NCBI RefSeq assembly: GCF_900095225.1
Contig: NZ_LT607419.1
Coordinates: 270,348 to 334,347 of the forward strand
Direction: 5' to 3'
Length of the DNA stretch: 64,000 nucleotides
From: Pseudomonas sp. UMAB-08
GTDB lineage: Bacteria; Pseudomonadota; Gammaproteobacteria; Pseudomonadales; Pseudomonadaceae
The first letter of the stretch is position 1. Each line of letters begins with the position of its first letter. The translations under genes were made by a program, and so were the position numbers. This document shows, piece by piece, positions 1-64,000 of the stretch. The notes below the pieces were generated by a model that saw only the letters and a program-made list of their open reading frames with translations, did no database searches and was not told the DNA's origin.

Positions 1-1089
1 TGGCGGCAGAACGCCCAACACACCCAGAATCACGAAGGCCACGCAGAACACTACCAACCAGCCCTTGCTCAGCCAGCCTTTGTAGCGCATGGACTTGACC
101 GGACTACGGTCGAGCCATGGCAACACGAACAGCACGGCAATCGCAGCACCCATGGCGATAACGCCCATGAGCTTGTCCGGAATCGCACGCAGGATCGCGT
201 AGAACGGCGTGAAGTACCAAACAGGAGCAATGTGCAATGGAGTCTTGAAGGCGTTCGCCACTTCGAAGTTAGGCTTCTCGAGGAAGTAGCCACCCATCTC
301 AGGGAAGAAGAACACGATCGAGCAGAAGATGAACAGGAACACCACCACGCCGACGATATCTTTCACGGTGTAGTACGGGTGGAAGGCAATGCCGTCCAGC
401 GGTATACCGTTTTCGTCTTTGTGCTTCTTGATGTCGACGCCATCAGGGTTGTTCGAACCGACTTCATGCAGCGCCAGAACGTGCAACACCACCAGACCCA
501 GAATGACGATCGGCAACGCGACCACATGGAGGGCAAAGAAGCGGTTCAGGGTAATCCCGGAAATCAGGTAGTCACCACGAATCCATTGCGTCAGGTCGCC
601 GCCAATCACCGGGATCGCACCGAACAGCGAGATGATCACCTGTGCGCCCCAGTAGGACATCTGGCCCCAAGGCAGCAGGTAACCCATGAAGGCTTCAGCC
701 ATCAGCGCCAGGTAGATCAGCATCCCGAAGACCCATACCAACTCGCGTGGCTTCTGGTAGGAACCGTAGAGCAAGCCACGGAACATATGCAGATAAACCA
801 CGATAAAGAAGGCAGAAGCCCCGGTGGAGTGGAGCAGGCGCAGGATCGAGCCGTATTCCACGTCACGCATGATGTATTCGACAGAAGCAAACGCCTCTTC
901 AGCCGACGGCGTGTAACTCATGGTCAGCCAGACACCCGTAACGATCTGATTGACCAGCACCAGCAAAGCCAGCGAGCCGAAGAAGTAGAAGAAGTTGAAG
1001 TTTTTTGGTGCGTAATATTTGCTGAGATGGTCTTCCCACATTTTTGTGGCGGGAAAGCGCGCATCAACCCAGTCCATGAACTTGCTCAT
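1..1089 (-). CDS. petB: Cytochrome b of the bc1 complex (3' end cut by window)
   Basis: Membrane core subunit of ubiquinol:cytochrome c oxidoreductase, which oxidises quinol at the Qo site and passes electrons through two b hemes. The visible 363 residues start at an ATG that shares one base with the petA stop (TGATG). The four heme-ligand histidines fall at H87 and H101 (helix B) and H188 and H203 (helix D). The Qo-loop motif reads PVWY rather than PEWY, a form known from some proteobacteria. The family is about 400 residues, so the C-terminal helices lie outside the window. It is co-transcribed with petA, and petC is expected beyond position 1. Confidence 0.96.
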   Translation of the reverse strand, partial: MSKFMDWVDARFPATKMWEDHLSKYYAPKNFNFFYFFGSLALLVLVNQIVTGVWLTMSYTPSAEEAFASVEYIMRDVEYGSILRLLHSTGASAFFIVVYLHMFRGLLYGSYQKPRELVWVFGMLIYLALMAEAFMGYLLPWGQMSYWGAQVIISLFGAIPVIGGDLTQWIRGDYLISGITLNRFFALHVVALPIVILGLVVLHVLALHEVGSNNPDGVDIKKHKDENGIPLDGIAFHPYYTVKDIVGVVVFLFIFCSIVFFFPEMGGYFLEKPNFEVANAFKTPLHIAPVWYFTPFYAILRAIPDKLMGVIAMGAAIAVLFVLPWLDRSPVKSMRYKGWLSKGWLVVFCVAFVILGVLGVLPP

Positions 1090-1682
1090 CACGCTTTCTC
1101 CGGATCGACGCCAATGACAATAACATTGTCCGACTCATAGGAATGCGGCGGCACTGGCAAATTCAAAGGGGCTGGTTGCGATTTGTAGACGCGGCCTGCC
1201 AGATCGTAGTGAGAGCCGTGGCATGGACAGAAGTATCCGCCCACCCAGTCTTTACCCAGATCAACGGGTGCGACTTCAGGACGAAACGTCGGAGAACAGC
1301 CTAAGTGGGTGCAAATTCCGACCAACAGAAGGATCTCTGGCTTGATCGAACGTGTCTCTGGGTCGACGTAGGTCGGTTGTATTGAGTTCTTGGAGTTCGG
1401 ATCGGAGAGTTGCCCTTCGATCTTCTTCAGGTTTCCCAATATTTCCTCGGTACGACGAACGATGAACACCGGCTGACCTCGCCACTCAGCAATCATCTGC
1501 TGACCTGCTTCGATCTTGCTGACATTCACCTTTACCGGTGCACCTGCGGCTTTCGCCTTGGCACTGGGAAACCATGACCCCACGAACGGGACCGCAGCCC
1601 CCACCGCTCCTGCAGCACCCACGACGGACGTGGCTGCTACGAGGAAGCGACGCCGGCCTGCATTCACGCCGTCATTGCTCAT
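1089..1682 (-). CDS. petA: Rieske iron-sulfur subunit of the cytochrome bc1 complex
   Basis: The 2Fe-2S protein that takes one electron from ubiquinol and hands it to cytochrome c1 in the periplasm. It has 197 residues. A twin-arginine motif (R10-R11-R12-F13) precedes a hydrophobic anchor at about residues 14-36, consistent with Tat export. Cluster ligands are C124 and H126 in CTHLGC and C152 and H155 in CPCHGSH; C129 and C154 would form the disulfide. The ATG follows a purine-rich site (GAGAGGAACGG). It is the first gene of petAB(C), and its stop overlaps the petB start by one base. Confidence 0.97.
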   Translation of the reverse strand: MSNDGVNAGRRRFLVAATSVVGAAGAVGAAVPFVGSWFPSAKAKAAGAPVKVNVSKIEAGQQMIAEWRGQPVFIVRRTEEILGNLKKIEGQLSDPNSKNSIQPTYVDPETRSIKPEILLLVGICTHLGCSPTFRPEVAPVDLGKDWVGGYFCPCHGSHYDLAGRVYKSQPAPLNLPVPPHSYESDNVIVIGVDPEKA

Positions 1683-1766
1683 TCCGTTCCTCTCCCATCA
1701 GCTCTGTGACCTGTTAAACCAGGCATCTACTAAGTAAAAATCTGAACTGTGTAAAAATTTTGCCGA

Positions 1767-1795
1767 ATGGTAATGAAAAGCCCCTTAGTTGACAA
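1767..1795 (-). promoter_or_regulatory. Candidate sigma70 promoter of petAB
   Basis: On the minus strand a TTGTCA box (complement of 1790-1795) is followed after exactly 17 bases by TACCAT (complement of 1767-1772), about 85 bases upstream of the petA ATG. Spacing and the -35 box fit sigma70. The -10 match is only fair, and no start site is known here. Confidence 0.4.
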
Positions 1796-1884
1796 GGTAA
1801 TTACCATCCTGAAACGGCTTGAAGCCTTATAACACGCGGCGCCCGCTGATGTGGCAAGTTGTCACACCTAAAATGAACGCCCAT

Positions 1885-1920
1885 AAAAAACGCCCAGCTC
1901 CGAAAGGAAACTGGGCGCTT
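1885..1920 (-). terminator. Intrinsic terminator after rplM-rpsI
   Basis: A 7-bp stem (1891-1897 with 1911-1917) is followed on the minus strand by six T residues, just downstream of the rpsI stop. A shorter T run on the other side could give weak function on the plus strand. Confidence 0.85.
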
Positions 1921-1937
1921 TTGAACGAAGCAGCGAA

Positions 1938-2330
1938 TTAACGCTTCGAGTACTGCGGACGCTTACGCGCTTTACGCAGGCCAACTTTCTTACGTTCAAC
2001 TTCACGAGCATCGCGAGTTACGAAGCCTGCTTTGCGCAGAGCGCCGCGCAGGGTTTCGTCGTACTGCATCAGAGCGCGAGTGATACCGTGGCGGATTGCG
2101 CCAGCTTGACCACTTACACCGCCACCGATAACGGTGACGTAGATGTCGAACTTCTCGGTCATCTCGGTCAGTTCCAACGGCTGACGAACTACCATACGGG
2201 CAGTTTCGCGACCGAAGAACCCGTCGAGGGTACGGTTGTTGATGGAGATGTTACCGGTACCTGGACGCAGGAAAACGCGAGCGGTTGCGGTCTTGCGACG
2301 GCCAGTGCCGTAATTTTGAGTCGCCGACAT
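1938..2330 (-). CDS. rpsI: 30S ribosomal protein S9
   Basis: Small-subunit ribosomal protein of 130 residues whose C-terminal tail reaches the P-site tRNA. The start [13 protein letters not shown] and the basic end RKRPQYSKR are diagnostic, and the length matches the family. It lies 14 bp downstream of rplM, the standard bacterial L13-S9 operon, and ends before an intrinsic terminator. Confidence 0.98.
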
Positions 2331-2344
2331 AATGAACTATTCCG

Positions 2345-2773
2345 TTAAAACTTCAGTTCTTGGGGCTGCTGAGCAGTATGAGGGTGTGCAGTGCCCGCAT
2401 AGACTTTCAGCTTACGATACATGTCGCGACCCAGCGGGTTTTTAGGCAGCATGCCTTTAACCGCGGTCTCGATCACGCGCTCAGGAGCTTTGGCGATCAG
2501 CTTTTCAAAGTTGATCGACTTGATCCCGCCCGGAAAACCGGAGTGTGAGTAGTAGATCTTGTCGGTGGCTTTAGCACCGGTAACGCGGATTTGCTCAGCG
2601 TTGATAACGACGATGTAATCGCCAGTATCGACGTGCGGAGTGTATTCCGGTTTGTGCTTGCCACGCAGACGGCTCGCGATCTCGGTCGCCAGACGACCCA
2701 GAGTCTGACCAGCAGCGTCGACGACGAACCAGTCGCGCTGAACTGTTTCCGGTTTAGCAGTAAAAGTCTTCAT
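2345..2773 (-). CDS. rplM: 50S ribosomal protein L13
   Basis: Early-assembling large-subunit ribosomal protein of 142 residues, normal for the family. The signature segment [16 protein letters not shown] (about residues 46-61) and the [12 protein letters not shown] segment are present. It is the first gene of the rplM-rpsI operon on the minus strand. The 5' leader can form a small hairpin (2793-2797 with 2812-2816), which may take part in the L13 autoregulation known in gammaproteobacteria; that link is inference. Confidence 0.98.
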
Positions 2774-2823
2774 TCTTTAATAGCCTCAGGGGCCGCCCTG
2801 ATAAATTAGACGGCGGATCTTAC

Positions 2824-2853
2824 TGAATAGTGCGTACTTTGACAAGGTCAAAG
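2824..2853 (-). promoter_or_regulatory. Candidate rplM promoter with an inverted repeat over the -35 box
   Basis: Minus-strand TTGACC (complement of 2846-2851) is followed after 16 bases by TATTCA (complement of 2824-2829), about 50 bases upstream of rplM. The -35 box lies in a 7-bp inverted repeat, CTTTGAC/GTCAAAG (2837-2843 and 2847-2853). Boxes and repeat were read by eye. Confidence 0.45.
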
Positions 2854-3022
2854 GCAGCCGGAAACAGACGCTGTCGGGGGCTCGGGTCGGCGCGTCCGTA
2901 ATACGGCAAGATTCTTCGGCAGACGGCGCATCACTTCCACTGCAAAGAGCTGCGGAATTATGCAGATTGCGAAAAAAATTTCAACCTGCTTTTATGATTC
3001 CCCTCAATTAAAGGAGAAAAAT

Positions 3023-4060
3023 ATGGATTACCGCCGACTCGGCCGAACCGACCTGAACGTCAGCGCCCTGTGCCTGGGCACCATGACCTGGGGCGAGCAG
3101 AACAGCGAGCCAGAGGCCTTTGAGCAGATCGAGAGAGCCAAGGCTGCCGGGATCAACTTCATTGATACGGCGGAAATGTACCCCGTACCGCCCAAAGCCG
3201 ACACCTACGCTACCACTGAGCGGTTCATCGGTAATTATTTCAAAACCCGAGGCGATCGAGCCGACTGGATTCTGGCCAGCAAGATCGCCGGGCCTGGCAA
3301 CACCATTGATTACATCCGTGACGGCAGCCTCAAACACAATCGCGAGCACATCGTTGCCGCCGTGGATGCCAGCCTCAAGCGCCTGCAGACTGACTACATC
3401 GACCTGTACCAGCTGCACTGGCCCGAGCGCAGCACCAACTTCTTTGGCCAGTTGGGCTACACGCACAAGGAAGGCGAGTTCACACCCCTGGAAGACACCC
3501 TCGAAGCACTCGACGCGCAGGTCAAGGCTGGCAAAATCCGCCACATAGGCCTGTCCAACGAAACGCCGTGGGGCACGATGAAATTTCTGGAGTTGGCGCA
3601 AAGCCGCGGCTGGCCGCGTGCAGTGTCGATCCAGAACCCTTACAACCTGCTCAATCGGACGTTCGAGATCGGCCTTGCAGAGGTCGCCATTCGCGAGCAA
3701 TGCGGCCTGCTGGCTTACTCACCACTGGCGTTCGGCGTGCTGTCAGGAAAGTACGAAAACGGCGCACGACCACCCAAAGGCCGCCTGAGCCTTTACAGCC
3801 GCTTCAGCCGCTACTTCAACCCGCAATCGGAAGCCGCCTGCAGCCGTTACGTCGCGTTGGCGCGTGAGCACGGCCTGGACCCGGCGCAAATGGCCCTGGC
3901 TTTCGTCACTCGCCAGCCGTTCGTCACCAGCAACATCATCGGCGCGACCACCCTCGAACAACTGGACAGCAACATCGCCAGTTTCGAGCTGAATCTTTCC
4001 GACGAAGTGCTGGCGGGCATCGAAGCGATTCACAAGGACCACCCAAACCCGGCGCCGTAG
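3023..4060 (+). CDS. NADP(H)-dependent aldo/keto reductase, Tas-like
   Basis: Predicted cytosolic oxidoreductase of 345 residues with the (beta/alpha)8 aldo/keto reductase fold. The catalytic tetrad is visible as D48, Y53, K87 and H132 (in LHWPERSTNFFG, a segment shared with E. coli Tas). The start at 3023 is preceded by AAGGAG at 3011-3016 and begins MDYRRLGRTDLNVS; an in-frame extension to 2960 has no such site and is not family-like. The physiological substrate cannot be told from sequence. The gene stands alone and converges on the acyl-CoA dehydrogenase; its stop codon sits in the loop of a GGCGCCG/CGGCGCC hairpin (4051-4069). Confidence 0.92.
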   Translation: MDYRRLGRTDLNVSALCLGTMTWGEQNSEPEAFEQIERAKAAGINFIDTAEMYPVPPKADTYATTERFIGNYFKTRGDRADWILASKIAGPGNTIDYIRDGSLKHNREHIVAAVDASLKRLQTDYIDLYQLHWPERSTNFFGQLGYTHKEGEFTPLEDTLEALDAQVKAGKIRHIGLSNETPWGTMKFLELAQSRGWPRAVSIQNPYNLLNRTFEIGLAEVAIREQCGLLAYSPLAFGVLSGKYENGARPPKGRLSLYSRFSRYFNPQSEAACSRYVALAREHGLDPAQMALAFVTRQPFVTSNIIGATTLEQLDSNIASFELNLSDEVLAGIEAIHKDHPNPAP

Positions 4061-4077
4061 TACGGCGCCAACCTGCG

Positions 4078-5214
4078 TTACAACGCCCGGGCGATGATCT
4101 CTTTCATGATTTCGTTGGTCCCGGCGTAAATTCGCTGTACCCGAGCATCTGCCCAGGCCCGGGCAATCGGGTATTCCCACATGAAGCCGTAGCCGCCATG
4201 CAGTTGCACGCACTCGTCGAGCACCTTGCATTGCAGGTCCGTGCACCAATATTTCGCCATCGCGGCCGTCGGCACGTCCAGCTTGCCTTGCAAATGAAGC
4301 TCCAGGCAACGATCAACGAATACGCGGCCGATCTGCACTTCGGTCGCGATTTCGGCGAGTTTGAAGCGGGTGTTCTGGAACTCGGCAATCGCCTTGCCGA
4401 ACGCTTTACGCTCACGGGTGTACGCCAACGTCCACGCCAACGCCGCCTCAGCCGATGCCAAGGCCCCTATAGCGACGGTGAGGCGCTCCTGCGGCAATTC
4501 CTGCATCAAGTACGCGAACCCCATGCCTGCCTGCCCCAAGAGGTTCTCCTTGGGCACACGCACGTCCTGGAAGAACAGTTCAGACGTGTCTTGCGCCTTC
4601 ATCCCGACCTTTTCCAGACGCTTACCCTTGGCGAAGCCCGGTGTATCGGCTTCAACCAGGAACAAACTGGTGCCTTTGGCGCCCGCCTTGGGGTCGGTTT
4701 TCGCCACCACAATGACCAAATCGGCCAGAAATCCGTTGGTGATAAACGTTTTCGAGCCGTTGATCACATACTCGTCACCGTCCAGCACGGCGGTTGTTTT
4801 CACCCCTTGCAGGTCCGAGCCTGCGCCCGGCTCGGTCATCGCAATCGCGGTCACCATCTCGCCCGACACCAGTTTAGGCAGGTACTTGAGCTTCAACGCT
4901 TCGCTGCCGTAATGCAGGATGTACGGCGCAACGATGTCCGAGTGCAGGGAAAAACCAATGCCGGTCAAACCCAACCGACCGACCTCCTCGATCACCACGG
5001 TGCTGTAAAGGAAGTCAGCCGCCATGCCGCCATATTCCTCGGGCAGGTGCGAGCACAGCATCCCCTGCTCCCCCGCCTTGTTCCAGAGCGCACGGTCGAT
5101 GTAGCCCTGTTTTTCCCATTGAGCATGAAAAGGCACGGCCTCCTGTTCGAGAAATTTACGCACGCTGCTACGGAAAAGTTCGTGCTCGGAGCTGAACAGG
5201 GTTCTAGGGATCAT
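4078..5214 (-). CDS. Acyl-CoA dehydrogenase (long-chain / isovaleryl-like)
   Basis: Predicted FAD enzyme of 378 residues that introduces the alpha-beta double bond into an acyl-CoA and passes electrons to ETF. FAD and substrate motifs are present (AMTEPGAGSDL near residues 125-135; QLHGGYG near the C-terminus). The C-terminal motif reads IYAGTNEI, lacking the Glu used as base by medium- and short-chain enzymes. As in long-chain and isovaleryl enzymes, the base is likely E243 in PQERL. The start at 5214 begins MIPRTLFSSEHE; the longer in-frame extension is not family-like. It is divergent from the GlxA-type regulator, which could control it, but no operator was identified. Confidence 0.93.
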   Translation of the reverse strand: MIPRTLFSSEHELFRSSVRKFLEQEAVPFHAQWEKQGYIDRALWNKAGEQGMLCSHLPEEYGGMAADFLYSTVVIEEVGRLGLTGIGFSLHSDIVAPYILHYGSEALKLKYLPKLVSGEMVTAIAMTEPGAGSDLQGVKTTAVLDGDEYVINGSKTFITNGFLADLVIVVAKTDPKAGAKGTSLFLVEADTPGFAKGKRLEKVGMKAQDTSELFFQDVRVPKENLLGQAGMGFAYLMQELPQERLTVAIGALASAEAALAWTLAYTRERKAFGKAIAEFQNTRFKLAEIATEVQIGRVFVDRCLELHLQGKLDVPTAAMAKYWCTDLQCKVLDECVQLHGGYGFMWEYPIARAWADARVQRIYAGTNEIMKEIIARAL

Positions 5215-5358
5215 GCGGCACCTGCGAAAGTGGGTAAGCCCGGATTGGCATGCAGAGCCTAAGCCGATGACCTGCGCGAGGACACTGGACACATCCGCCA
5301 AAAAATAAGACGATCCAGCCGTTGTTTGACCACTTTCCCATATAAGAACAAAAGAATT

Positions 5359-6354
5359 ATGTCTACCCAACACTCCGCACCCCTGCGGCGCGTCAGCATC
5401 CTGGCCATTGAAGGGGTGTTCGCTTCAACCCTGATGCAAGCCAAAGATTTTTTCCATCTCGCCAGCCTGCGCTACGGCAAACAGCTGGGCCAGGGCCTCA
5501 AGACGACCTTCGAAACCCGGATCGTCAGCCCTGACGGGCTCCCGGTGCGCAGCTTCAGCGATGTGATCCTGCCCGTGGATGGCGGCCTGGAACAGAGCGA
5601 CGTGATCATCCTGCCCGCGTTCTGGGATGACTTCGATGCACTGTGCCTGCGCTACCCCCAGGTTTTGCCATGGCTGCGCGAGCAACACGCCAAGGGCGCC
5701 GTGCTGTGCGGCGAAGCCAGCGGCGTTTTCTGGCTGGCGCAGGCAGGCCTGCTCGATGGCAAGGAGGCGACCACTTATTGGCGATTCTTCAGCGAGTTTG
5801 GCGAACGCTTCCCCGCAGTACTCCTCAATCAGGAAAAGCACCTGACCGACGCGGACAATGTGTATTGCGCGGGCGGCACGACGTCAGCCTGTGACCTGTA
5901 CATCTACCTGATCGAGCGCTTCTGCGGGGCCAATGTCGCGCAAGCCGTAGCCCGCGACATTCTTTACGAGGTGCAGCGCAATTATTCGCCGGGACGAATG
6001 GGTTTCGGCGGGCAAAAACTGCATCAGGACGTGATCATTCTGCAGATACAGCAATGGCTCGAAGAGCATTTTGCTGACAAGTTTCGCTTCGAAGATGTCG
6101 CCCGCGAACACAGCATGAGCATCCGCAACTTCATGCGCCGCTTCCAGACCGCCACGGGAGACAAGCCCCTGCATTACCTGCAACGGCTGCGCATCGAAAC
6201 CGCCAAGGGCCTGCTTTCCGGCACCCGCAAAAGCATCAAGACCATCAGCTACGAAGTCGGCTACGACGATGCCAGCTTCTTTGCCCGGCTCTTTCGCCAG
6301 CACACCGAACTGTCACCGAATCAGTATCGACAACAGTTTCTGCAAGCAGCTTGA
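5359..6354 (+). CDS. GlxA-family transcriptional regulator (DJ-1/PfpI domain plus AraC-type HTH)
   Basis: Predicted DNA-binding regulator of 331 residues. Residues about 8-190 form a DJ-1/PfpI-like amidotransferase fold; residues about 225-330 form an AraC/XylS double helix-turn-helix, with the usual end around YDDASFFARLFRQHTELSPNQYR. Members such as GbdR and ArgR regulate amino-acid or quaternary-amine catabolism, but the ligand here is unknown. The start MSTQHSAPLRRVS was chosen over a further-upstream ATG at 5326 because homologs begin near the RRVSILA strand. It is divergent from the acyl-CoA dehydrogenase across a 144-bp gap. Confidence 0.88.
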   Translation: MSTQHSAPLRRVSILAIEGVFASTLMQAKDFFHLASLRYGKQLGQGLKTTFETRIVSPDGLPVRSFSDVILPVDGGLEQSDVIILPAFWDDFDALCLRYPQVLPWLREQHAKGAVLCGEASGVFWLAQAGLLDGKEATTYWRFFSEFGERFPAVLLNQEKHLTDADNVYCAGGTTSACDLYIYLIERFCGANVAQAVARDILYEVQRNYSPGRMGFGGQKLHQDVIILQIQQWLEEHFADKFRFEDVAREHSMSIRNFMRRFQTATGDKPLHYLQRLRIETAKGLLSGTRKSIKTISYEVGYDDASFFARLFRQHTELSPNQYRQQFLQAA

Positions 6355-6361
6355 GTTGAAT

Positions 6362-6410
6362 GGGCACACCCTACGAAGGCTGTGCATCCAGCCCTACGGC
6401 TTGTGTGCCC
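6362..6410. repeat. Inverted repeat at the convergent regulator/zapE junction
   Basis: An 8-bp perfect inverted repeat, GGGCACAC (6362-6369) and GTGTGCCC (6403-6410), brackets a GC-rich segment and reaches into the last codons of zapE. It may help end transcription from both sides, but it has no U-tract, so the role is uncertain. Confidence 0.35.
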
Positions 6411-7488
6411 GCGACAGGAACTCGTGGGACTGCATTTCCAGCAGACGGCTGAGCGTGCGCTGGAACTCGAAGTTCAGGCGCCCACCGGTGTACAAGTCTT
6501 TTAGCTCAACCTCGGCGGAAATGATCAGCTTGACGTTGCGGTCGTAGAACTCGTCGACCATGTTGATAAAGCGTCGAGCGATATCGTCAGTGGTCACACT
6601 CATCTGCTCGACGCCGCTGATCAACACGGCGTGGAAGATTTTTCCGAGTTCAATGTAGTCGTTCTGGCTGCGCGGGCCGTCGCACAGCTCACGAAAATCG
6701 AACCAGGCCACGTCATCGCACGTCAGCAGCGCGCGAATCTCACGATTCTCGATCATCAGCACGTCGTCTTTGGTCGCCTGGGCGCAGTCCGGGGTCAGCG
6801 CACGGAAACTCTTGCGCAGGCTCTCCTCGGCGGCAGCATCGAGCGGAAAATGGAAAAGCTCGGCTTGCTCCAGATGGCGCAGACGATAATCCACGCCGCT
6901 GTCGACGTTAACGATTTCGGTGTGCTGCTTGATCAGGGCGATGGCAGGCAAGAAGCGCGCGCGCTGCAGACCGTCCTTGTACAGACCGTCCGGCACGATG
7001 TTCGACGTAGCGACCAGAGTAACGCCGTTTTTGAACAACTCTTCCATCAAGGTGCCGAGAATCATCGCGTCGGTGATGTCCGAAACGAAAAACTCATCGA
7101 AACAGATCACCCGCGCCTCATCGGAAAAACGCTTGGCGATCAGGACCAGCGGGTTCTTCTCGCCGCTGAGAGTCCTCATCTCTTCGTGCACACGCTTCAT
7201 GAAGCGGTGGAAGTGAGTGCGCACCTTTGCCTTGAACGGCAAGGCTTCGAAGAAGGTATCGACCAGGTACGTCTTGCCCCGGCCAACGCCACCCCAGAAG
7301 TACACGCCCTTGACGGGCACCTGTTCTTTTTTGCCGAACAGTTTGCCGAACATCCCTGGCTTGTTCTGCTGCGCGGCGACCAGATCGTCGTACAGGCGCT
7401 GCAAATGGCGCACAGCGTTTTCCTGCGCGGCATCATGGAAGAAGTCAGGGTTTTTCAGATCAGCTTGATATCGTTCTAGGGGAGTCAT
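6394..7488 (-). CDS. zapE: Cell division protein ZapE (AFG1-like ATPase)
   Basis: AAA-type ATPase of 364 residues. ZapE associates with the divisome, destabilises FtsZ polymers in an ATP-dependent way, and is needed for growth at high temperature or low oxygen in E. coli. Walker A is GGVGRGKT at residues 66-73 and Walker B is VICFDE with D131-E132. The ATG at 7488 (MTPLERYQADL) was chosen over an in-frame TTG at 7500. The gene lies downstream of trpS on the same strand, but a strong terminator between them suggests separate transcription. Confidence 0.94.
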   Translation of the reverse strand: MTPLERYQADLKNPDFFHDAAQENAVRHLQRLYDDLVAAQQNKPGMFGKLFGKKEQVPVKGVYFWGGVGRGKTYLVDTFFEALPFKAKVRTHFHRFMKRVHEEMRTLSGEKNPLVLIAKRFSDEARVICFDEFFVSDITDAMILGTLMEELFKNGVTLVATSNIVPDGLYKDGLQRARFLPAIALIKQHTEIVNVDSGVDYRLRHLEQAELFHFPLDAAAEESLRKSFRALTPDCAQATKDDVLMIENREIRALLTCDDVAWFDFRELCDGPRSQNDYIELGKIFHAVLISGVEQMSVTTDDIARRFINMVDEFYDRNVKLIISAEVELKDLYTGGRLNFEFQRTLSRLLEMQSHEFLSRAHKP

Positions 7489-7504
7489 ATTCGTTAGCAA
7501 GGCA

Positions 7505-7540
7505 ACAAAAACGGGCCGCCACTGTAGCGACGGCCCTTGA
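7505..7540 (-). terminator. Intrinsic terminator after trpS
   Basis: On the minus strand GGGCCG (complement of 7531-7536) pairs with CGGCCC (complement of 7513-7518) and is followed by GTTTTTG. It lies in the short gap between trpS and zapE. Confidence 0.8.
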
Positions 7541-7555
7541 AAATGGCAATCAGAC

Positions 7556-8899
7556 CTATTGCGGTGTCAGTGCCGTTTTCAGGTTTTCGATGGCCGCGTC
7601 ACGCGCAACGCTGTCGGAAAACAGCGGACTGTCTGCCACACAAGCCCCCTCCAGCCATACGCTAAAACGGTCATCCTCACTGCGCAGGTCCAGTTCGCCG
7701 CCTTGCTGCAACTGCTTGCTGACGGCACCCGCCGTCTTGCCGTCGGCAAAATTGCGCGACAGCAGCAATTGCTCGCCATCGGCAGCCAGCAACCGGAAAC
7801 GGAAACTGCCGTCGTCTTCACGGAAGCTGACGAAACGCGCGCCCTTCACTGCTTTTTTCTTACCGCTATCCGCGCTTTGGACGACGCTACGGAAAGAACG
7901 CAGGCCGACGGCCTCACGCAACTCACCGAGAAACGGCGTTGCAACGCTGCGTGCTTTTTCCGCACCGGCCAGAAGAATGTCTTCCAGATCGGCCGGACGC
8001 TCCATAAACCCGTGGTAGCGCTCACGCGCCTCGCTCAGCTCGCCCTCAAGCAGCTGGAACAAGCGCTGCTTGGCCTCGCCCCAACCCAGGCCCTGCAACA
8101 GCTCAGAACGGAACTCAGCGCCTTGCTCGGGCGTTGCGAAGGCCTGATAGAGCGTAAACAGGTGCGAATTATCAGGATCCTTGGCTTCACCCGGCGCACG
8201 TGAGTCAGTAACGATGCGCGAAATCGCCTCTTTCATGTCCTTGGGGCTACTGAACAACGGGATGGTGTTGTCGTAGCTTTTGGACATTTTGCGCCCGTCC
8301 AGACCCGGCAGCGTGGCGACGCTCTCCTCAATCAAGGCTTCGGGCATGACAAAGAATTCCTTGCCCTTGCCGAACAGATGGTTAAAACGCTGACCGATGT
8401 CGCGGGCCATTTCGACGTGCTGAATCTGGTCACGACCGACCGGCACTTTATGCGCGTTGAACATCAGGATGTCGGCGGCCATCAGCACCGGGTAGCTGTA
8501 CAAGCCCATGGTGATCCCTGCGTCCGGGTCTTCGCCAGCTTCGACGTTTTTATCCACCGAGGCCTTGTAGGCATGCGCACGATTGAGCAAGCCCTTGGCC
8601 GCGACGCAGGTCAGCAGCCAGGTCAGCTCAGGGATTTCCGGGATATCCGACTGGCGATAAAAAGTGACCCGATTCACGTCAAGGCCAGCAGCCAGCCAGG
8701 TCGCCGCGATTTCCAGACGCGAGCGCTGAATGCGCAGCGGGTCATCGCATTTGATCAGCGCGTGGTAGTCGGCCAGGAAATAGAACGAATCGGCACCGCT
8801 CTGGCGGCTGGCGACGATGGCCGGACGGATGGCGCCGGCGTAGTTGCCAAGGTGTGGCGTGCCGGAGGTGGTAATACCGGTCAGGATACGAGTGGTCAT
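7556..8899 (-). CDS. trpS: Tryptophan-tRNA ligase with a C-terminal extension
   Basis: Class I aminoacyl-tRNA synthetase that charges tRNA-Trp. The HIGH-like motif is PHLGN (residues 15-19) and KMSKS is exact at 204-208. At 447 residues it is about 110 longer than the compact E. coli or Bacillus form. The extra C-terminal part (about 335-447) contains a segment, FRFRLLAADGEQLLLS, that resembles the small DUF1508/YegP fold, so it may be an added domain; this is inference from pattern. It lies downstream of the alpha/beta hydrolase on the minus strand. Confidence 0.96.
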   Translation of the reverse strand: MTTRILTGITTSGTPHLGNYAGAIRPAIVASRQSGADSFYFLADYHALIKCDDPLRIQRSRLEIAATWLAAGLDVNRVTFYRQSDIPEIPELTWLLTCVAAKGLLNRAHAYKASVDKNVEAGEDPDAGITMGLYSYPVLMAADILMFNAHKVPVGRDQIQHVEMARDIGQRFNHLFGKGKEFFVMPEALIEESVATLPGLDGRKMSKSYDNTIPLFSSPKDMKEAISRIVTDSRAPGEAKDPDNSHLFTLYQAFATPEQGAEFRSELLQGLGWGEAKQRLFQLLEGELSEARERYHGFMERPADLEDILLAGAEKARSVATPFLGELREAVGLRSFRSVVQSADSGKKKAVKGARFVSFREDDGSFRFRLLAADGEQLLLSRNFADGKTAGAVSKQLQQGGELDLRSEDDRFSVWLEGACVADSPLFSDSVARDAAIENLKTALTPQ

Positions 8900-8953
8900 G
8901 GCTAGTCGCTTATAGGGTTAGGCGCCTATGGAGTCAGGCGCTTGTGGCTGCAA

Positions 8954-9589
8954 TCAATTCGAAAGGCGCGGCAGGACCAGCTCTTTGAGTTCGGTCAGCT
9001 TGCCATGAAAAAAGTGCCCACATTCTGCCACTTTCAGTAGCTCATGGGGGCGTTCAAGGGCGTCGGACCACGCGTAAACCGCTTGCGGGTCGACCACCTC
9101 GTCAGCTTCGGGCTGAATCAGGGTCAGCGGGCAGTTCTGCGGCAGTACATGCTCATTACCCAGACGCGCCACCGCCGCCGCCACCATGAACAGATGACTC
9201 AACTGCTCACCCTTGGCTTCCAGGCGTCCGCCCAGGCTGGCCGCGACAAAGCCGCCGAAGGAAAACCCGAACAGCGTGATCGGCAGATCGGGATGCTGCT
9301 CGCGCAACCATTGTGCTGCGGCTTCGGCGTCGTCGATTTCGCCAGAGCCCATATCGTGTGCGCCAGCGCTGGCGCCAACCCCGCGATAATTGAAGCGCAA
9401 GGTGATCAAACCGGCGTCGCGAGCAGTGCGCTGCAACGTCGACACGACTTTATTGAGCATGGTTCCACCCTGCACCGGGTTAGGATGGCAGATCAGCGCC
9501 ATGCCGCGTGCGTCCTCAAGATCGAGGTAAAGGGCTTCAAGCTGGCCTACCGGGCCATCAATCAATACAGGGGTTTCGCGGATGAGCAA
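8954..9589 (-). CDS. Alpha/beta hydrolase family protein
   Basis: Predicted cytosolic serine hydrolase of 211 residues (COG2945-like). The nucleophile elbow is GFSFGG with S110; the acid is probably D163 or D167, and H192 in CGHFFHG completes the triad. The N-terminal segment CHPNPVQGGTM (about residues 34-44) is typical of this subgroup, whose substrate is unknown. It lies 54 bp upstream of trpS on the same strand, so the two may be co-transcribed. It is divergent from zapG. Confidence 0.88.
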   Translation of the reverse strand: MLIRETPVLIDGPVGQLEALYLDLEDARGMALICHPNPVQGGTMLNKVVSTLQRTARDAGLITLRFNYRGVGASAGAHDMGSGEIDDAEAAAQWLREQHPDLPITLFGFSFGGFVAASLGGRLEAKGEQLSHLFMVAAAVARLGNEHVLPQNCPLTLIQPEADEVVDPQAVYAWSDALERPHELLKVAECGHFFHGKLTELKELVLPRLSN

Positions 9590-9728
9590 GAATGAACTCC
9601 GTGACCTCGAAATGGGTCGACTCGTCTAGCTGATAGTCTGTGACTTGCATACCCGTGAGCGTGCCACGGTATACAGCGCAGGTTCGAGCCGTTAACGTAA
9701 AGCAAAGCCGTTTATAGAGGAAGGACTC

Positions 9729-10163
9729 GTGGAACTCTCGCTCTTAGTTTGGTTGTTGCCGACGCTTGCCCTGGTTGTCGGCGTCGTCGTTGGTTTCCTG
9801 GTCGCACGTCTGCTACCCGGCGCCGCCCCTAACAGCACGCAGCGTCAGCTGGATGATGTTCAGGAGCGCTTCAACAGTTATCAGAACGAGGTGGTTACCC
9901 ACTTCAACAGCACGGCAACCCTGGTGAACAAGCTTTCGCAGAATTTCCAGGAAGTACAGGACCATCTCTCCGATGGTGCCAACCGCCTGGCGCTGGATGA
10001 AGTGACACGTCAACGTTTGCTGGCCAGCCTGCACGCCGATGCAGCACAAGCGCCTCGCGACCGCCTGACCCCACCCCGCACCACAGAAGCGCCGAAGGAT
10101 TACGCGCCCAAAACACCGAATGCCCCCGGCATGCTCGATGAGCATTACGGTTTGAAAAAATAA
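9729..10163 (+). CDS. zapG: ZapG / YhcB, DUF1043 inner-membrane protein
   Basis: Small inner-membrane protein of 144 residues. It has one N-terminal transmembrane helix (about residues 5-28, ending GFLVARLLPG), then a cytoplasmic coiled-coil (about 36-95) and a disordered Pro/Thr-rich tail. YhcB (ZapG) in E. coli links envelope growth with cell division. The GTG start follows AGGAAGGA, and there is no better start downstream because the membrane helix begins at once. A strong terminator follows the stop. Confidence 0.88.
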   Translation: MELSLLVWLLPTLALVVGVVVGFLVARLLPGAAPNSTQRQLDDVQERFNSYQNEVVTHFNSTATLVNKLSQNFQEVQDHLSDGANRLALDEVTRQRLLASLHADAAQAPRDRLTPPRTTEAPKDYAPKTPNAPGMLDEHYGLKK

Positions 10164-10180
10164 ACTGAGCTCCAAACACA

Positions 10181-10217
10181 AAAAACCGCCGCTCTGACCG
10201 AGCGGCGGTTTTTTTAT
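10181..10217 (+). terminator. Intrinsic terminator after zapG
   Basis: A 9-bp perfect stem (10185-10193 with 10201-10209) is followed by a run of T (10209-10215), with A residues on the other side, so it may work in both directions. Confidence 0.88.
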
Positions 10218-10271
10218 TTGGGCGGGACGCGTAGTTGCAAACAGGCCCACAGGGTTTTATGTGCAGCAAAC

Positions 10272-10318
10272 CTGTAGAAGCGCTTGCCCGCGATGGCGGT
10301 GTGTCAGACACACCGCCT
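10272..10318. repeat. REP element of Pseudomonas type
   Basis: The sequence begins TGTAGAAGCGCTTGCCCGCG, close to the familiar Pseudomonas REP head, and continues into a perfect inverted repeat, GGCGGTGTGTC (10295-10305) and GACACACCGCC (10307-10317) around a single A. It lies just outside the left copy of the cysNC-end direct repeat. Confidence 0.8.
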
Positions 10319-10325
10319 CATCCCC

Positions 10326-10390
10326 ATCAGATCGCGCCGCGGCTGCGTAGCAGTTCCAGGACTTGCTTGACGCTGTCGTCGAGTGACAGC
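10326..10390. repeat. Left copy of a 65-bp direct repeat (duplicate of the cysNC 3' end)
   Basis: These 65 bases are identical to 11367-11431, which encode the last 20 codons and stop of cysNC. The offset is 1041 bp and the first mismatch is at 10391 against 11432. The copy is not joined to the rest of cysNC and marks the left border of the lectin islet. Confidence 0.95.
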
Positions 10391-10466
10391 AATTCGATAT
10401 AGATTTTTCCTACATCACTTTCGGACTGCGGAGTCTATATAACATCTCGACCTGAAATTATGCTCT

Positions 10467-10481
10467 TCCGAAATTCGGAGG
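10467..10481 (+). promoter_or_regulatory. Inverted repeat overlapping a strong ribosome-binding site
   Basis: TCCGAA (10467-10472) and TTCGGA (10474-10479) form a perfect inverted repeat with a one-base centre. Its right arm overlaps GGAGG (10477-10481), the Shine-Dalgarno of the small lipoprotein gene at 10486. It may be a protein-binding site; with so short a loop, a stable RNA hairpin would need to open the central pairs. Confidence 0.4.
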
Positions 10482-10485
10482 ACAT

Positions 10486-10707
10486 ATGAAAACAATCGTA
10501 ACGATCGTCACCTGCATACTAGTTTCAGGCTGCATATCGGAAGACTGCTATCGCCGCTGCTTCCCCGATCTCAATTTCAAATGCGACATGAACCCTGATT
10601 TACCTGAGTGTGCCGCACGCCGAGAACGCCTGACAGTGGCGTCTAGTATCATGCCCTTGAAAAATCACCAGATATCAAACTTCCAGATGGGTCGCTCATC
10701 TGACTGA
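10486..10707 (+). CDS. Small Cys-rich putative lipoprotein, unknown function
   Basis: A 73-residue protein that I do not recognise. Residues 1-15 form a short signal peptide ending in the lipobox LVSG-C with C16 as lipidation site. The mature part has Cys at 21, 25, 33 and 42, which could form disulfides in the periplasm. The start follows GGAGG at ideal spacing. Its last 43 bp overlap the 3' end of the convergent lectin gene. Inside a lectin islet it is a candidate companion or immunity factor, but no homology supports that. The C-terminal 15-20 residues may simply be read through the overlap. Confidence 0.6.
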   Translation: MKTIVTIVTCILVSGCISEDCYRRCFPDLNFKCDMNPDLPECAARRERLTVASSIMPLKNHQISNFQMGRSSD

Positions 10708-11168
10708 AACAAGACTTTATACATTTTTGGCCATGGGAGGCGGCCGGGTACAAACCCAAAGCGAGCCCAGCATAAGGCCCCTGTTCGGTTGTCGTAGATG
10801 ACCATATTCCCGTCATCCTGCAAGGCCAAATAGCTGTTATACCAGACTGACTTGTCACGCGCATGGCTGCTCTCGGCAATCCAGGTGCGGCTCCGGAGGC
10901 TGTCATACAAGAAGCCACTGTTGCTCACAACAAAGCGCGGAGCCCCAACCATTTTCTTTCGAGAGGACAGAGTCTTGCTATAAGGCTGGCTAGTGTCGGC
11001 AACCCAGGCAACCACGCCGTGATCCTTGATCACCAAATTTCCATCGCCTTGCAACTCCAATCGGAAGCGCCCATTCGGAGATACAAGAAATTGCCCTGGT
11101 GACATAACCTGATTGGGTGGTAATACCGAGAAACCACTCCCCTGAAACGGAACATACTGAATACTCAT
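10665..11168 (-). CDS. Single-domain monocot-type (B-lectin/MMBL) lectin, possible LlpB-like bacteriocin
   Basis: A 167-residue protein with one bulb-type mannose-binding lectin domain (about residues 5-135). Sugar-site motifs of the QxDxNxVxY type are seen: Q117-Y125 is intact, and Q40-K48 has Lys for the final Tyr. A third, degenerate repeat lies near residues 82-89. There is no signal peptide and one Cys (C133). The C-terminal 30 residues are aromatic-rich and end in Trp. Lectin-like bacteriocins LlpA and pyocin L have two such domains; a single-domain class (LlpB) is also known in Pseudomonas. The start at 11168 follows AGAGG. The islet is AT-richer than its neighbours, which suggests transfer. 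Killing activity is inference. Confidence 0.85.
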   Translation of the reverse strand: MSIQYVPFQGSGFSVLPPNQVMSPGQFLVSPNGRFRLELQGDGNLVIKDHGVVAWVADTSQPYSKTLSSRKKMVGAPRFVVSNSGFLYDSLRSRTWIAESSHARDKSVWYNSYLALQDDGNMVIYDNRTGALCWARFGFVPGRLPWPKMYKVLFQSDERPIWKFDIW

Positions 11169-11312
11169 ACTTGCCTCTACAAACAATAATTGAGTACCCA
11201 CTCGATCAGATTAATACCTCGCTCACGCCATACGTATATATAGACAACCCAGACTATTATTTTGCGCTCCGACACACACAAAACATCATCTAACGTACAA
11301 CTTACACGCAAT

Positions 11313-11350
11313 AAAAAACCCTGCGAAGAATCACTCCTTCGCAGGGTCTT
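11313..11350 (-). terminator. Intrinsic terminator after cysNC
   Basis: A 10-bp perfect stem (11319-11328 with 11337-11346) is followed on the minus strand by GGGTTTTTTAT. A TCTTTT run on the plus side could also stop transcripts coming the other way. Confidence 0.88.
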
Positions 11351-11366
11351 TTGTCAGCGAACAGCG

Positions 11367-11431
11367 ATCAGATCGCGCCGCGGCTGCGTAGCAGTTCCAG
11401 GACTTGCTTGACGCTGTCGTCGAGTGACAGC
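11367..11431. repeat. Right copy of the 65-bp direct repeat (native cysNC 3' end)
   Basis: Identical to 10326-10390. This copy contains the functional stop and last 20 codons of cysNC, so the gene stays intact despite the inserted islet. Confidence 0.95.
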
Positions 11432-13263
11432 GATTGAGTGTCGATCACCAGATCGGCATTCAACGGCACGTCATACGCGAAGGATTCACCCGGAATGTTG
11501 TCGCCATTGGCGGCATACAGACCCTGCGGATCACGCTCGCGGCAGACCGCTGGCGAAGCCTGGACGTAAACGGTGATCAGACGATCATCGCCAATCAGCG
11601 ATTTAGCCTGTTCGCGACCTTCGGCGTCCGGCGCAACGAATGCCGCCAGTGTCAGCAGGCCCGCTTCGTTGAACTGACGCGCCACGTGCGCGGCACGTCG
11701 CCAGTTTTCGGTACGCCCGGCACGGTCCTGCGGTAGACCCTTGTTCAGGTCATGGCGCAGGTTCTGGCCGTCAAGCACGTAGACCGCACGGCCCATGTCG
11801 AACAGTTTGCGTTCAACGGCATAGGCCAGGGTGCTTTTGCCAGCGCCGGACAAGCCGCTGAACAATACCGTGGCAGGCTGCTGACCGAAACGCCGCGCAC
11901 GTTCTTCAGTGGCAACGTGAGCCTTGTGGTCGTGGTGGCTACCACCGACAACGACTGGGCGGGCGATGATCATGCCCGCGGCAACGGTGCCGTTGGTCAA
12001 CCGATCGATGACGATGAAAGAACCCGTGGTGCGGTTGCTGTCATAACCATCCAGCGCAATCGCGCTGTCGAGGCTGATCTTGACCCGACCGATTTCGTTC
12101 AGCTGCAATGCGCTGGCCGGGCCTTCGGCCAACGTGTTGACGTCGACCCTGTAGGCGATGCTGGCAACAGAGCCCTGCACGTAGCTGGTGGCGCGCTTGA
12201 TGTCGTACTTCTTGCCCGGCAGCATCGGCTCTTCAGCCATCCACACCATCATCGCATCGAAGGTGTCAGTGATCTGCGGAATGCTGTCGGCATGCACCAG
12301 CAAGTCGCCACGGGAGATGTCGACTTCGTCTTCCATGGTCAGGGTCACTGCCTGGCCTGGACCGGCGTGTTCCAGCTCGCCATCAAAGGTGACGATGGAT
12401 TTGACCCGGCTGGTCTTGCCGGACGGCAACACGATGATTTCATCGCCTTTGTGCACGATGCCGCTGGCCAGGGTACCGGCGAAACCACGGAAGTTCAGGT
12501 TTGGACGGTTAACGTACTGCACCGGGAAACGCAGGTCGGTGAAGTTGCGATCAGCCGCAAACTCTACGGTCTCGAGAATCTCCATCAACGTCTGGCCGGT
12601 GTACCACGGCGAACGCTCGCTGTGATTGACCACGTTGTCGCCCTTCAGCGCGGACATCGGGACGAAATGCATGGTGGTCGGCTTGAGCGCGATGCCATCG
12701 GCAAACTTCAGGTAATCGGCCTTGATCGACTCGAAAACACCTTCATCGAAGTTCTTCAGGTCCATCTTGTTGATGGCGACGACGATGTGTTTGATGCCCA
12801 ACAGCGAAGCGATGAAGCTGTGGCGGCGGGTCTGGGTCTGCACGCCGTAACGGGCGTCCACCAGAATGATCGCCAGGTCACAGGTCGACGCACCGGTGGC
12901 CATGTTGCGGGTGTACTGCTCATGGCCCGGGGTATCGGCAATGATGAATTTGCGTTTGGCGGTGGAGAAATAGCGATACGCGACATCGATGGTGATGCCC
13001 TGCTCACGCTCGGCCTGCAGGCCGTCTACCAGCAACGCCAGGTCGATATCGTCGCCGGTGGTGCCGACTTTTTTCGAGTCGCGGGTAATGGCTTCCAGGT
13101 GATCTTCGTAGATCATCTTGGAGTCATGCAGCAGGCGGCCGATCAGCGTGCTTTTGCCGTCGTCGACGTTACCGCAGGTGAGAAAGCGCAGCAGTTCTTT
13201 ACGTTCGTGCTGGCCCAGATAGGCGAGGATGTCCTCGCTGATCAATTCTGATTGATGCGACAT
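11368..13263 (-). CDS. cysNC: Sulfate adenylyltransferase subunit 1 / adenylylsulfate kinase fusion
   Basis: Bifunctional sulfate-activation enzyme of 631 residues. The CysN part is a GTPase that drives ATP sulfurylase with CysD; the CysC part phosphorylates APS to PAPS. GTPase motifs are GNVDDGKST (31-39), DTPGHEQY (110-117) and NKMD (165-168). The kinase P-loop is GLSGAGKS at 470-477. The start at 13263 ([11 protein letters not shown]) has AGGGTG six bases upstream and matches the P. aeruginosa protein; a GTG at 13272 is poorly placed. It lies directly downstream of cysD. Its last 20 codons are duplicated 1041 bp away. Confidence 0.97.
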
Positions 13264-13277
13264 GTGAGACACCCTGT

Positions 13278-14195
13278 TTAGAAATAGCCCTGACGTTTCT
13301 TGTCTTCCATGGAACCGGCGCCATCGTGATCGATGACTCGGCCCTGGCGTTCGGACGTTCGCGTCAGGAGCATTTCCTGAATGATGTCCGTGAGGCTGGT
13401 CGCCTCGGACTCAACCGCGCCCGTTAACGGGTAGTCGCCAAGTGTACGGAAACGCACTTTCTTCTTGACGATACGCGCCTTGTCCTCATCGCTGAGGTGA
13501 TTCAGGAGACGCTCGTCGTCGATCATGACCAGGGTGCCATTCATCTCGATCACATCACGCTCGGCCGCAAAATACAGCGGTACGATCGGGATGCCTTCGA
13601 GGTAGATGTACTGCCAGATATCCAACTCGGTCCAGTTCGACAGCGGGAATACCCGGATCGACTCGCCCTTGTTGACCTTGCCGTTGTACACGTTCCACAA
13701 CTCGGGACGCTGATTCTTCGGGTCCCAACGGTGCTTGCTGTCACGGAAGGAATACACACGCTCTTTGGCGCGGGACTTTTCTTCATCGCGGCGAGCACCA
13801 CCAAACGCGGCATCGAAGCCGTATTTGTCGAGGGCCTGCTTGAGGCCTTCGGTCTTCATGATATCGGTGTGTTTGGAGCTGCCGTGAGTCAGGGGGCTGA
13901 TGCCCTGCGCCACGCCGTCTGGATTGACGTGCACGATCAGATCCAGGCCCAGCTCTTCGACCATGCGGTCGCGGAAGCTGTACATTTCCTTGAACTTCCA
14001 CCGGGTATCGACATGCATCACCGGAAACGGCAATTTGCCCGGGAAGAACGCTTTACGCGCCAAGTGCAGCATTACGGCGGAATCTTTACCGACGGAGTAC
14101 AGCATCACCGGGTTATCAAACTCGGCGGCGACCTCGCGGATGATGTGGATGCTTTCCGCCTCCAGCTGTTTCAGATGCGTCAGTTTGTCGACCAT
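13278..14195 (-). CDS. cysD: Sulfate adenylyltransferase subunit 2
   Basis: Catalytic subunit of ATP sulfurylase, which makes APS from sulfate and ATP with CysN as GTP-driven partner. The 305-residue protein has the PP-loop motif [10 protein letters not shown] (residues 34-43) and conserved segments such as [16 protein letters not shown] and [11 protein letters not shown]. Length is normal. It is the first gene of cysD-cysNC, 14 bp before cysNC. The 135-bp upstream gap probably holds the promoter, but no clear CysB site could be assigned. Confidence 0.97.
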
Positions 14196-14330
14196 AGCTA
14201 CTCACGAAAACGTACGGATGGACGGCCAGCGGGCCGTGTTCGAGCCGGGCACTCTAGCACAGCGCCTGCTTCTATTCAGGGGGCGAGCTAGATCGAAACG
14301 TTCTATGAATAGATCGCCTCGTTTGGGTCA

Positions 14331-15089
14331 TCAAATCGGATTGGGACAATCGATGAACAGATGCTCCAGCGCAAAGCGTCGCGCCAGGTAATCCCCCAGC
14401 GCTTGAACACCATAGCGCTCGGTGGCGTGGTGACCGGCGGCGATAAAACTGATGTCGTTTTCCCGCGCACTATGGAACGTCTGCTCGGATGCCTCGCCAC
14501 TGAGGTACAGATCGACACCGGCCAGTACACCCTGATCGATATAACCCTGACCACCCCCGGTGCACCACCCGACCCGACGAATCATTTTGCTGCCTTCGAT
14601 CAGCAGCGGCTCTCGACCCAGCGCGTCCTGCACGCGCCGGGCGAAGTCACGGGGCGTCACGGGCTCGGCCAACGAACCGACCAGCCCGACGATGCGCGGA
14701 TTGTCCGGGTCCAGCGGCCCTTCGACGGTGATGTCCAGCTGACGAGCCAGTTGCACGTTATTCCCGACTTCTGGGTGCAGGTCCAGCGGCAAGTGGTAAG
14801 CCAACAGACTAATGTCATGCTTGAGTAATGTTTTCAGGCGACGCTGCTTGATGCCGGTGATGCAAGGATTCTCGCCCTTCCAGAAGTAGCCGTGATGCAC
14901 CAGGATCAAATCCGCCTGAGCCTCGACCGCGGCATCGAGCAAGGCCTGGCTGGCAGTGACACCGCTGACGATCCTCATCACTTGCGGGCGGCCCTCGATT
15001 TGTAATCCGTTGGGGCAATAATCCTGGATCCGCGAGCTATTCAGATAGCGGTCCGCTTCCTCGACCAGGGTGCTCAGGGCAACAGCCAT
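14331..15089 (-). CDS. NIF3-family dinuclear metal centre protein (YbgI-like)
   Basis: A 252-residue member of the Nif3/YbgI family, often annotated as GTP cyclohydrolase 1 type 2 although its physiological role is unsettled. Likely metal ligands are H65 and H66 (VHHGYFWKG), D103 (PLDLHPEVGNN), and H220 or H221 with E224 (AGHHATERYG). Length matches the short form without a PII-like insert. The gene is divergent from algW, with 114 bp between the two starts. This neighbourhood (algW, NIF3, cysD) recurs in Pseudomonas. Confidence 0.9.
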   Translation of the reverse strand: MAVALSTLVEEADRYLNSSRIQDYCPNGLQIEGRPQVMRIVSGVTASQALLDAAVEAQADLILVHHGYFWKGENPCITGIKQRRLKTLLKHDISLLAYHLPLDLHPEVGNNVQLARQLDITVEGPLDPDNPRIVGLVGSLAEPVTPRDFARRVQDALGREPLLIEGSKMIRRVGWCTGGGQGYIDQGVLAGVDLYLSGEASEQTFHSARENDISFIAAGHHATERYGVQALGDYLARRFALEHLFIDCPNPI

Positions 15090-15131
15090 AAAAGACTCCT
15101 AAATATGCAGTTCAGCGCTGCTCGGTACTCG

Positions 15132-15137
15132 TATAAT
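15132..15137 (+). promoter_or_regulatory. Candidate -10 box of algW
   Basis: A perfect TATAAT lies 66 bases upstream of the algW ATG in the divergent gap. The -35 region is weak (AGTTCA at 17-bp spacing). Confidence 0.4.
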
Positions 15138-15203
15138 GCCCGCCATTATGGCGCAGCTCAGGCAAAAAGCTGCTGCGCTTGGCAATCATCAGGACTTTGC
15201 TCA

Positions 15204-16361
15204 ATGCTCAAGGCACTGCGTTTCTTCGGCTGGCCGTTGCTGGCCGGCGTGCTCATCGCTCTGCTGGTTATTCAGCGCTACCCGCAATGGGTGGGGCTGC
15301 CCAGCCAAGACGTGAACCTGCAACAGGCGCCGCAGTCGTCTACGGTGCAGAAGGGTCCGGTGTCCTATGCCGATGCGGTCAGCATCGCCGCACCTGCCGT
15401 GGCCAACCTGTACACGACCAAAGTGGTCAACAAATCAAGTCACCCGCTGTTCGAAGACCCGCAGTTCAGACGCTTTTTCGGCGACAACCTGCCCAAACAG
15501 CGGCGCATGGAGTCGAGCCTCGGTTCAGCCGTGATCATGAGCCCGGAAGGCTACCTGCTGACCAACAACCACGTGACCGCGGGCGCTGATCAGATCGTCG
15601 TGGCACTCAAGGACGGCCGTGAAACATTGGCCCGAGTAATTGGCAGCGACCCTGAGACCGATCTGGCGGTCCTGAAAATCGACCTGAAGAATCTGCCCGC
15701 GATCACCATCGCCCTCTCCGACAACATCCGTATCGGCGACGTAGCGCTGGCCATCGGCAACCCGTTCGGGGTCGGCCAGACAGTGACCATGGGCATCATC
15801 AGTGCCACCGGGCGCAATCAACTGGGCCTCAATACGTACGAAGATTTCATTCAGACCGATGCGGCGATCAACCCCGGCAACTCCGGCGGTGCGCTGGTGG
15901 ATGCCACCGGCAATCTGACCGGGATCAACACGGCAATTTTCTCCAAGTCCGGTGGCTCGCAAGGCATCGGCTTTGCGATTCCGACCAAACTGGCGCTGGA
16001 GGTAATGAAAGCAATCATTGAGCACGGCCAGGTGATTCGCGGCTGGCTAGGGATTGAAGTTCAGCCACTGACCCAGGATCTGGCTGAGTCTTTCGGCTTG
16101 AAAGACCGCCCCGGCATCGTGGTAGCCGGTATTTTCCAGGACGGTCCGGCGCAAAAAGCCGGCCTGCAACTGGGCGACGTGATTCTGAGCATTAACGGCG
16201 AACCTGCCGGCGATGGGCGGCGCTCGATGAATCAGGTAGCGCGCACCAAGCCCAGCGACAAAGTCGACATTGAGGTTATGCGCAACGGCAAGGATCTCAA
16301 GCTGACCGCTGAGGTCGGCTTGCGTCCGCCGCCGCTTACGAAGCCAGCAACAGAGGAATAA
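15204..16361 (+). CDS. algW: Periplasmic site-1 serine protease AlgW (DegS-type)
   Basis: Membrane-anchored HtrA-family protease that cuts the anti-sigma factor MucA when its PDZ domain senses misfolded envelope proteins, releasing the alginate/envelope-stress sigma factor AlgU. The 385-residue protein has an N-terminal signal anchor (about 8-24), a trypsin-like domain with H123, D153 and S227 (GNSGGA), and one PDZ domain (about 280-370). S227 matches the position reported for P. aeruginosa AlgW. The start MLKALRFFGWPLL was chosen because it places the anchor at the N-terminus. A terminator follows. Confidence 0.95.
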   Translation: MLKALRFFGWPLLAGVLIALLVIQRYPQWVGLPSQDVNLQQAPQSSTVQKGPVSYADAVSIAAPAVANLYTTKVVNKSSHPLFEDPQFRRFFGDNLPKQRRMESSLGSAVIMSPEGYLLTNNHVTAGADQIVVALKDGRETLARVIGSDPETDLAVLKIDLKNLPAITIALSDNIRIGDVALAIGNPFGVGQTVTMGIISATGRNQLGLNTYEDFIQTDAAINPGNSGGALVDATGNLTGINTAIFSKSGGSQGIGFAIPTKLALEVMKAIIEHGQVIRGWLGIEVQPLTQDLAESFGLKDRPGIVVAGIFQDGPAQKAGLQLGDVILSINGEPAGDGRRSMNQVARTKPSDKVDIEVMRNGKDLKLTAEVGLRPPPLTKPATEE

Positions 16362-16379
16362 CACGGTACATCAGGCAGG

Positions 16380-16415
16380 CCGTGGGAACGAATGAGTTCG
16401 CGCCCACGGTTTTTC
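16380..16415 (+). terminator. Intrinsic terminator between algW and hisC
   Basis: CCGTGGG (16380-16386) pairs with CCCACGG (16403-16409) and is followed by TTTTTCT on the plus strand. It lies in the convergent gap and serves algW. Confidence 0.8.
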
Positions 16416-16431
16416 TGGCAAGCCTTATAAA

Positions 16432-17484
16432 TCAGAGCTCGCCCAAGCCGTCCAGCAACGCCTGATTCTGCTCTGGCGTGCCAATGCTGATCCGCAGGAA
16501 CTGCGCGATGCGTTCCTGTTTAAAGTGCCTAACGATAACGCCCTGCTCCCTCAACTTGGCCGCCAGCCCCGCTGCGTCATGCTGCGGGTGACGTGCAAAG
16601 ATGAAGTTGGCCGCTGAAGGCAATACGTCGAAACCCTTGCCCTTCAACTGCTCGACCAACGCGTCACGGCTGTCGATAACTGCCTTGCAGGTGGCGTCGA
16701 AATACTCACGGTCTTCAAACGCAGCTGCCGCACCGACAATCGCCAGACGATCCAGTGGATAAGAGTTGAAGCTGTTCTTGACCCGCTCCAACGCCTCGAT
16801 CAGGTCCGGATGCCCCACCGCCAAACCTACCCGCAGCCCCGCCAGCGAACGCGACTTGGACAGGGTTTGCGTGACCAGCAGATTCGGGTAACGGTCCACC
16901 AGACTGATCGCGGTTTCGCCGCCAAAGTCGATGTATGCCTCGTCCACCACCACTACCGATTCGGTATTGGCCTTGAGCAACTGCTCAATGGCGTCCAGCG
17001 CCAGCAGGCAACCGGTTGGCGCATTCGGATTGGGGAAAATGACGCCGCTGTTAGGCTGCGCGTAATCCTCGAGACGAATCTGGAAGTGCTCGTCCAGCGG
17101 CACTGCGGTGAAATCAATCCCGTATAAACCGCAATACACCGGATAGAAGCTGTAGCTGATATCCGGAAAAAGCAGGGGTAGATCGTGCTTGAAAAACGCG
17201 TTGAAGGCGTGAGCAAGCACTTCATCGGAGCCATTGCCGAGAAACACTTGATTGCCCTGCACGCCGTAATACCTGGCAACCGCCTGCTTAAGCAGGTCGC
17301 TGTTCGGGTCCGGGTACAGGCGCAGGTCGTCGGAGAGCTCGGCGCGCATCGCCGCCAATGCTTTTGGCGATGGCCCATACGGGTTTTCGTTGGTATTGAG
17401 CTTGGTCAGCTTGGTCAGCTTCGGCTGCTCGCCCGGCACATAAGGCACCAGACCGCTGACGAAAGGACTCCAGAATTTGCTCAT
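16432..17484 (-). CDS. hisC: Histidinol-phosphate aminotransferase
   Basis: PLP-dependent class II aminotransferase that converts imidazole-acetol phosphate to histidinol phosphate. The 350-residue protein has the nucleotide-like loop [11 protein letters not shown] (30-40), D181 contacting the pyridine nitrogen, and the Schiff-base lysine K210 in [14 protein letters not shown]. The start [15 protein letters not shown] fits the family; the longer in-frame start lies inside hisD. It sits one base after the hisD stop, as the last gene of the murA-hisGDC run, and converges on algW. Confidence 0.96.
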
Positions 17485-17485
17485 G

Positions 17486-18829
17486 TTATTTCGCCTCATT
17501 GCCAGCTGCGGGCTCTTTATTGTCGACGATCCGGTATTCGGCGCTACGGGCATGGGCGGTCAGGGACTCACCACGCGCCAACACCGAGGCCGTTTTGCCC
17601 AACTCGGAAGCACCTTGCTCTGAGCAATAAATGATCGACGAGCGCTTCTGGAAGTCATACACACCCAGCGGCGACGAGAAACGCGCGGTGCCGGAGGTCG
17701 GCAACACGTGGTTCGGACCGGCGCAATAATCGCCCAGCGCTTCGCTGGTGTGACGCCCCATGAAGATCGCGCCAGCATGGCGAATCTGCGGCAACCAGGC
17801 TTCAGGGTCGGCCACCGACAACTCAAGGTGTTCCGGTGCAATACGGTTGGCCACTTCAATGGCTTGCTGCATGTCGGCCACTTTGATCAGGGCCCCACGG
17901 CTGGTGATCGAGGTCTTGATGATCTCGGCGCGCTCCATGGTCGGCATTAACCTGGCGATGCTCGCCGCCACCTTGTCGAGGAACTCGGCATCCGGGCTGA
18001 CCAGAATCGCCTGAGCGTCTTCGTCGTGCTCGGCTTGGGAGAACAGGTCCATGGCGATCCAGTCCGGATCTGTCAGGCCATCGCACACCACCAGAATTTC
18101 TGACGGACCGGCGATCATGTCAATACCGACCTGGCCGAAGACGTGACGCTTGGCGGTGGCAACATAGATGTTGCCAGGGCCGACGACTTTATCGACCTTG
18201 GGTACGCTTTCGGTGCCGTAGGCCAGCGCGGCCACTGCCTGAGCGCCGCCAATGGTGAACACGCGATCAACGCCCGCAATGCAAGCCGCCGCGAGTACCA
18301 GCTCATTGATTTCGCCACGAGGCGTTGGCACGACCATGACCACTTCGGCCACGCCAGCCACTTTGGCCGGAATCGCATTCATCAATACCGATGACGGGTA
18401 AGACGCCTTGCCACCGGGCACGTACAGGCCCGCACGGTCCAAAGGCGTGACTTTCTGGCCCAGCACCGTGCCGTCGGCTTCGGTGTAGGTCCAGGAGTCC
18501 TGTTTTTGCTTTTCGTGGTAGATGCGCACGCGGTCGGCGGCTTTTTCCAGCGCTTCGCGTTGCGCAGCAGTGATGCGGGTCAGGGCCAGTTCCAGACGCT
18601 CTCGGGGCAGGATCAGCTCTGCCATGGAGGCGACTTCAAGCCCGTCGAAACGCTGAGTGAATTCCACCAATGCAGCGTCGCCGCGCTCACGCACAGCCTT
18701 GATGATGTCGAGTACGCGCTCATTGACTGAGTCGTCAGACACACTTTCCCAGCTCAGCAGATGATCCAGATGGCGTGCAAAGTCTGAGTCAGCAGCATCA
18801 AGTCGGCGTATTGCAGTGGAAGCGGTCAT
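17486..18829 (-). CDS. hisD: Histidinol dehydrogenase
   Basis: Zinc enzyme of 447 residues that carries out the last two steps of histidine synthesis, oxidising histidinol to histidine with NAD. Characteristic segments are [22 protein letters not shown], split here as GPGNIYVA and [12 protein letters not shown], then [10 protein letters not shown] with zinc-ligand Gln/His, and the C-terminal [19 protein letters not shown]. It lies between hisG and hisC on the minus strand. The 141-bp gap to hisG contains a 10-bp inverted repeat. Confidence 0.97.
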
Positions 18830-18856
18830 AGCGAGGCCTCAATAATTGGCGATTTG

Positions 18857-18917
18857 CTCAGGTGCCGGGTGGGCATGATCGCCCTAAGCTACCAAGCCAT
18901 CCGCGCGGGCACCTGAG
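18857..18917. repeat. Long-range inverted repeat between hisG and hisD
   Basis: CTCAGGTGCC (18857-18866) and GGCACCTGAG (18908-18917) are perfect complements 41 bases apart. A smaller GGGC/GCCC hairpin lies in the loop. It could fold in the hisG-hisD transcript. Confidence 0.6.
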
Positions 18918-18970
18918 AAATTTGGCTATGACACGGATAGATGGGCGCGACTTAACGTCGCGCAGGTGGA

Positions 18971-19606
18971 TCAGCCGCGGTGTCGCGACTCAACTGCTTT
19001 ACGCAGCGTATCGATCAGCGCCTGAATGCGCGCATGTTGCATCTTCATCGAAGCCTTGTTCACCACCAGACGCGAACTGATAGTTGCAATCAGCTCCTGG
19101 GGCTCGAGGCCGTTGGCACGCAGCGTGTTGCCAGTGTCGACCACGTCGATGATTTTGTCGGCCAAACCGATCAGGGGAGCGAGTTCCATCGAGCCATAGA
19201 GCTTGATGATATCGACCTGACGGCCTTGCTCGGCGTAGTAACGCTTGGCAACGTTGACGAACTTGGTCGCCACACGCAGACGGCCCTTTGGCTCCACCGC
19301 GCCAATGGCGCCGGCAGTCATCAGACGGCACTGGGCAATTTGCAGGTCCAGTGGTTCGTACAGGCCCTGACCGCCGTATTCCATCAGCACATCTTTACCG
19401 GCAACGCCCAGGTCGGCGGCGCCATGTTCGACATACGTTGGCACATCGGTGGCGCGCACGATCAGCAGGCGTACATCTGCCTGAGTCGTGGGGATAATCA
19501 GCTTGCGGCTTTTGTCCGGATTCTCGGTCGGCACAATGCCTGCTTCAGCGAGAAGCGGCAGGGTGTCGTCAAGAATGCGGCCCTTGGACAGTGCGATGGT
19601 TAACAT
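18971..19606 (-). CDS. hisG: ATP phosphoribosyltransferase, short form
   Basis: First enzyme of histidine synthesis, joining ATP and PRPP. At 211 residues it is the short HisG form that lacks the C-terminal regulatory domain and needs HisZ, encoded elsewhere, for activity and feedback control. The start [19 protein letters not shown] and the segment [13 protein letters not shown] (PRPP loop, about 155-167) are diagnostic. It lies between murA and hisD on the minus strand. Confidence 0.96.
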
Positions 19607-19713
19607 GGGAAACGTAGGTCCTTAGCAATCGGGCACATCCGTGTGCCTCACGTGTCCTGTGCTGAACGAATTCAGGTCCAGGACATTAGTGCAGAACGAT
19701 CAGTACGCAGGCC

Positions 19714-21241
<1,528 letters not shown>

Positions 21242-21344
21242 GCTTAACCTCGATCGGCGCCCTACGCGCGCGGGTCGGCCATCATACAAAAAAGCCCCCT
21301 CGCTGCGAACCCCGGAATGACACACTCGGACGGAAAGCTTTCTT

Positions 21345-21659
21345 TTATGACGGCTGATTCGGTTCCAGCAACTCAATCAAGCCGGACACTTGGGCGATTT
21401 GGCGCATATCGTCCGGCAGCGACTGAACGCTGACACTTTTTCCGGCTGCATCGGCGTCGCGCATGAAAGCGAGCAGCAACGCCAGGCCGACACTGCTGGA
21501 TTTCTCCACAGCGGAGCAGTCCAGAATCAAGGCCGGCGCAGTGCAGGCCTTGATCAGGGCCTGGCCTTGCTTGCGCAAAGCCGGCCCGGTGCGGAAGTCG
21601 AGCACGCCACTCAGGTACAACTCACCTGCCGCGCCAAGACGAACACCTGACTCACTCAT
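21345..21659 (-). CDS. mlaB: STAS-domain protein MlaB
   Basis: Cytoplasmic subunit of the MlaFEDB lipid transporter, which binds the MlaF ATPase. The 104-residue protein is a single STAS domain with the typical LILDCSAVEKSSSVGLALLL core (about 44-63). The start MSESGVRLGAAGE at 21659 overlaps the mlaC stop by 8 bp, showing translational coupling. Length is normal for the family. It is the last mla gene before ibaG. Confidence 0.9.
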   Translation of the reverse strand: MSESGVRLGAAGELYLSGVLDFRTGPALRKQGQALIKACTAPALILDCSAVEKSSSVGLALLLAFMRDADAAGKSVSVQSLPDDMRQIAQVSGLIELLEPNQPS

Positions 21660-22308
21660 TGACAGGTTTCTCGGCCGCTTGATCGATGGTGCCCTTGGCC
21701 TTGGCAACTTCGCCCGCCCAACCGTTGATGGTTTTATCAAGGTCATTGCCATTGTGTTGCATGGCGTCAGCGAACTGATCACGGAACAGCTTGCCAATGT
21801 TGATGCCGTTGATAATGACGTTACGCACTTTCCACTCGCCGTTGATTTTCTCGAGCGTGTAGGACACAGGATACAGGGTGCCGTTGGTGCCCTTGACCTG
21901 CATATCGACGCTGGTCCGGGTATCGTTTTCATCTTTGGCTGCGGCGACTGTAATGCCCTGGTTGTTGTACTCAAGCAGTGCGTTGCCATAGAACTGCATC
22001 AGGCTCCGCTTGAAATTATCCTGAAAGCGCAGCATTTGCTCAGGTGTCGCTTTGCGAGAGTACTTGACCGTCATGATGCTTTTCGAGATGCCCTCGGCAT
22101 CCACTACCGGGCCGACAATGCGGTTCAAGGCATCGTAAAAAGCGCTCGGATTGGTTTTGTATTGCTCTTTATGCGCGGCCAGATCGCTCAACAATTCCTT
22201 GGTCGTGCGATCCACCAGATCATGGGCGGACGGCGCGGCCGCCGCATTCGCGACCAATGGAAGCGCAGCCAGCAACACAAGCAGGCCACGGCGCAAGATT
22301 GAGATCAT
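21652..22308 (-). CDS. mlaC: Periplasmic phospholipid-binding protein MlaC
   Basis: Periplasmic shuttle of 218 residues that carries phospholipid between the outer-membrane MlaA complex and inner-membrane MlaFEDB. A Sec signal peptide spans about residues 1-22, with hydrophobic core LLVLLAALPLVANA. The conserved LMQFYGNALLEY segment of the MlaC/Ttg2D family is present. The start at 22308 (MISILRRG) is chosen because AGGAGC lies seven bases upstream; a longer ATG at 22323 overlaps mlaD. Confidence 0.94.
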   Translation of the reverse strand: MISILRRGLLVLLAALPLVANAAAAPSAHDLVDRTTKELLSDLAAHKEQYKTNPSAFYDALNRIVGPVVDAEGISKSIMTVKYSRKATPEQMLRFQDNFKRSLMQFYGNALLEYNNQGITVAAAKDENDTRTSVDMQVKGTNGTLYPVSYTLEKINGEWKVRNVIINGINIGKLFRDQFADAMQHNGNDLDKTINGWAGEVAKAKGTIDQAAEKPVNE

Positions 22309-22319
22309 AGAGAAGCTCC

Positions 22320-22790
22320 TCATTTGGCGTCTTTACTCACGGTATTGAGCAGGAATTTGCCGATCAGATCCTCCAGCACCAACGAAGACTGGGTATCGTG
22401 AATCGTGCTGCCGTCTTTGAGCAGCGCCTCTTCCCCGCCCACGCTGATACCGATGTATTTCTCACCCAGCAAACCGGCGGTAAGGATGGAAGCCGTGGAG
22501 TCCGATGGCAGGTTATTCACCCGCTTTTCAACCTCCATTGTCACCCGCCCGGTAAAACTGTCGCGATCCAGATCGATAGCCGTGACCTTACCGATTGTCA
22601 CGCCCGCCAAGGTCACCTTGGCTCTGACAGTCAAACCGGCAATATTGTCGAAGTACGCATAAAGTTTATAGCTGTCGCTGGTCGCGCTTACGCTCAAACC
22701 ACTGACCCGCAAGGCCAGCAACAGCAAAGCCAAGATCCCGGCCAGCAGGAATAGGCCGACACCGGTTTCCAGGGTGCGGTTTTGCATCAA
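22320..22790 (-). CDS. mlaD: MCE-domain lipid-transport protein MlaD
   Basis: Inner-membrane-anchored periplasmic subunit whose hexamer forms the lipid channel of MlaFEDB. The 156-residue protein has one transmembrane helix (about 8-28) and an MCE domain (about 40-120), with the conserved [11 protein letters not shown] stretch. It overlaps mlaE by four bases (ATGA). Length matches the Pseudomonas Ttg2C proteins. Confidence 0.95.
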
Positions 22791-23584
22791 AAGTCTCCAA
22801 ACATCAGGGCAGTCAGAATAAAGTCCAGGCCTAAGATGGCCAACGAGGCATACACCACTGTTTTAGTGGTGGCACGACTGATCCCTTCCGAAGTGGGCTC
22901 GCAGTCGTAACCCTGAAACACGGCAATCCAGGTAACAACAAAAGCAAAGATTACGCTTTTAATAACGCCATTGAGCACATCATCCGTGAAGGACACGCTG
23001 TTTTGCATGTTTGACCAGAATGAGCCTTCGTAAACGCCCAGCCAGTCGATCGCAACCCAGGAGCCGCACCAGATCCCGACCACACTGAAGATCATCGCCA
23101 ACAACGGCAGAGAGATGAATCCAGCCCACAGACGCGGCGCAACGATGTACTTGAGCGGATCGACGCCAATCATTTCCAGGCTGGACAATTGCTCAGTGGA
23201 TTTCATGTTGCCAATTTCAGCGGTCAACGCGGAACCCGCGCGCCCGGCGAACAGCAGAGCCGCAACCACAGGCCCCAACTCACGCAACAGGGTCAACGCA
23301 ACCATCTGCCCGACAGCCTGCTCCGAGCCATATTTAGTCAGGATGTTGAAGCCCTGGAGCGCCAACACCATGCCGATGAAGCCCCCCGAAACCACAATAA
23401 TCAGCAGGGACATGACGCCGATTGAATGCAGTTGCCTGACCAGCAGTTGAAAACTGCCGCCAATGCCGCCGCGGCCGAACAACACATGAACCAGAAATAT
23501 GCCGGAGCGCCCCAGCACCGTAATGCTATCGATCGCAGCGTGCCCGAACAGACGAATCCGCTCCAGTAGTGACTTTCTGCGCAT
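22787..23584 (-). CDS. mlaE: ABC lipid transporter permease MlaE
   Basis: Inner-membrane permease of 265 residues, the dimeric core of the MlaFEDB transporter. It has about five to six hydrophobic segments and the family-typical [19 protein letters not shown] coupling region (about 127-145). The start overlaps the mlaF stop by one base and the stop overlaps mlaD. In Pseudomonas these genes are also called ttg2ABCDE, a name from a historical link to toluene tolerance. Confidence 0.96.
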
Positions 23585-24393
23585 CAGCGCTTCCCCAAAA
23601 GTTCTTCGCGATAATCCGGTGCCGGATAGTGAAACGGCACAGGGCCGTCAGGGTCACCAGTCATGAATTGATGAATACGAGGGTTGTCCGAGTTCATCAA
23701 CTCCTCGGGGGTCCCCTGCCCCAATACCTGGCCGTCGCCGACTACATAGAGGTAGTCAGCGATACTCGCTGTTTCGGCAAGATCGTGGGACACCACAATG
23801 CTGGTGATCCCCAACGCATCGTTGAGCAACCGAATCAAGCGCACCAGCACCCCCATGGCAATCGGGTCCTGGCCCACGAAGGGTTCGTCGTACATAAGGA
23901 TCTGCGGATCAAGGGCAATCGCCCGAGCCAGTGCCACACGACGCTTCATGCCGCCAGACAACTCGTCGGGCGTCAGCTCGATGGCGCCGCGCAGTCCAAC
24001 CGCCTGCAATTTGAGCAGGACGATGTCGCGGATCATTTCTTCCGGCAACTCGGTGTGCACGCGAAGCGGAAAGGCCACGTTCTCGAACACATCGAGATCC
24101 GTGAACAAGGCGCCACTCTGAAACAGCACGCCCATTTGCTTGCGTGCGTCGAACAGGTCGCTGCGCGACAATTCCGGCAGATTCTGGCCGTTGACCCAGA
24201 CCTCGCCTTTGCTGGGACGCAACTGCGCGCCCATCAAACGCAGCAAGGTCGTCTTGCCACAGCCGGAAGGTCCCATGATGCCGGTGACCTTGCCCCGCGG
24301 AATACGAATATCAACATTATTGAAAATGCTGCGCGTCCCGCGCATGAAGGTGACACCCTTCAGCTCGACCGCGTAGGCGTTATCGGCACTCAT
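23584..24393 (-). CDS. mlaF: ABC lipid transporter ATPase MlaF
   Basis: Cytoplasmic ATPase of 269 residues that powers the MlaFEDB system. It carries Walker [12 protein letters not shown] signature LSGGMKRR, and Walker [14 protein letters not shown] with the H-loop in VVSHDL. A short C-terminal extension after about residue 240, typical of MlaF, would reach the neighbouring subunit. It is the first gene of the minus-strand mla-ibaG-murA-his run and is divergent from kdsD. Confidence 0.96.
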
Positions 24394-24710
24394 CTAAACT
24401 CCTTGCGATGCAGCCTCACACTCTGACGCCAGGTCCGTGCCGCAAGACACGCGCTGTGGCTGTCCGGGGGGCAGAACCGGCGGCGAACTATACCACCGCC
24501 CGCGCGCGCGGCCCACGGTAGAAGCCTCTTTCGTTAAGGTGCGAGACAGATAATTCGAACAATTGCGAAACGTCCTACAAAGGACACAATCAGTCCACGT
24601 GTACCTGACCTGATTTTTGGGCGCACGACAAAGTCGGACGATCAAGCGTGAGGGATTGAGCCATTACCGCTATAATCGCCGCCTTTTCATCAGGCTGACC
24701 GATTTTTGAC
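24394..24710. other. Divergent intergenic region mlaF/kdsD
   Basis: This 317-bp gap separates two large operons and should hold both promoters. A perfect TATAAT is seen on the kdsD side. On the mlaF side no convincing -35/-10 pair stands out. No open frame with family features, and no strong hairpin, was seen. Confidence 0.6.
24671..24676 (+). promoter_or_regulatory. Candidate -10 box of the kdsD operon
   Basis: Perfect TATAAT lies 35 bases upstream of the kdsD ATG. The matching -35 region is poor (GTGAGG at 17-bp spacing), so an activator may help. Confidence 0.4.
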
Positions 24711-25685
24711 ATGAGCCAATCCAGCGACCTGATTCAAACAGCACAACGCACCATCCGCCTCGAAATAGAAGCCGTAGAAGGCTTGCTGGCCCATATCGAC
24801 GCGGATTTCGTGCGCGCTTGCGAGATGATTCTGGCCGGTACAGGCCGTGTTGTAGTGGTCGGCATGGGCAAGTCCGGGCACATCGGCAACAAGATTGCCG
24901 CCACCTTGGCAAGCACGGGCACCACCGCATTCTTCGTCCACCCGGCTGAAGCAAGCCACGGTGACATGGGCATGATCACCCGCGACGACATCATTCTGGC
25001 GATCTCCAACTCGGGTTCGACCGCCGAAATCGTCACCTTGCTGCCACTGATCAAACGCTTGGGCATCAAGATGATCAGCCTGACCGGCAACCCTGATTCG
25101 CCGCTGGCCAAGGCCGCGGAAATCAATCTCAACGTCTACGTCACGCAAGAGGCCTGCCCGCTGAACCTGGCCCCGACGTCCTCGACCACCGCCGCACTGG
25201 TGATGGGTGATGCACTGGCAGTCGCCCTGCTCGAAGCGCGCGGATTTACGGCAGAAGACTTTGCCTTCTCCCATCCAGGCGGCGCGCTTGGCAGACGGTT
25301 ACTGCTCAAAGTCGAGCACGTCATGCATATCGGGGAAGACTTGCCGAAGGTTCAGCGCGGCACGCTGCTGCGTGATGCACTGATGGAAATGACCCACAAG
25401 GGCTTGGGCATGACCGCCGTTGTGGAGGCCGATGGCCGCCTCGCCGGGATATTTACCGACGGCGATTTGCGCAGGACCCTGGACCGCAGCATCGATATTC
25501 GCAAAGCGACCATAGACGAAGTGATGACACTCCATGGCAAGACCGCTCGCCCCGAGATGCTTGCAGCCGAGGCGTTGAAAATCATGGAGGACCACAAAAT
25601 TGGAGCCTTGATCGTGGTCGACAAGAACGACCACCCTATTGGCGCCTTCAACCTGCAAGACCTGCTGCGCGCGGGGGTTATGTAA
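24711..25685 (+). CDS. kdsD: D-arabinose 5-phosphate isomerase
   Basis: Converts ribulose 5-phosphate to arabinose 5-phosphate, the first step of Kdo synthesis for LPS. The 324-residue protein has a SIS sugar-isomerase domain (about 1-185; motifs GMGKSGHIG and HPAEASHGD) and two CBS domains (about 205-325). It heads the plus-strand kdsD-kdsC-lptCAB-rpoN cluster, and its stop overlaps the kdsC start (TAATG). This position supports KdsD rather than a paralogue such as GutQ. Confidence 0.96.
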   Translation: MSQSSDLIQTAQRTIRLEIEAVEGLLAHIDADFVRACEMILAGTGRVVVVGMGKSGHIGNKIAATLASTGTTAFFVHPAEASHGDMGMITRDDIILAISNSGSTAEIVTLLPLIKRLGIKMISLTGNPDSPLAKAAEINLNVYVTQEACPLNLAPTSSTTAALVMGDALAVALLEARGFTAEDFAFSHPGGALGRRLLLKVEHVMHIGEDLPKVQRGTLLRDALMEMTHKGLGMTAVVEADGRLAGIFTDGDLRRTLDRSIDIRKATIDEVMTLHGKTARPEMLAAEALKIMEDHKIGALIVVDKNDHPIGAFNLQDLLRAGVM

Positions 25686-26221
25686 TGAGCGAAGTGACGA
25701 TGCAGGACCTGCTGCAACGCGGCAAGAACATCAAACTGGCCATTTTCGACGTCGATGGCGTGCTAACGGACGGCCGCCTGTACTTTCTCGAAGACGGCAG
25801 TGAGTTCAAAACGTTTAATACGCTCGACGGTCAAGGCATCAAAATGCTGATCGCCTCGGGCGTGCACACCGCTATCATCAGCGGGCGCCGCACACCGGTG
25901 GTCGAGCGCCGCGCGCAGAATCTGGGCATCCAGCACCTGTATCAAGGCCGCGAAGATAAACTGGTCGTTCTTGACGAACTACTTGCCCAACTCAATCTAA
26001 GCTATGAACAGGTCGCTTACCTGGGTGACGACCTGCCAGACTTGCCCGTCATTCGGCGCGTCGGCCTTGGCATGGCGGTCGCCAATGCGGCCAGCTTTGT
26101 CCGGCAACATGCCCACGGTATTACTCAGGCTCGCGGCGGCGAAGGCGCGGCTCGCGAGTTTTGCGAGTTGATCCTTAGCGCTCAAGGCAGCCTTGAAGCG
26201 GCCCATGCCGCCTACTTATAG
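25685..26221 (+). CDS. kdsC: 3-deoxy-D-manno-octulosonate 8-phosphate phosphatase
   Basis: HAD-superfamily phosphatase of 178 residues that releases Kdo from Kdo-8-phosphate. The nucleophile motif is FDVDGVLTDG with D22 and D24; the later GDDLPDLPV motif supplies Mg2+ ligands. It lacks a cap domain, as expected for the tetrameric KdsC family. The start shares one base with the kdsD stop, and lptC follows after 9 bp. Confidence 0.96.
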   Translation: MSEVTMQDLLQRGKNIKLAIFDVDGVLTDGRLYFLEDGSEFKTFNTLDGQGIKMLIASGVHTAIISGRRTPVVERRAQNLGIQHLYQGREDKLVVLDELLAQLNLSYEQVAYLGDDLPDLPVIRRVGLGMAVANAASFVRQHAHGITQARGGEGAAREFCELILSAQGSLEAAHAAYL

Positions 26222-26230
26222 AAGTCATTT

Positions 26231-26803
26231 ATGCTGAGTAAAAAGATTCGCCGGTTTTTGATTCTGGGTGTGCTTGCGCTGATGCTGGCGGCGGCGGGCT
26301 ACTGGAACATCAGCCCTGAAACCTTTCTGGAGCAGCGGGCTGCACCTGTTGACGCGGCCACCATCGATTTTTATGCGATGAATGCTCACAGTGTGCAGTT
26401 CCTCCCGGACGGCAAGCTTCAATACGACATGACCGCCGACAAGGTCGAGCATGTGCAGATTTCCGACATCACCCTGCTGACCAATCCGGACCTGCAACTG
26501 TATCGCGGCGCCCTCTTCCCCTGGCATGTCCAGAGCAAGAAGGGAGAAGTCTCGCCCGGCGGCACGGAGGTCGAGCTCATCGATTCGGTACGTATCGCAC
26601 GCACTGACGAAAAAAACCGGACAACGATTATTACCAGCAGTCGAATGACTGTATTCCCACAGAAGCAATATGCGCAGACCGAGCAAGCCGTTAGAATCGA
26701 TGGTTTCGGCGGTGTATCCACTGGCACGGGTATGAAAGCGTATTTGAACGACGGCAGGATGCACCTGCTGTCCAACGTAAGAGGACAGTATGAGGCTCGT
26801 TAA
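26231..26803 (+). CDS. lptC: LPS export protein LptC
   Basis: Bitopic inner-membrane protein of 190 residues that receives LPS from LptB2FG and passes it to LptA. A single N-terminal helix (about 8-25) anchors a periplasmic beta-jellyroll (about 50-185). Length and the ending are family-like. It overlaps the lptA start by 14 bp, so the two are translationally coupled. Confidence 0.93.
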   Translation: MLSKKIRRFLILGVLALMLAAAGYWNISPETFLEQRAAPVDAATIDFYAMNAHSVQFLPDGKLQYDMTADKVEHVQISDITLLTNPDLQLYRGALFPWHVQSKKGEVSPGGTEVELIDSVRIARTDEKNRTTIITSSRMTVFPQKQYAQTEQAVRIDGFGGVSTGTGMKAYLNDGRMHLLSNVRGQYEAR

Positions 26804-27332
26804 AACCCTCCCTTTTTTGCTCGGTTTGGGCGCAGCACTGGGAAGCGTGAGCGCCTGGGCTCTGCCGACGGACCGCGATCAGCCTATTCATATTCAGTCT
26901 GACGATGCGCAACTCGATGACAAGCAGGGCATTGCCACCTACAAAGGCAATGTCATCATCACCCAAGGCTCGATGAAGATCACCGGCAACACCGTGACCA
27001 TCACCCGGACACCAACCGGTGAAGTCGACGTATTCACCGCCGTCGGCAATCTTGCTTACTACGAACAGAAACCTGCCGTCGACAAGCCTATCGTTCAAGC
27101 GTACGGCGTGACCATCCAGTACTTCGCCGCCCTCGACCGGATCATCCTGATCGACAAGGCCAAGGTCATCAACGACGGCAATACGTCCGAAGGCGAGAAA
27201 ATCGTCTATGACACGGTGAAACAGATCGTCAATGCCGGCCGCGCCAACGGCGCCAAGGTGACGGCACCACGTCCGCGAATCGACATGGTCATCCAGCCGA
27301 AAAACAAACCTGCACCGCAGAAGGCTCCGTAA
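26790..27332 (+). CDS. lptA: LPS periplasmic bridge protein LptA
   Basis: Periplasmic protein of 180 residues that polymerises into the beta-jellyroll bridge carrying LPS to the outer membrane. A signal peptide spans about residues 1-25 (ending SAWA). The OstA-like core starts with [15 protein letters not shown] and has the typical [14 protein letters not shown] strand. The tail is Lys/Pro-rich. The stop overlaps the lptB start by one base. Confidence 0.95.
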
Positions 27333-28057
27333 TGGCGACGCTTAAAGCCCAGCATCTGGCTAAAAGCTATAAAGGTCGTCAGGTTGTGCGCGATGTCAGC
27401 CTGTCGATCGAGAGCGGGCAAATCGTGGGACTGCTGGGCCCTAACGGCGCGGGCAAAACCACCTGTTTCTACATGATCGTAGGGTTGGTCCAGGCCGACC
27501 AGGGTCGCGTCTTGATCGACGATCAAGACGTCAGTCACCAACCCATGCACGGTCGCGCGCGCGCCGGGATCGGCTACCTGCCGCAGGAAGCCTCGATTTT
27601 CCGCAAGCTGTCGGTTGCCGATAACATCATGGCGATCCTCGAGACCCGCAAGGAACTCGACCGCACGGCACGTCGCAAGGAGCTGGAAAGCCTGCTGCAG
27701 GAGTTCCACATCAGCCACATACGCGACAACCTGGGCATGAGCCTGTCCGGTGGTGAACGCCGCCGTGTGGAAATCGCTCGCGCCTTGGCGACTTCGCCAA
27801 AATTCATCCTGCTTGATGAACCGTTTGCCGGTGTCGACCCCATTTCCGTCGGCGACATCAAACAAATCATTTATCACTTGAAAGCCAAGGGCATCGGCGT
27901 ACTGATCACCGATCACAACGTACGTGACACCCTGGATATTTGTGAAACAGCTTACATCGTCAACGACGGGCAACTGATCGCTGAGGGTGATTCAGAAACC
28001 ATTCTGGCTAACCAACTGGTTAAAGAGGTTTACCTCGGCCATGAATTCCGCCTGTAA
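27332..28057 (+). CDS. lptB: LPS export ABC transporter ATPase LptB
   Basis: ATPase of 241 residues that powers extraction of LPS from the inner membrane with LptF and LptG. Walker A is GPNGAGKTT, the signature is [14 protein letters not shown], and Walker B is [13 protein letters not shown]. Length matches E. coli LptB. It is followed by a 186-bp gap before rpoN, where a separate promoter probably lies. Confidence 0.97.
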
Positions 28058-28161
28058 GTTCTGCGGTGTTTCGCTCTTCATCGGCGACGGACGCTAGGGT
28101 GCAGTGCTGACAAGAACATTAATTGTCATCACACCCTAGGCAAACACTTAGGTTTCAGGCA

Positions 28162-28167
28162 TATAAT
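28162..28167 (+). promoter_or_regulatory. Candidate -10 box of rpoN
   Basis: A perfect TATAAT lies 77 bases upstream of the rpoN ATG in a 186-bp gap that also has an 8-bp inverted repeat, CTAGGGTG (28094-28101) and CACCCTAG (28132-28139). A clear -35 box was not found. Confidence 0.4.
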
Positions 28168-28243
28168 TTGCTTAAGCTGGCGCTTCGGCGCCCTGTAGTG
28201 GATGGCGCATGTGCGCCGGCGAATAAGGTGTTAAGCCCCTGCC

Positions 28244-29740
28244 ATGAAACCATCGCTAGTCCTGAGAATGGGCCAGCAGCTGACGATGACACCGCAGCTG
28301 CAACAGGCCATCCGCCTCCTCCAATTGTCGACCCTGGACCTTCAACAGGAAATCCAGGAAGCGTTGGAGTCGAACCCTATGCTGGAACGCCAGGAAGAAG
28401 GCGACGACTTCGACAATGCCGATCCGCTGGCCGACAACATAGAGAAACCCAATCCTGACGTACAGGAACCCACCTACCAGGAGCCCGCCCCGACGGTGGA
28501 CAACCTGGAAGAAGGCGACTGGAACGACCGCATCCCCAGCGAACTGCCCGTTGATACCGCTTGGGATGACGTATATCAGACCAGCGCCAGCAGCCTGCCC
28601 AGCAGCAACAACGATGATGACGAATGGGACTTCACCACTCGCACATCGGCCGGCGAGAGCCTGCAAAGCCATCTGCTGTGGCAATTGAATCTGGCACCCA
28701 TGTCCGATACTGATCGATTGATCGCTGTCACGCTGATCGACTGCATCAACAATCAGGGCTACCTGGACGAGTCGCTTGAGGAAATCCTCGATGCCTTCGA
28801 TCCGGAAATGGATGTCGAGCTGGATGAAATCGAAGCGGTACTGCACCGTATCCAGCAATTCGAACCCGCAGGTATCGGCGCTCGTAACCTGAGCGAATGC
28901 CTGTCGCTGCAATTGCGTCAGCTCCCCGCGAAAACGCGCTGGCTGGCCGAAGCACAACGCTTGGTCGGAGACTACATCGACCTGCTTGGCAGCCGCGACT
29001 ACGCTCAGTTGATGCGGCGCATGAAGCTCAAGGAAGACGAGCTGCGCCAGGTCATTGAACTGGTGCAAAGCCTTAACCCGCGCCCCGGCTCGCAAATCGA
29101 GTCCAGTGAGGCCGAATACGTCGTGCCCGACGTGATCGTGCGCAAAGACAATGAACGCTGGCTGGTAGAGCTCAATCAAGAGTCCGTGCCCCGCCTGCGG
29201 GTCAACCCGCAATACGCAGGGTTTGTCCGCAGGGCCGACACCAGCGCTGACAACACCTTCATGCGCAATCAGTTGCAGGAGGCCCGCTGGTTCATCAAGA
29301 GCCTGCAGAGCCGCAACGAAACGCTGATGAAAGTGGCCACACAGATCGTTGAGCACCAGCGCGGCTTCCTTGAGTACGGCGACGAAGCCATGAAACCCTT
29401 GGTTCTGCATGACATCGCCGAAGCGGTAGGCATGCACGAATCAACGATTTCACGGGTAACCACGCAAAAATTCATGCATACCCCGCGCGGTATTTACGAA
29501 CTGAAATATTTCTTTTCCAGTCACGTAAGCACCTCGGAGGGCGGAGAGTGTTCGTCCACAGCCATCCGCGCGATCATCAAAAAACTGGTTGCCGCGGAAA
29601 ATCAGAAAAAGCCGTTGAGTGACAGCAAGATCGCTGGTTTACTGGAGGCACAAGGCATTCAGGTAGCCCGACGCACTGTCGCTAAATACCGCGAATCACT
29701 TGGGATAGCACCGTCAAGCGAACGCAAGCGATTGATGTAA
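28244..29740 (+). CDS. rpoN: RNA polymerase sigma-54 factor
   Basis: Alternative sigma factor of 498 residues that recognises -24/-12 promoters and needs AAA+ activators; it controls nitrogen use, motility and many catabolic genes. Region I is Gln/Leu-rich (about 1-50), region II is acidic (about 55-110), and the C-terminal RpoN box reads [10 protein letters not shown]. Length matches P. putida RpoN. It is followed by hpf and the nitrogen-PTS genes, the conserved gammaproteobacterial order. Confidence 0.98.
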
Positions 29741-29820
29741 GGGTGGCCGTACGCCGTAGCGTTCCAGTGGTAGGCATTCAGGCCTGCCTCTTTATGTACT
29801 GGCAACGAAGGAGACGCTGT

Positions 29821-30129
29821 ATGCAAGTCAACATCAGTGGACACCAATTGGAAGTGACCAAGCCCCTGCGCGAATACATCGAGCTCAAACTCAAGAAGCT
29901 CGAAGGGCACTTTGACAAGATTACCAATGTGCAGGTCACGATGGCGGTCGAGAAACTGAAACAGAAAATCGAAGCCACGCTGCACATCCACGGTGGAGAG
30001 GTGGTCGCTAACGCAGAACATGACGACATGTATGCGGCAATCGACCTACTCACTGACAAGCTGGACCGACAATTGCTCAAGCATAAGGAAAAGCAGCAGA
30101 ACATCCTAAAGGGTGCGACAGCTCGCTAA
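29821..30129 (+). CDS. hpf: Ribosome hibernation promoting factor (short HPF)
   Basis: A 102-residue protein that binds the 30S decoding region and helps form inactive 100S ribosomes in stationary phase. It consists of a single YfiA/HPF domain starting MQVNISGHQLEVT; the long-form C-terminal dimerisation domain is absent. The start at 29821 follows AAGGAG, while the upstream in-frame ATG at 29743 is not family-like. It lies between rpoN and ptsN. Confidence 0.94.
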   Translation: MQVNISGHQLEVTKPLREYIELKLKKLEGHFDKITNVQVTMAVEKLKQKIEATLHIHGGEVVANAEHDDMYAAIDLLTDKLDRQLLKHKEKQQNILKGATAR

Positions 30130-30141
30130 CACCCACAACCC

Positions 30142-30603
30142 ATGATCCGACTTGAAAATATCCTGACTGCCGGCCGTTCACTCGTGAACGTGCCGAGCAG
30201 CAGTAAAAAAAATGTTCTTGAGCAAATTGCCAAGCTGATCGGCCGTGAAACGGAGCTCGATTCGGATTTGGTACTCACGAGTCTTATCGCCCGCGAAAAA
30301 CTCGGCTCGACCGGCTTCGGTAATGGCATCGCTATTCCGCATTGCCGGCTGACGGGCTGTCCGATGCCCATCAGCGCCCTTTTACACCTCGACACCCCCG
30401 TAGACTTTGACGCCATCGACGGCAGGCCTGTGGACCTGCTTTTTGTGCTTCTGGTCCCGGAAGCTGCCACCGATGAACACCTGGAGCTGCTGCGCCAGAT
30501 CGCCAGCATGCTTGACCGCGCCGATGTGCGTGACCGCCTACGCAGTGCCCAAAGCGATGAAGCGCTTTATCAGGTGGTACTGGACGTGCAGAACGGCCAC
30601 TGA
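30142..30603 (+). CDS. ptsN: Nitrogen-PTS EIIA protein
   Basis: EIIA-Ntr of 153 residues, the end point of the PtsP-Npr-PtsN phosphorelay that regulates metabolism and potassium handling rather than sugar import. The phosphorylated histidine is H67 in AIPHCRL, preceded by the typical [12 protein letters not shown]. It lies 12 bp after hpf; its stop is tightly joined to rapZ. Confidence 0.96.
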
Positions 30604-30605
30604 TG

Positions 30606-31463
30606 ATGCGCATGATCATCGTCAGCGGCCGATCCGGCTCCGGCAAGAGCACCGCACTGGATGTACTGGAAGACAACGGCTTCTATTGCATCGACAACCT
30701 GCCTGCGGGCCTGCTCCCGGAGCTGGCCGAACGTGCCCTGATTCATACTGAGCTGGCTCAGCCGCTGGTCGCAGTCTCCATCGACGCGCGCAACCTGCCG
30801 AGCCATCTGTCGCGCTTTCCCGAATTGCTGGAAGAGGTCCGCAGCCGCCACATCCAGTGCGATGTGCTGTACCTCGACGCCGATGAAGAAACCCTGCTCA
30901 AACGCTTCTCTGAAACCCGTCGTCGCCACCCCCTGAGCAGCGCCAACCGCTCGCTTGCCGAAGCGATACGTGACGAGAGCAACCTGCTTGGACCGATCAT
31001 CGATCTGGCCGACCTGAAAATCAACACCACGCACCTGAACCTCTATCAGCTACGTGACATGCTTAAACTGCGCCTGCTGAACAAGCCGGAGCCGGGCACT
31101 GCGTTTCTGGTTGAATCGTTTGGTTTCAAGCGTGGCATGCCAGTAGATGCTGACTTGGTATTCGATGTGCGCTGCCTGCCCAACCCCTACTGGAAGCCAG
31201 AGCTGCGCGAACTGTCCGGGCTCGACCAGCCCGTGGCCGATTATTTGGCGGCACAGCCGGATGTCGAAGAAATGTTCCAGGACATCTACGCCTACTTGAA
31301 CAAATGGTTGCCGCGCTTTGCGGCCAGCAACCGTGCCTACGTGACTATTGCCATTGGCTGCACCGGCGGACACCACCGATCCGTCTACCTGACCGAGCGC
31401 CTGGGTCAGGTCTTGCAACAATCTCTCAAGAACGTTCAGGTCCGCCACCGCGACCTCAGCTGA
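30606..31463 (+). CDS. rapZ: RNase adapter protein RapZ
   Basis: P-loop protein of 285 residues; in E. coli it binds the sRNA GlmZ, hands it to RNase E and so tunes GlmS levels. Walker A is GRSGSGKS near the N-terminus. The C-terminal domain ends in the conserved [15 protein letters not shown] segment. I chose the ATG at 30606 (MRMIIVSGR) because homologs begin MRLIIVSGR; an ATG three bases earlier overlaps the ptsN stop and cannot be excluded. The RapZ target in Pseudomonas is less certain than in E. coli. Confidence 0.94.
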
Positions 31464-31479
31464 AAGGACCTTCATCGCG

Positions 31480-31752
31480 ATGCCCGTTCGTCAAATCACC
31501 ATCATCAACAAGCTTGGCTTGCACGCGCGCGCCGCCGCTAAATTCGTCGGCGTCGCCGGAAGATTCCCCTGCCAGATCAGAGTAGGTCGCGCACCCGACA
31601 GCATGGTCGACGGCAAAAGCATCATGGCCGTAATGATGCTGGCTGCAGGCAAAGGCACCGACATCCACCTGCACACAGAAGGTGAAGACGATCAGGCAGC
31701 ACTCGAAGGCTTGATCGAGCTGATCAACAACCGGTTTGATGAAGGCGAATAA
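31480..31752 (+). CDS. npr: Phosphocarrier protein NPr (HPr-like)
   Basis: HPr-family protein of 90 residues that passes phosphate from PtsP (EI-Ntr) to PtsN; also called PtsO. The phospho-acceptor is H15 in LGLHARAAAKF. The segment around S47 (DGKSIMAVMML) is conserved, though no HPr kinase is expected in this genus. It closes the rpoN-hpf-ptsN-rapZ-npr cluster. Convergent with the toxin-antitoxin pair, 37 bp away. Confidence 0.95.
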   Translation: MPVRQITIINKLGLHARAAAKFVGVAGRFPCQIRVGRAPDSMVDGKSIMAVMMLAAGKGTDIHLHTEGEDDQAALEGLIELINNRFDEGE

Positions 31753-31789
31753 ATGCTCGCCAGACAAGAAGGATAGATCGTCGATTCGT

Positions 31790-32095
31790 TCAATTAGCGA
31801 AGTTTTCGATCCTCACTTGGCCATCGGGGAAGGTAGCGATAATTTCCAGCTCCCCTCCCATGGCGCGAATGTAGTTTCGCAGGGTACTAATGTACATATC
31901 CGTGCGCCGCTCCATCTTTGAAATAGCCGCCTGATTGACGTGCAACGTTTCGGCCAGTGTTGCCTGGCTTAATGCCTTGGCCTGGCGTAACTCGTTCAGG
32001 GGCATTTCCTTCAGGTGTTGTTGATAAAGCGTCTCCGCGCATGCACGAGATTCAGGTGCCATACGCGCTTCGAGTTCAGAGAATTTCTTAGCCAT
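31790..32095 (-). CDS. HigA-like antitoxin, XRE-family HTH
   Basis: A 101-residue protein with an XRE helix-turn-helix at about residues 37-75 (SQATLAETLHVNQAAISKME), followed by a short tail. It follows the toxin gene, overlapping it by 8 bp (start at 32095, toxin stop at 32088), the toxin-first order of higBA modules. Such antitoxins bind the toxin and repress their own promoter. The pair lies between the housekeeping genes npr and pmbA, so it is probably accessory. Confidence 0.88.
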   Translation of the reverse strand: MAKKFSELEARMAPESRACAETLYQQHLKEMPLNELRQAKALSQATLAETLHVNQAAISKMERRTDMYISTLRNYIRAMGGELEIIATFPDGQVRIENFAN

Positions 32096-32453
32096 TATCC
32101 AGGCCCTCTTTGAGCAATGTTTCCAAGTGCTCGTCATATAAGCGATCCGCCAATGGGACGTGCTCTTCGTACCAGCGGTTTTGCCCGGTCTTGTCGCCGC
32201 CAAGCAACAGCAGAACGCAGCGGCGCGGATCAAACGCATACAGCACCCTATACGGACGGCCAGCGTGCTGCACCCTCAACTCACGGAGGTTGCCATGCCG
32301 AGAGCCCTTGATACCGCTACAGTGCGGAAAACGCAGCCCTGGCCCAAACCGCTCCAACAGTTTAACGCTCGCGGATAACGACACCTGCTCGCCTTCGCTC
32401 AGATCTTCCCACCAGCCCTCGAACTCATCGGTGTACTCAATTTCCCAATCCAT
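32088..32453 (-). CDS. HigB-like toxin of the RelE/Gp49 family
   Basis: A 121-residue protein of the phage-derived Gp49 branch of the RelE/ParE superfamily, predicted to be a ribosome-dependent mRNA interferase. Typical segments are MDWEIEYTDEFEGWW at the start and GNLRELRVQHAGRPYRVLYAFD in the middle, split as LRELRVQ and RPYRVLYAFDP. The end, with KTGQNRWYEEHVPLAD, holds family-conserved basic residues. The start at 32453 was chosen by family fit; no good Shine-Dalgarno is seen, which may keep toxin yield low. Activity is inferred from the family. Confidence 0.87.
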   Translation of the reverse strand: MDWEIEYTDEFEGWWEDLSEGEQVSLSASVKLLERFGPGLRFPHCSGIKGSRHGNLRELRVQHAGRPYRVLYAFDPRRCVLLLLGGDKTGQNRWYEEHVPLADRLYDEHLETLLKEGLDNG

Positions 32454-32525
32454 GGGCGAAATATGCCGACAATCGAGTATAACCTCAATGGAATATATGT
32501 ATGATTTTTTGTCCGCCGAGACGGA

Positions 32526-32552
32526 GAGCCTCATGCGGGAAGCATGAGGCTC
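32526..32552. terminator. Hairpin between pmbA and the toxin gene
   Basis: An 11-bp perfect stem (32526-32536 with 32542-32552) has a 5-base loop. It sits just after the pmbA stop on the minus strand. It lacks a U-tract on that side, so termination may be partial and pmbA transcripts could read into the toxin-antitoxin genes. Confidence 0.6.
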
Positions 32553-32564
32553 TTGTTTCCTGGA

Positions 32565-33911
32565 TCAGCTACCCGCAACCGTCATGCGTTCGATCAGCAC
32601 AGAGCCTGTGCGGATATTGCTGCGCAGTTCGAGATCGCTGCCGACCGCGACGATCTGTTTGAACATGTCACGCAGGTTGCCGGCAATGGTGACTTCCTGA
32701 ACCGGGAACTGGATTTCGCCGTTCTCGACCCAAAAGCCTGCCGCGCCACGAGAGTAGTCGCCGGTGACCATATTCAAACCACTGCCCATCAACTCAGTGA
32801 CCAGCAAGCCGCGGCCCATGCGACGCAGCAGCGCTGTCTGATCTTCCACACCGTGGGTGACGAACAGGTTATGCACGCCGCCTGAGTTGGCTGTGCTCGG
32901 CAGACCCAGCTTGCGGCCTGAGTAAGTGCCCAGAACGTAGGACACCAAATCGCCGTTCTCCACGAAGGGTTTGGCATAGGTTGCCAGGCCATCACCGTCG
33001 AACGCCGAGCTGCCCATGGCACGCATCAGGTGCGGCCGTTCGTCGAGGGTCAGCCATTCAGGGAACAGGCGCTGCCCCATCGCTCCTTCCAGAAAGGATG
33101 ATTTACGATACAGATTGCCGCCGGAAATGGCGGACAGAAGATGACCGAACAAACTGCCCGCCAATTCCGCAGCGAACAACACCGGAACTTCACACGTCGG
33201 TACCGGACGCGCGCCCAAGCGGCTGGCCGCGCGCTGTGCCGCACGACGGCCAATGCTTTGCGCGTCCGCCAACAACTCGCCCTGGCGACTCACGTCGTAC
33301 CAGTAGTCGCGCTGCATCTGCCCTTCGCCCTCGGCGATCATCACGCAGCTCAAGCTGTGGCGTGTCGAGGCAGAGCCGCCAATAAAACCGTGGCTGTTGC
33401 CATACACGCGACACCCTTGATGGGTGTTGAGCGTGGTGCCGTCGGCATTCTTGATCCGGCTGTCGGCATCGAACGCCGCCGCTTCACAGATCAAGGCACG
33501 CTCAATGGCTTGTTCCGGGGTGATATCCCACGCGTGGAACAGATCGAAGTCTGGCTGTTCTTTAGCCATCAGCGCAGCGTCGGCGAGACCGGAGCATTCA
33601 TCTTCGGAGGTGTGTTTGGCAATCGCCAACGCAGCCGCTACGGTTTCGCGAATGGCGTCAGCGCCGCTGGCGGAGGTACTGGCGGAGCCTTTGCGCTGAC
33701 CGACATACAGGGTGATACCAAAGCCCTGGTCGCGGTTGAACTCGACGGTTTCCACTTCACGCTGGCGAACCGTGGTCGACAAGCCCTGCTCCAGGGATAC
33801 CGCCACTTCACAGGCGCTTGCGCCCTGACGCTTGGCTTCGGCGATGATTTGCTCAACCTGTTCTTGCAGTGCAGGCAAGGCTTGCGGGCCTACGCTTTGA
33901 GCTGTACTCAT
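32565..33911 (-). CDS. pmbA: Metalloprotease-associated protein PmbA (TldE)
   Basis: A 448-residue partner of TldD. The TldD/TldE heterodimer is a zinc protease that trims modified peptides such as microcin B17 precursor and the CcdA antitoxin in E. coli. PmbA itself lacks the HExxxH metal site, and none is seen here. The start MSTAQSVGPQALP at 33911 gives family length. It is divergent from darP and lies on the far side of it from tldD. Confidence 0.95.
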   Translation of the reverse strand: MSTAQSVGPQALPALQEQVEQIIAEAKRQGASACEVAVSLEQGLSTTVRQREVETVEFNRDQGFGITLYVGQRKGSASTSASGADAIRETVAAALAIAKHTSEDECSGLADAALMAKEQPDFDLFHAWDITPEQAIERALICEAAAFDADSRIKNADGTTLNTHQGCRVYGNSHGFIGGSASTRHSLSCVMIAEGEGQMQRDYWYDVSRQGELLADAQSIGRRAAQRAASRLGARPVPTCEVPVLFAAELAGSLFGHLLSAISGGNLYRKSSFLEGAMGQRLFPEWLTLDERPHLMRAMGSSAFDGDGLATYAKPFVENGDLVSYVLGTYSGRKLGLPSTANSGGVHNLFVTHGVEDQTALLRRMGRGLLVTELMGSGLNMVTGDYSRGAAGFWVENGEIQFPVQEVTIAGNLRDMFKQIVAVGSDLELRSNIRTGSVLIERMTVAGS

Positions 33912-34018
33912 GACTTTCTCCATCAAATTCTGCTTTCGGTACAGGCCGAATACCGACCGGGCCGGACAAGTGGCCCCTGACTGGTTATCATGGCGGCGTT
34001 TATTAGCGGACTGCCCCC

Positions 34019-34540
34019 ATGGTTGATTCTTACGACGACTCCCTCGATGAGGGTAAAAGCAAAACTCAGGTCAAACGCGAGCTTCATGCTCTGGTTGACC
34101 TTGGCGAGCGCCTGACAACACTCAAGCCTGACTTGCTGGCGAAACTGCCCTTGACCGACGCGTTGCGCCGGGCCTTGGCCGAAGCGCCCAAGCACACCGC
34201 AAACATTGCGCGTAAACGGCATATCCTGTTCATCGGCAAGCTGATGCGCGATCAAGACCTGGACGCCATTTTGGTGTTGCTTGATCAACTTGATGCCTCC
34301 ACTCGCCAATACAACGAACGTTTTCACGGTCTGGAACGCTGGCGTGATCGCTTGATCACAGGCACCGACGACGTACTCGAGAAGTTTGTCGGCGACTATC
34401 CGGAAGCGGATCGTCAGCAACTGCGTTCGCTTATACGCCAGGCCCAGCACGAACTTGCCCAAAGCAAGCCACCTGCTGCCAGCCGCAAACTGTTCAAGTA
34501 CATCCGCGACCTGGACGACATGAAGCGCGGCCTGCGCTAG
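34019..34540 (+). CDS. darP: Ribosome-associated protein DarP (YjgA, DUF615)
   Basis: A 173-residue protein of the DUF615 family; E. coli YjgA/DarP binds late 50S assembly intermediates and promotes maturation of 23S rRNA. The fold is mostly helical, with conserved [14 protein letters not shown]-type opening (here [14 protein letters not shown]) and a C-terminal [11 protein letters not shown]. It lies between pmbA and tldD, a position conserved in gammaproteobacteria, and is on the opposite strand to both. Confidence 0.92.
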
Positions 34541-34590
34541 TGTTCAAGTACCGAATGAGTCGCACCCTGCGATTCATTCGGTGCAGTCTT

Positions 34591-36030
34591 TCAGGAACCC
34601 GTACCGCCTACCGTGATCGCATCGATCTTCAAGGTCGGCTGACCGACGCCTACTGGCACTGACTGACCGTCCTTGCCGCAGGTGCCCACGCCGCTGTCCA
34701 GCGCCAGGTCGTTACCGACCATCGACACCCGACTCATGGCCTCAGGCCCGTTACCGATCAAGGTCGCCCCTTTGACCGGCGCAGTGATTTTGCCGTCTTC
34801 GATCAAATAGGCCTCACTGGTCGAAAACACGAATTTGCCGCTGGTGATATCCACCTGACCGCCGCCGAGGTTGGCGCAGTAGATACCCCTCTTCACCGAC
34901 GCGATGATTTCCTCAGGGTCGCTTTGCCCAGCCAGCATGTAAGTGTTGGTCATGCGGGGCATCGGCAGGTGCGCATAGGACTCGCGACGACCGTTACCGG
35001 TACGCGCCACACCCATCAATCGAGCGTTGAGCTTGTCCTGCATGTAACCCTTGAGCACGCCGTTTTCGATCAGCGTGGTGCAGTGGGTCGGCGTGCCTTC
35101 ATCGTCCACCGTCAACGAACCTCGACGACCGGCCAACGTGCCGTCATCGACAATCGTGCACAGCTTGGACGCCACCATTTCACCCATTCGCCCGCTATAT
35201 GCCGAGCTGCCTTTGCGGTTGAAATCGCCTTCAAGGCCATGGCCGACCGCTTCGTGCAACAGTACGCCGGACCAGCCGGAACCAAGCACCACTGGCAACG
35301 TGCCAGCAGGTGCAGGGATTGCTTCAAGATTCACCAACGCCTGACGTAACGCTTCACGGGCATAGCCCATGGCACGGTCCTCCGTGAGGAAATACCGGTA
35401 ATCGGTGCGCCCGCCACCGCCATGCCCGCCTCGTTCGCGTCGGCCATTCTGCTCGACGATGACGCTGACATTAAAACGTACCAGCGGACGCACATCCGCC
35501 GCCAGGCTGCCATCGGTGGACGCGATCAGAATCCGCTCCCACACCCCGGCCATGCTGACCGTGACCTGCTGAATACGTGCATCCAATGCTCGCGTGGCAA
35601 CGTCGACGCGCTTGAGCAGCTCGACCTTTTCCGCGCGCGTCATCACGTCCAGCGGGTTGTCCGGCGCATACAACTGGGCCACATCCTGCGTGGTAAATGC
35701 TTGCACCCGGCCTTCCTGCCCGGCGCGGGAAATCGAACGGGCAGCGCGTGCGGCAAGGCTCAATGCCTCAGGGGTAATCGCATTGCTGTAGGCAAATCCG
35801 GTTTTCTCACCCGATTGCGCCCGTACACCGACGCCCTGATCGAGGTTGAAACTGCCTTCCTTGACGATGCCGTCTTCCAACGACCAGGACTCGGAAATCT
35901 GCCCTTGAAAATACAGGTCAGCCGCGTCGATCCCGGGGCCAGCCAGCTCGCCCAGCACCGACTGCAAGCTGTCGAGGCTCAGGCCGCCAGGCGCTAAAAG
36001 GTGTTCGCTGACAGAGGACAAGTCGCTCAT
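34591..36030 (-). CDS. tldD: Metalloprotease TldD
   Basis: Catalytic half of the TldD/TldE protease, 479 residues. The zinc-binding motif HEAVGH is present at about residue 260 ([13 protein letters not shown]). The ATG at 36030 is preceded by GGAG at good spacing; the GTG two codons earlier is not. It is the last gene of a minus-strand run after the nitrilase-family gene, from which only 2 bp separate it. Confidence 0.96.
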
Positions 36031-36032
36031 AT

Positions 36033-36884
36033 TCACTCCGAGGTGTGCGCAGGCCGCAATGCGTCCCGCGAAAAAAATCGCCGGTGATCAGACACCGGCA
36101 TCCGCGCCCGTATGGACGCCTGTTCATCGCTATCACGTTCGGCCAGCAGCACCGCTTCGCCCTGGGCCTGCTCAGCCAGCACGCGCCCCCAAGGATCGAT
36201 GATCGCGGCATGCCCGTAGGTTTCCCTTGGGCCGGGGTGCATACCCCCTTGCGCCGCCGCCAGCACATAGCACTGGGTCTCTATCGCACGCGCCCGAATT
36301 AGAATGTCCCAATGCGCGGCGCCGGTGACGGCAGTGAAGGCCGACGGTGCAGTGATCAATTGCGCGCCCGCTTCGCGTAGCGCGCTATACAACTCAGGGA
36401 AACGCAGGTCGTAACACACGCTCAAACCCAGACGCCCCACCGGCGTATCGGCAACCACAACGTTGTCACCGTAGGCGTAATCATCCGATTCCCGATAACG
36501 ACCCCGGTTGTCGGCCACGTCCACATCGAACAAATGCAGCTTGTCATAGCGCGCCACTTGCTCGCCGTGCTCATCGATCAGCAATGAACACGCGGTGACT
36601 TTGCCCTGCGGCCGATCAGCCGGTGGTAGCGGTAACGTGCCAGCCACTATCCATAATTTGAGGTCGCGAGCGGTCAGTTTCAACCATGGCAGGATCGGAC
36701 CCTGGCCTTGAGCCTCGGCGCGACCGATATCGGCAACGTCGCGACGGCCCATGGCAGCAAAGTTTTCCGGGAGCACCGCAAGGCGCGCGCCGGACTCGGC
36801 AGCCTGTTCAAGCAAGCGGCGAGCCTGAGCCAGATTGGCCAGGACATCGCTCTGGCTGACCATTTGAACTACAGCAAAAGACAT
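36033..36884 (-). CDS. Carbon-nitrogen hydrolase (nitrilase family)
   Basis: Predicted amidase of 283 residues in the nitrilase superfamily. The catalytic triad is E40 (LPENF), K115 (YDKLHLFD) and C157 ([11 protein letters not shown]). It resembles the NIT1/YbeM group; enzymes of that group hydrolyse deaminated glutathione, so a metabolite-repair role is plausible but not shown. The start [11 protein letters not shown] at 36884 has GGAG seven bases upstream. It sits between yhdP and tldD, its common place in Pseudomonas. Confidence 0.92.
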
Positions 36885-36929
36885 GGCGCGCTCCGGACAA
36901 GACATGCCACCACTGTACTCCATGGCGCG

Positions 36930-39900
36930 CTATTGAGGTTTTTCAAAGGGTTTGTCGAAGGTGATCTTGGGTTCTTTCCATGGGCCTTCAACGCGGTATT
37001 GCACGCTGGCGAATCGCGCCACGCGGTCACCCAGCAGTTTGTCGACCAGGAACAAGGCACCACCAATGGCCGGTGCGCCAATGAGTAACGCCGCGATCGG
37101 CAAGTTATTGGTCACCGGCAATGTCACCAGAAGCTTGGCATCGACCCGGTCGTTGACCATGTCCAGCGTGCCCTCGAGCTCAAGATTGCTCGACGGCCCG
37201 GTCAGGGTGATCGGGTTTCGGGTCACATACACCCCGTCGCTGGAGACCAACAGCCCTTTGACCCGGTCGTAACTCAGGCCCTTGCCGAGCAAGTCCGAGA
37301 AATCCAGGCGCAAACGACGGCCGATGGAGTTGAAGTTGAGCAGACCGAACACCCTCAGCGCTTGTGCGCCCCCTTCCACTTCAACGAACTGACCGGAACG
37401 AAGCGTCGCATCCAGGCTGCCCGAGTAACGCTTGACCCCTATCCAGGCCGGCGAACCGGGCCAACGGCCGTCGGCGTTCAGCTCGAACGTATCGCTGGTC
37501 ACGGTCGGTGCAAACCCCCAGGCCTTCAATACATCCGCAAGGTTCTTGCCGCCGACACGGCCCTTGTACCAACTGCTGGTCGATCCCGGCGCGCCTTCCC
37601 AGCCACCGTCGCCCTGTAACAACATCCCCTTGAGACCCAGATTCAAATCGGAAAGCCGGACACCCGTAGCGGTTGGCCTGGCTTTGAGCGCCCACGCTCC
37701 GACCAACTGATCGCCCTGGAACAGCTGAGAGACCTTGATATCCATCGCCGGAATTTGCCGTGGATCGACATCGACCAGTGGGTCCTTGCCATTCTCTACC
37801 ACCGCGGCACTGGGATCAGGCGCAGGCAAACGCACGTAGAGAAGGTCGATACCAATGGGGGCTGTTTTTGCGTCGGGCAGGTTGGCCGTGCCCTTGAGCA
37901 AGGCGCTGTCGACCGCCAAAGACCAGGAGGCGTCTTTTCGATTGAGTTGCACATCGACCTGATCGAGCGTGGCGCCCAGCGCACTCAATTTTCCGATCTG
38001 CAGGTTCGCGCTGCGCAGTAACTGCTTGGCGCTGCCGCCAGGATCATTGCCGGCATAGCGCTCGACCATGGTTTTCCATGGCGCGATGTCCAGCTCGGAG
38101 AGTGCCCCGCGTACTCTTAAACCTTTAGGGTCAGGCAGGACCGCAGCGTCCGTGCCGAGAAACAGCTCGCCCCGGCCTTCTGCGATATTGCCGCCTGGCG
38201 CCACGAATGCCAGATTAGCCAAGGCGTCGTAAGTGGCCCAGTAACGCCGGTCAGACCCACGCAAGGTCATGCGAAACTCACTCTCGCGCACGTCACCCGC
38301 CGCCTTGCCAAAGGGCGCAGGCAGATCGACGGCCAACCCTTTGAGGTTAGAGTTGACCCGCAGCTGACTGTCAGCCCCGTCAAGGGTGACCTGCACCTGA
38401 TACGGCAGATCACCGAACACTGGCAACGGCTGAGTCTCGCCTAGCCAATCGGTGAGTTTCTTCAGCGCGACCTGGCCATTGGCGACGATCCGGGTTGTGA
38501 TCGCCCCCGGCCTTCCTTCCGCATAAATCTGTGCGGTAATCGGCCGTTCGAACGCTTGGGCGCGTATGCCGCTGCCGCTCAAGCCCTTGGCGTTGTCGAA
38601 ACGGAATGCCCCCTTGAGCTGCGTCAACTCCAGCGGCGGCTCGCTCAGTTTCAAGCGTGCAGCGTCGGTGTTGAAGTCCACTGCAATTTTCTGCCCTTCG
38701 CCTTTGGCCAAGGGTATGTCCAGCTTCAGCTTGCCCTGCAACGAACCGTCGCCTTGCCAGCCCGCGAACATATCGGCCGTGCCGATGGGAGCCTCCTGAA
38801 GAATCTTCAGGCCATCACCCAAACCACCGACGAAATCACCGTCGACCAGCAAGTGACTGACTTGCCCGTTAGCCACATGCGGAATATTGACCAGAACATT
38901 GCTGACCTGGGTATCCAGAAGCTTGCCCTTGCTCGCTTTGATGCGGACGCCGCTGTCCTCGACGAATACATCCCCGTCCACGCCATTGAGCTGCGGCCAG
39001 CCAGGCTGGAAGGCCAGCGAAGCGTCGTGCACCTTGAAAAACAGACTGATGCTGCGCGCGGCGTCCGTTGCGTCGCTTCTGAGCGAGCCTTGATACTGGA
39101 AGAACCCCTGATCCACCGCGCCCCCCAGGATCGCGGTGCGCAGCCATCCGTCCAGCGCAGGGCTGAGCACGGCAGGCAGGTACTTGGCGGTGTAACGACC
39201 GTCGCCCTCGACCATACCGACCCGCAGGTCCATGTAATCTTCCTGGGTGTGATCGAAATGCAGGCGGATCAGAAAGTCGCTGGCGATTTTTCCTTCGTCG
39301 CCCAACACCTGAATGTAGGGGGCAATCAGGGTGAAACCCTGCTCATCCAGCTTCCAGGTCAGCCGGGCGTTAGCCTTTCGGTATTGCCAGGGATGCGTGA
39401 AGATCGGGTACAAATGCAGCATGAAGTCATCCGTGGCCAGGCGCAGTTCGCCCTCCCCCAGATCACCGCTGATGCTGCCGCTGACATTGCCGGCCGCCGG
39501 TGCGCCGTGATAAGCATTGAAGCCGACCTTGTCCAGATTGGCCGCAAAGCTGAGACGTTTGTCACCCACGGCTTGTGGCCGGTAATCGAGCAATACGTTG
39601 CGCAATCCACCCGTGACTTTCAGGTTGTCGAGCACCGTCATGAGCGCGTCCGGCAATGGCGCCAGGGAATCGAGTATCGGGGTGATCGGCGTCAGGTCCA
39701 GGCGATCGGCCTGCACATGCCAAAGCTCTTCAACGTCCGGGGTCGCATCCTGCTGTTTGAGCTGGATGCGGCTTTCCCAACGTTTGTCGCCAAGGTTCAT
39801 GGCCAATGACTCGAACGACAGGCTGAAACCATTGTTACCGCGCTGGAACCAGGCGTTGAGCGCCAGATTATCGATTTTCGTCGCCTTGCGGGCGGCATAG

Positions 39901-40745
39901 ACCCCTTTCAACAGCGGGGCATTGACTCGCGCCACAGCACTTTGCAGCGTGCCTTTGCCCCAGGTCAGCCAGAATTCACCGCCAGCCTTGAGTGTGGAGA
40001 CCGTCCATTGCCGGGTCAGGCTGGCCGGCAACCAGCGCGCCCAGTCACTCTGCGGCAGGCTCAGGTAGACATCGGCCTCGCCATCACGCCAGTTTTCCGC
40101 CTGCACCCGTGAGCGCAGGTTGAGCGCCATCGGCTGACCATCAGGCAAGGTCAAACGCGCGTCCAGGCGTTGACTGCTGCTCCCAGTGCGCAAACTGAAG
40201 CTGACGTATGTGAGGGTCGACGGCGCCTGTTCGTAAGGCTGAAAGGTGATCTGACTGTCGAGCAACGACAGTTCGGCAACCGCCTGCATCTGGGTCAATA
40301 CGTGTTCCGGGTCGAAGGGCTTATCGTCCTGGACCGGCAAGCCCTGAAGCGCCCAATGACCCTCCTTGTCTTCTTTGAGGCTCAGTTGCAGGCCATTGAA
40401 CTCCAGGTGAGCGATGCGCACCTCGCGGGCCAACAGACTGGCCCAGATGTCAGGTACAGCCCGCACATTGTCCAGACGCAGGGCACGGGCGCCCTCGCCC
40501 ACCATCACATCGTGGGCCAGCAGTGTTGGGGTAAAACCGTGCCAGCGGCCTTCGAGGCTGCCAATACTCAGCGGCATATTCAGCGCGGCGCGGGCCTCGG
40601 TTTCAACTTCGCCACGGTACTCGGCCACCAAGGGCACCAGCTGTCGGCCGAGGCTGACGTACAGCGCCGTCAACACTAAACCCAAGGCGCACACGCCCAG
40701 ACTCCAGCGAGTCAAGGCGGCGAGAAAACGCGTCAGACGCTCCAT
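36930..40745 (-). CDS. yhdP: AsmA-like phospholipid transport protein YhdP
   Basis: Very large envelope protein of 1271 residues. One N-terminal transmembrane helix (about 12-32) is followed by a long repetitive beta-rich region, predicted to form a bridge across the periplasm. With TamB and YdbH, YhdP is thought to move phospholipids to the outer membrane. The C-terminus has a hydrophobic segment (IAALLIGAPAIGGALFLVD) and a DUF3971/AsmA-type end. It follows rng in the mre-maf-rng-yhdP run, a conserved order. Confidence 0.93.
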   Translation of the reverse strand: MERLTRFLAALTRWSLGVCALGLVLTALYVSLGRQLVPLVAEYRGEVETEARAALNMPLSIGSLEGRWHGFTPTLLAHDVMVGEGARALRLDNVRAVPDIWASLLAREVRIAHLEFNGLQLSLKEDKEGHWALQGLPVQDDKPFDPEHVLTQMQAVAELSLLDSQITFQPYEQAPSTLTYVSFSLRTGSSSQRLDARLTLPDGQPMALNLRSRVQAENWRDGEADVYLSLPQSDWARWLPASLTRQWTVSTLKAGGEFWLTWGKGTLQSAVARVNAPLLKGVYAARKATKIDNLALNAWFQRGNNGFSLSFESLAMNLGDKRWESRIQLKQQDATPDVEELWHVQADRLDLTPITPILDSLAPLPDALMTVLDNLKVTGGLRNVLLDYRPQAVGDKRLSFAANLDKVGFNAYHGAPAAGNVSGSISGDLGEGELRLATDDFMLHLYPIFTHPWQYRKANARLTWKLDEQGFTLIAPYIQVLGDEGKIASDFLIRLHFDHTQEDYMDLRVGMVEGDGRYTAKYLPAVLSPALDGWLRTAILGGAVDQGFFQYQGSLRSDATDAARSISLFFKVHDASLAFQPGWPQLNGVDGDVFVEDSGVRIKASKGKLLDTQVSNVLVNIPHVANGQVSHLLVDGDFVGGLGDGLKILQEAPIGTADMFAGWQGDGSLQGKLKLDIPLAKGEGQKIAVDFNTDAARLKLSEPPLELTQLKGAFRFDNAKGLSGSGIRAQAFERPITAQIYAEGRPGAITTRIVANGQVALKKLTDWLGETQPLPVFGDLPYQVQVTLDGADSQLRVNSNLKGLAVDLPAPFGKAAGDVRESEFRMTLRGSDRRYWATYDALANLAFVAPGGNIAEGRGELFLGTDAAVLPDPKGLRVRGALSELDIAPWKTMVERYAGNDPGGSAKQLLRSANLQIGKLSALGATLDQVDVQLNRKDASWSLAVDSALLKGTANLPDAKTAPIGIDLLYVRLPAPDPSAAVVENGKDPLVDVDPRQIPAMDIKVSQLFQGDQLVGAWALKARPTATGVRLSDLNLGLKGMLLQGDGGWEGAPGSTSSWYKGRVGGKNLADVLKAWGFAPTVTSDTFELNADGRWPGSPAWIGVKRYSGSLDATLRSGQFVEVEGGAQALRVFGLLNFNSIGRRLRLDFSDLLGKGLSYDRVKGLLVSSDGVYVTRNPITLTGPSSNLELEGTLDMVNDRVDAKLLVTLPVTNNLPIAALLIGAPAIGGALFLVDKLLGDRVARFASVQYRVEGPWKEPKITFDKPFEKPQ

Positions 40746-40894
40746 GTCAGCTGGCCCTCAAGGCTGAAGGCTGCGCGTGCAGGCGGCGCGGCCGTGCAGT
40801 CATCGATGGGGCCAGGAATTGCTCATTTGCCACGCAGAGTTCTCATTAGAAGGCGTCCTGCCATTAGTACTGAAGCTGACGGATGGTTGGCTGG

Positions 40895-42352
40895 TTAGAG
40901 CAACACCACGTCGTATTGCTCTTGGGAATACATGGTCTCGACCTGAAAACGAATGGTGCGGCCGATAAAACCTTCCAGCTCGGCAACGTTGCCCGACTCT
41001 TCATCGAGCAAACGGTCCACGACTTTCTGATTGGCTAATACACGATAGCCTTCCGCTTGATAAGCGCGGGCTTCGCGCAATATTTCTCGGAAAATTTCGT
41101 AACAGACCGTCTCGGGCGTCTTCAACTTGCCGCGCCCCTGGCAACTGCTGCAAGGCTCGCACAGCACTTGTTCAAGGCTTTCGCGGGTGCGCTTGCGGGT
41201 CATCTGCACCAGGCCCAACTCGGTAATACCGATGATGTTGGTTTTGGCGTGATCACGCTCCAGTTGTTTCTCCAGCGTACGCAGAACCTGGCGTTGGTGC
41301 TCGCCGTCCTCCATGTCGATGAAGTCGATGATGATGATCCCGCCCAGATTGCGCAGGCGCAATTGACGGGCAATCGCCGTGGCCGCTTCCAGGTTGGTCT
41401 TGAAGATGGTCTCTTCGAGGTTTCGATGACCGACGAACGCCCCGGTATTCACGTCGATGGTGCTCATCGCTTCGGCTGGATCGATGACCAGATACCCGCC
41501 GGATTTGAGTGGCACTTTGCGGTCCAGGGCTTTCTGGATTTCATCTTCGACACCGTACAGGTCGAAAATTGGCCGTTCCCCCGGGTAATGCTCCAGGCGA
41601 TCAGCGATTTCCGGCATCAGCTCGGCGACAAATTGGGTGGTCCGCTGGAAGGTCTCGCGTGAATCGATACGGATCTTCTCGATGCGCGGGCTTACCAAAT
41701 CCCGCAGGGTGCGCAGGGCCAGGCCCAGGTCTTCATAAATAACGCTGGGGGCGCCAACGGTCTTGATCTGCTCGCCGATCTGATCCCAAAGACGGCGCAG
41801 ATAGCGGATATCCATCAGGATTTCATCCGCGCCAGCGCCTTCAGCTGCTGTGCGCAGGATAAAGCCACCGGCCTCCTTGATGCCTTCCAGCGCAACGCAA
41901 TCGGTGACCACCTTTTTAAGACGCTCGCGCTCGGCTTCGTTTTCGATTTTCAGGGAGATCCCGACGTGGGAGGTTTTGGGCATGTACACCAGATAGCGCG
42001 ACGGGATCGACAATTGCGTGGTCAGACGCGCGCCTTTGCTGCCAATCGGGTCTTTGGTGACCTGCACCACCAGGCTCTGGCCTTCGTGCACCAGCGCGCT
42101 GATGCTTTCGACGGCCGGACCTTCGCGCATGGAAATTTCCGACGCATGAATGAACGCCGCACGGTCCAGACCGATGTTGATGAAGGCCGCTTGCATGCCG
42201 GGCAGCACCCGTACGACTTTGCCTTTGTAAATATTGCCGACGATGCCGCGACGCTGGGTCCGCTCGACGTGGACCTCCTGCAGCACACCGTTCTCAACCA
42301 CGGCCACGCGCGACTCCATCGGCGTGATGTTGATAAGAATCTCTTCACTCAT
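40895..42352 (-). CDS. rng: Ribonuclease G
   Basis: Endoribonuclease of 485 residues that matures the 5' end of 16S rRNA and degrades some mRNAs. An S1 RNA-binding domain lies at about residues 35-125. The catalytic metal site includes the Asp in [10 protein letters not shown], and the zinc-link CEPCSSCQG joins subunits. It lacks the long RNase E tail. Its start overlaps the maf stop (ATGA). The 149-bp gap to yhdP shows no clear terminator. Confidence 0.96.
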
Positions 42353-42960
42353 GGCTTATTACCTTCCAGGCGTTGCCAACAGGGTATGCCGAAATGGCCG
42401 AGCAGTTCTGCGGTTTCGCACAACGGCAATCCGACCACCGCCGAATAGCTACCGCGCAGATCAGCGACAAAAATAGCCGCCAACCCCTGAATCGCGTAAC
42501 CGCCCGCTTTGTCGTGTGGCTCACCGCTGGCCCAGTAGGCCTTGGCTTCCTCAATCTGAATCGAGCGAAAGCGCACCAGGCTGCGGACCACACGGGTTTC
42601 GCAACGCTGGTTGTTGATGACAGCGATGGCGGTCAAGACTTCGTGTTCACGGTTGGACAAGGCGCTCAACATCGCCAGGGCATCGGCTTCGTCGACCGGC
42701 TTGCCAAGGATTTTCCCATCGAGCACCACGGCGGTGTCAGCACCGATCACGCAAGGGCTGGAAGCCTCTTCGCTGACTGCCAGCAATGCCAGACCGGCCT
42801 CGGCTTTGCCCCGCGCAAGCCGTTCGACATAGGTCGTCGGGCCCTCGTCGGGCAAAGGGGTCTCATCGATCTGTGCACTGAGCGAAGTAAAAGGCACGCC
42901 GATCTGCGTCAGCAGTTCACGGCGACGGGGCGAGCCAGAAGCCAGATAGAGCGGGGGCAT
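42349..42960 (-). CDS. maf: Maf-family nucleotide pyrophosphatase (YhdE type)
   Basis: Nucleoside triphosphate pyrophosphatase of 203 residues. Proteins of the YhdE branch act on dTTP and UTP and are linked to the septum or cell shape. The substrate-binding N-terminus [10 protein letters not shown] and the later [16 protein letters not shown] are typical. It lies between mreD and rng and overlaps rng by four bases, in the usual mreBCD-maf-rng order, which favours the dTTP/UTP subtype over YceF. Confidence 0.93.
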
Positions 42961-43060
42961 AAGGACATCTCCCTGTCAGTGATCGTGGGCGTTGCCACTC
43001 TGCAATACGCGCTATGCAAAAAATGCCGCGGGACGAAACGTCAGGCGAATGTGAATTCGC

Positions 43061-43552
43061 CTAATTGATACTCAAGCGGTTACGCAAACCTCGCAGGCCA
43101 TAACTCACCCACGGCCACAACAACGCACTGACCAGCGCAGGCAACACCAGCGCAAGCGTCGGCTGACGATTGCCGGTCAACGCGCTGAGCCAGAGCTGAG
43201 CCAACTGCGCCAGACCGAAAATCACCAGAATCACCAGGCTTTGTTGCCACATCGGGAACATGCGCAAGCGCTGCTGCAACGACAACACAAGGAAGGTAAT
43301 CAGGGTCAGGATCAGCGCGTTCTGCCCCAGCAAGGTGCCGTACAGCACGTCCTCGGCCAGACCGAGCAGCCAGGCGGTGGTCATGCCGATTTTGTGCGGC
43401 AACGCCAATGCCCAGAAAGCCAACAGCAGTGCCAGCCATAGCGGGCGAAAGATTTCCATGAACTGCGGCAGTGGTGAAACACTCAGCAGCAAACCGACCG
43501 CGAAAGTGAACCAGACCACCCAGCCGTTTTTTGCACGGGCGAGATTAACCAT
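43061..43552 (-). CDS. mreD: Rod shape-determining protein MreD
   Basis: Inner-membrane protein of 163 residues with about five predicted helices. It works with MreB, MreC, RodA and PBP2 in the elongasome. The start codon shares one base with the mreC stop, showing tight coupling. Length and hydrophobic pattern match the family, whose primary sequence is weakly conserved; gene order supports the call. Confidence 0.94.
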   Translation of the reverse strand: MVNLARAKNGWVVWFTFAVGLLLSVSPLPQFMEIFRPLWLALLLAFWALALPHKIGMTTAWLLGLAEDVLYGTLLGQNALILTLITFLVLSLQQRLRMFPMWQQSLVILVIFGLAQLAQLWLSALTGNRQPTLALVLPALVSALLWPWVSYGLRGLRNRLSIN

Positions 43553-44676
43553 TATTGCCTCTCCCGAGGGGTAGCAGGCGCGGCGGCCGGTGGCTTGGAC
43601 GTAGCGGGCTTGGCGACCGGTTTCGACACTGCGGTTGCAGGTGAACGAGTGGCAGTCGCTGCGGGTGCAGGTGTCGCAGGCACACGGGACGGCACAGCGG
43701 ACGCAGGATTTGCGTGCGTAGTCGCCGGGGTCGTCGGCGCAGCAGCAGGTGCATGGGCTGCGGCAGGATTGGCTGGGGTTGCGGCAGGGTCGGCTGCCTG
43801 CCGATCGATCGCTTCCTGGGCTTGCGCGGCGTCAGCGGCGCGCTGCTCGGGCGAGCGGCTATCACTGAACACCAGCAACAGGTAACGGCTGCGATTCAGC
43901 GCAGCGGTCGGCACCGCACGCACGATGGCGAACGGCTGACCGGAGTCATGAATCACTTCTTTGACCGTCGCCACCGGATAACCTGCCGGGAAGCGCTGAC
44001 CGAGGCCGGAACTCACCAGCAAATCGCCTTCCTTGATATCAGCGGTGTCGGCAACGTGGCGTAATTCCAGACGTTCCGGGTTGCCGGTGCCGCTGGCAAT
44101 GGCACGCAGGCCGTTGCGATTGACCTGCACAGGAATGCTGTGGGTGGTGTCCGTCAGCAGCAGAACCCGCGAGGTGTAGGGCATCAGTTCGACCACCTGC
44201 CCCATCAAGCCACGGGCATCGAGTACCGGCTGACCAAGGACTACACCATCGTGCTCGCCTTTGTTGATGATAATGCGATGCGTGAAGGGGTTGGGGTCCA
44301 TGCCGATCAACTCGGCCACTTCGACCTTTTCATTGACCAGTGCGGAAGAGTTGAGCAACTCGCGCAGACGTACGTTCTGCTCGGTCAAGGCCGCCAGTTT
44401 TTGCAGGCGCCCTTGCAGGAGCAAGGCTTCAGTCTTGAGTTTTTCGTTTTCGGCGATCAGCTCGGTACGACTGCCGAACTGGCTGGCGACACCCTGGTAC
44501 AGGCGCTGTGGTAGATCAGCGATCCAGTACGACTGCATCAACACCAGTGACATCTGACTGCGAACGGGCTTGAGCACCGTGAAGCGGGCATCCACCACCA
44601 TCAGCGCAACCGACAACACCACCAGCACCAACAGGCGCACGCCCAGAGAGGGACCTTTTGCAAAAAGCGGTTTAAT
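43552..44676 (-). CDS. mreC: Rod shape-determining protein MreC, likely AUU start
   Basis: Bitopic elongasome scaffold. One transmembrane helix (LLVLVVLSVALMVV) is followed by a coiled coil (about 70-115) and a beta-rich periplasmic core. From about residue 280 there is a roughly 90-residue Ala/Pro/Thr-rich tail. No ATG precedes the helix. A GTG at 44640 lacks a good ribosome site and cuts off the conserved KPLFAKGPSLGVR. That segment is in frame back to ATT at 44674-44676, with GGGAGGAG at ideal spacing upstream, so I chose ATT (374 residues). The alternative is GTG (362 residues). It follows mreB after a long gap with hairpins. Confidence 0.93.
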   Translation of the reverse strand: MKPLFAKGPSLGVRLLVLVVLSVALMVVDARFTVLKPVRSQMSLVLMQSYWIADLPQRLYQGVASQFGSRTELIAENEKLKTEALLLQGRLQKLAALTEQNVRLRELLNSSALVNEKVEVAELIGMDPNPFTHRIIINKGEHDGVVLGQPVLDARGLMGQVVELMPYTSRVLLLTDTTHSIPVQVNRNGLRAIASGTGNPERLELRHVADTADIKEGDLLVSSGLGQRFPAGYPVATVKEVIHDSGQPFAIVRAVPTAALNRSRYLLLVFSDSRSPEQRAADAAQAQEAIDRQAADPAATPANPAAAHAPAAAPTTPATTHANPASAVPSRVPATPAPAATATRSPATAVSKPVAKPATSKPPAAAPATPRERQ

Positions 44677-44682
44677 AGGCCG

Positions 44683-44690
44683 CTCCTCCC
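44683..44690 (-). promoter_or_regulatory. Strong Shine-Dalgarno that points to an AUU start of mreC
   Basis: On the minus strand GGGAGGAG (complement of 44683-44690) ends six bases before ATT at 44676. No ATG, GTG or TTG lies between it and the GTG at 44640. An in-frame TGA further upstream excludes a longer protein starting at a normal codon nearby. Confidence 0.7.
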
Positions 44691-44781
44691 AGGCATGTTT
44701 TTGCTGGATTGAGCTTCATCGGGTTGTGCTTATTCGGCATGGAACCGGCCTGGACGCAGATTGAGAAGTTGGACACCAAAT

Positions 44782-44830
44782 GTTGGCGTCAGCCCAACGC
44801 ATACAGGTAGCACTGCTGAGTGCTACCTGT
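44782..44830. repeat. Tandem hairpins between mreB and mreC
   Basis: A 12-bp perfect stem (44803-44814 with 44819-44830) has a GCTG loop. Next to it GTTGG (44782-44786) pairs with CCAAC (44794-44798). There is no U-tract. The structure may lower read-through from mreB to mreCD or protect the mreB mRNA 3' end. Confidence 0.65.
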
Positions 44831-44863
44831 AAACGGGGCCGCATGGAGAGTCGTCCGGCGAAC

Positions 44864-45913
<1,050 letters not shown>

Positions 45914-45976
45914 CTAGGCAACGCGTGGGTAAAAAAGTGCGGCAAACTCTAACAACGACAGGGATTTTGGGCAAGG

Positions 45977-46003
45977 AGCCAATATGTTAAATTGGCTGTT
46001 TTT
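45977..46003 (+). terminator. AT-rich hairpin with T run in the mreB/gatC gap
   Basis: AGCCAAT (45977-45983) pairs with ATTGGCT (45991-45997), followed by GTTTTT. On the plus strand this looks like a small terminator upstream of gatC, possibly ending a short leader transcript; it could also be a protein site in the mreB promoter region. Confidence 0.4.
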
Positions 46004-46110
46004 CCGAGCACGACCCTAGACGTTCGCGGCCTTATGACCGTAGAAATGCGATAGTGTTCCGACAATCTACCACACGGATGACATCCGTTTGCCTTCCACT
46101 GGAGAATCCC

Positions 46111-46398
46111 ATGGCGCTTGAACGCTCCGACGTGGAAAAAATCGCTCATTTGGCTCGACTGGGCCTCAATGACGCCGATATCCCGCGTACTACCGAAGCA
46201 CTTAATAGTATCCTTGAACTGGTCAGCCAGATGCAGGCCGTCGATACCAGCGGTATAGAGCCCCTTGCGCACCCGCTGGAGGCCTCTCAACGTCTGCGCG
46301 CGGACGTCGTGACAGAGCGAAATAATCGCGAGACTTACCAAGCCATCGCACCAGCGGTCGAAAAAGGCCTGTATCTGGTTCCGAAAGTCATCGAGTAA
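46111..46398 (+). CDS. gatC: Asp-tRNA(Asn)/Glu-tRNA(Gln) amidotransferase subunit C
   Basis: Small 95-residue subunit that wraps around GatA and GatB and stabilises the amidotransferase, which makes Asn-tRNA and/or Gln-tRNA by the indirect route. The start [17 protein letters not shown] is typical and has GGAG upstream; the earlier in-frame ATG at 46054 is not family-like. It opens gatC-gatA-gatB, divergent from mreB. Confidence 0.95.
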
Positions 46399-46413
46399 GG
46401 GAAAGAGCCTGCA

Positions 46414-47865
46414 ATGCATCAATTGACTCTGGCCGAGATCGCCCGCGGACTCGCCGACAAAAAGTTTTCTTCCGAAGAATTGACCCGGGTTCTGCTGGCG
46501 CGTATAGCCCAGCTCGACCCGCAGCTCAATAGCTTCATCACGCAGACCGAAGTGCTGGCGATCAGCCAGGCGCAAGCCGCCGATGCCCGTCGCGCAGCCG
46601 GTGAGAACGGCCCTCTGCTGGGCGTGCCACTGGCGCATAAAGACCTGTTTTGCACTGAAGGCGTACGCACCAGCTGCGGCTCGAAGATGCTCGACAACTT
46701 CACATCGCCGTACGACGCGACCGTTGTTGCCAAGCTCGCGGCTGCCGGCACTGTCACGCTGGGCAAGACCAACATGGACGAATTCGCCATGGGTTCTGCC
46801 AATGAATCGAGCTACTACGGCCCGGTGAAAAACCCGTGGAACCTCGAATACGTTCCCGGCGGTTCGTCCGGTGGTTCGGCAGCAGCCGTTGCCGCTCGTC
46901 TGATACCTGCTGCAACGGGCACTGACACCGGCGGATCGATTCGCCAACCGGCAGCACTGACCAACCTCACCGGCCTGAAACCGACGTACGGTCGCGTTTC
47001 GCGCTGGGGCATGATCGCTTATGCCTCCAGCCTCGATCAGGCAGGCCCGCTGGCTCGTAACGCGGAAGACTGCGCCCTGCTCCTGCAAGGCATGGCCGGT
47101 TTCGATCCAAAGGACTCGACCAGCATCGACGAGCCTGTGCCGGATTACTCCGCCAGCCTCAATGCCTCGCTGCAAGGCCTGCGCATCGGCATCCCGAAAG
47201 AATACTTCGGCGCGGGTCTCGACCCGCGCATCGCCGAGCTGGTGCTTGAAAGCGTCAAGGAGCTGGAAAAGCTCGGTGCCGTGGTCAAGGAAGTCAGCCT
47301 GCCGAACCTGCAACACGGGATCCCGGCCTATTACGTGATCGCCCCGGCGGAAGCATCCTCCAACCTCTCGCGCTTCGACGGCGTGCGGTTTGGCTATCGC
47401 TGCGAAGACCCGAAAGACCTGACCGATCTGTACAAGCGCTCACGCGCCGAAGGCTTCGGCCCGGAAGTTCAGCGGCGGATCCTGGTCGGTGCTTACGCAC
47501 TGTCGGCCGGTTACTACGACGCTTATTACCTGCAAGCGCAGAAAATTCGACGCCTGATCAAGAACGACTTCATGAGCGCGTTTGCTGAAGTCGACGTGAT
47601 CCTCGGCCCGACCACGCCTAACCCGGCCTGGAAAATCGGCGCCAAGAACAACGACCCGATTTCTGCCTATCTGGAAGATTTCTACACCATTACCGCCAAC
47701 CTCGCGGGCTTGCCGGGCTTGTCCATGCCTGCCGGTTTCGTCGAGGGCCTGCCGGTCGGCGTGCAACTGCTCGCCCCGTATTTCCAGGAAGGCCGCCTGC
47801 TCAACGTCGCGCATCAGTACCAGCAAGTCACTGACTGGCACACCCGCGCCCCCCAGGGATTTTGA
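46414..47865 (+). CDS. gatA: Asp-tRNA(Asn)/Glu-tRNA(Gln) amidotransferase subunit A
   Basis: Amidase subunit of 483 residues that releases ammonia from glutamine for the GatB transamidation step. The amidase-signature triad is complete: K76, cis-S151 and S175 (in [10 protein letters not shown] and [11 protein letters not shown]). It begins 15 bp after gatC. A 142-bp gap containing a symmetrical palindrome separates it from gatB. Confidence 0.97.
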
Positions 47866-47895
47866 AAGCTGCTGCGCTCGGTAATACTGCGTTGA

Positions 47896-47949
47896 AAACT
47901 GGCCCGCAATGCTCATTGACTACAGTCAACTCCGCTTGCTCGCCAGTTT
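47896..47949. repeat. Symmetrical palindromic element between gatA and gatB
   Basis: Outer arms AAACTGGC (47896-47903) and GCCAGTTT (47942-47949) and inner arms TTGACT (47916-47921) and AGTCAA (47924-47929) share one centre, with 12 bases between inner and outer arms on each side. The surrounding CTGCGCTCGGTAA and CGCCTTGTCTTACCG flanks look like a dispersed Pseudomonas intergenic repeat distinct from REP; copy number cannot be checked here. Confidence 0.7.
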
Positions 47950-48013
47950 CCGCCTTGTCTTACCGTCGCTCGCTACACTTTCAAATCTCCCTGGCATTTT
48001 TTGAGGAATGAAC

Positions 48014-49459
48014 ATGCAATGGGAAGTTGTGATCGGGCTGGAGATTCATACCCAGCTCGCCACCCAATCGAAGATTTTCTCCGGCAGCAGCACCACGTTC
48101 GGCTCTGAGCCCAACACCCAGGCCAGCCTGATCGACCTGGGCATGCCAGGCGTGTTGCCGGTGCTGAACGAAGAAGCGGTGCGCATGGCGGTCAAGTTCG
48201 GTCTGGCGATTGATGCCGAGATCGGTCAGCACAACGTATTCTCGCGCAAGAACTACTTCTACCCGGACTTGCCCAAGGGCTACCAGATCAGCCAGATGGA
48301 ATTGCCGATCGTCGGCAAGGGCCACCTGGACATCACGCTGGAAGACGGCACGGTTAAACGGGTAGGCATTACCCGCGCGCACCTGGAAGAAGATGCGGGC
48401 AAAAGCCTGCATGAAGACTTCAGCGGCATGACCGGGATCGACCTCAACCGCGCGGGCACGCCCTTGCTGGAAATCGTGTCCGAGCCGGACATGCGTACCG
48501 CCAAGGAAGCCGTGGCTTACGTCAAGGCGATCCACGCGCTGGTTCGTTACCTGGGCATCTGCGATGGCAACATGGCCGAAGGTTCGCTGCGCTGCGACTG
48601 TAACGTCTCGATCCGGCCAATGGGCCAGGTCGAATACGGCACGCGTTGCGAGATCAAGAACGTCAACTCGTTCCGCTTCATCGAGAAGGCGATCAACACC
48701 GAAGTGCAACGCCAGATCGAGCTGATCGAAGACGGCGGCCGGGTCATCCAGCAAACCCGCCTGTACGACCCGAGCAAAGACGAAACCCGCTCCATGCGCA
48801 GCAAGGAAGAAGCCAACGACTACCGTTACTTCCCCGATCCAGACCTGCTGCCCGTGGTGATCGAGGACGCGTTCCTGGTTGAGGTGCGCGCCACCCTGCC
48901 TGAACTGCCGCCGCAAAAGCGCGAACGCTTCCAGGCGCAATTCGGTCTGTCGGCCTATGACGCGAGCGTGCTGGCGTCGAGCCGCGAGCAAGCCGATTAC
49001 TTCGAAAAAGTAGTCAGCATCGGCGGCGACGCCAAGCTGGCGGCCAACTGGGTCATGGTCGAACTGGGCAGCCTGTTGAACAAACTGGGCCTGGAAATCG
49101 AGCAGGCACCGGTCAGTGCTGAGCAGTTGGGCGGCATGTTGCTGCGCATTACCGACAACACCATCTCCGGCAAAATCGCCAAAATGGTGTTCGAGGCCAT
49201 GGCCAACGGTGAAGGCAGCGCTGACGAGGTTATTGCCCAACGCGGCCTGAAACAAGTCACTGACAGCGGCGCCATTGAGTCGATGCTGGACGAGATGCTG
49301 GCCGCCAACGCCGAACAGGTCGAACAGTACCGCGCCGCGGATGAAGCCAAACGCGGCAAAATGTTCGGTTTCTTCGTCGGTCAGGCAATGAAGGTATCCA
49401 AGGGCAAAGCCAACCCACAACAAGTGAACGAGTTGCTCAAAAGCAAGCTCGAAGGCTGA
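48014..49459 (+). CDS. gatB: Asp-tRNA(Asn)/Glu-tRNA(Gln) amidotransferase subunit B
   Basis: Kinase/transamidase subunit of 481 residues that phosphorylates and amidates tRNA-bound Asp or Glu. The N-terminal [15 protein letters not shown] and the metal-site region around [29 protein letters not shown], seen as [18 protein letters not shown], are typical; the tail is a YqeY-like domain. The ATG at 48014 has GAGG seven bases upstream, whereas the ATG at 48008 is too close to it. Confidence 0.97.
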
Positions 49460-49473
49460 TACATCGGCCCCGA

Positions 49474-49510
49474 CAGGAACTGACGTGTCTGCTAAGCGTC
49501 AGTTCCTGTA
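49474..49510. terminator. Long hairpin after gatB
   Basis: A 13-bp perfect stem (49474-49486 with 49498-49510) with an 11-base loop follows gatB. No U-tract comes after it, so it may be Rho-assisted or an RNA-stability element. Confidence 0.55.
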
Positions 49511-49562
49511 TCAGGGGGTTTGTGTCGATCCCAAATCTGCTCAACATGAAGGACCCAAATCC

Positions 49563-49934
49563 ATGTGGCGGCTCTTCAGCGCTTGTGCACTGCTTACTCT
49601 CCTGGCCGGTTGCGCCAGCCATGACATCGACCCACGCGGTTACAACGAAGTCGGTGGCGCCAGCTATTACGGCGCCAAACATCAAGGCAAACGTACCGCC
49701 AGTGGTGAACGCTTCGATCAAAACGCCCTGACCGCCGCCCATCGCGAACTGCCTTTCGGCACGCGGGTATTGGTCACCGACCTGGACAACGACAAGACCG
49801 TCGTAGTGCGCATCAACGACCGTGGCCCGCATACCCGGGGCCGCTTGATTGATTTGTCACGCAAAGCCGCTGCACAACTGGGTATGCTGCACAGCGGTGT
49901 AACGCGGGTGCGCGTGCAAACCTTGAGCGACTGA
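49563..49934 (+). CDS. RlpA-like septal-ring lipoprotein (short, no SPOR domain)
   Basis: A 123-residue lipoprotein: signal peptide 1-16, lipobox LLAG-C with C17, then a double-psi beta-barrel (about 32-120). The RlpA lytic transglycosylase residues seem present as E49 (GERFD) and H60 (AAHRELP), with D86 (INDRGP). It lacks the C-terminal SPOR domain that directs full RlpA to denuded septal glycan, so it may be a small paralogue. The start at 49563 gives the signal peptide at the N-terminus; an ATG at 49485 does not. Confidence 0.88.
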   Translation: MWRLFSACALLTLLAGCASHDIDPRGYNEVGGASYYGAKHQGKRTASGERFDQNALTAAHRELPFGTRVLVTDLDNDKTVVVRINDRGPHTRGRLIDLSRKAAAQLGMLHSGVTRVRVQTLSD

Positions 49935-49946
49935 AGGGTGATCTGA

Positions 49947-51041
49947 ATTCTCGAGCTATCGACGCTTCCGCTGCCAAGCCTGCTTCAGCTGTTTGGTGGC
50001 TTGCTCCTGCTGGTGATCGGTGCCGAGCTGTCGGTACGCGCCGCCGTGCGCCTGGCCGCCAGCCTTAAGGTCCGCCCGCTCATCATTGGCCTGACCGTGG
50101 TCGCACTGGGCAGCAGCGCCCCGCAGATGGCGGTCAGCCTGCAAGCGGCCTTTTCCGACAGCCCCGACATCGCCGTGGGCAGCGTGATCGGCAGCAATAT
50201 CTTCAACATCCTGGTCACCCTGGGGTTCTCGGCGCTGATCATTCCGCTGCGGGTGGCCAGGCAACTGGTGCGCGTGGATATTCCGCTGATGATCGGCGCC
50301 AGCCTGCTGGTCTTCGGCCTCTCATACAATGGCCAACTCAGCGCGCTGGACGGCTCGATCCTGCTGGTTGCCCTTTTTATCTATCTGTTGATCCTGCTGC
50401 GCCGATCCGCGCAAGGCGGTCGCCACAGTCATCTGCAGAACAGTGCCCCGACAGAGGCACTTCCCACGAAAGCTCCGTGGCTCAGCAGTCTGGCGCTAAT
50501 GGCCTGTGGTCTGGTCTTGCTGGTGATCGGCGGACGTTTACTGGTGGAAGCCGCCGTGGTGATCGCCCAGAATCTGGGCCTCTCCGAACGGATCATCGGA
50601 CTCACCGTGATCGCCGTCAGCACCTCGCTACCGGCACTGACCACCTCGCTGATCGCCGCGTGGCGTGGCGAGCGGGACATTGCCGCCGGCAACGTGATCG
50701 GCAGTAATCTGTTCAACCTGCTGGGGGTCCTCGGCCTGACCGCCTTGATCGCGCCGACCCCATTATCGGTATCGCCCAACGCGCTGGATTTCGATATACC
50801 GGTCATGCTGGCCGTCGCGGCGCTCTGCTTGCCGGTGTTCTATTCAGGTCTGCGGGTAACCCGTGCCGAAGGCTTGCTGCTCCTGGCCCTGTATGGCGCC
50901 TATGGGCTGCATATCATTTCGTTCACCACCGGCATGCCGCTGGCTGACACCCTTGAAAAACTGATGATTCATTTCGTGCTACCCCTGCTTGCCGCCTTGC
51001 TTGCGTTCAGCACGGTTCGAGCCTGGCGGCGCCAACATTGA
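49947..51041 (+). CDS. Calcium/sodium antiporter (NCX family)
   Basis: Inner-membrane cation exchanger with two inverted repeats of five helices. The alpha-1 motif (GLTVVALGSSAPQMA, then GSVIGSNIFNIL) and alpha-2 motif (GLTVIAVSTSLPALT, then GNVIGSNLFNLL) are clear. The start is uncertain. The first obvious codon, TTG at 50001, falls inside helix 1. In-frame sequence runs back to an ATT at 49947, preceded by AAGGGTG at good spacing. I give the longer form (364 residues), with TTG (346 residues) as the alternative. It starts just after the RlpA-like gene. Confidence 0.9.
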   Translation: MLELSTLPLPSLLQLFGGLLLLVIGAELSVRAAVRLAASLKVRPLIIGLTVVALGSSAPQMAVSLQAAFSDSPDIAVGSVIGSNIFNILVTLGFSALIIPLRVARQLVRVDIPLMIGASLLVFGLSYNGQLSALDGSILLVALFIYLLILLRRSAQGGRHSHLQNSAPTEALPTKAPWLSSLALMACGLVLLVIGGRLLVEAAVVIAQNLGLSERIIGLTVIAVSTSLPALTTSLIAAWRGERDIAAGNVIGSNLFNLLGVLGLTALIAPTPLSVSPNALDFDIPVMLAVAALCLPVFYSGLRVTRAEGLLLLALYGAYGLHIISFTTGMPLADTLEKLMIHFVLPLLAALLAFSTVRAWRRQH

Positions 51042-51051
51042 GGAGATTGCC

Positions 51052-51432
51052 ATGACTGACAGCAATAACAACGGCGTAAACATGCGCCGCCAGGTAATGG
51101 GTGATGCGTTCGTCGACCGGGCGCTGAACAACGCCACCGACTTCACCCAACCGTTGCAGGATTTCGTCAACGAACATGCGTGGGGCAGCGTCTGGAACCG
51201 TGAAGGTCTGCCGCTGAAAACCCGCAGCCTGATCACCCTCGCCGCCCTCACCGCGCTCAAATGCCCGCAAGAACTCAAAGGCCATGTGCGCGGCGCGTTG
51301 AACAACGGCTGTACTGTCGAAGAAATTCGCGAAGCGCTGCTGCATTGCGCGGTGTATGCCGGCGTACCGGCGGCGATCGATGCGTTTCGCGCGGCGCAGG
51401 AAGTGATCGACACCTACCAAAAAGCGGACTAG
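51052..51432 (+). CDS. Carboxymuconolactone decarboxylase family protein
   Basis: A 126-residue protein of the CMD/AhpD-like fold, resembling PcaC in the HAWGSVWNREGLPLKTRSLITL segment. It has Cys residues (LHCAVYAG and KCPQEL), but not the CxxC of AhpD peroxidases. A pca gene context is absent, so a role in protocatechuate breakdown is not supported. The start follows GAGGAG. It overlaps the end of the convergent transporter by 4 bp. Confidence 0.85.
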   Translation: MTDSNNNGVNMRRQVMGDAFVDRALNNATDFTQPLQDFVNEHAWGSVWNREGLPLKTRSLITLAALTALKCPQELKGHVRGALNNGCTVEEIREALLHCAVYAGVPAAIDAFRAAQEVIDTYQKAD

Positions 51433-52370
51433 ATCCAACCGCCCCATTGCAGAATGAAAATGCCGAGGTTAGTCGTCACCGCCGCCGCCAGGGTGGTGAT
51501 GACGATGATCGCCGCAGCCAGCTCATGATTGCCATTGGCCGCGCGCGCCATGACAAAGCTGGCCGCAGCGGTCGGGCTGCCGAAGTACAGGAACAGAATC
51601 CCCAGCTCCGCCCCGCGAAAACCGCACAGCCAGGCACCCAAGGTACAGAACACTGGCAGCCAGACCATCTTCACCAGACTGGCGCTGACCGCCATGTCAC
51701 CACTCTTGCGCAATGCCGCCAGCGACAAGGTGCCGCCAATGCAGATCAATGCCAACGGCAAAGTCATCTGCGCCAAGTACTTGCCGGACGTTTCCAGCCA
51801 ACCCGGTAAGCCAATAGTGAAATAGGCAAAAGGCGCGGCAGCCAGCACGCTGATGATCAAGGGGTTGCACAGGATGCTTTTGAACACACTCCACGGGTCG
51901 GACTTGATCACCGGGCTATAGACCGCCAACACGATGGTCGACAGCGTGTTGTAAAACAGGATCACCAGCGCAGCGAGAATCGCCCCCAGGGAAATGCCAT
52001 AGTCGCCGTACATGCTGGCAGCCAGGGCCAGGCCGATGACGCCATTGTTCCCGCGAAAGGCGCCCTGGGTATAAATCCCGCGATCTTCGTGCGGACAACG
52101 CCAGATCGCCCACCCCCAGGACAAGGCAAAACTCAGCAACGTCGCCACGACAAAATAAGCGAGCAGCCTGGGCTGAAAGGCCGCATGCAGATCCGCATGA
52201 ATAATGCCGAGAAACAACAGCGCAGGCATGGTGACGTTGAACACCAGCGCGGAGGCTGTGTGGATAAAACTGTCGTTGATCCAGCCCACCCGCTTGAGCA
52301 ACACGCCCAGAAACAGCATGGCAAACACGGGCGCGGTGATGTTCAGGGTTTCAAAAAATATACCCAGCAT
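51429..52370 (-). CDS. AEC-family transporter
   Basis: Inner-membrane protein of 313 residues with about ten helices, of the auxin-efflux-carrier family (PF03547). The N-terminal MLGIFFETLNITAPVFAMLF and the FRGNNGVIGLALA signature in the middle are family-typical. Bacterial members export or import small organic acids such as malate or malonate; the substrate here is unknown. It stands alone, convergent with the CMD gene, with a REP pair upstream. Confidence 0.9.
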   Translation of the reverse strand: MLGIFFETLNITAPVFAMLFLGVLLKRVGWINDSFIHTASALVFNVTMPALLFLGIIHADLHAAFQPRLLAYFVVATLLSFALSWGWAIWRCPHEDRGIYTQGAFRGNNGVIGLALAASMYGDYGISLGAILAALVILFYNTLSTIVLAVYSPVIKSDPWSVFKSILCNPLIISVLAAAPFAYFTIGLPGWLETSGKYLAQMTLPLALICIGGTLSLAALRKSGDMAVSASLVKMVWLPVFCTLGAWLCGFRGAELGILFLYFGSPTAAASFVMARAANGNHELAAAIIVITTLAAAVTTNLGIFILQWGGWI

Positions 52371-52449
52371 GCGGTTAAAACCCTGACCTGTCGTTAGGTG
52401 GCTAATGATAGGCCAGCCAGGGTTCTAAAGCCGCAGGGAATTTGCGTTT

Positions 52450-52577
52450 TGTAGGAGCGCGCTTGCCCGCGATGGAGCGCGAAGCGGTCCAAAAACGCTG
52501 AATACGGTTCTCTCTGGTAGAGTCGAGCGCGCTGATTTACGACTGCTACGGTCATCGCGGGCAAGCGCGCTCCTACA
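52450..52577. repeat. Inverted pair of REP elements
   Basis: A 25-base REP head (52450-52474) is matched by its exact reverse complement at 52553-52577, so the two can form one long stem around a 78-base middle. It lies downstream of fruA and upstream of the AEC gene, a usual REP location, and may stop or stabilise fru mRNA. Confidence 0.9.
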
Positions 52578-52644
52578 GTTTGAACTGCACGACAGCGGTG
52601 CATTGAAGATGGGGCGGAATCTCCCACATGAAATCGACAACCCG

Positions 52645-54384
52645 TCAGACCACCGGCACCCCTTCCATTTCCACCCCTTCCGGCCGTTTCAAAACCGCAT
52701 ACGCCACGCCCGTCAGTAAACTCCCTGCGACGATGGCGACTAAATACAGCAGCGCATGGTTGATCGCGTTGGGGATCAGCATGACAAACAGGCCACCGTG
52801 AGGCGCCATCAGTTTGCAGCCGAAAAACATCGACAAGGCACCGGTCAGCGCGCCGCCAGCGACACTCGCCGGAATCACCCGCAGCGGGTCCTTGGCCGCG
52901 AAAGGTATCGCGCCTTCGGAGATGAAGCACAACCCCAACACCAGCGCAGCTTTGCCAGCTTCGCGTTCACTCTGTGCAAACTTGTGCCGCGCGATGAAGC
53001 TGGCGATCCCCATGCCAATCGGCGGCACCATGCCCGCCGCCATCGCGGCGGCCATCGGGGCATAACTCTGCGACGCCAACAACCCGACCGAGAACGCGTA
53101 AGACGCCTTGTTGATCGGCCCGCCCAGGTCGACGCACATCATCGCGCCGAGCAACACACCGAGCAGGATCGCGTTGGTCGTGCCCATGCTGTCGAGGAAA
53201 TGCGTCAAGGCCTCGAGCATGCCCGCCACCGGCTTGCCGACCACGTAGATCATCACCAGCCCGGTGAACAGACTCGACAGCAGCGGGATGATCAAAATCG
53301 GCTTGAGCGCCTCGACACTGGCCGGCAGGCGCGCATAACGATTGATCGCCCACGCGCTGTAACCGGCCAGGAAACCGGCGATGATCCCGCCAATAAAACC
53401 GGCACCCAGGGTGCTGGCGAGCAACCCGCCGATCATCCCCGGTGCCAGGCCTGGACGGTCGGCGATGGAATAGGCGATGTAACCGGCGAGCAACGGCACC
53501 ATCAGTTTGAACGCAGCGTCTCCGCCGATCTGCATCAGCGCAGCGGCCAGGGTGCCCTGTTCCTTGAACGCGGTAATGCCGAAAACGAACGACAGCGCAA
53601 TCAATAAGCCCCCCGCCACCACCATCGGCAGCATGAACGATACGCCGGTCAGCAGGTGCTTATAGACCCCGGTTTTCTCTTGCCTCGGGGCGACTTGACC
53701 GGCGGCGGCCGAGGACTCCACCTGCCCTTCAGCCAAGGCTTTTTTCAGCGTGGCCTCAGCCTGTTTGAGGGCAATGCCGGTGCCGCAACGATAAATGCGC
53801 TTACCGGCGAAACGCTCGGTGTTGACCTCGATGTCCGCCGCCAGCAACACCACGTCGGCCTCGGCAATGGCTTGGGCACTGAGTGGGTTACGCGCGCCGA
53901 CCGAACCCTGGGTTTCGACCTGCAGATCGTAGCCGAGGCGCTTGGCCGCTTGCTGGATGGCTTCGGCGGCCATAAAGGTATGAGCAACCCCGGTCGGGCA
54001 AGCAGTGACCGCGACCAGCTTTGGCTGCGCGCCAGTGCTGGCGACCGTTTGCACTGGCGCCACTTGCGGGGCGACATAGACCGTCGCCTGCTCGGCTGCC
54101 GTGCGCAAAAAGCTTTCGACATCCTGCAACGCTTGGGCCGGTGACGTCTGGAACAGACGCTTGCCGACAAACCGGCTCAGGTCCAGCGGACCGGTATTGA
54201 CGACCAATACCCAATCCGCCGCCGCCACGGCCTCGGGCGATAAACGATTGCCAGGCGTGTGCGGATCATGGATTTCAACGTTGGTGCTCCAACCCTGACG
54301 CTGCGCTGCCGCGTCCAGCAACCGTGCGCTGAGCACGCTGCTGACCTTGCCGTTCGGGCAGGCCGTAACAATGGCTAACTTCAT
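52645..54384 (-). CDS. fruA: PTS fructose transporter, EIIBC component
   Basis: Inner-membrane fructose permease of 579 residues that imports fructose as fructose 1-phosphate. Domains in order: an EIIB' remnant (about 1-100), the active EIIB with phospho-Cys C129 (VAVTACPTGVAHT), and EIIC with about eight to ten helices (about 230-570). The ATG at 54384 has AGAGGG upstream; a GTG one codon earlier is less likely. It follows fruK after 11 bp and is the last gene of fruBKA. Confidence 0.96.
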   Translation of the reverse strand: MKLAIVTACPNGKVSSVLSARLLDAAAQRQGWSTNVEIHDPHTPGNRLSPEAVAAADWVLVVNTGPLDLSRFVGKRLFQTSPAQALQDVESFLRTAAEQATVYVAPQVAPVQTVASTGAQPKLVAVTACPTGVAHTFMAAEAIQQAAKRLGYDLQVETQGSVGARNPLSAQAIAEADVVLLAADIEVNTERFAGKRIYRCGTGIALKQAEATLKKALAEGQVESSAAAGQVAPRQEKTGVYKHLLTGVSFMLPMVVAGGLLIALSFVFGITAFKEQGTLAAALMQIGGDAAFKLMVPLLAGYIAYSIADRPGLAPGMIGGLLASTLGAGFIGGIIAGFLAGYSAWAINRYARLPASVEALKPILIIPLLSSLFTGLVMIYVVGKPVAGMLEALTHFLDSMGTTNAILLGVLLGAMMCVDLGGPINKASYAFSVGLLASQSYAPMAAAMAAGMVPPIGMGIASFIARHKFAQSEREAGKAALVLGLCFISEGAIPFAAKDPLRVIPASVAGGALTGALSMFFGCKLMAPHGGLFVMLIPNAINHALLYLVAIVAGSLLTGVAYAVLKRPEGVEMEGVPVV

Positions 54385-54395
54385 CACAATCCCTC

Positions 54396-55337
54396 TTATT
54401 GTTCTGTCAGGGCGCGCACGCTGACGCCTTTTTCCAGCAGCTTCAGGTGTGCGACATCGCTGATGCCAAAGCCAATCTGTGTCACCGCCATCGCCGCAAT
54501 GGCGGTGGCCGTGCGCAAAATCTGTTGCGGCGGATGGCCGCTGAGCAACCCGTGAACCATCCCGGCCAATAGCGAATCACCGGCACCCACGGTGCTGGCA
54601 ACCACCACCTTGGGCGGCAAGGCTTGCAGGGCCACACCGGTACTGAACCAGTGCACACCTTCCGAGCCTTGGGAGATCACCACATGTTCGACGCCCTGCG
54701 CCCGCAAGCGGCTCGCCACCTCGGCCTGCGCCGCGATGGAAATGATCGGCGCATCCAGGGCGTCGGCCAGCTCTTCGGTGTTGGGTTTGATCAGCCACGG
54801 GCCCGCCGACAATCCAACCCGCAGTGCGATGCCGCTGGTATCCAGCGCCACTTTCAAGCCCAGTGCTTTGAGGCGCAGTAGCAGCGCGTGCAACCATTCA
54901 GGACTGACGCCACGGGGCAAACTGCCGGCCACCACCACCACGTCGAAGTCGGGAGCGATCTGCTCAAGACGGGCCATCAACGCCTGCTGCGCCTCTTCGC
55001 TGACGAGCGGACCTGGGCCATTCAGATCGGTAATGCGTCCACTGCTTTCCGCCAGCTTGATGTTGCTGCGGGTTTCCCCGGCCACGCGAATGAACTCGTC
55101 GACGAACTGTCGATGCGCAAACAGCGATTCGAACGCCTGCTGGTTATCGACACCCAGAAAGCCCGCCACCGTCAGGTCATGCCCGAGGTCAGCCAGCACT
55201 TGGGCAACATTCAGGCCCTTGCCTGCCGCATGGCTGAGCATGGCGTTGCTGCGATTGACCTGGCCGACCTGCAACTGATCCAGCTGCACGGTCAAGTCCA
55301 GCGCCGGGTTCAGGGTCAGGGTGAGAATTTTCGCCAT
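54396..55337 (-). CDS. fruK: 1-phosphofructokinase
   Basis: Cytosolic PfkB-family kinase of 313 residues that converts fructose 1-phosphate to fructose 1,6-bisphosphate. The start MAKILTLTLNPALDLT is typical. The catalytic segment STVGAGDSLLAGMVHG near residue 250 carries the base Asp. The start at 55337 shares one base with the fruB stop; an upstream extension inside fruB is not family-like. Fructose 1-phosphate is also the likely inducer sensed by FruR. Confidence 0.96.
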   Translation of the reverse strand: MAKILTLTLNPALDLTVQLDQLQVGQVNRSNAMLSHAAGKGLNVAQVLADLGHDLTVAGFLGVDNQQAFESLFAHRQFVDEFIRVAGETRSNIKLAESSGRITDLNGPGPLVSEEAQQALMARLEQIAPDFDVVVVAGSLPRGVSPEWLHALLLRLKALGLKVALDTSGIALRVGLSAGPWLIKPNTEELADALDAPIISIAAQAEVASRLRAQGVEHVVISQGSEGVHWFSTGVALQALPPKVVVASTVGAGDSLLAGMVHGLLSGHPPQQILRTATAIAAMAVTQIGFGISDVAHLKLLEKGVSVRALTEQ

Positions 55338-58240
55338 TACATGACCTCCATGAACATGGCTTCCACCATTGTGCGCACTTCGCCAGCAGTCCCCAGGGTC
55401 AGCGCCTGCTGCGCCAACTGCTGCGTCGTACTCAGGTTCCACTCGCGCACGCAGGCCTTGACCTCGCCAATGCTGCGCGCGCCGACACTCAGCTCATCCA
55501 CGCCCAGGCCGACCAGGATCGGCACCGCCAACGGGTCCGCCGCCAGCTCGCCACACACGCCCACCCATTTGCCATGGGCGTGGGCGGCCCGCACGGTGAT
55601 ATCGATCAATTGCAAGACGGCCGGGTGCAAGCCATCGGCCTGCCCCGACAACGTCGGATGACCCCGGTCGATGGCCAGGGTGTATTGGGTCAAGTCATTG
55701 GTGCCCACGCTGAAGAAGTCCACCTCACGGGCCAGCACCGGGGCCAAGAGTGCCGCCGACGGCACCTCGATCATGATGCCCAGCTGCAAATCTGCGACCG
55801 GGATCTCTTCGCGTAACCGCAACGTCATGTCCCGCGCCTGGCGCCATTCTTCGACGGTGCCAACCATGGGAAACATGATTCGCAGCGGGCGATTGTCTGC
55901 TGCGCGCAACAAAGCGCGTAGCTGGCTTTCCATGATGTGCGGGCGTTGCAAGGTCAGACGAATCCCGCGCACGCCGAGGAAAGGGTTTTCCTCTTTATCG
56001 ATCGGCCAGTATGGCAGGGGCTTGTCGCCGCCGACGTCCAGGGTCCGAACGACCAAAGGCCGCCCGGCGAGCGCATCAAGCACACGGCGGTATTCGACTT
56101 CTTGGGTCGCTTCGTCCGGCGCCTGGGTGTGGGCCATGAAAATCAGTTCGGTGCGCAACAGGCCAATGCCCTCGGCCCCTTGCTCGACCGCAATGGCCGT
56201 ACTCGCGCTGTCGCCTATATTGGCGAACACCTCCACGGCATGCCCGTCCCGGGTCAACGCAGGCTCCAGACGCAACGCCGCCGCAGCCTGCAAACGTTGG
56301 TCGCGGGTGTCACGTTCTTGCGTGGCGCGCTGCAAGGCCGTCGAATCCGGTGCGACACTCAGGCGTCCCCGTTGACCATCCAGCAGCAGCAACGTGCCCG
56401 GTTTGATCAGCAAGACCGCATCACCCGCCCCTACCAGCGCCGGAATGCCCAAGGCGCGGGCGACAATCGCACTGTGCGCCGTCGCGCCGCCCCGGGCTGT
56501 CAGAATGCCCGCCACTCGAGCCGGGTCCAGGCGTGCCACGTCCGACGGGCCCACTTCCTCCATCACCAGAATGTAGGGTTGTTCAGGCTCGACCAGGGTC
56601 TCGACACCACACAGCTGAGCCAGTACCCGTCGTCCTATGTCACGCAGATCTGCGGCGCGCTCGGCCAGCAGGGCATCCTGCAACAGCTCCTGTTGCCGTG
56701 CGGCGGCGTCAATCACGCCAATCCAGGCCGCTTCCGCGCTTTCGCCCTGCTCCAGGCGGCTGCCGACTTCATCGGTCAGGCCTGGGTCATCGAGCATTTC
56801 CTGGTGGGTGGTGAAAATCTCGCGAATGGCTTTCGCCTGGCTGCGCTGGATCAGCCCTTCAAGATCCTGGCGGACCTCAGCCAGCGCCCGCTGCAAACGC
56901 TCACGCTCGACAGCGAAGGACTCTCCGCGCAGCGGATAATCGAAGGTCTGCGGCACCTGAATGTGCGCCGGCCCCATGGCGATACCGGGGGCGGCTGCGA
57001 TGGCCTGAATCAGGCTACCTTCGGCGGGCGCAACCAGACTTGGCCCCCATGCGTCGACCTCCAGCACGGTGGTGATGACAACATCAACCTCAACGGCCGG
57101 AGCTTCCTGTGGCAACGCCTCGACGTCTTCGCCAAGACCTTCTCGTACGGCGGCGAGTATCGCGGGCAAGGCATCGGCGGCGATGCTCGGTTCAGCAATA
57201 AACTCCAGCACCTGACCGCGGCGCGCCCCCAGGCTGAGCAGCTTGCTCAGGCTCTTGACCGAGACGGCGGCTTCATCGCTGTCGACGATGCGCACCCGAA
57301 TCTCGCCTTCAAAACCTTTAGCCAATTGCGCGAGGTTCTTCGCCGGGCGTGCATGCAAGCCATGAGCGTTAGCCAGCGCAATACGCTCACTCGGCCAATC
57401 CTGCGGCAGTTCGCCCCCCAATACCGCGAGCACCGCACGGCTGCTGGTGGCGTGGCCCAATTCGTGGCCACGGCCTTCGATCAGCAGCGCGCATAAACGC
57501 TCAAGCAATGCCTGATGGGCCTCGCCCAGGCTGGCGAGACAGAACAAACCATTGAGTGGCTGACCCAGAAAGCGAATCGGTTTATCAGGCGTGACAAACG
57601 CCAGCCCCGGACGCTTGACCGTCTGCTCGCTGTGCAGCCACCACAAACCGTCGCCTAGAGGCAGCGCTTCAACCTGTTGCAGCACCGCCGCGAAGCCATT
57701 ACTGACGCAATCAGCCTTGCGCAACAGCCGCGCGCCACGCCATACCAGCTCTTCAAAGTCATCCGCCGACACGCCGAGGCTGATCATCTGCGCATCGAGC
57801 GCCAACTCCTGTGGCGCACCCTGAAGTAATTTCAGCAACGCCTCGGGGCTCTTCGCCCGACGCAACGCTTCGCCCAGATCGGTTTCGCCCAATGCACGCG
57901 TGAGCAATTGCAGCAAACGCAGATGCTCGTCGGATTTGGCGGCTATACCTATGGCCAGATAAACCATCTGCCCGTCGCCCCAGTCCACGCCCTCGGGGAA
58001 CTGCAGCAAGCGCACGCCGGTGGCGAAGACCAGGTCACGGGTTTCGGGAGTACCGTGAGGAATGGCGATGCCCTGGCCCAGAAAGGTCGAGCCTTGCGCT
58101 TCGCGGCCCTGCAAACCCTCAAGGTAGCCCTCGGCAACCAGTCCATCGGCAACCAGCTTGCCGGCAAGCAGGTGCAATGCGGCGGACTTATCCACAGCCG
58201 TCTGGGCCATGGATATTTGCTCTACGGTGAGTTCGAGCAT
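55337..58240 (-). CDS. fruB: Multiphosphoryl transfer protein EIIA-HPr-EI (fructose PTS)
   Basis: Soluble fusion of 967 residues that carries phosphate from PEP to FruA. Domains: EIIA-Fru (about 1-145) with H62 in AIPHGTPETRD; a linker (about 150-275); an HPr domain (about 280-365) with the phospho-His in GLHARPAKN; and Enzyme I (about 400-960) with GGATAHSAIVARALG. Pseudomonads lack a general sugar EI, so this is the complete energising unit for fructose. It is the first gene of fruBKA, divergent from fruR. Confidence 0.97.
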   Translation of the reverse strand: MLELTVEQISMAQTAVDKSAALHLLAGKLVADGLVAEGYLEGLQGREAQGSTFLGQGIAIPHGTPETRDLVFATGVRLLQFPEGVDWGDGQMVYLAIGIAAKSDEHLRLLQLLTRALGETDLGEALRRAKSPEALLKLLQGAPQELALDAQMISLGVSADDFEELVWRGARLLRKADCVSNGFAAVLQQVEALPLGDGLWWLHSEQTVKRPGLAFVTPDKPIRFLGQPLNGLFCLASLGEAHQALLERLCALLIEGRGHELGHATSSRAVLAVLGGELPQDWPSERIALANAHGLHARPAKNLAQLAKGFEGEIRVRIVDSDEAAVSVKSLSKLLSLGARRGQVLEFIAEPSIAADALPAILAAVREGLGEDVEALPQEAPAVEVDVVITTVLEVDAWGPSLVAPAEGSLIQAIAAAPGIAMGPAHIQVPQTFDYPLRGESFAVERERLQRALAEVRQDLEGLIQRSQAKAIREIFTTHQEMLDDPGLTDEVGSRLEQGESAEAAWIGVIDAAARQQELLQDALLAERAADLRDIGRRVLAQLCGVETLVEPEQPYILVMEEVGPSDVARLDPARVAGILTARGGATAHSAIVARALGIPALVGAGDAVLLIKPGTLLLLDGQRGRLSVAPDSTALQRATQERDTRDQRLQAAAALRLEPALTRDGHAVEVFANIGDSASTAIAVEQGAEGIGLLRTELIFMAHTQAPDEATQEVEYRRVLDALAGRPLVVRTLDVGGDKPLPYWPIDKEENPFLGVRGIRLTLQRPHIMESQLRALLRAADNRPLRIMFPMVGTVEEWRQARDMTLRLREEIPVADLQLGIMIEVPSAALLAPVLAREVDFFSVGTNDLTQYTLAIDRGHPTLSGQADGLHPAVLQLIDITVRAAHAHGKWVGVCGELAADPLAVPILVGLGVDELSVGARSIGEVKACVREWNLSTTQQLAQQALTLGTAGEVRTMVEAMFMEVM

Positions 58241-58381
58241 GCCTTTCTCCTTTGTAGCGCCGTTGGGCGCTTGCTTCTTGTTTTAGGAACCGATGAACAA
58301 GAACTGGGTGAATTGAACGACAGCTTAGGCGATGAAGGGATAACTGTCTGACAGTCCTGTGTTGTAGATTACGGCAGAAAA

Positions 58382-58411
58382 ATTGTCTTGCTGAATCGTT
58401 TAATCTATCAA
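58382..58411 (-). promoter_or_regulatory. Candidate fruB promoter
   Basis: Minus-strand TTGATA (complement of 58406-58411) is followed after 18 bases by GACAAT (complement of 58382-58387). The start codon of fruB lies about 140 bases downstream. The rest of the 400-bp fruB-fruR gap shows no open frame with family features. Confidence 0.45.
58392..58403. promoter_or_regulatory. Cra/FruR-type operator between fruB and fruR
   Basis: TGAATCGTTTAA fits the E. coli Cra consensus TGAAWCSNTHHW, and its reverse complement, TTAAACGATTCA, differs by one base from the operator I recall for P. putida PfruB, TTAAACGTTTCA. It lies between the candidate -35 and -10 boxes of fruB, as expected for a repressor site. 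Confidence 0.75.
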
Positions 58412-58640
58412 GTCAGGCACGTTACTCGATAATCTGCTGTCGTTGAAGTCCAACCGTCAGATGGTGGGCGGAAGTTTTTTCAAGGCACCCCTGAAAAAGC
58501 TGGGGGGCTTTATGAGGGGTGATGACCTCGTGAGCGAATAAATTCGCGAAAGCGCCCTACCAGACGCAAAACATTCACCAGGCAATATAGAATTTCCACA
58601 CAGATCGGCGCGCACACAAACAACGAAAGGAATTCTCGGT

Positions 58641-59636
58641 TTGAAACTCACTGATATTGCCCGTCTGGCCGGTGTTTCCGTTACGACCGCCAGCTATGTG
58701 ATCAACGGCAAGGCCGAACAGCAGCGCATCAGCAGCGCTACGGTCGAGCGCGTGCGCAAAGTGGTCGAGGAACATGACTTCCGCCCCAACCCGCAGGCCG
58801 CCGGTTTGCGCAGCCGCCACACCCGCACCCTCGGCTTTATCCTGCCGGACCTGGAAAACCCCAGCTACGCCTGCATCGCCAAAGCGCTGGAGCAAGGCGC
58901 CCGCGCCTACGGCTATCAACTGCTGATCGCCAGCTCCGATGATGCGCCTGCCAGCGAGCTGCAATTGTTACAGCTGTTTCGCGCCCGGCGCTGCGATGCC
59001 CTGTTCGTCGCCAGCTGCCTGCCAGACAGCAATGACAGCTACCGCGAACTGCAGAAAGCCGGATTGCCGATCATCGCCATCGACCGGGAAATGGACGCCA
59101 CGCACTTTTGCTCAGTGGTCAGTGACGACCATGAGGCCAGCCTGCAACTTACGCGCAGCCTGCTCAAGCCGCTGCCACGACACATTGCGCTGATCGGTGC
59201 GCGTCCTGAGCTCAGTATCAGCCGCGCCCGCGCCTCGGGCTTTCAACACGCGCTCGAAGGCTTCAAGGGCGCGGTGATGCTCGAACAGGGCGAGGCCTTC
59301 AGCCGTGCCTGTGGTCTGCGCCTGGCCGGCGACTTGCTCGAACGGCTCGGGTATTTACCCGATGCGTTGGTCACCACTTCATATGTGCTGTTGCAGGGTG
59401 TTTTCGACCTGCTGCAACACCACGCGCTCAACCCCGCACACTTGCACTTGGGCACGTTCGGCGACACGCAGTTGCTGGATTTTTTACCCCTGCCGGTCAA
59501 CGCTATGGCCCAGCAGCATCACCTGATCGCCGAGAAAGCACTGGCCCTGGCGCTGGCGGCCATCGAGAAAGATGACTACCAACCCGGCGTCCATGCCATC
59601 GCGCGGACATTCAAGCAGCGGATTCACGAGGCCTGA
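58641..59636 (+). CDS. fruR: Fructose operon repressor FruR (Cra), LacI family
   Basis: DNA-binding repressor of 331 residues. The LacI-type helix-turn-helix lies at about residues 2-25 (LTDIARLAGVSVTTASYVINGK), followed by the hinge helix and a periplasmic-binding-like sensor domain (about 60-325). Pseudomonas Cra responds to fructose 1-phosphate. The start is TTG at 58641, since the HTH begins at once, with AAAGGA about ten bases upstream. It is divergent from fruBKA, with its operator in the shared gap. Confidence 0.94.
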   Translation: MKLTDIARLAGVSVTTASYVINGKAEQQRISSATVERVRKVVEEHDFRPNPQAAGLRSRHTRTLGFILPDLENPSYACIAKALEQGARAYGYQLLIASSDDAPASELQLLQLFRARRCDALFVASCLPDSNDSYRELQKAGLPIIAIDREMDATHFCSVVSDDHEASLQLTRSLLKPLPRHIALIGARPELSISRARASGFQHALEGFKGAVMLEQGEAFSRACGLRLAGDLLERLGYLPDALVTTSYVLLQGVFDLLQHHALNPAHLHLGTFGDTQLLDFLPLPVNAMAQQHHLIAEKALALALAAIEKDDYQPGVHAIARTFKQRIHEA

Positions 59637-59638
59637 GC

Positions 59639-60442
59639 ATGACGCTGATCGACACCCACACCCACCTGGATTTCCCGGATTTCGACGCGGATCGCCAGAC
59701 GGTCCTGGCCAATTGTCGGGCCACGGGTGTGCAACGGTTGGTGGTGCTGGGCGTGTATCAGCGCAATTGGCAACGCGTGTGGGACCTGGTGCAAAGCGAT
59801 GCAGGACTGTACGCCGCGTTCGGCCTGCATCCTGTGTACATCGATGAACATCGTCCCGAGCACCTGACGGAGCTGGGCGACTGGCTGACACGCCTGAAGG
59901 GCCATCGACACGTTTGCGCAGTCGGTGAAATCGGCCTGGATTATTACCTCGAAACCCTGGACCGCGAGCGCCAGCAAGCCCTTTTCGAGGCGCAACTGCA
60001 ACTGGCGGACGACTTCAAACTGCCCGCCCTGCTGCATGTGCGGCGCAGCCATGCACAGGTGATTGCCACGCTCAAACGCTACAAATTGCAACGTAGCGGG
60101 ATCATCCACGCCTTTGCCGGCAGTCGGGAAGAGGCACGGGAATACATCAAGTTGGGGTTCAAGCTTGGCCTGGGCGGTGCCGCGACCTGGCCGCAAGCAC
60201 TGCGCATGCACCGGGTCATCGCCGACCTGCCGCTGGACAGTGTGGTGCTGGAAACCGACGCGCCGGACATGCCCCCATCGATGTACCCGAACCAGCGCAA
60301 CAGCCCGGAGCACCTGCCCGATATTTGCCGGGTGGTCGCGGAATTGATGGGCGTGCGCGCCGACGAACTGGCCGACGCCAGCACCCGTAATGCGTGCGAA
60401 TTGTTCAACTGGGAATCAGCGGCGACTCCCGTTGCTGGCTGA
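59639..60442 (+). CDS. TatD-family metal-dependent hydrolase
   Basis: Predicted metal-dependent deoxyribonuclease of 267 residues with the amidohydrolase-type barrel. Metal ligands are visible: DTHTHLDFP (two His), E in AVGEIGLDYY, H in LLHVRRSH, H in IHAFAGS, and D in LETDAPDMPP. It is closest to the TatD/YjjV group; TatD itself is a 3'-5' exonuclease involved in DNA repair. It starts 2 bp after fruR, so the two are probably co-transcribed. Confidence 0.93.
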   Translation: MTLIDTHTHLDFPDFDADRQTVLANCRATGVQRLVVLGVYQRNWQRVWDLVQSDAGLYAAFGLHPVYIDEHRPEHLTELGDWLTRLKGHRHVCAVGEIGLDYYLETLDRERQQALFEAQLQLADDFKLPALLHVRRSHAQVIATLKRYKLQRSGIIHAFAGSREEAREYIKLGFKLGLGGAATWPQALRMHRVIADLPLDSVVLETDAPDMPPSMYPNQRNSPEHLPDICRVVAELMGVRADELADASTRNACELFNWESAATPVAG

Positions 60443-60448
60443 ATACCC

Positions 60449-62479
60449 TCAGACCCGAAACGCGCTGATCAGCTGTTTCAACTCCACCACCTGCGCGGAC
60501 AGTTGACGGCTGGCGTGCTCAGTCTGATTCGCGCCCTCAGCCGTACGCTCGCCAGCGCGATTGATCTCGACGATGTTTCGATCAATGTCGTGGGCGACCG
60601 CCGTCTGCTGCTCAACGGCTGTCGCAATCTGCTGGTTCTGATCGACGATCATGCCCACCGCGCCAAGGATATTTTCCAGCGCCCGCTGGACCTTTTCCGA
60701 TTGGCCCACCGTGCCGTTGGCCACCTCATGACTGACGCCCATGGCCTTGACGGCCGCGCCCACGCCACCTTGCAACCTGGCGATCATTTGTTCAATTTCT
60801 TCGGTGGACTGTTGGGTGCGTTTGGCGAGGGTGCGCACCTCATCGGCGACCACCGCAAACCCTCGACCTTGCTCACCCGCACGCGCAGCCTCGATGGCAG
60901 CGTTGAGCGCCAGCAGGTTGGTTTGTTCTGCAATGCTTTTGATCACGTCCAGCACACGGCTGATCGACGCGCTGTCATTGGCCAGCTGATTGATCACCAG
61001 CACCGACTGATCAATCTCACTGGCGAGCCGGGCAATGCTGCCCTGCTGTGATTCGACCAGGCCACGGCCACTCACCGTTTCCTGATTGACACTGTGCGCA
61101 CTGCTCACCGCCGCTGCCGCACTGCGCGCGACTTCCAGCGCGGTCGCCGACATCTGATTCATCGCGGTGGCAACCTGCTCGATCTGGCTGCGCTGCCCCG
61201 CCACTGCCTGATTACTGACCGCCGATACCGACTCTACCTGGCTGGCCTGACGCTCGACCTCGACAACGGTTTGGCCCACCCGCTCGATCAGGTCATGAAT
61301 TTTCATCACGGTGCCATTAAATACCATGCCCAGTTCGCCCAACTCGTCGCGGCTATCAGCCTTGAAACTGGCGGTCATGTCGCCCGCAGCGACTTTGTCC
61401 ATCACGGCACCCAGTCGTTTCAACGTCGTCCGGGTCGACGCATAGAAACCGCCGTACAGGTAAAAGATCAGGAAAAAGACCACGGCCAGCGCGGTCACCA
61501 GCAACATCATGTGCGAGCGGTTCTGCACCAGTCGCCCTTGCAGTTCCTGATTGAGAAACCCCAGGGTGGCATCATTCAGTTGATAGGTTTGCGCCATCAG
61601 CCCGGTGGTGTGCTGATAGAATTTCTGCCACGGCATATCCAGCGTATCGGCCGAGACCACCTGTTCTTCGAACAGCTCACTGCTTTGTTTGAGTGTTCCC
61701 AGGCTGGCCTTGGCCAACGCCTCAAGTGCCTTGCGCACGGCAGGACTGGCGTCCAGGGCATCTTGCAGTTTCAAACCGTAATCGGCCTGAAGTTTTTCCA
61801 GATTCTGCAACAGCTCATCGAAGCGGGTACTCGCCGATGAATTAAGCACGCCCTGGCCCAACGAATACGAGCCCATGGCGCGACCGTCGCCAATCATCTG
61901 CGTCACCATCGGGGTCACACTGGTGACCAGCTCGATCAGTTGCCGCACATCGCTGCTGTCGTCCTGGCTGAGTCCAGCCTGGCTGGCAATGACTTTGCTG
62001 AAGGTCTGAGCCTTGTTCAGCAGTTTTTCCATCAAGGCGCTTTTGTTTTGCAACGACGACTCGCCCTGCTGCGCCTTGAAGTCAGCGATCAGTTCGTCCC
62101 GTTTAGTGTTGAACGCAGCGACCTGAACGACGTCTGTCGTCAGCGGCGTCAGGCTTTGCAAGGTGTTGAGCAGCGTGGCTTCCAGGGCGCTGATCTGCGC
62201 CTCGAGTTCCGCGGCTTGCACGGACTGGCCAAGAATGGCGTTGATCTCGACCAGATCGGTCAGGGTTTCCAGGTCCCGGCGCAGGGACAGACTGGTCCCC
62301 AGCAACTCAAGGCTTTCCAGCTCGGTACGGGTACCGACCAGCTCGTGATACGCATCACGCACCAGATAAAAATTGGTGACCAGCATGGGCAGGAAAAACA
62401 GGATGCTGATGAGGGTGAACTTCATCGCGAAGCTCAGACGGTTCATCAACGCGATTGCCGGGTACAAAAGGCTCTTCAC
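60449..62479 (-). CDS. Methyl-accepting chemotaxis protein
   Basis: Chemoreceptor of 676 residues. It has a first helix (about 21-41), a large helical periplasmic sensor (about 42-325), a second helix (about 326-347), a HAMP domain (about 348-400) and a signalling domain with the hairpin tip [22 protein letters not shown], seen as [20 protein letters not shown]. The sensor has no Cache, 4HB or NIT motif I recognise, so the ligand is unknown. There is no CheR-binding pentapeptide at the C-terminus (ends ISAFRV). The GTG start has GGGAGA upstream. Confidence 0.94.
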
Positions 62480-62697
62480 AAGAAGTCTCCCTTTTCTTTT
62501 ATTTTTATTGGGTGCCGCGAGTCATCCAAATAGCGCAAAGCCACTATTTAGCGATATGACCTGTATACCTGATATCGACTGGGGGTTTTGTAACTAAAGG
62601 TAAACGCGACAGCGCGGCGTCGCAGACCAGACGGCGTGATCTACCTGCCGCCCCTAGATCCAGATCATGACTATAGGGTCAAACCCAAACCTGTCGG

Positions 62698-62739
62698 AAG
62701 CCCGTGCCGGGCTTATTCGCAGACAAGTCAGCTCCCACG
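62698..62739. repeat. REP-like element
   Basis: The reverse complement begins GTGGGAGCTGACTTGTCTGC, like a Pseudomonas REP, and ends in a 7-bp hairpin, AAGCCCG/CGGGCTT (62698-62704 and 62708-62714). It lies between ampE and the chemoreceptor gene. The rest of this 292-bp gap shows nothing I can assign. Confidence 0.65.
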
Positions 62740-62771
62740 CCTTGAACTGCGCCCAAAATGTTGGTCGTTGA

Positions 62772-63608
62772 TCAGACCAGCAACGTCCACAAGGCAAAGC
62801 CTGCATACCAGACTATCGCTGAGCGCAGCAGCAGTTCCCAGAGCGCATCGAGGCTGGCAACGCCATCGGCGCCCACCACCGGTGCGGGTATTTCGCCCGC
62901 TACCCGACCGATTTTCGTGACCAACTGGGCCGCACTGATGTTCCAGTTGAGCAGCTCATGCAGCATCACTCGGGTGACGGCGACAAAGTTGCCGACCAAC
63001 GCAAAACTGGCGGCCAGCAAACGCACCGGCACCCAATCGAAAGCATGCCGCAATTGCCCGGCACGCTCGATCAATGCAGGGGTTTTCCCGTGTTCAGCGG
63101 CCAGGGCCAACAGCCGATAGCTCAGGGCCGCAACCGGGCCAAGCAGGAAATACCAGAAGATCACCGCAAAGAAGCTTTGATAGGCCTGCCACAGCAAATA
63201 ACCCTGAACGCCTTCGAGCAGTTCCTCGCTGTTATCAGCGACCACCCTCATGTCGCGCTCCGCTACATGGCTGCCAGCCTGTTCGTCGCCTCTGCGCCAG
63301 GCATCGCGAAAGGGTCCCAATGCGGCCAACAGGTCGCCGCGCCCCAAGCTGTAGATCAACACCAGCAGGTGCACCGGAAACGCCAGCCAGCCATACGCCA
63401 CCGACTGCAGCACAATCAACACCAGCGCCAGCAGCAACACCGGCAACAGCACCATCAACGCCAGGATCAGCCAGGGCCGGGTGCTCATGCGTGGGCCGGC
63501 TTCCATTTTGGCCAACTCCCGCAGCCACACGCCGTCACGCTGAACGCGCTGACGCAGGGCCGAAAACTTCTCTATCCAGACTGCCAGCAGTAACACCAGA
63601 AAACTCAT
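62772..63608 (-). CDS. ampE: Regulatory signalling modulator AmpE
   Basis: Inner-membrane protein of 278 residues with about four predicted helices. AmpE is encoded with AmpD and influences beta-lactamase induction or peptidoglycan-sensing; its mechanism is not settled. Conserved segments include YSLGRGDLLAALGPF and the C-terminal ALWELLLRSAIVWYAG. It starts 15 bp downstream of ampD, the usual ampDE operon. Confidence 0.93.
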   Translation of the reverse strand: MSFLVLLLAVWIEKFSALRQRVQRDGVWLRELAKMEAGPRMSTRPWLILALMVLLPVLLLALVLIVLQSVAYGWLAFPVHLLVLIYSLGRGDLLAALGPFRDAWRRGDEQAGSHVAERDMRVVADNSEELLEGVQGYLLWQAYQSFFAVIFWYFLLGPVAALSYRLLALAAEHGKTPALIERAGQLRHAFDWVPVRLLAASFALVGNFVAVTRVMLHELLNWNISAAQLVTKIGRVAGEIPAPVVGADGVASLDALWELLLRSAIVWYAGFALWTLLV

Positions 63609-63623
63609 TACCTGTCCCTCACT

Positions 63624-64000
63624 TCAATCCTGCAAAGCAGCTCGATAACGCGCCCAGTCAAAACAGGGGCCCGGATCGGTCTTGCGCCCTGGGGCAATAT
63701 CGCTATGGCCACAGATTCGCTGCGTGGTGATGCTCGAAAACGTCGTCTGCAACTGCCGGGTCAACTCGATCAGCGCAGCATATTGGGCGTCGGTGAACGG
63801 CACATCATCGGTGCCCTCCAGCTCGATCCCGATGGAAAAATCATTGCACGTCTCACGCCCTTCGAAGCTGGACACACCGGCATGCCAGGCGCGGTCCAGA
63901 CAGGAAACAAACTGAGTGACCACCCCGTCTCGCTCGATCAAAAAATGCGCCGACACGCGCAAATCAGCAATACCCGCAAAATAGGGGTGTTCTGTGACAT
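63624..64000 (-). CDS. ampD: 1,6-anhydro-N-acetylmuramyl-L-alanine amidase AmpD (5' end cut by window)
   Basis: Cytosolic zinc amidase that cleaves anhydro-muropeptides during wall recycling; loss causes derepressed AmpC beta-lactamase. About 125 C-terminal residues are visible. The segment GHSDIAPGRKTDPGPCFDW contains the second Zn His, the catalytic Lys and the Zn Asp; HAGVSSFEGRETCNDFSIGIELEG is also typical. The frame stays open past 63962 to the window edge (reading TEHPYFAGIADLRV), so the GTG at 63962 is internal. The N-terminal 60 or so residues, including the first Zn His, lie outside. Confidence 0.95.
   Translation of the reverse strand, partial: VTEHPYFAGIADLRVSAHFLIERDGVVTQFVSCLDRAWHAGVSSFEGRETCNDFSIGIELEGTDDVPFTDAQYAALIELTRQLQTTFSSITTQRICGHSDIAPGRKTDPGPCFDWARYRAALQD

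Follow-up and report, generated by a model that had tools for sequence, protein, structure and literature searches.

Does the small MMBL lectin encoded at the end of cysNC in Pseudomonas sp. UMAB-08 belong to the LlpB bacteriocins, and does its gene travel with one that might protect the producer? Published accounts state that lectin-like bacteriocins have no immunity gene or factor (PMC6240691, PMC6465234). We analysed a stretch of 64,000 nucleotides around the gene, here called the window. On its sequence the lectin itself is a further member of an already known subclass, LlpB. The newer part of the locus is not the lectin but a lipoprotein partner adjoining llpB. The first-pass annotation, made from the letters alone, read the lectin correctly and missed both this convergent partner and the direct repeat that flanks the pair. 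The features are collected in Table 1.

Table 1. Features of the llpB locus, in positions of the window.
Feature	Position	Strand	Basis or remark
zapG/yhcB-like gene, bordering the site on the other side	9729..10163	+	Pfam
Direct repeat of 69 bp, outer copy (duplicate of the last 20 cysNC codons and stop)	10326..10394	-	68/69 identical to 11367-11435
Inserted cassette, llpB and lipoprotein gene (putative)	10395..11366		GC 48% against 59% for the window; empty-site comparison
Small lipoprotein gene, 73 aa; candidate immunity lipoprotein	10486..10707	+	Profile match, 52 bits; GGAGG ribosome site; comparison with the G299 copy
llpB, 167-aa one-domain MMBL lectin-like bacteriocin (predicted), large LlpB clade	10665..11168	-	Profile, PDB match, AF2 model, tree
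C-terminal basic/aromatic extension of LlpB (31 aa and stop)	10665..10760	-	Composition, alignment, low-confidence stretch of AF2 model
Terminator-like hairpin between llpB and cysNC	11318..11347		Consensus scan only
Inner repeat copy, true 3' end of cysNC	11367..11435	-	Repeat comparison
cysNC (sulphate adenylyltransferase / APS kinase), gene that hosts the insertion site	11368..13272	-	Pfam

The llpB frame predicts a protein of 19.06 kDa with a pI of 9.6. Its start is likely the ATG at 11168, which has a GAGG ribosome site upstream and a position shared by the aligned homologues, rather than the earlier GTG at 11201 of the mechanical ORF call. Inspection of the 167 residues revealed a single B-lectin domain and no visible signal peptide, as had been described, and the motifs noted at first pass were found again: an intact QxDxNxVxY site at residues 117-125 (QDDGNMVIY), a first motif with lysine in place of tyrosine at 40-48 (QGDGNLVIK) and a decayed middle repeat at 81-89 (VSNSGFLYD). 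The pattern QxDxNxVx[YK] arose in only 3 of 20,000 shuffled versions of the protein, so its presence is far beyond chance. The last 31 residues, FGFVPGRLPWPKMYKVLFQSDERPIWKFDIW, do form an aromatic tail, with five lysines or arginines, eight aromatic residues and a terminal tryptophan. The suggestion that this tail is unusual, and that the lectin may be a new variant, found no support in the alignment: lysine (or threonine or glutamate) for tyrosine in motif 1 and a basic/aromatic W-x-F tail are both the norm across the LlpB family.

Ghequire and De Mot defined LlpB in 2019 by one lectin domain, an extension of about 32 residues and a gene at cysN or flavin monoamine oxidase sites, and demonstrated killing by two LlpBs (PMC6465234). 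The LlpB proteins of Pseudomonas sp. UW4 and P. fluorescens A506 described there resemble the window lectin, by published description rather than by sequence, in their single B-lectin domain, their basic/aromatic extension of about 32 residues, a size of about 19-20 kDa, the absence of a signal peptide, the cysN site and a GC content below the genome average. Here too llpB lies downstream of cysNC, its relatives also occurring at an amine oxidase gene, and its GC content is 51% against 59%. The source genome holds only one lectin match, and thus no llpA. No relative was found on plasmids, and the search of phages gave just one 31% match. The lipoprotein partner and flanking repeats seen at the window locus go unmentioned in the account of the UW4 and A506 genes (PMC6465234).

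Comparison with the characterised lectin-like bacteriocins supports the class suggested at first pass. The best PDB match was putidacin L1/LlpA (E 1.2e-37; 45-46% identity), and an AlphaFold model (pLDDT 74) built on 33 sequences of the window and the loci was closest to the LlpA N-domain 4gc1, with an rmsd of 1.8 A and a TM score of 0.69; the tail was poorly modelled, with low confidence at residues 145-158. The N-terminal MMBL fold is thus predicted to be that of LlpA/putidacin L1 (3m7h, 4gc1) and pyocin L1, but the second, D-rhamnose-binding domain of LlpA is missing. Profile searches gave the same picture. Residues 8-127 matched the N-terminal half of the LLB_putidacin model NF033557 (142.5 bits, E 1.6e-41; best stretch profile positions 1-120 of 274), well under the 275-bit cut-off of this two-domain model, which fits a protein without a second MMBL domain. 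Against the Pfam B_lectin profile LlpB reached a sub-threshold 24.2 bits, and because it scores under the Pfam cut-off a PF01453 search of the source genome returned no match. In an IQ-TREE analysis of 63 lectin domains, including 25 LlpB rows, the window lectin grouped with 24 other LlpBs (support 92/89), nested in the LlpA N-domains, while the LlpA C-domains formed a separate group (100/100).

A lectin that merely binds carbohydrate, or a degenerate piece of an LlpA, neither of them a toxin, might also match no more than the N-terminal half of the LlpA model and score below its cut-off. We regard such an identity as very improbable, given that the window lectin aligns at full length with the LlpB family, including the conserved WAR.GF.PGR tail, that its clade is distinct from typical LlpA N-domains, and that two LlpBs kill (PMC6465234). 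Every published LlpB feature that can be examined in silico was found, which supports counting the window lectin as an unexceptional LlpB of the large clade.

A gene converging on llpB, whose 3' end it overlaps by 43 nt, encodes a small lipoprotein with the lipobox VSGC followed by FKC..NP....EC. At most of the other llpB loci inspected a small lipoprotein stood in the same position, and a profile search extended this to all. We define the family by a lipobox ending in Gly-Cys, a KC-x8-C core and a position on the opposite strand adjoining llpB. Its consensus, of about 52 residues, is M-K...LSGC...ELA.KC.IDPY..DC, and M1, C16, C34, P38 and C43 are invariant in 42 sequences. The window copy belongs to it by profile score and convergent orientation, with an aberrant C-terminus. 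Compared with the copy in the sister genome G299 it has a small internal deletion of a few residues, and with the stop codon lost its frame extends by about 26 residues and reaches into llpB. This copy may be impaired; G299 is the mirror case, with an intact lipoprotein gene and a broken llpB. Used as a lone query the window protein found only 5 genomes, and the profile was needed for wider recovery.

The gene is truly coding, since dN/dS is about 0.29 in comparisons between paired copies and about 0.29 between orphan copies, indicating purifying selection, and ribosome sites recur ahead of it. The residue after the lipidated cysteine is mostly Val, Ala, Ser or Thr and in no sequence Asp, which fits sorting to the outer membrane. 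Neither Pfam nor NCBIfam has a family containing this lipoprotein. PHROG searches matched Cor superinfection-exclusion proteins and spanins only weakly (E 0.001 or worse), over the signal peptide where the alignment was shown, and an AlphaFold model had low confidence (pLDDT 65) and was uninformative.

Among 399 Pseudomonas genomes the opposite-strand lipoprotein accompanied all 42 LlpB-clade genes, intact and broken llpB together. It lies just beyond the llpB 3' end in 37 of these, with 3'-end gaps from -42 to about +305 nt, and on the 5' side in 5. Typical LlpA loci differ: none of 20 had this lipoprotein, nor another small lipoprotein near the llpA 3' end, and a search of 145 further genomes of the order, almost none of them Pseudomonas, did not find it. 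A single two-domain lectin has the lipoprotein (locus L118, genome G336); its N-domain is sister to the LlpB clade (99/96). The sole one-domain lectin outside that clade (L108) lacks it, so the partnership tracks the LlpB branch and not the fold. Fisher tests of the association were extreme, but ignore shared descent. The L118 arrangement (L118:2126-3184), with its small convergent lipoprotein, could represent an intermediate between LlpA and LlpB.

The lipoprotein also occurs without the toxin. In 25 further genomes it was found without llpB, about 24 copies being intact and one (L116) frameshifted; a few of the 25 are distant and low-scoring (26-32 bits). Twenty lie at the two sites used by llpB, 13 at the FAD-amine-oxidase gene and 7 at cysNC. 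Two lipoproteins adjoin a C-terminal remnant of llpB (L112 in G026 and L111 in G125). Nine of the 42 paired loci have a broken llpB beside an open lipoprotein gene, and one (L008) has an intact llpB beside a frameshifted lipoprotein gene. In the broken pairs alone this 9:1 asymmetry is weak (P 0.27 given the gene sizes). With the orphans, llpB is broken or gone and the lipoprotein kept in about 33 genomes (33-34:1), with P about 0.001 given the gene lengths and ignoring phylogeny. By analogy, such retention of the lipoprotein after loss of the toxin is what would be expected of an immunity gene outlasting its toxin. At three loci (L014:2013-2359, L106:3940-4256, L111:1956-2302) two lipoprotein subtypes stand in tandem by one broken llpB, like immunity gene arrays, and in L110 the order is lipoprotein, frameshifted llpB, lipoprotein.

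Two other roles for the lipoprotein have to be weighed. It may be passive cargo of the cassette, or serve the envelope in a way unrelated to LlpB, with producers protected by their type of BamA. LlpA producers are reported to be self-protected in this way, through the BamA loop 6 type (PMC6240691), so that self-protection does not demand an immunity gene; the orphans indicate a function without llpB, and L008, with its toxin intact and no intact lipoprotein, is evidence against an immunity role. However, cargo would not readily be linked to llpB in 42 of 42 cases, spread across two main sites and a number of lineages, while missing from the 20 LlpA loci and the other genomes of the order, nor would most orphans be expected at llpB sites, and we think this account unlikely, although it is the stronger of the two. 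Alternatively the lipoprotein could be a release factor which, like the colicin lysis lipoproteins, perturbs the producer's envelope so that LlpB, which has no export signal, can leave the cell. The small size of the lipoprotein allows this, and the literature describes no settled route by which lectin-like bacteriocins leave the cell. Unlike a colicin lysis gene, however, the lipoprotein gene runs opposite to llpB and shares no operon with it. It also stays under purifying selection after llpB is lost, and colicin lysis proteins are not known to have the KC-x8-C core. A release factor thus seems improbable to us.

We therefore favour, as the probable reading, an acquired two-gene bacteriocin cassette in which the lipoprotein would be the cognate immunity lipoprotein of LlpB. 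Immunity genes of pore-forming colicins are likewise on the opposite strand to the toxin gene and have their own ribosome site, an arrangement that the LlpB lipoprotein gene resembles. Colicin immunity proteins, though, span the inner membrane several times, whereas the LlpB partner is a lipoprotein of about 52 residues. A precedent for the mode of action is Llp of phage T5, a small periplasmic outer-membrane lipoprotein that turns the external loops of FhuA inwards, which prevents binding from outside (PMC9586334). Like T5 Llp and phage Cor, the LlpB lipoprotein is very small and would act on a receptor from the outer membrane, as shown for T5 Llp and proposed here. It has no clear sequence homology to them beyond the signal peptide, and it is tied to a bacteriocin rather than a phage.

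The target is suggested by earlier work on both classes. Resistance to LlpB maps to LPS-modifying genes (PMC6465234), and the N-domain of LlpA, to which LlpB is homologous, selects BamA loop 6 (PMC6240691). LlpB, released without a signal peptide, would bind lipopolysaccharide and an outer-membrane target on related Pseudomonas, by this homology probably a surface loop of BamA, and kill from outside. The lipoprotein made from the opposite strand would receive its lipid anchor and probably be sorted to the outer membrane, where it would shield or reshape the target of LlpB as T5 Llp does with FhuA. We infer both BamA as the target and the location and function of the lipoprotein. We found no structure of pyocin L1 with BamA in the open-access literature; PDB entries 9pxi and 9pxj hold pyocin L1/L2 as chain F. 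Whether LlpB bacteriocins form a true toxin-immunity system, with outer-membrane lipoproteins of about 52 residues, which also serve as orphan resistance genes, protecting cells against a surface-acting lectin, probably through an action from within on BamA or another outer-membrane target, we judge an even question.

The cassette looks inserted at the 3' end of cysNC, as it is flanked by the 69-bp direct repeat. In the window 1211 bp separate cysNC from zapG (yhcB); in four relatives whose site is empty, the distance is 95-249 bp. The cassette contains no integrase, and the promoter scan found no sigma-70-like site. A control scan of the rest of the window found no other flanking repeats of at least 60 bp, so that the llpB cassette stands alone in this. 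The repeats resemble an att-like site, and one of the same kind occurs in G299. As a general feature of llpB the repeat was weakened, such repeats being present at only 6 of 49 llpB loci; they were found at 7 of 20 llpA loci.

Repeats also border other genes of this kind. In G203 an orphan lipoprotein gene inserted at the 3' end of mscS is bracketed by direct repeats of 168 bp (95%) that comprise the end of mscS and its terminator (L036:1300-1467, 1882-2048), and the single-domain lectin without lipoprotein in L108 (14062-15492) lies within a 258-bp direct repeat (85%). In L122 (1913-2071, 2919-3078, 4155-4309), L126 and L135, llpA sits between direct repeats of about 155-177 bp that copy the 3' terminus of a small zinc-finger gene, which by eye resembles a Mu-type Com gene. 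The llpA repeats hint at a common route by which lectin bacteriocin genes enter genomes.

The LlpB paper does not contain the word lipoprotein (PMC6465234), the review uses it for BAM subunits and colicin lysis proteins only and names no LlpB partner (PMC6240691), and the later open-access papers found report no lipoprotein partner of LlpB. If the proposal is true, the conserved partner and its orphans would overturn the view that there is no immunity gene, for the LlpB subclass. The lipoprotein would then be a direct genetic handle on killing by LlpB and on its outer-membrane target, and would aid the prediction of strains resistant to LlpB-based biocontrol. Research on BAM inhibitors would also gain from knowing an outer-membrane lipoprotein that blocks an attack on BamA.
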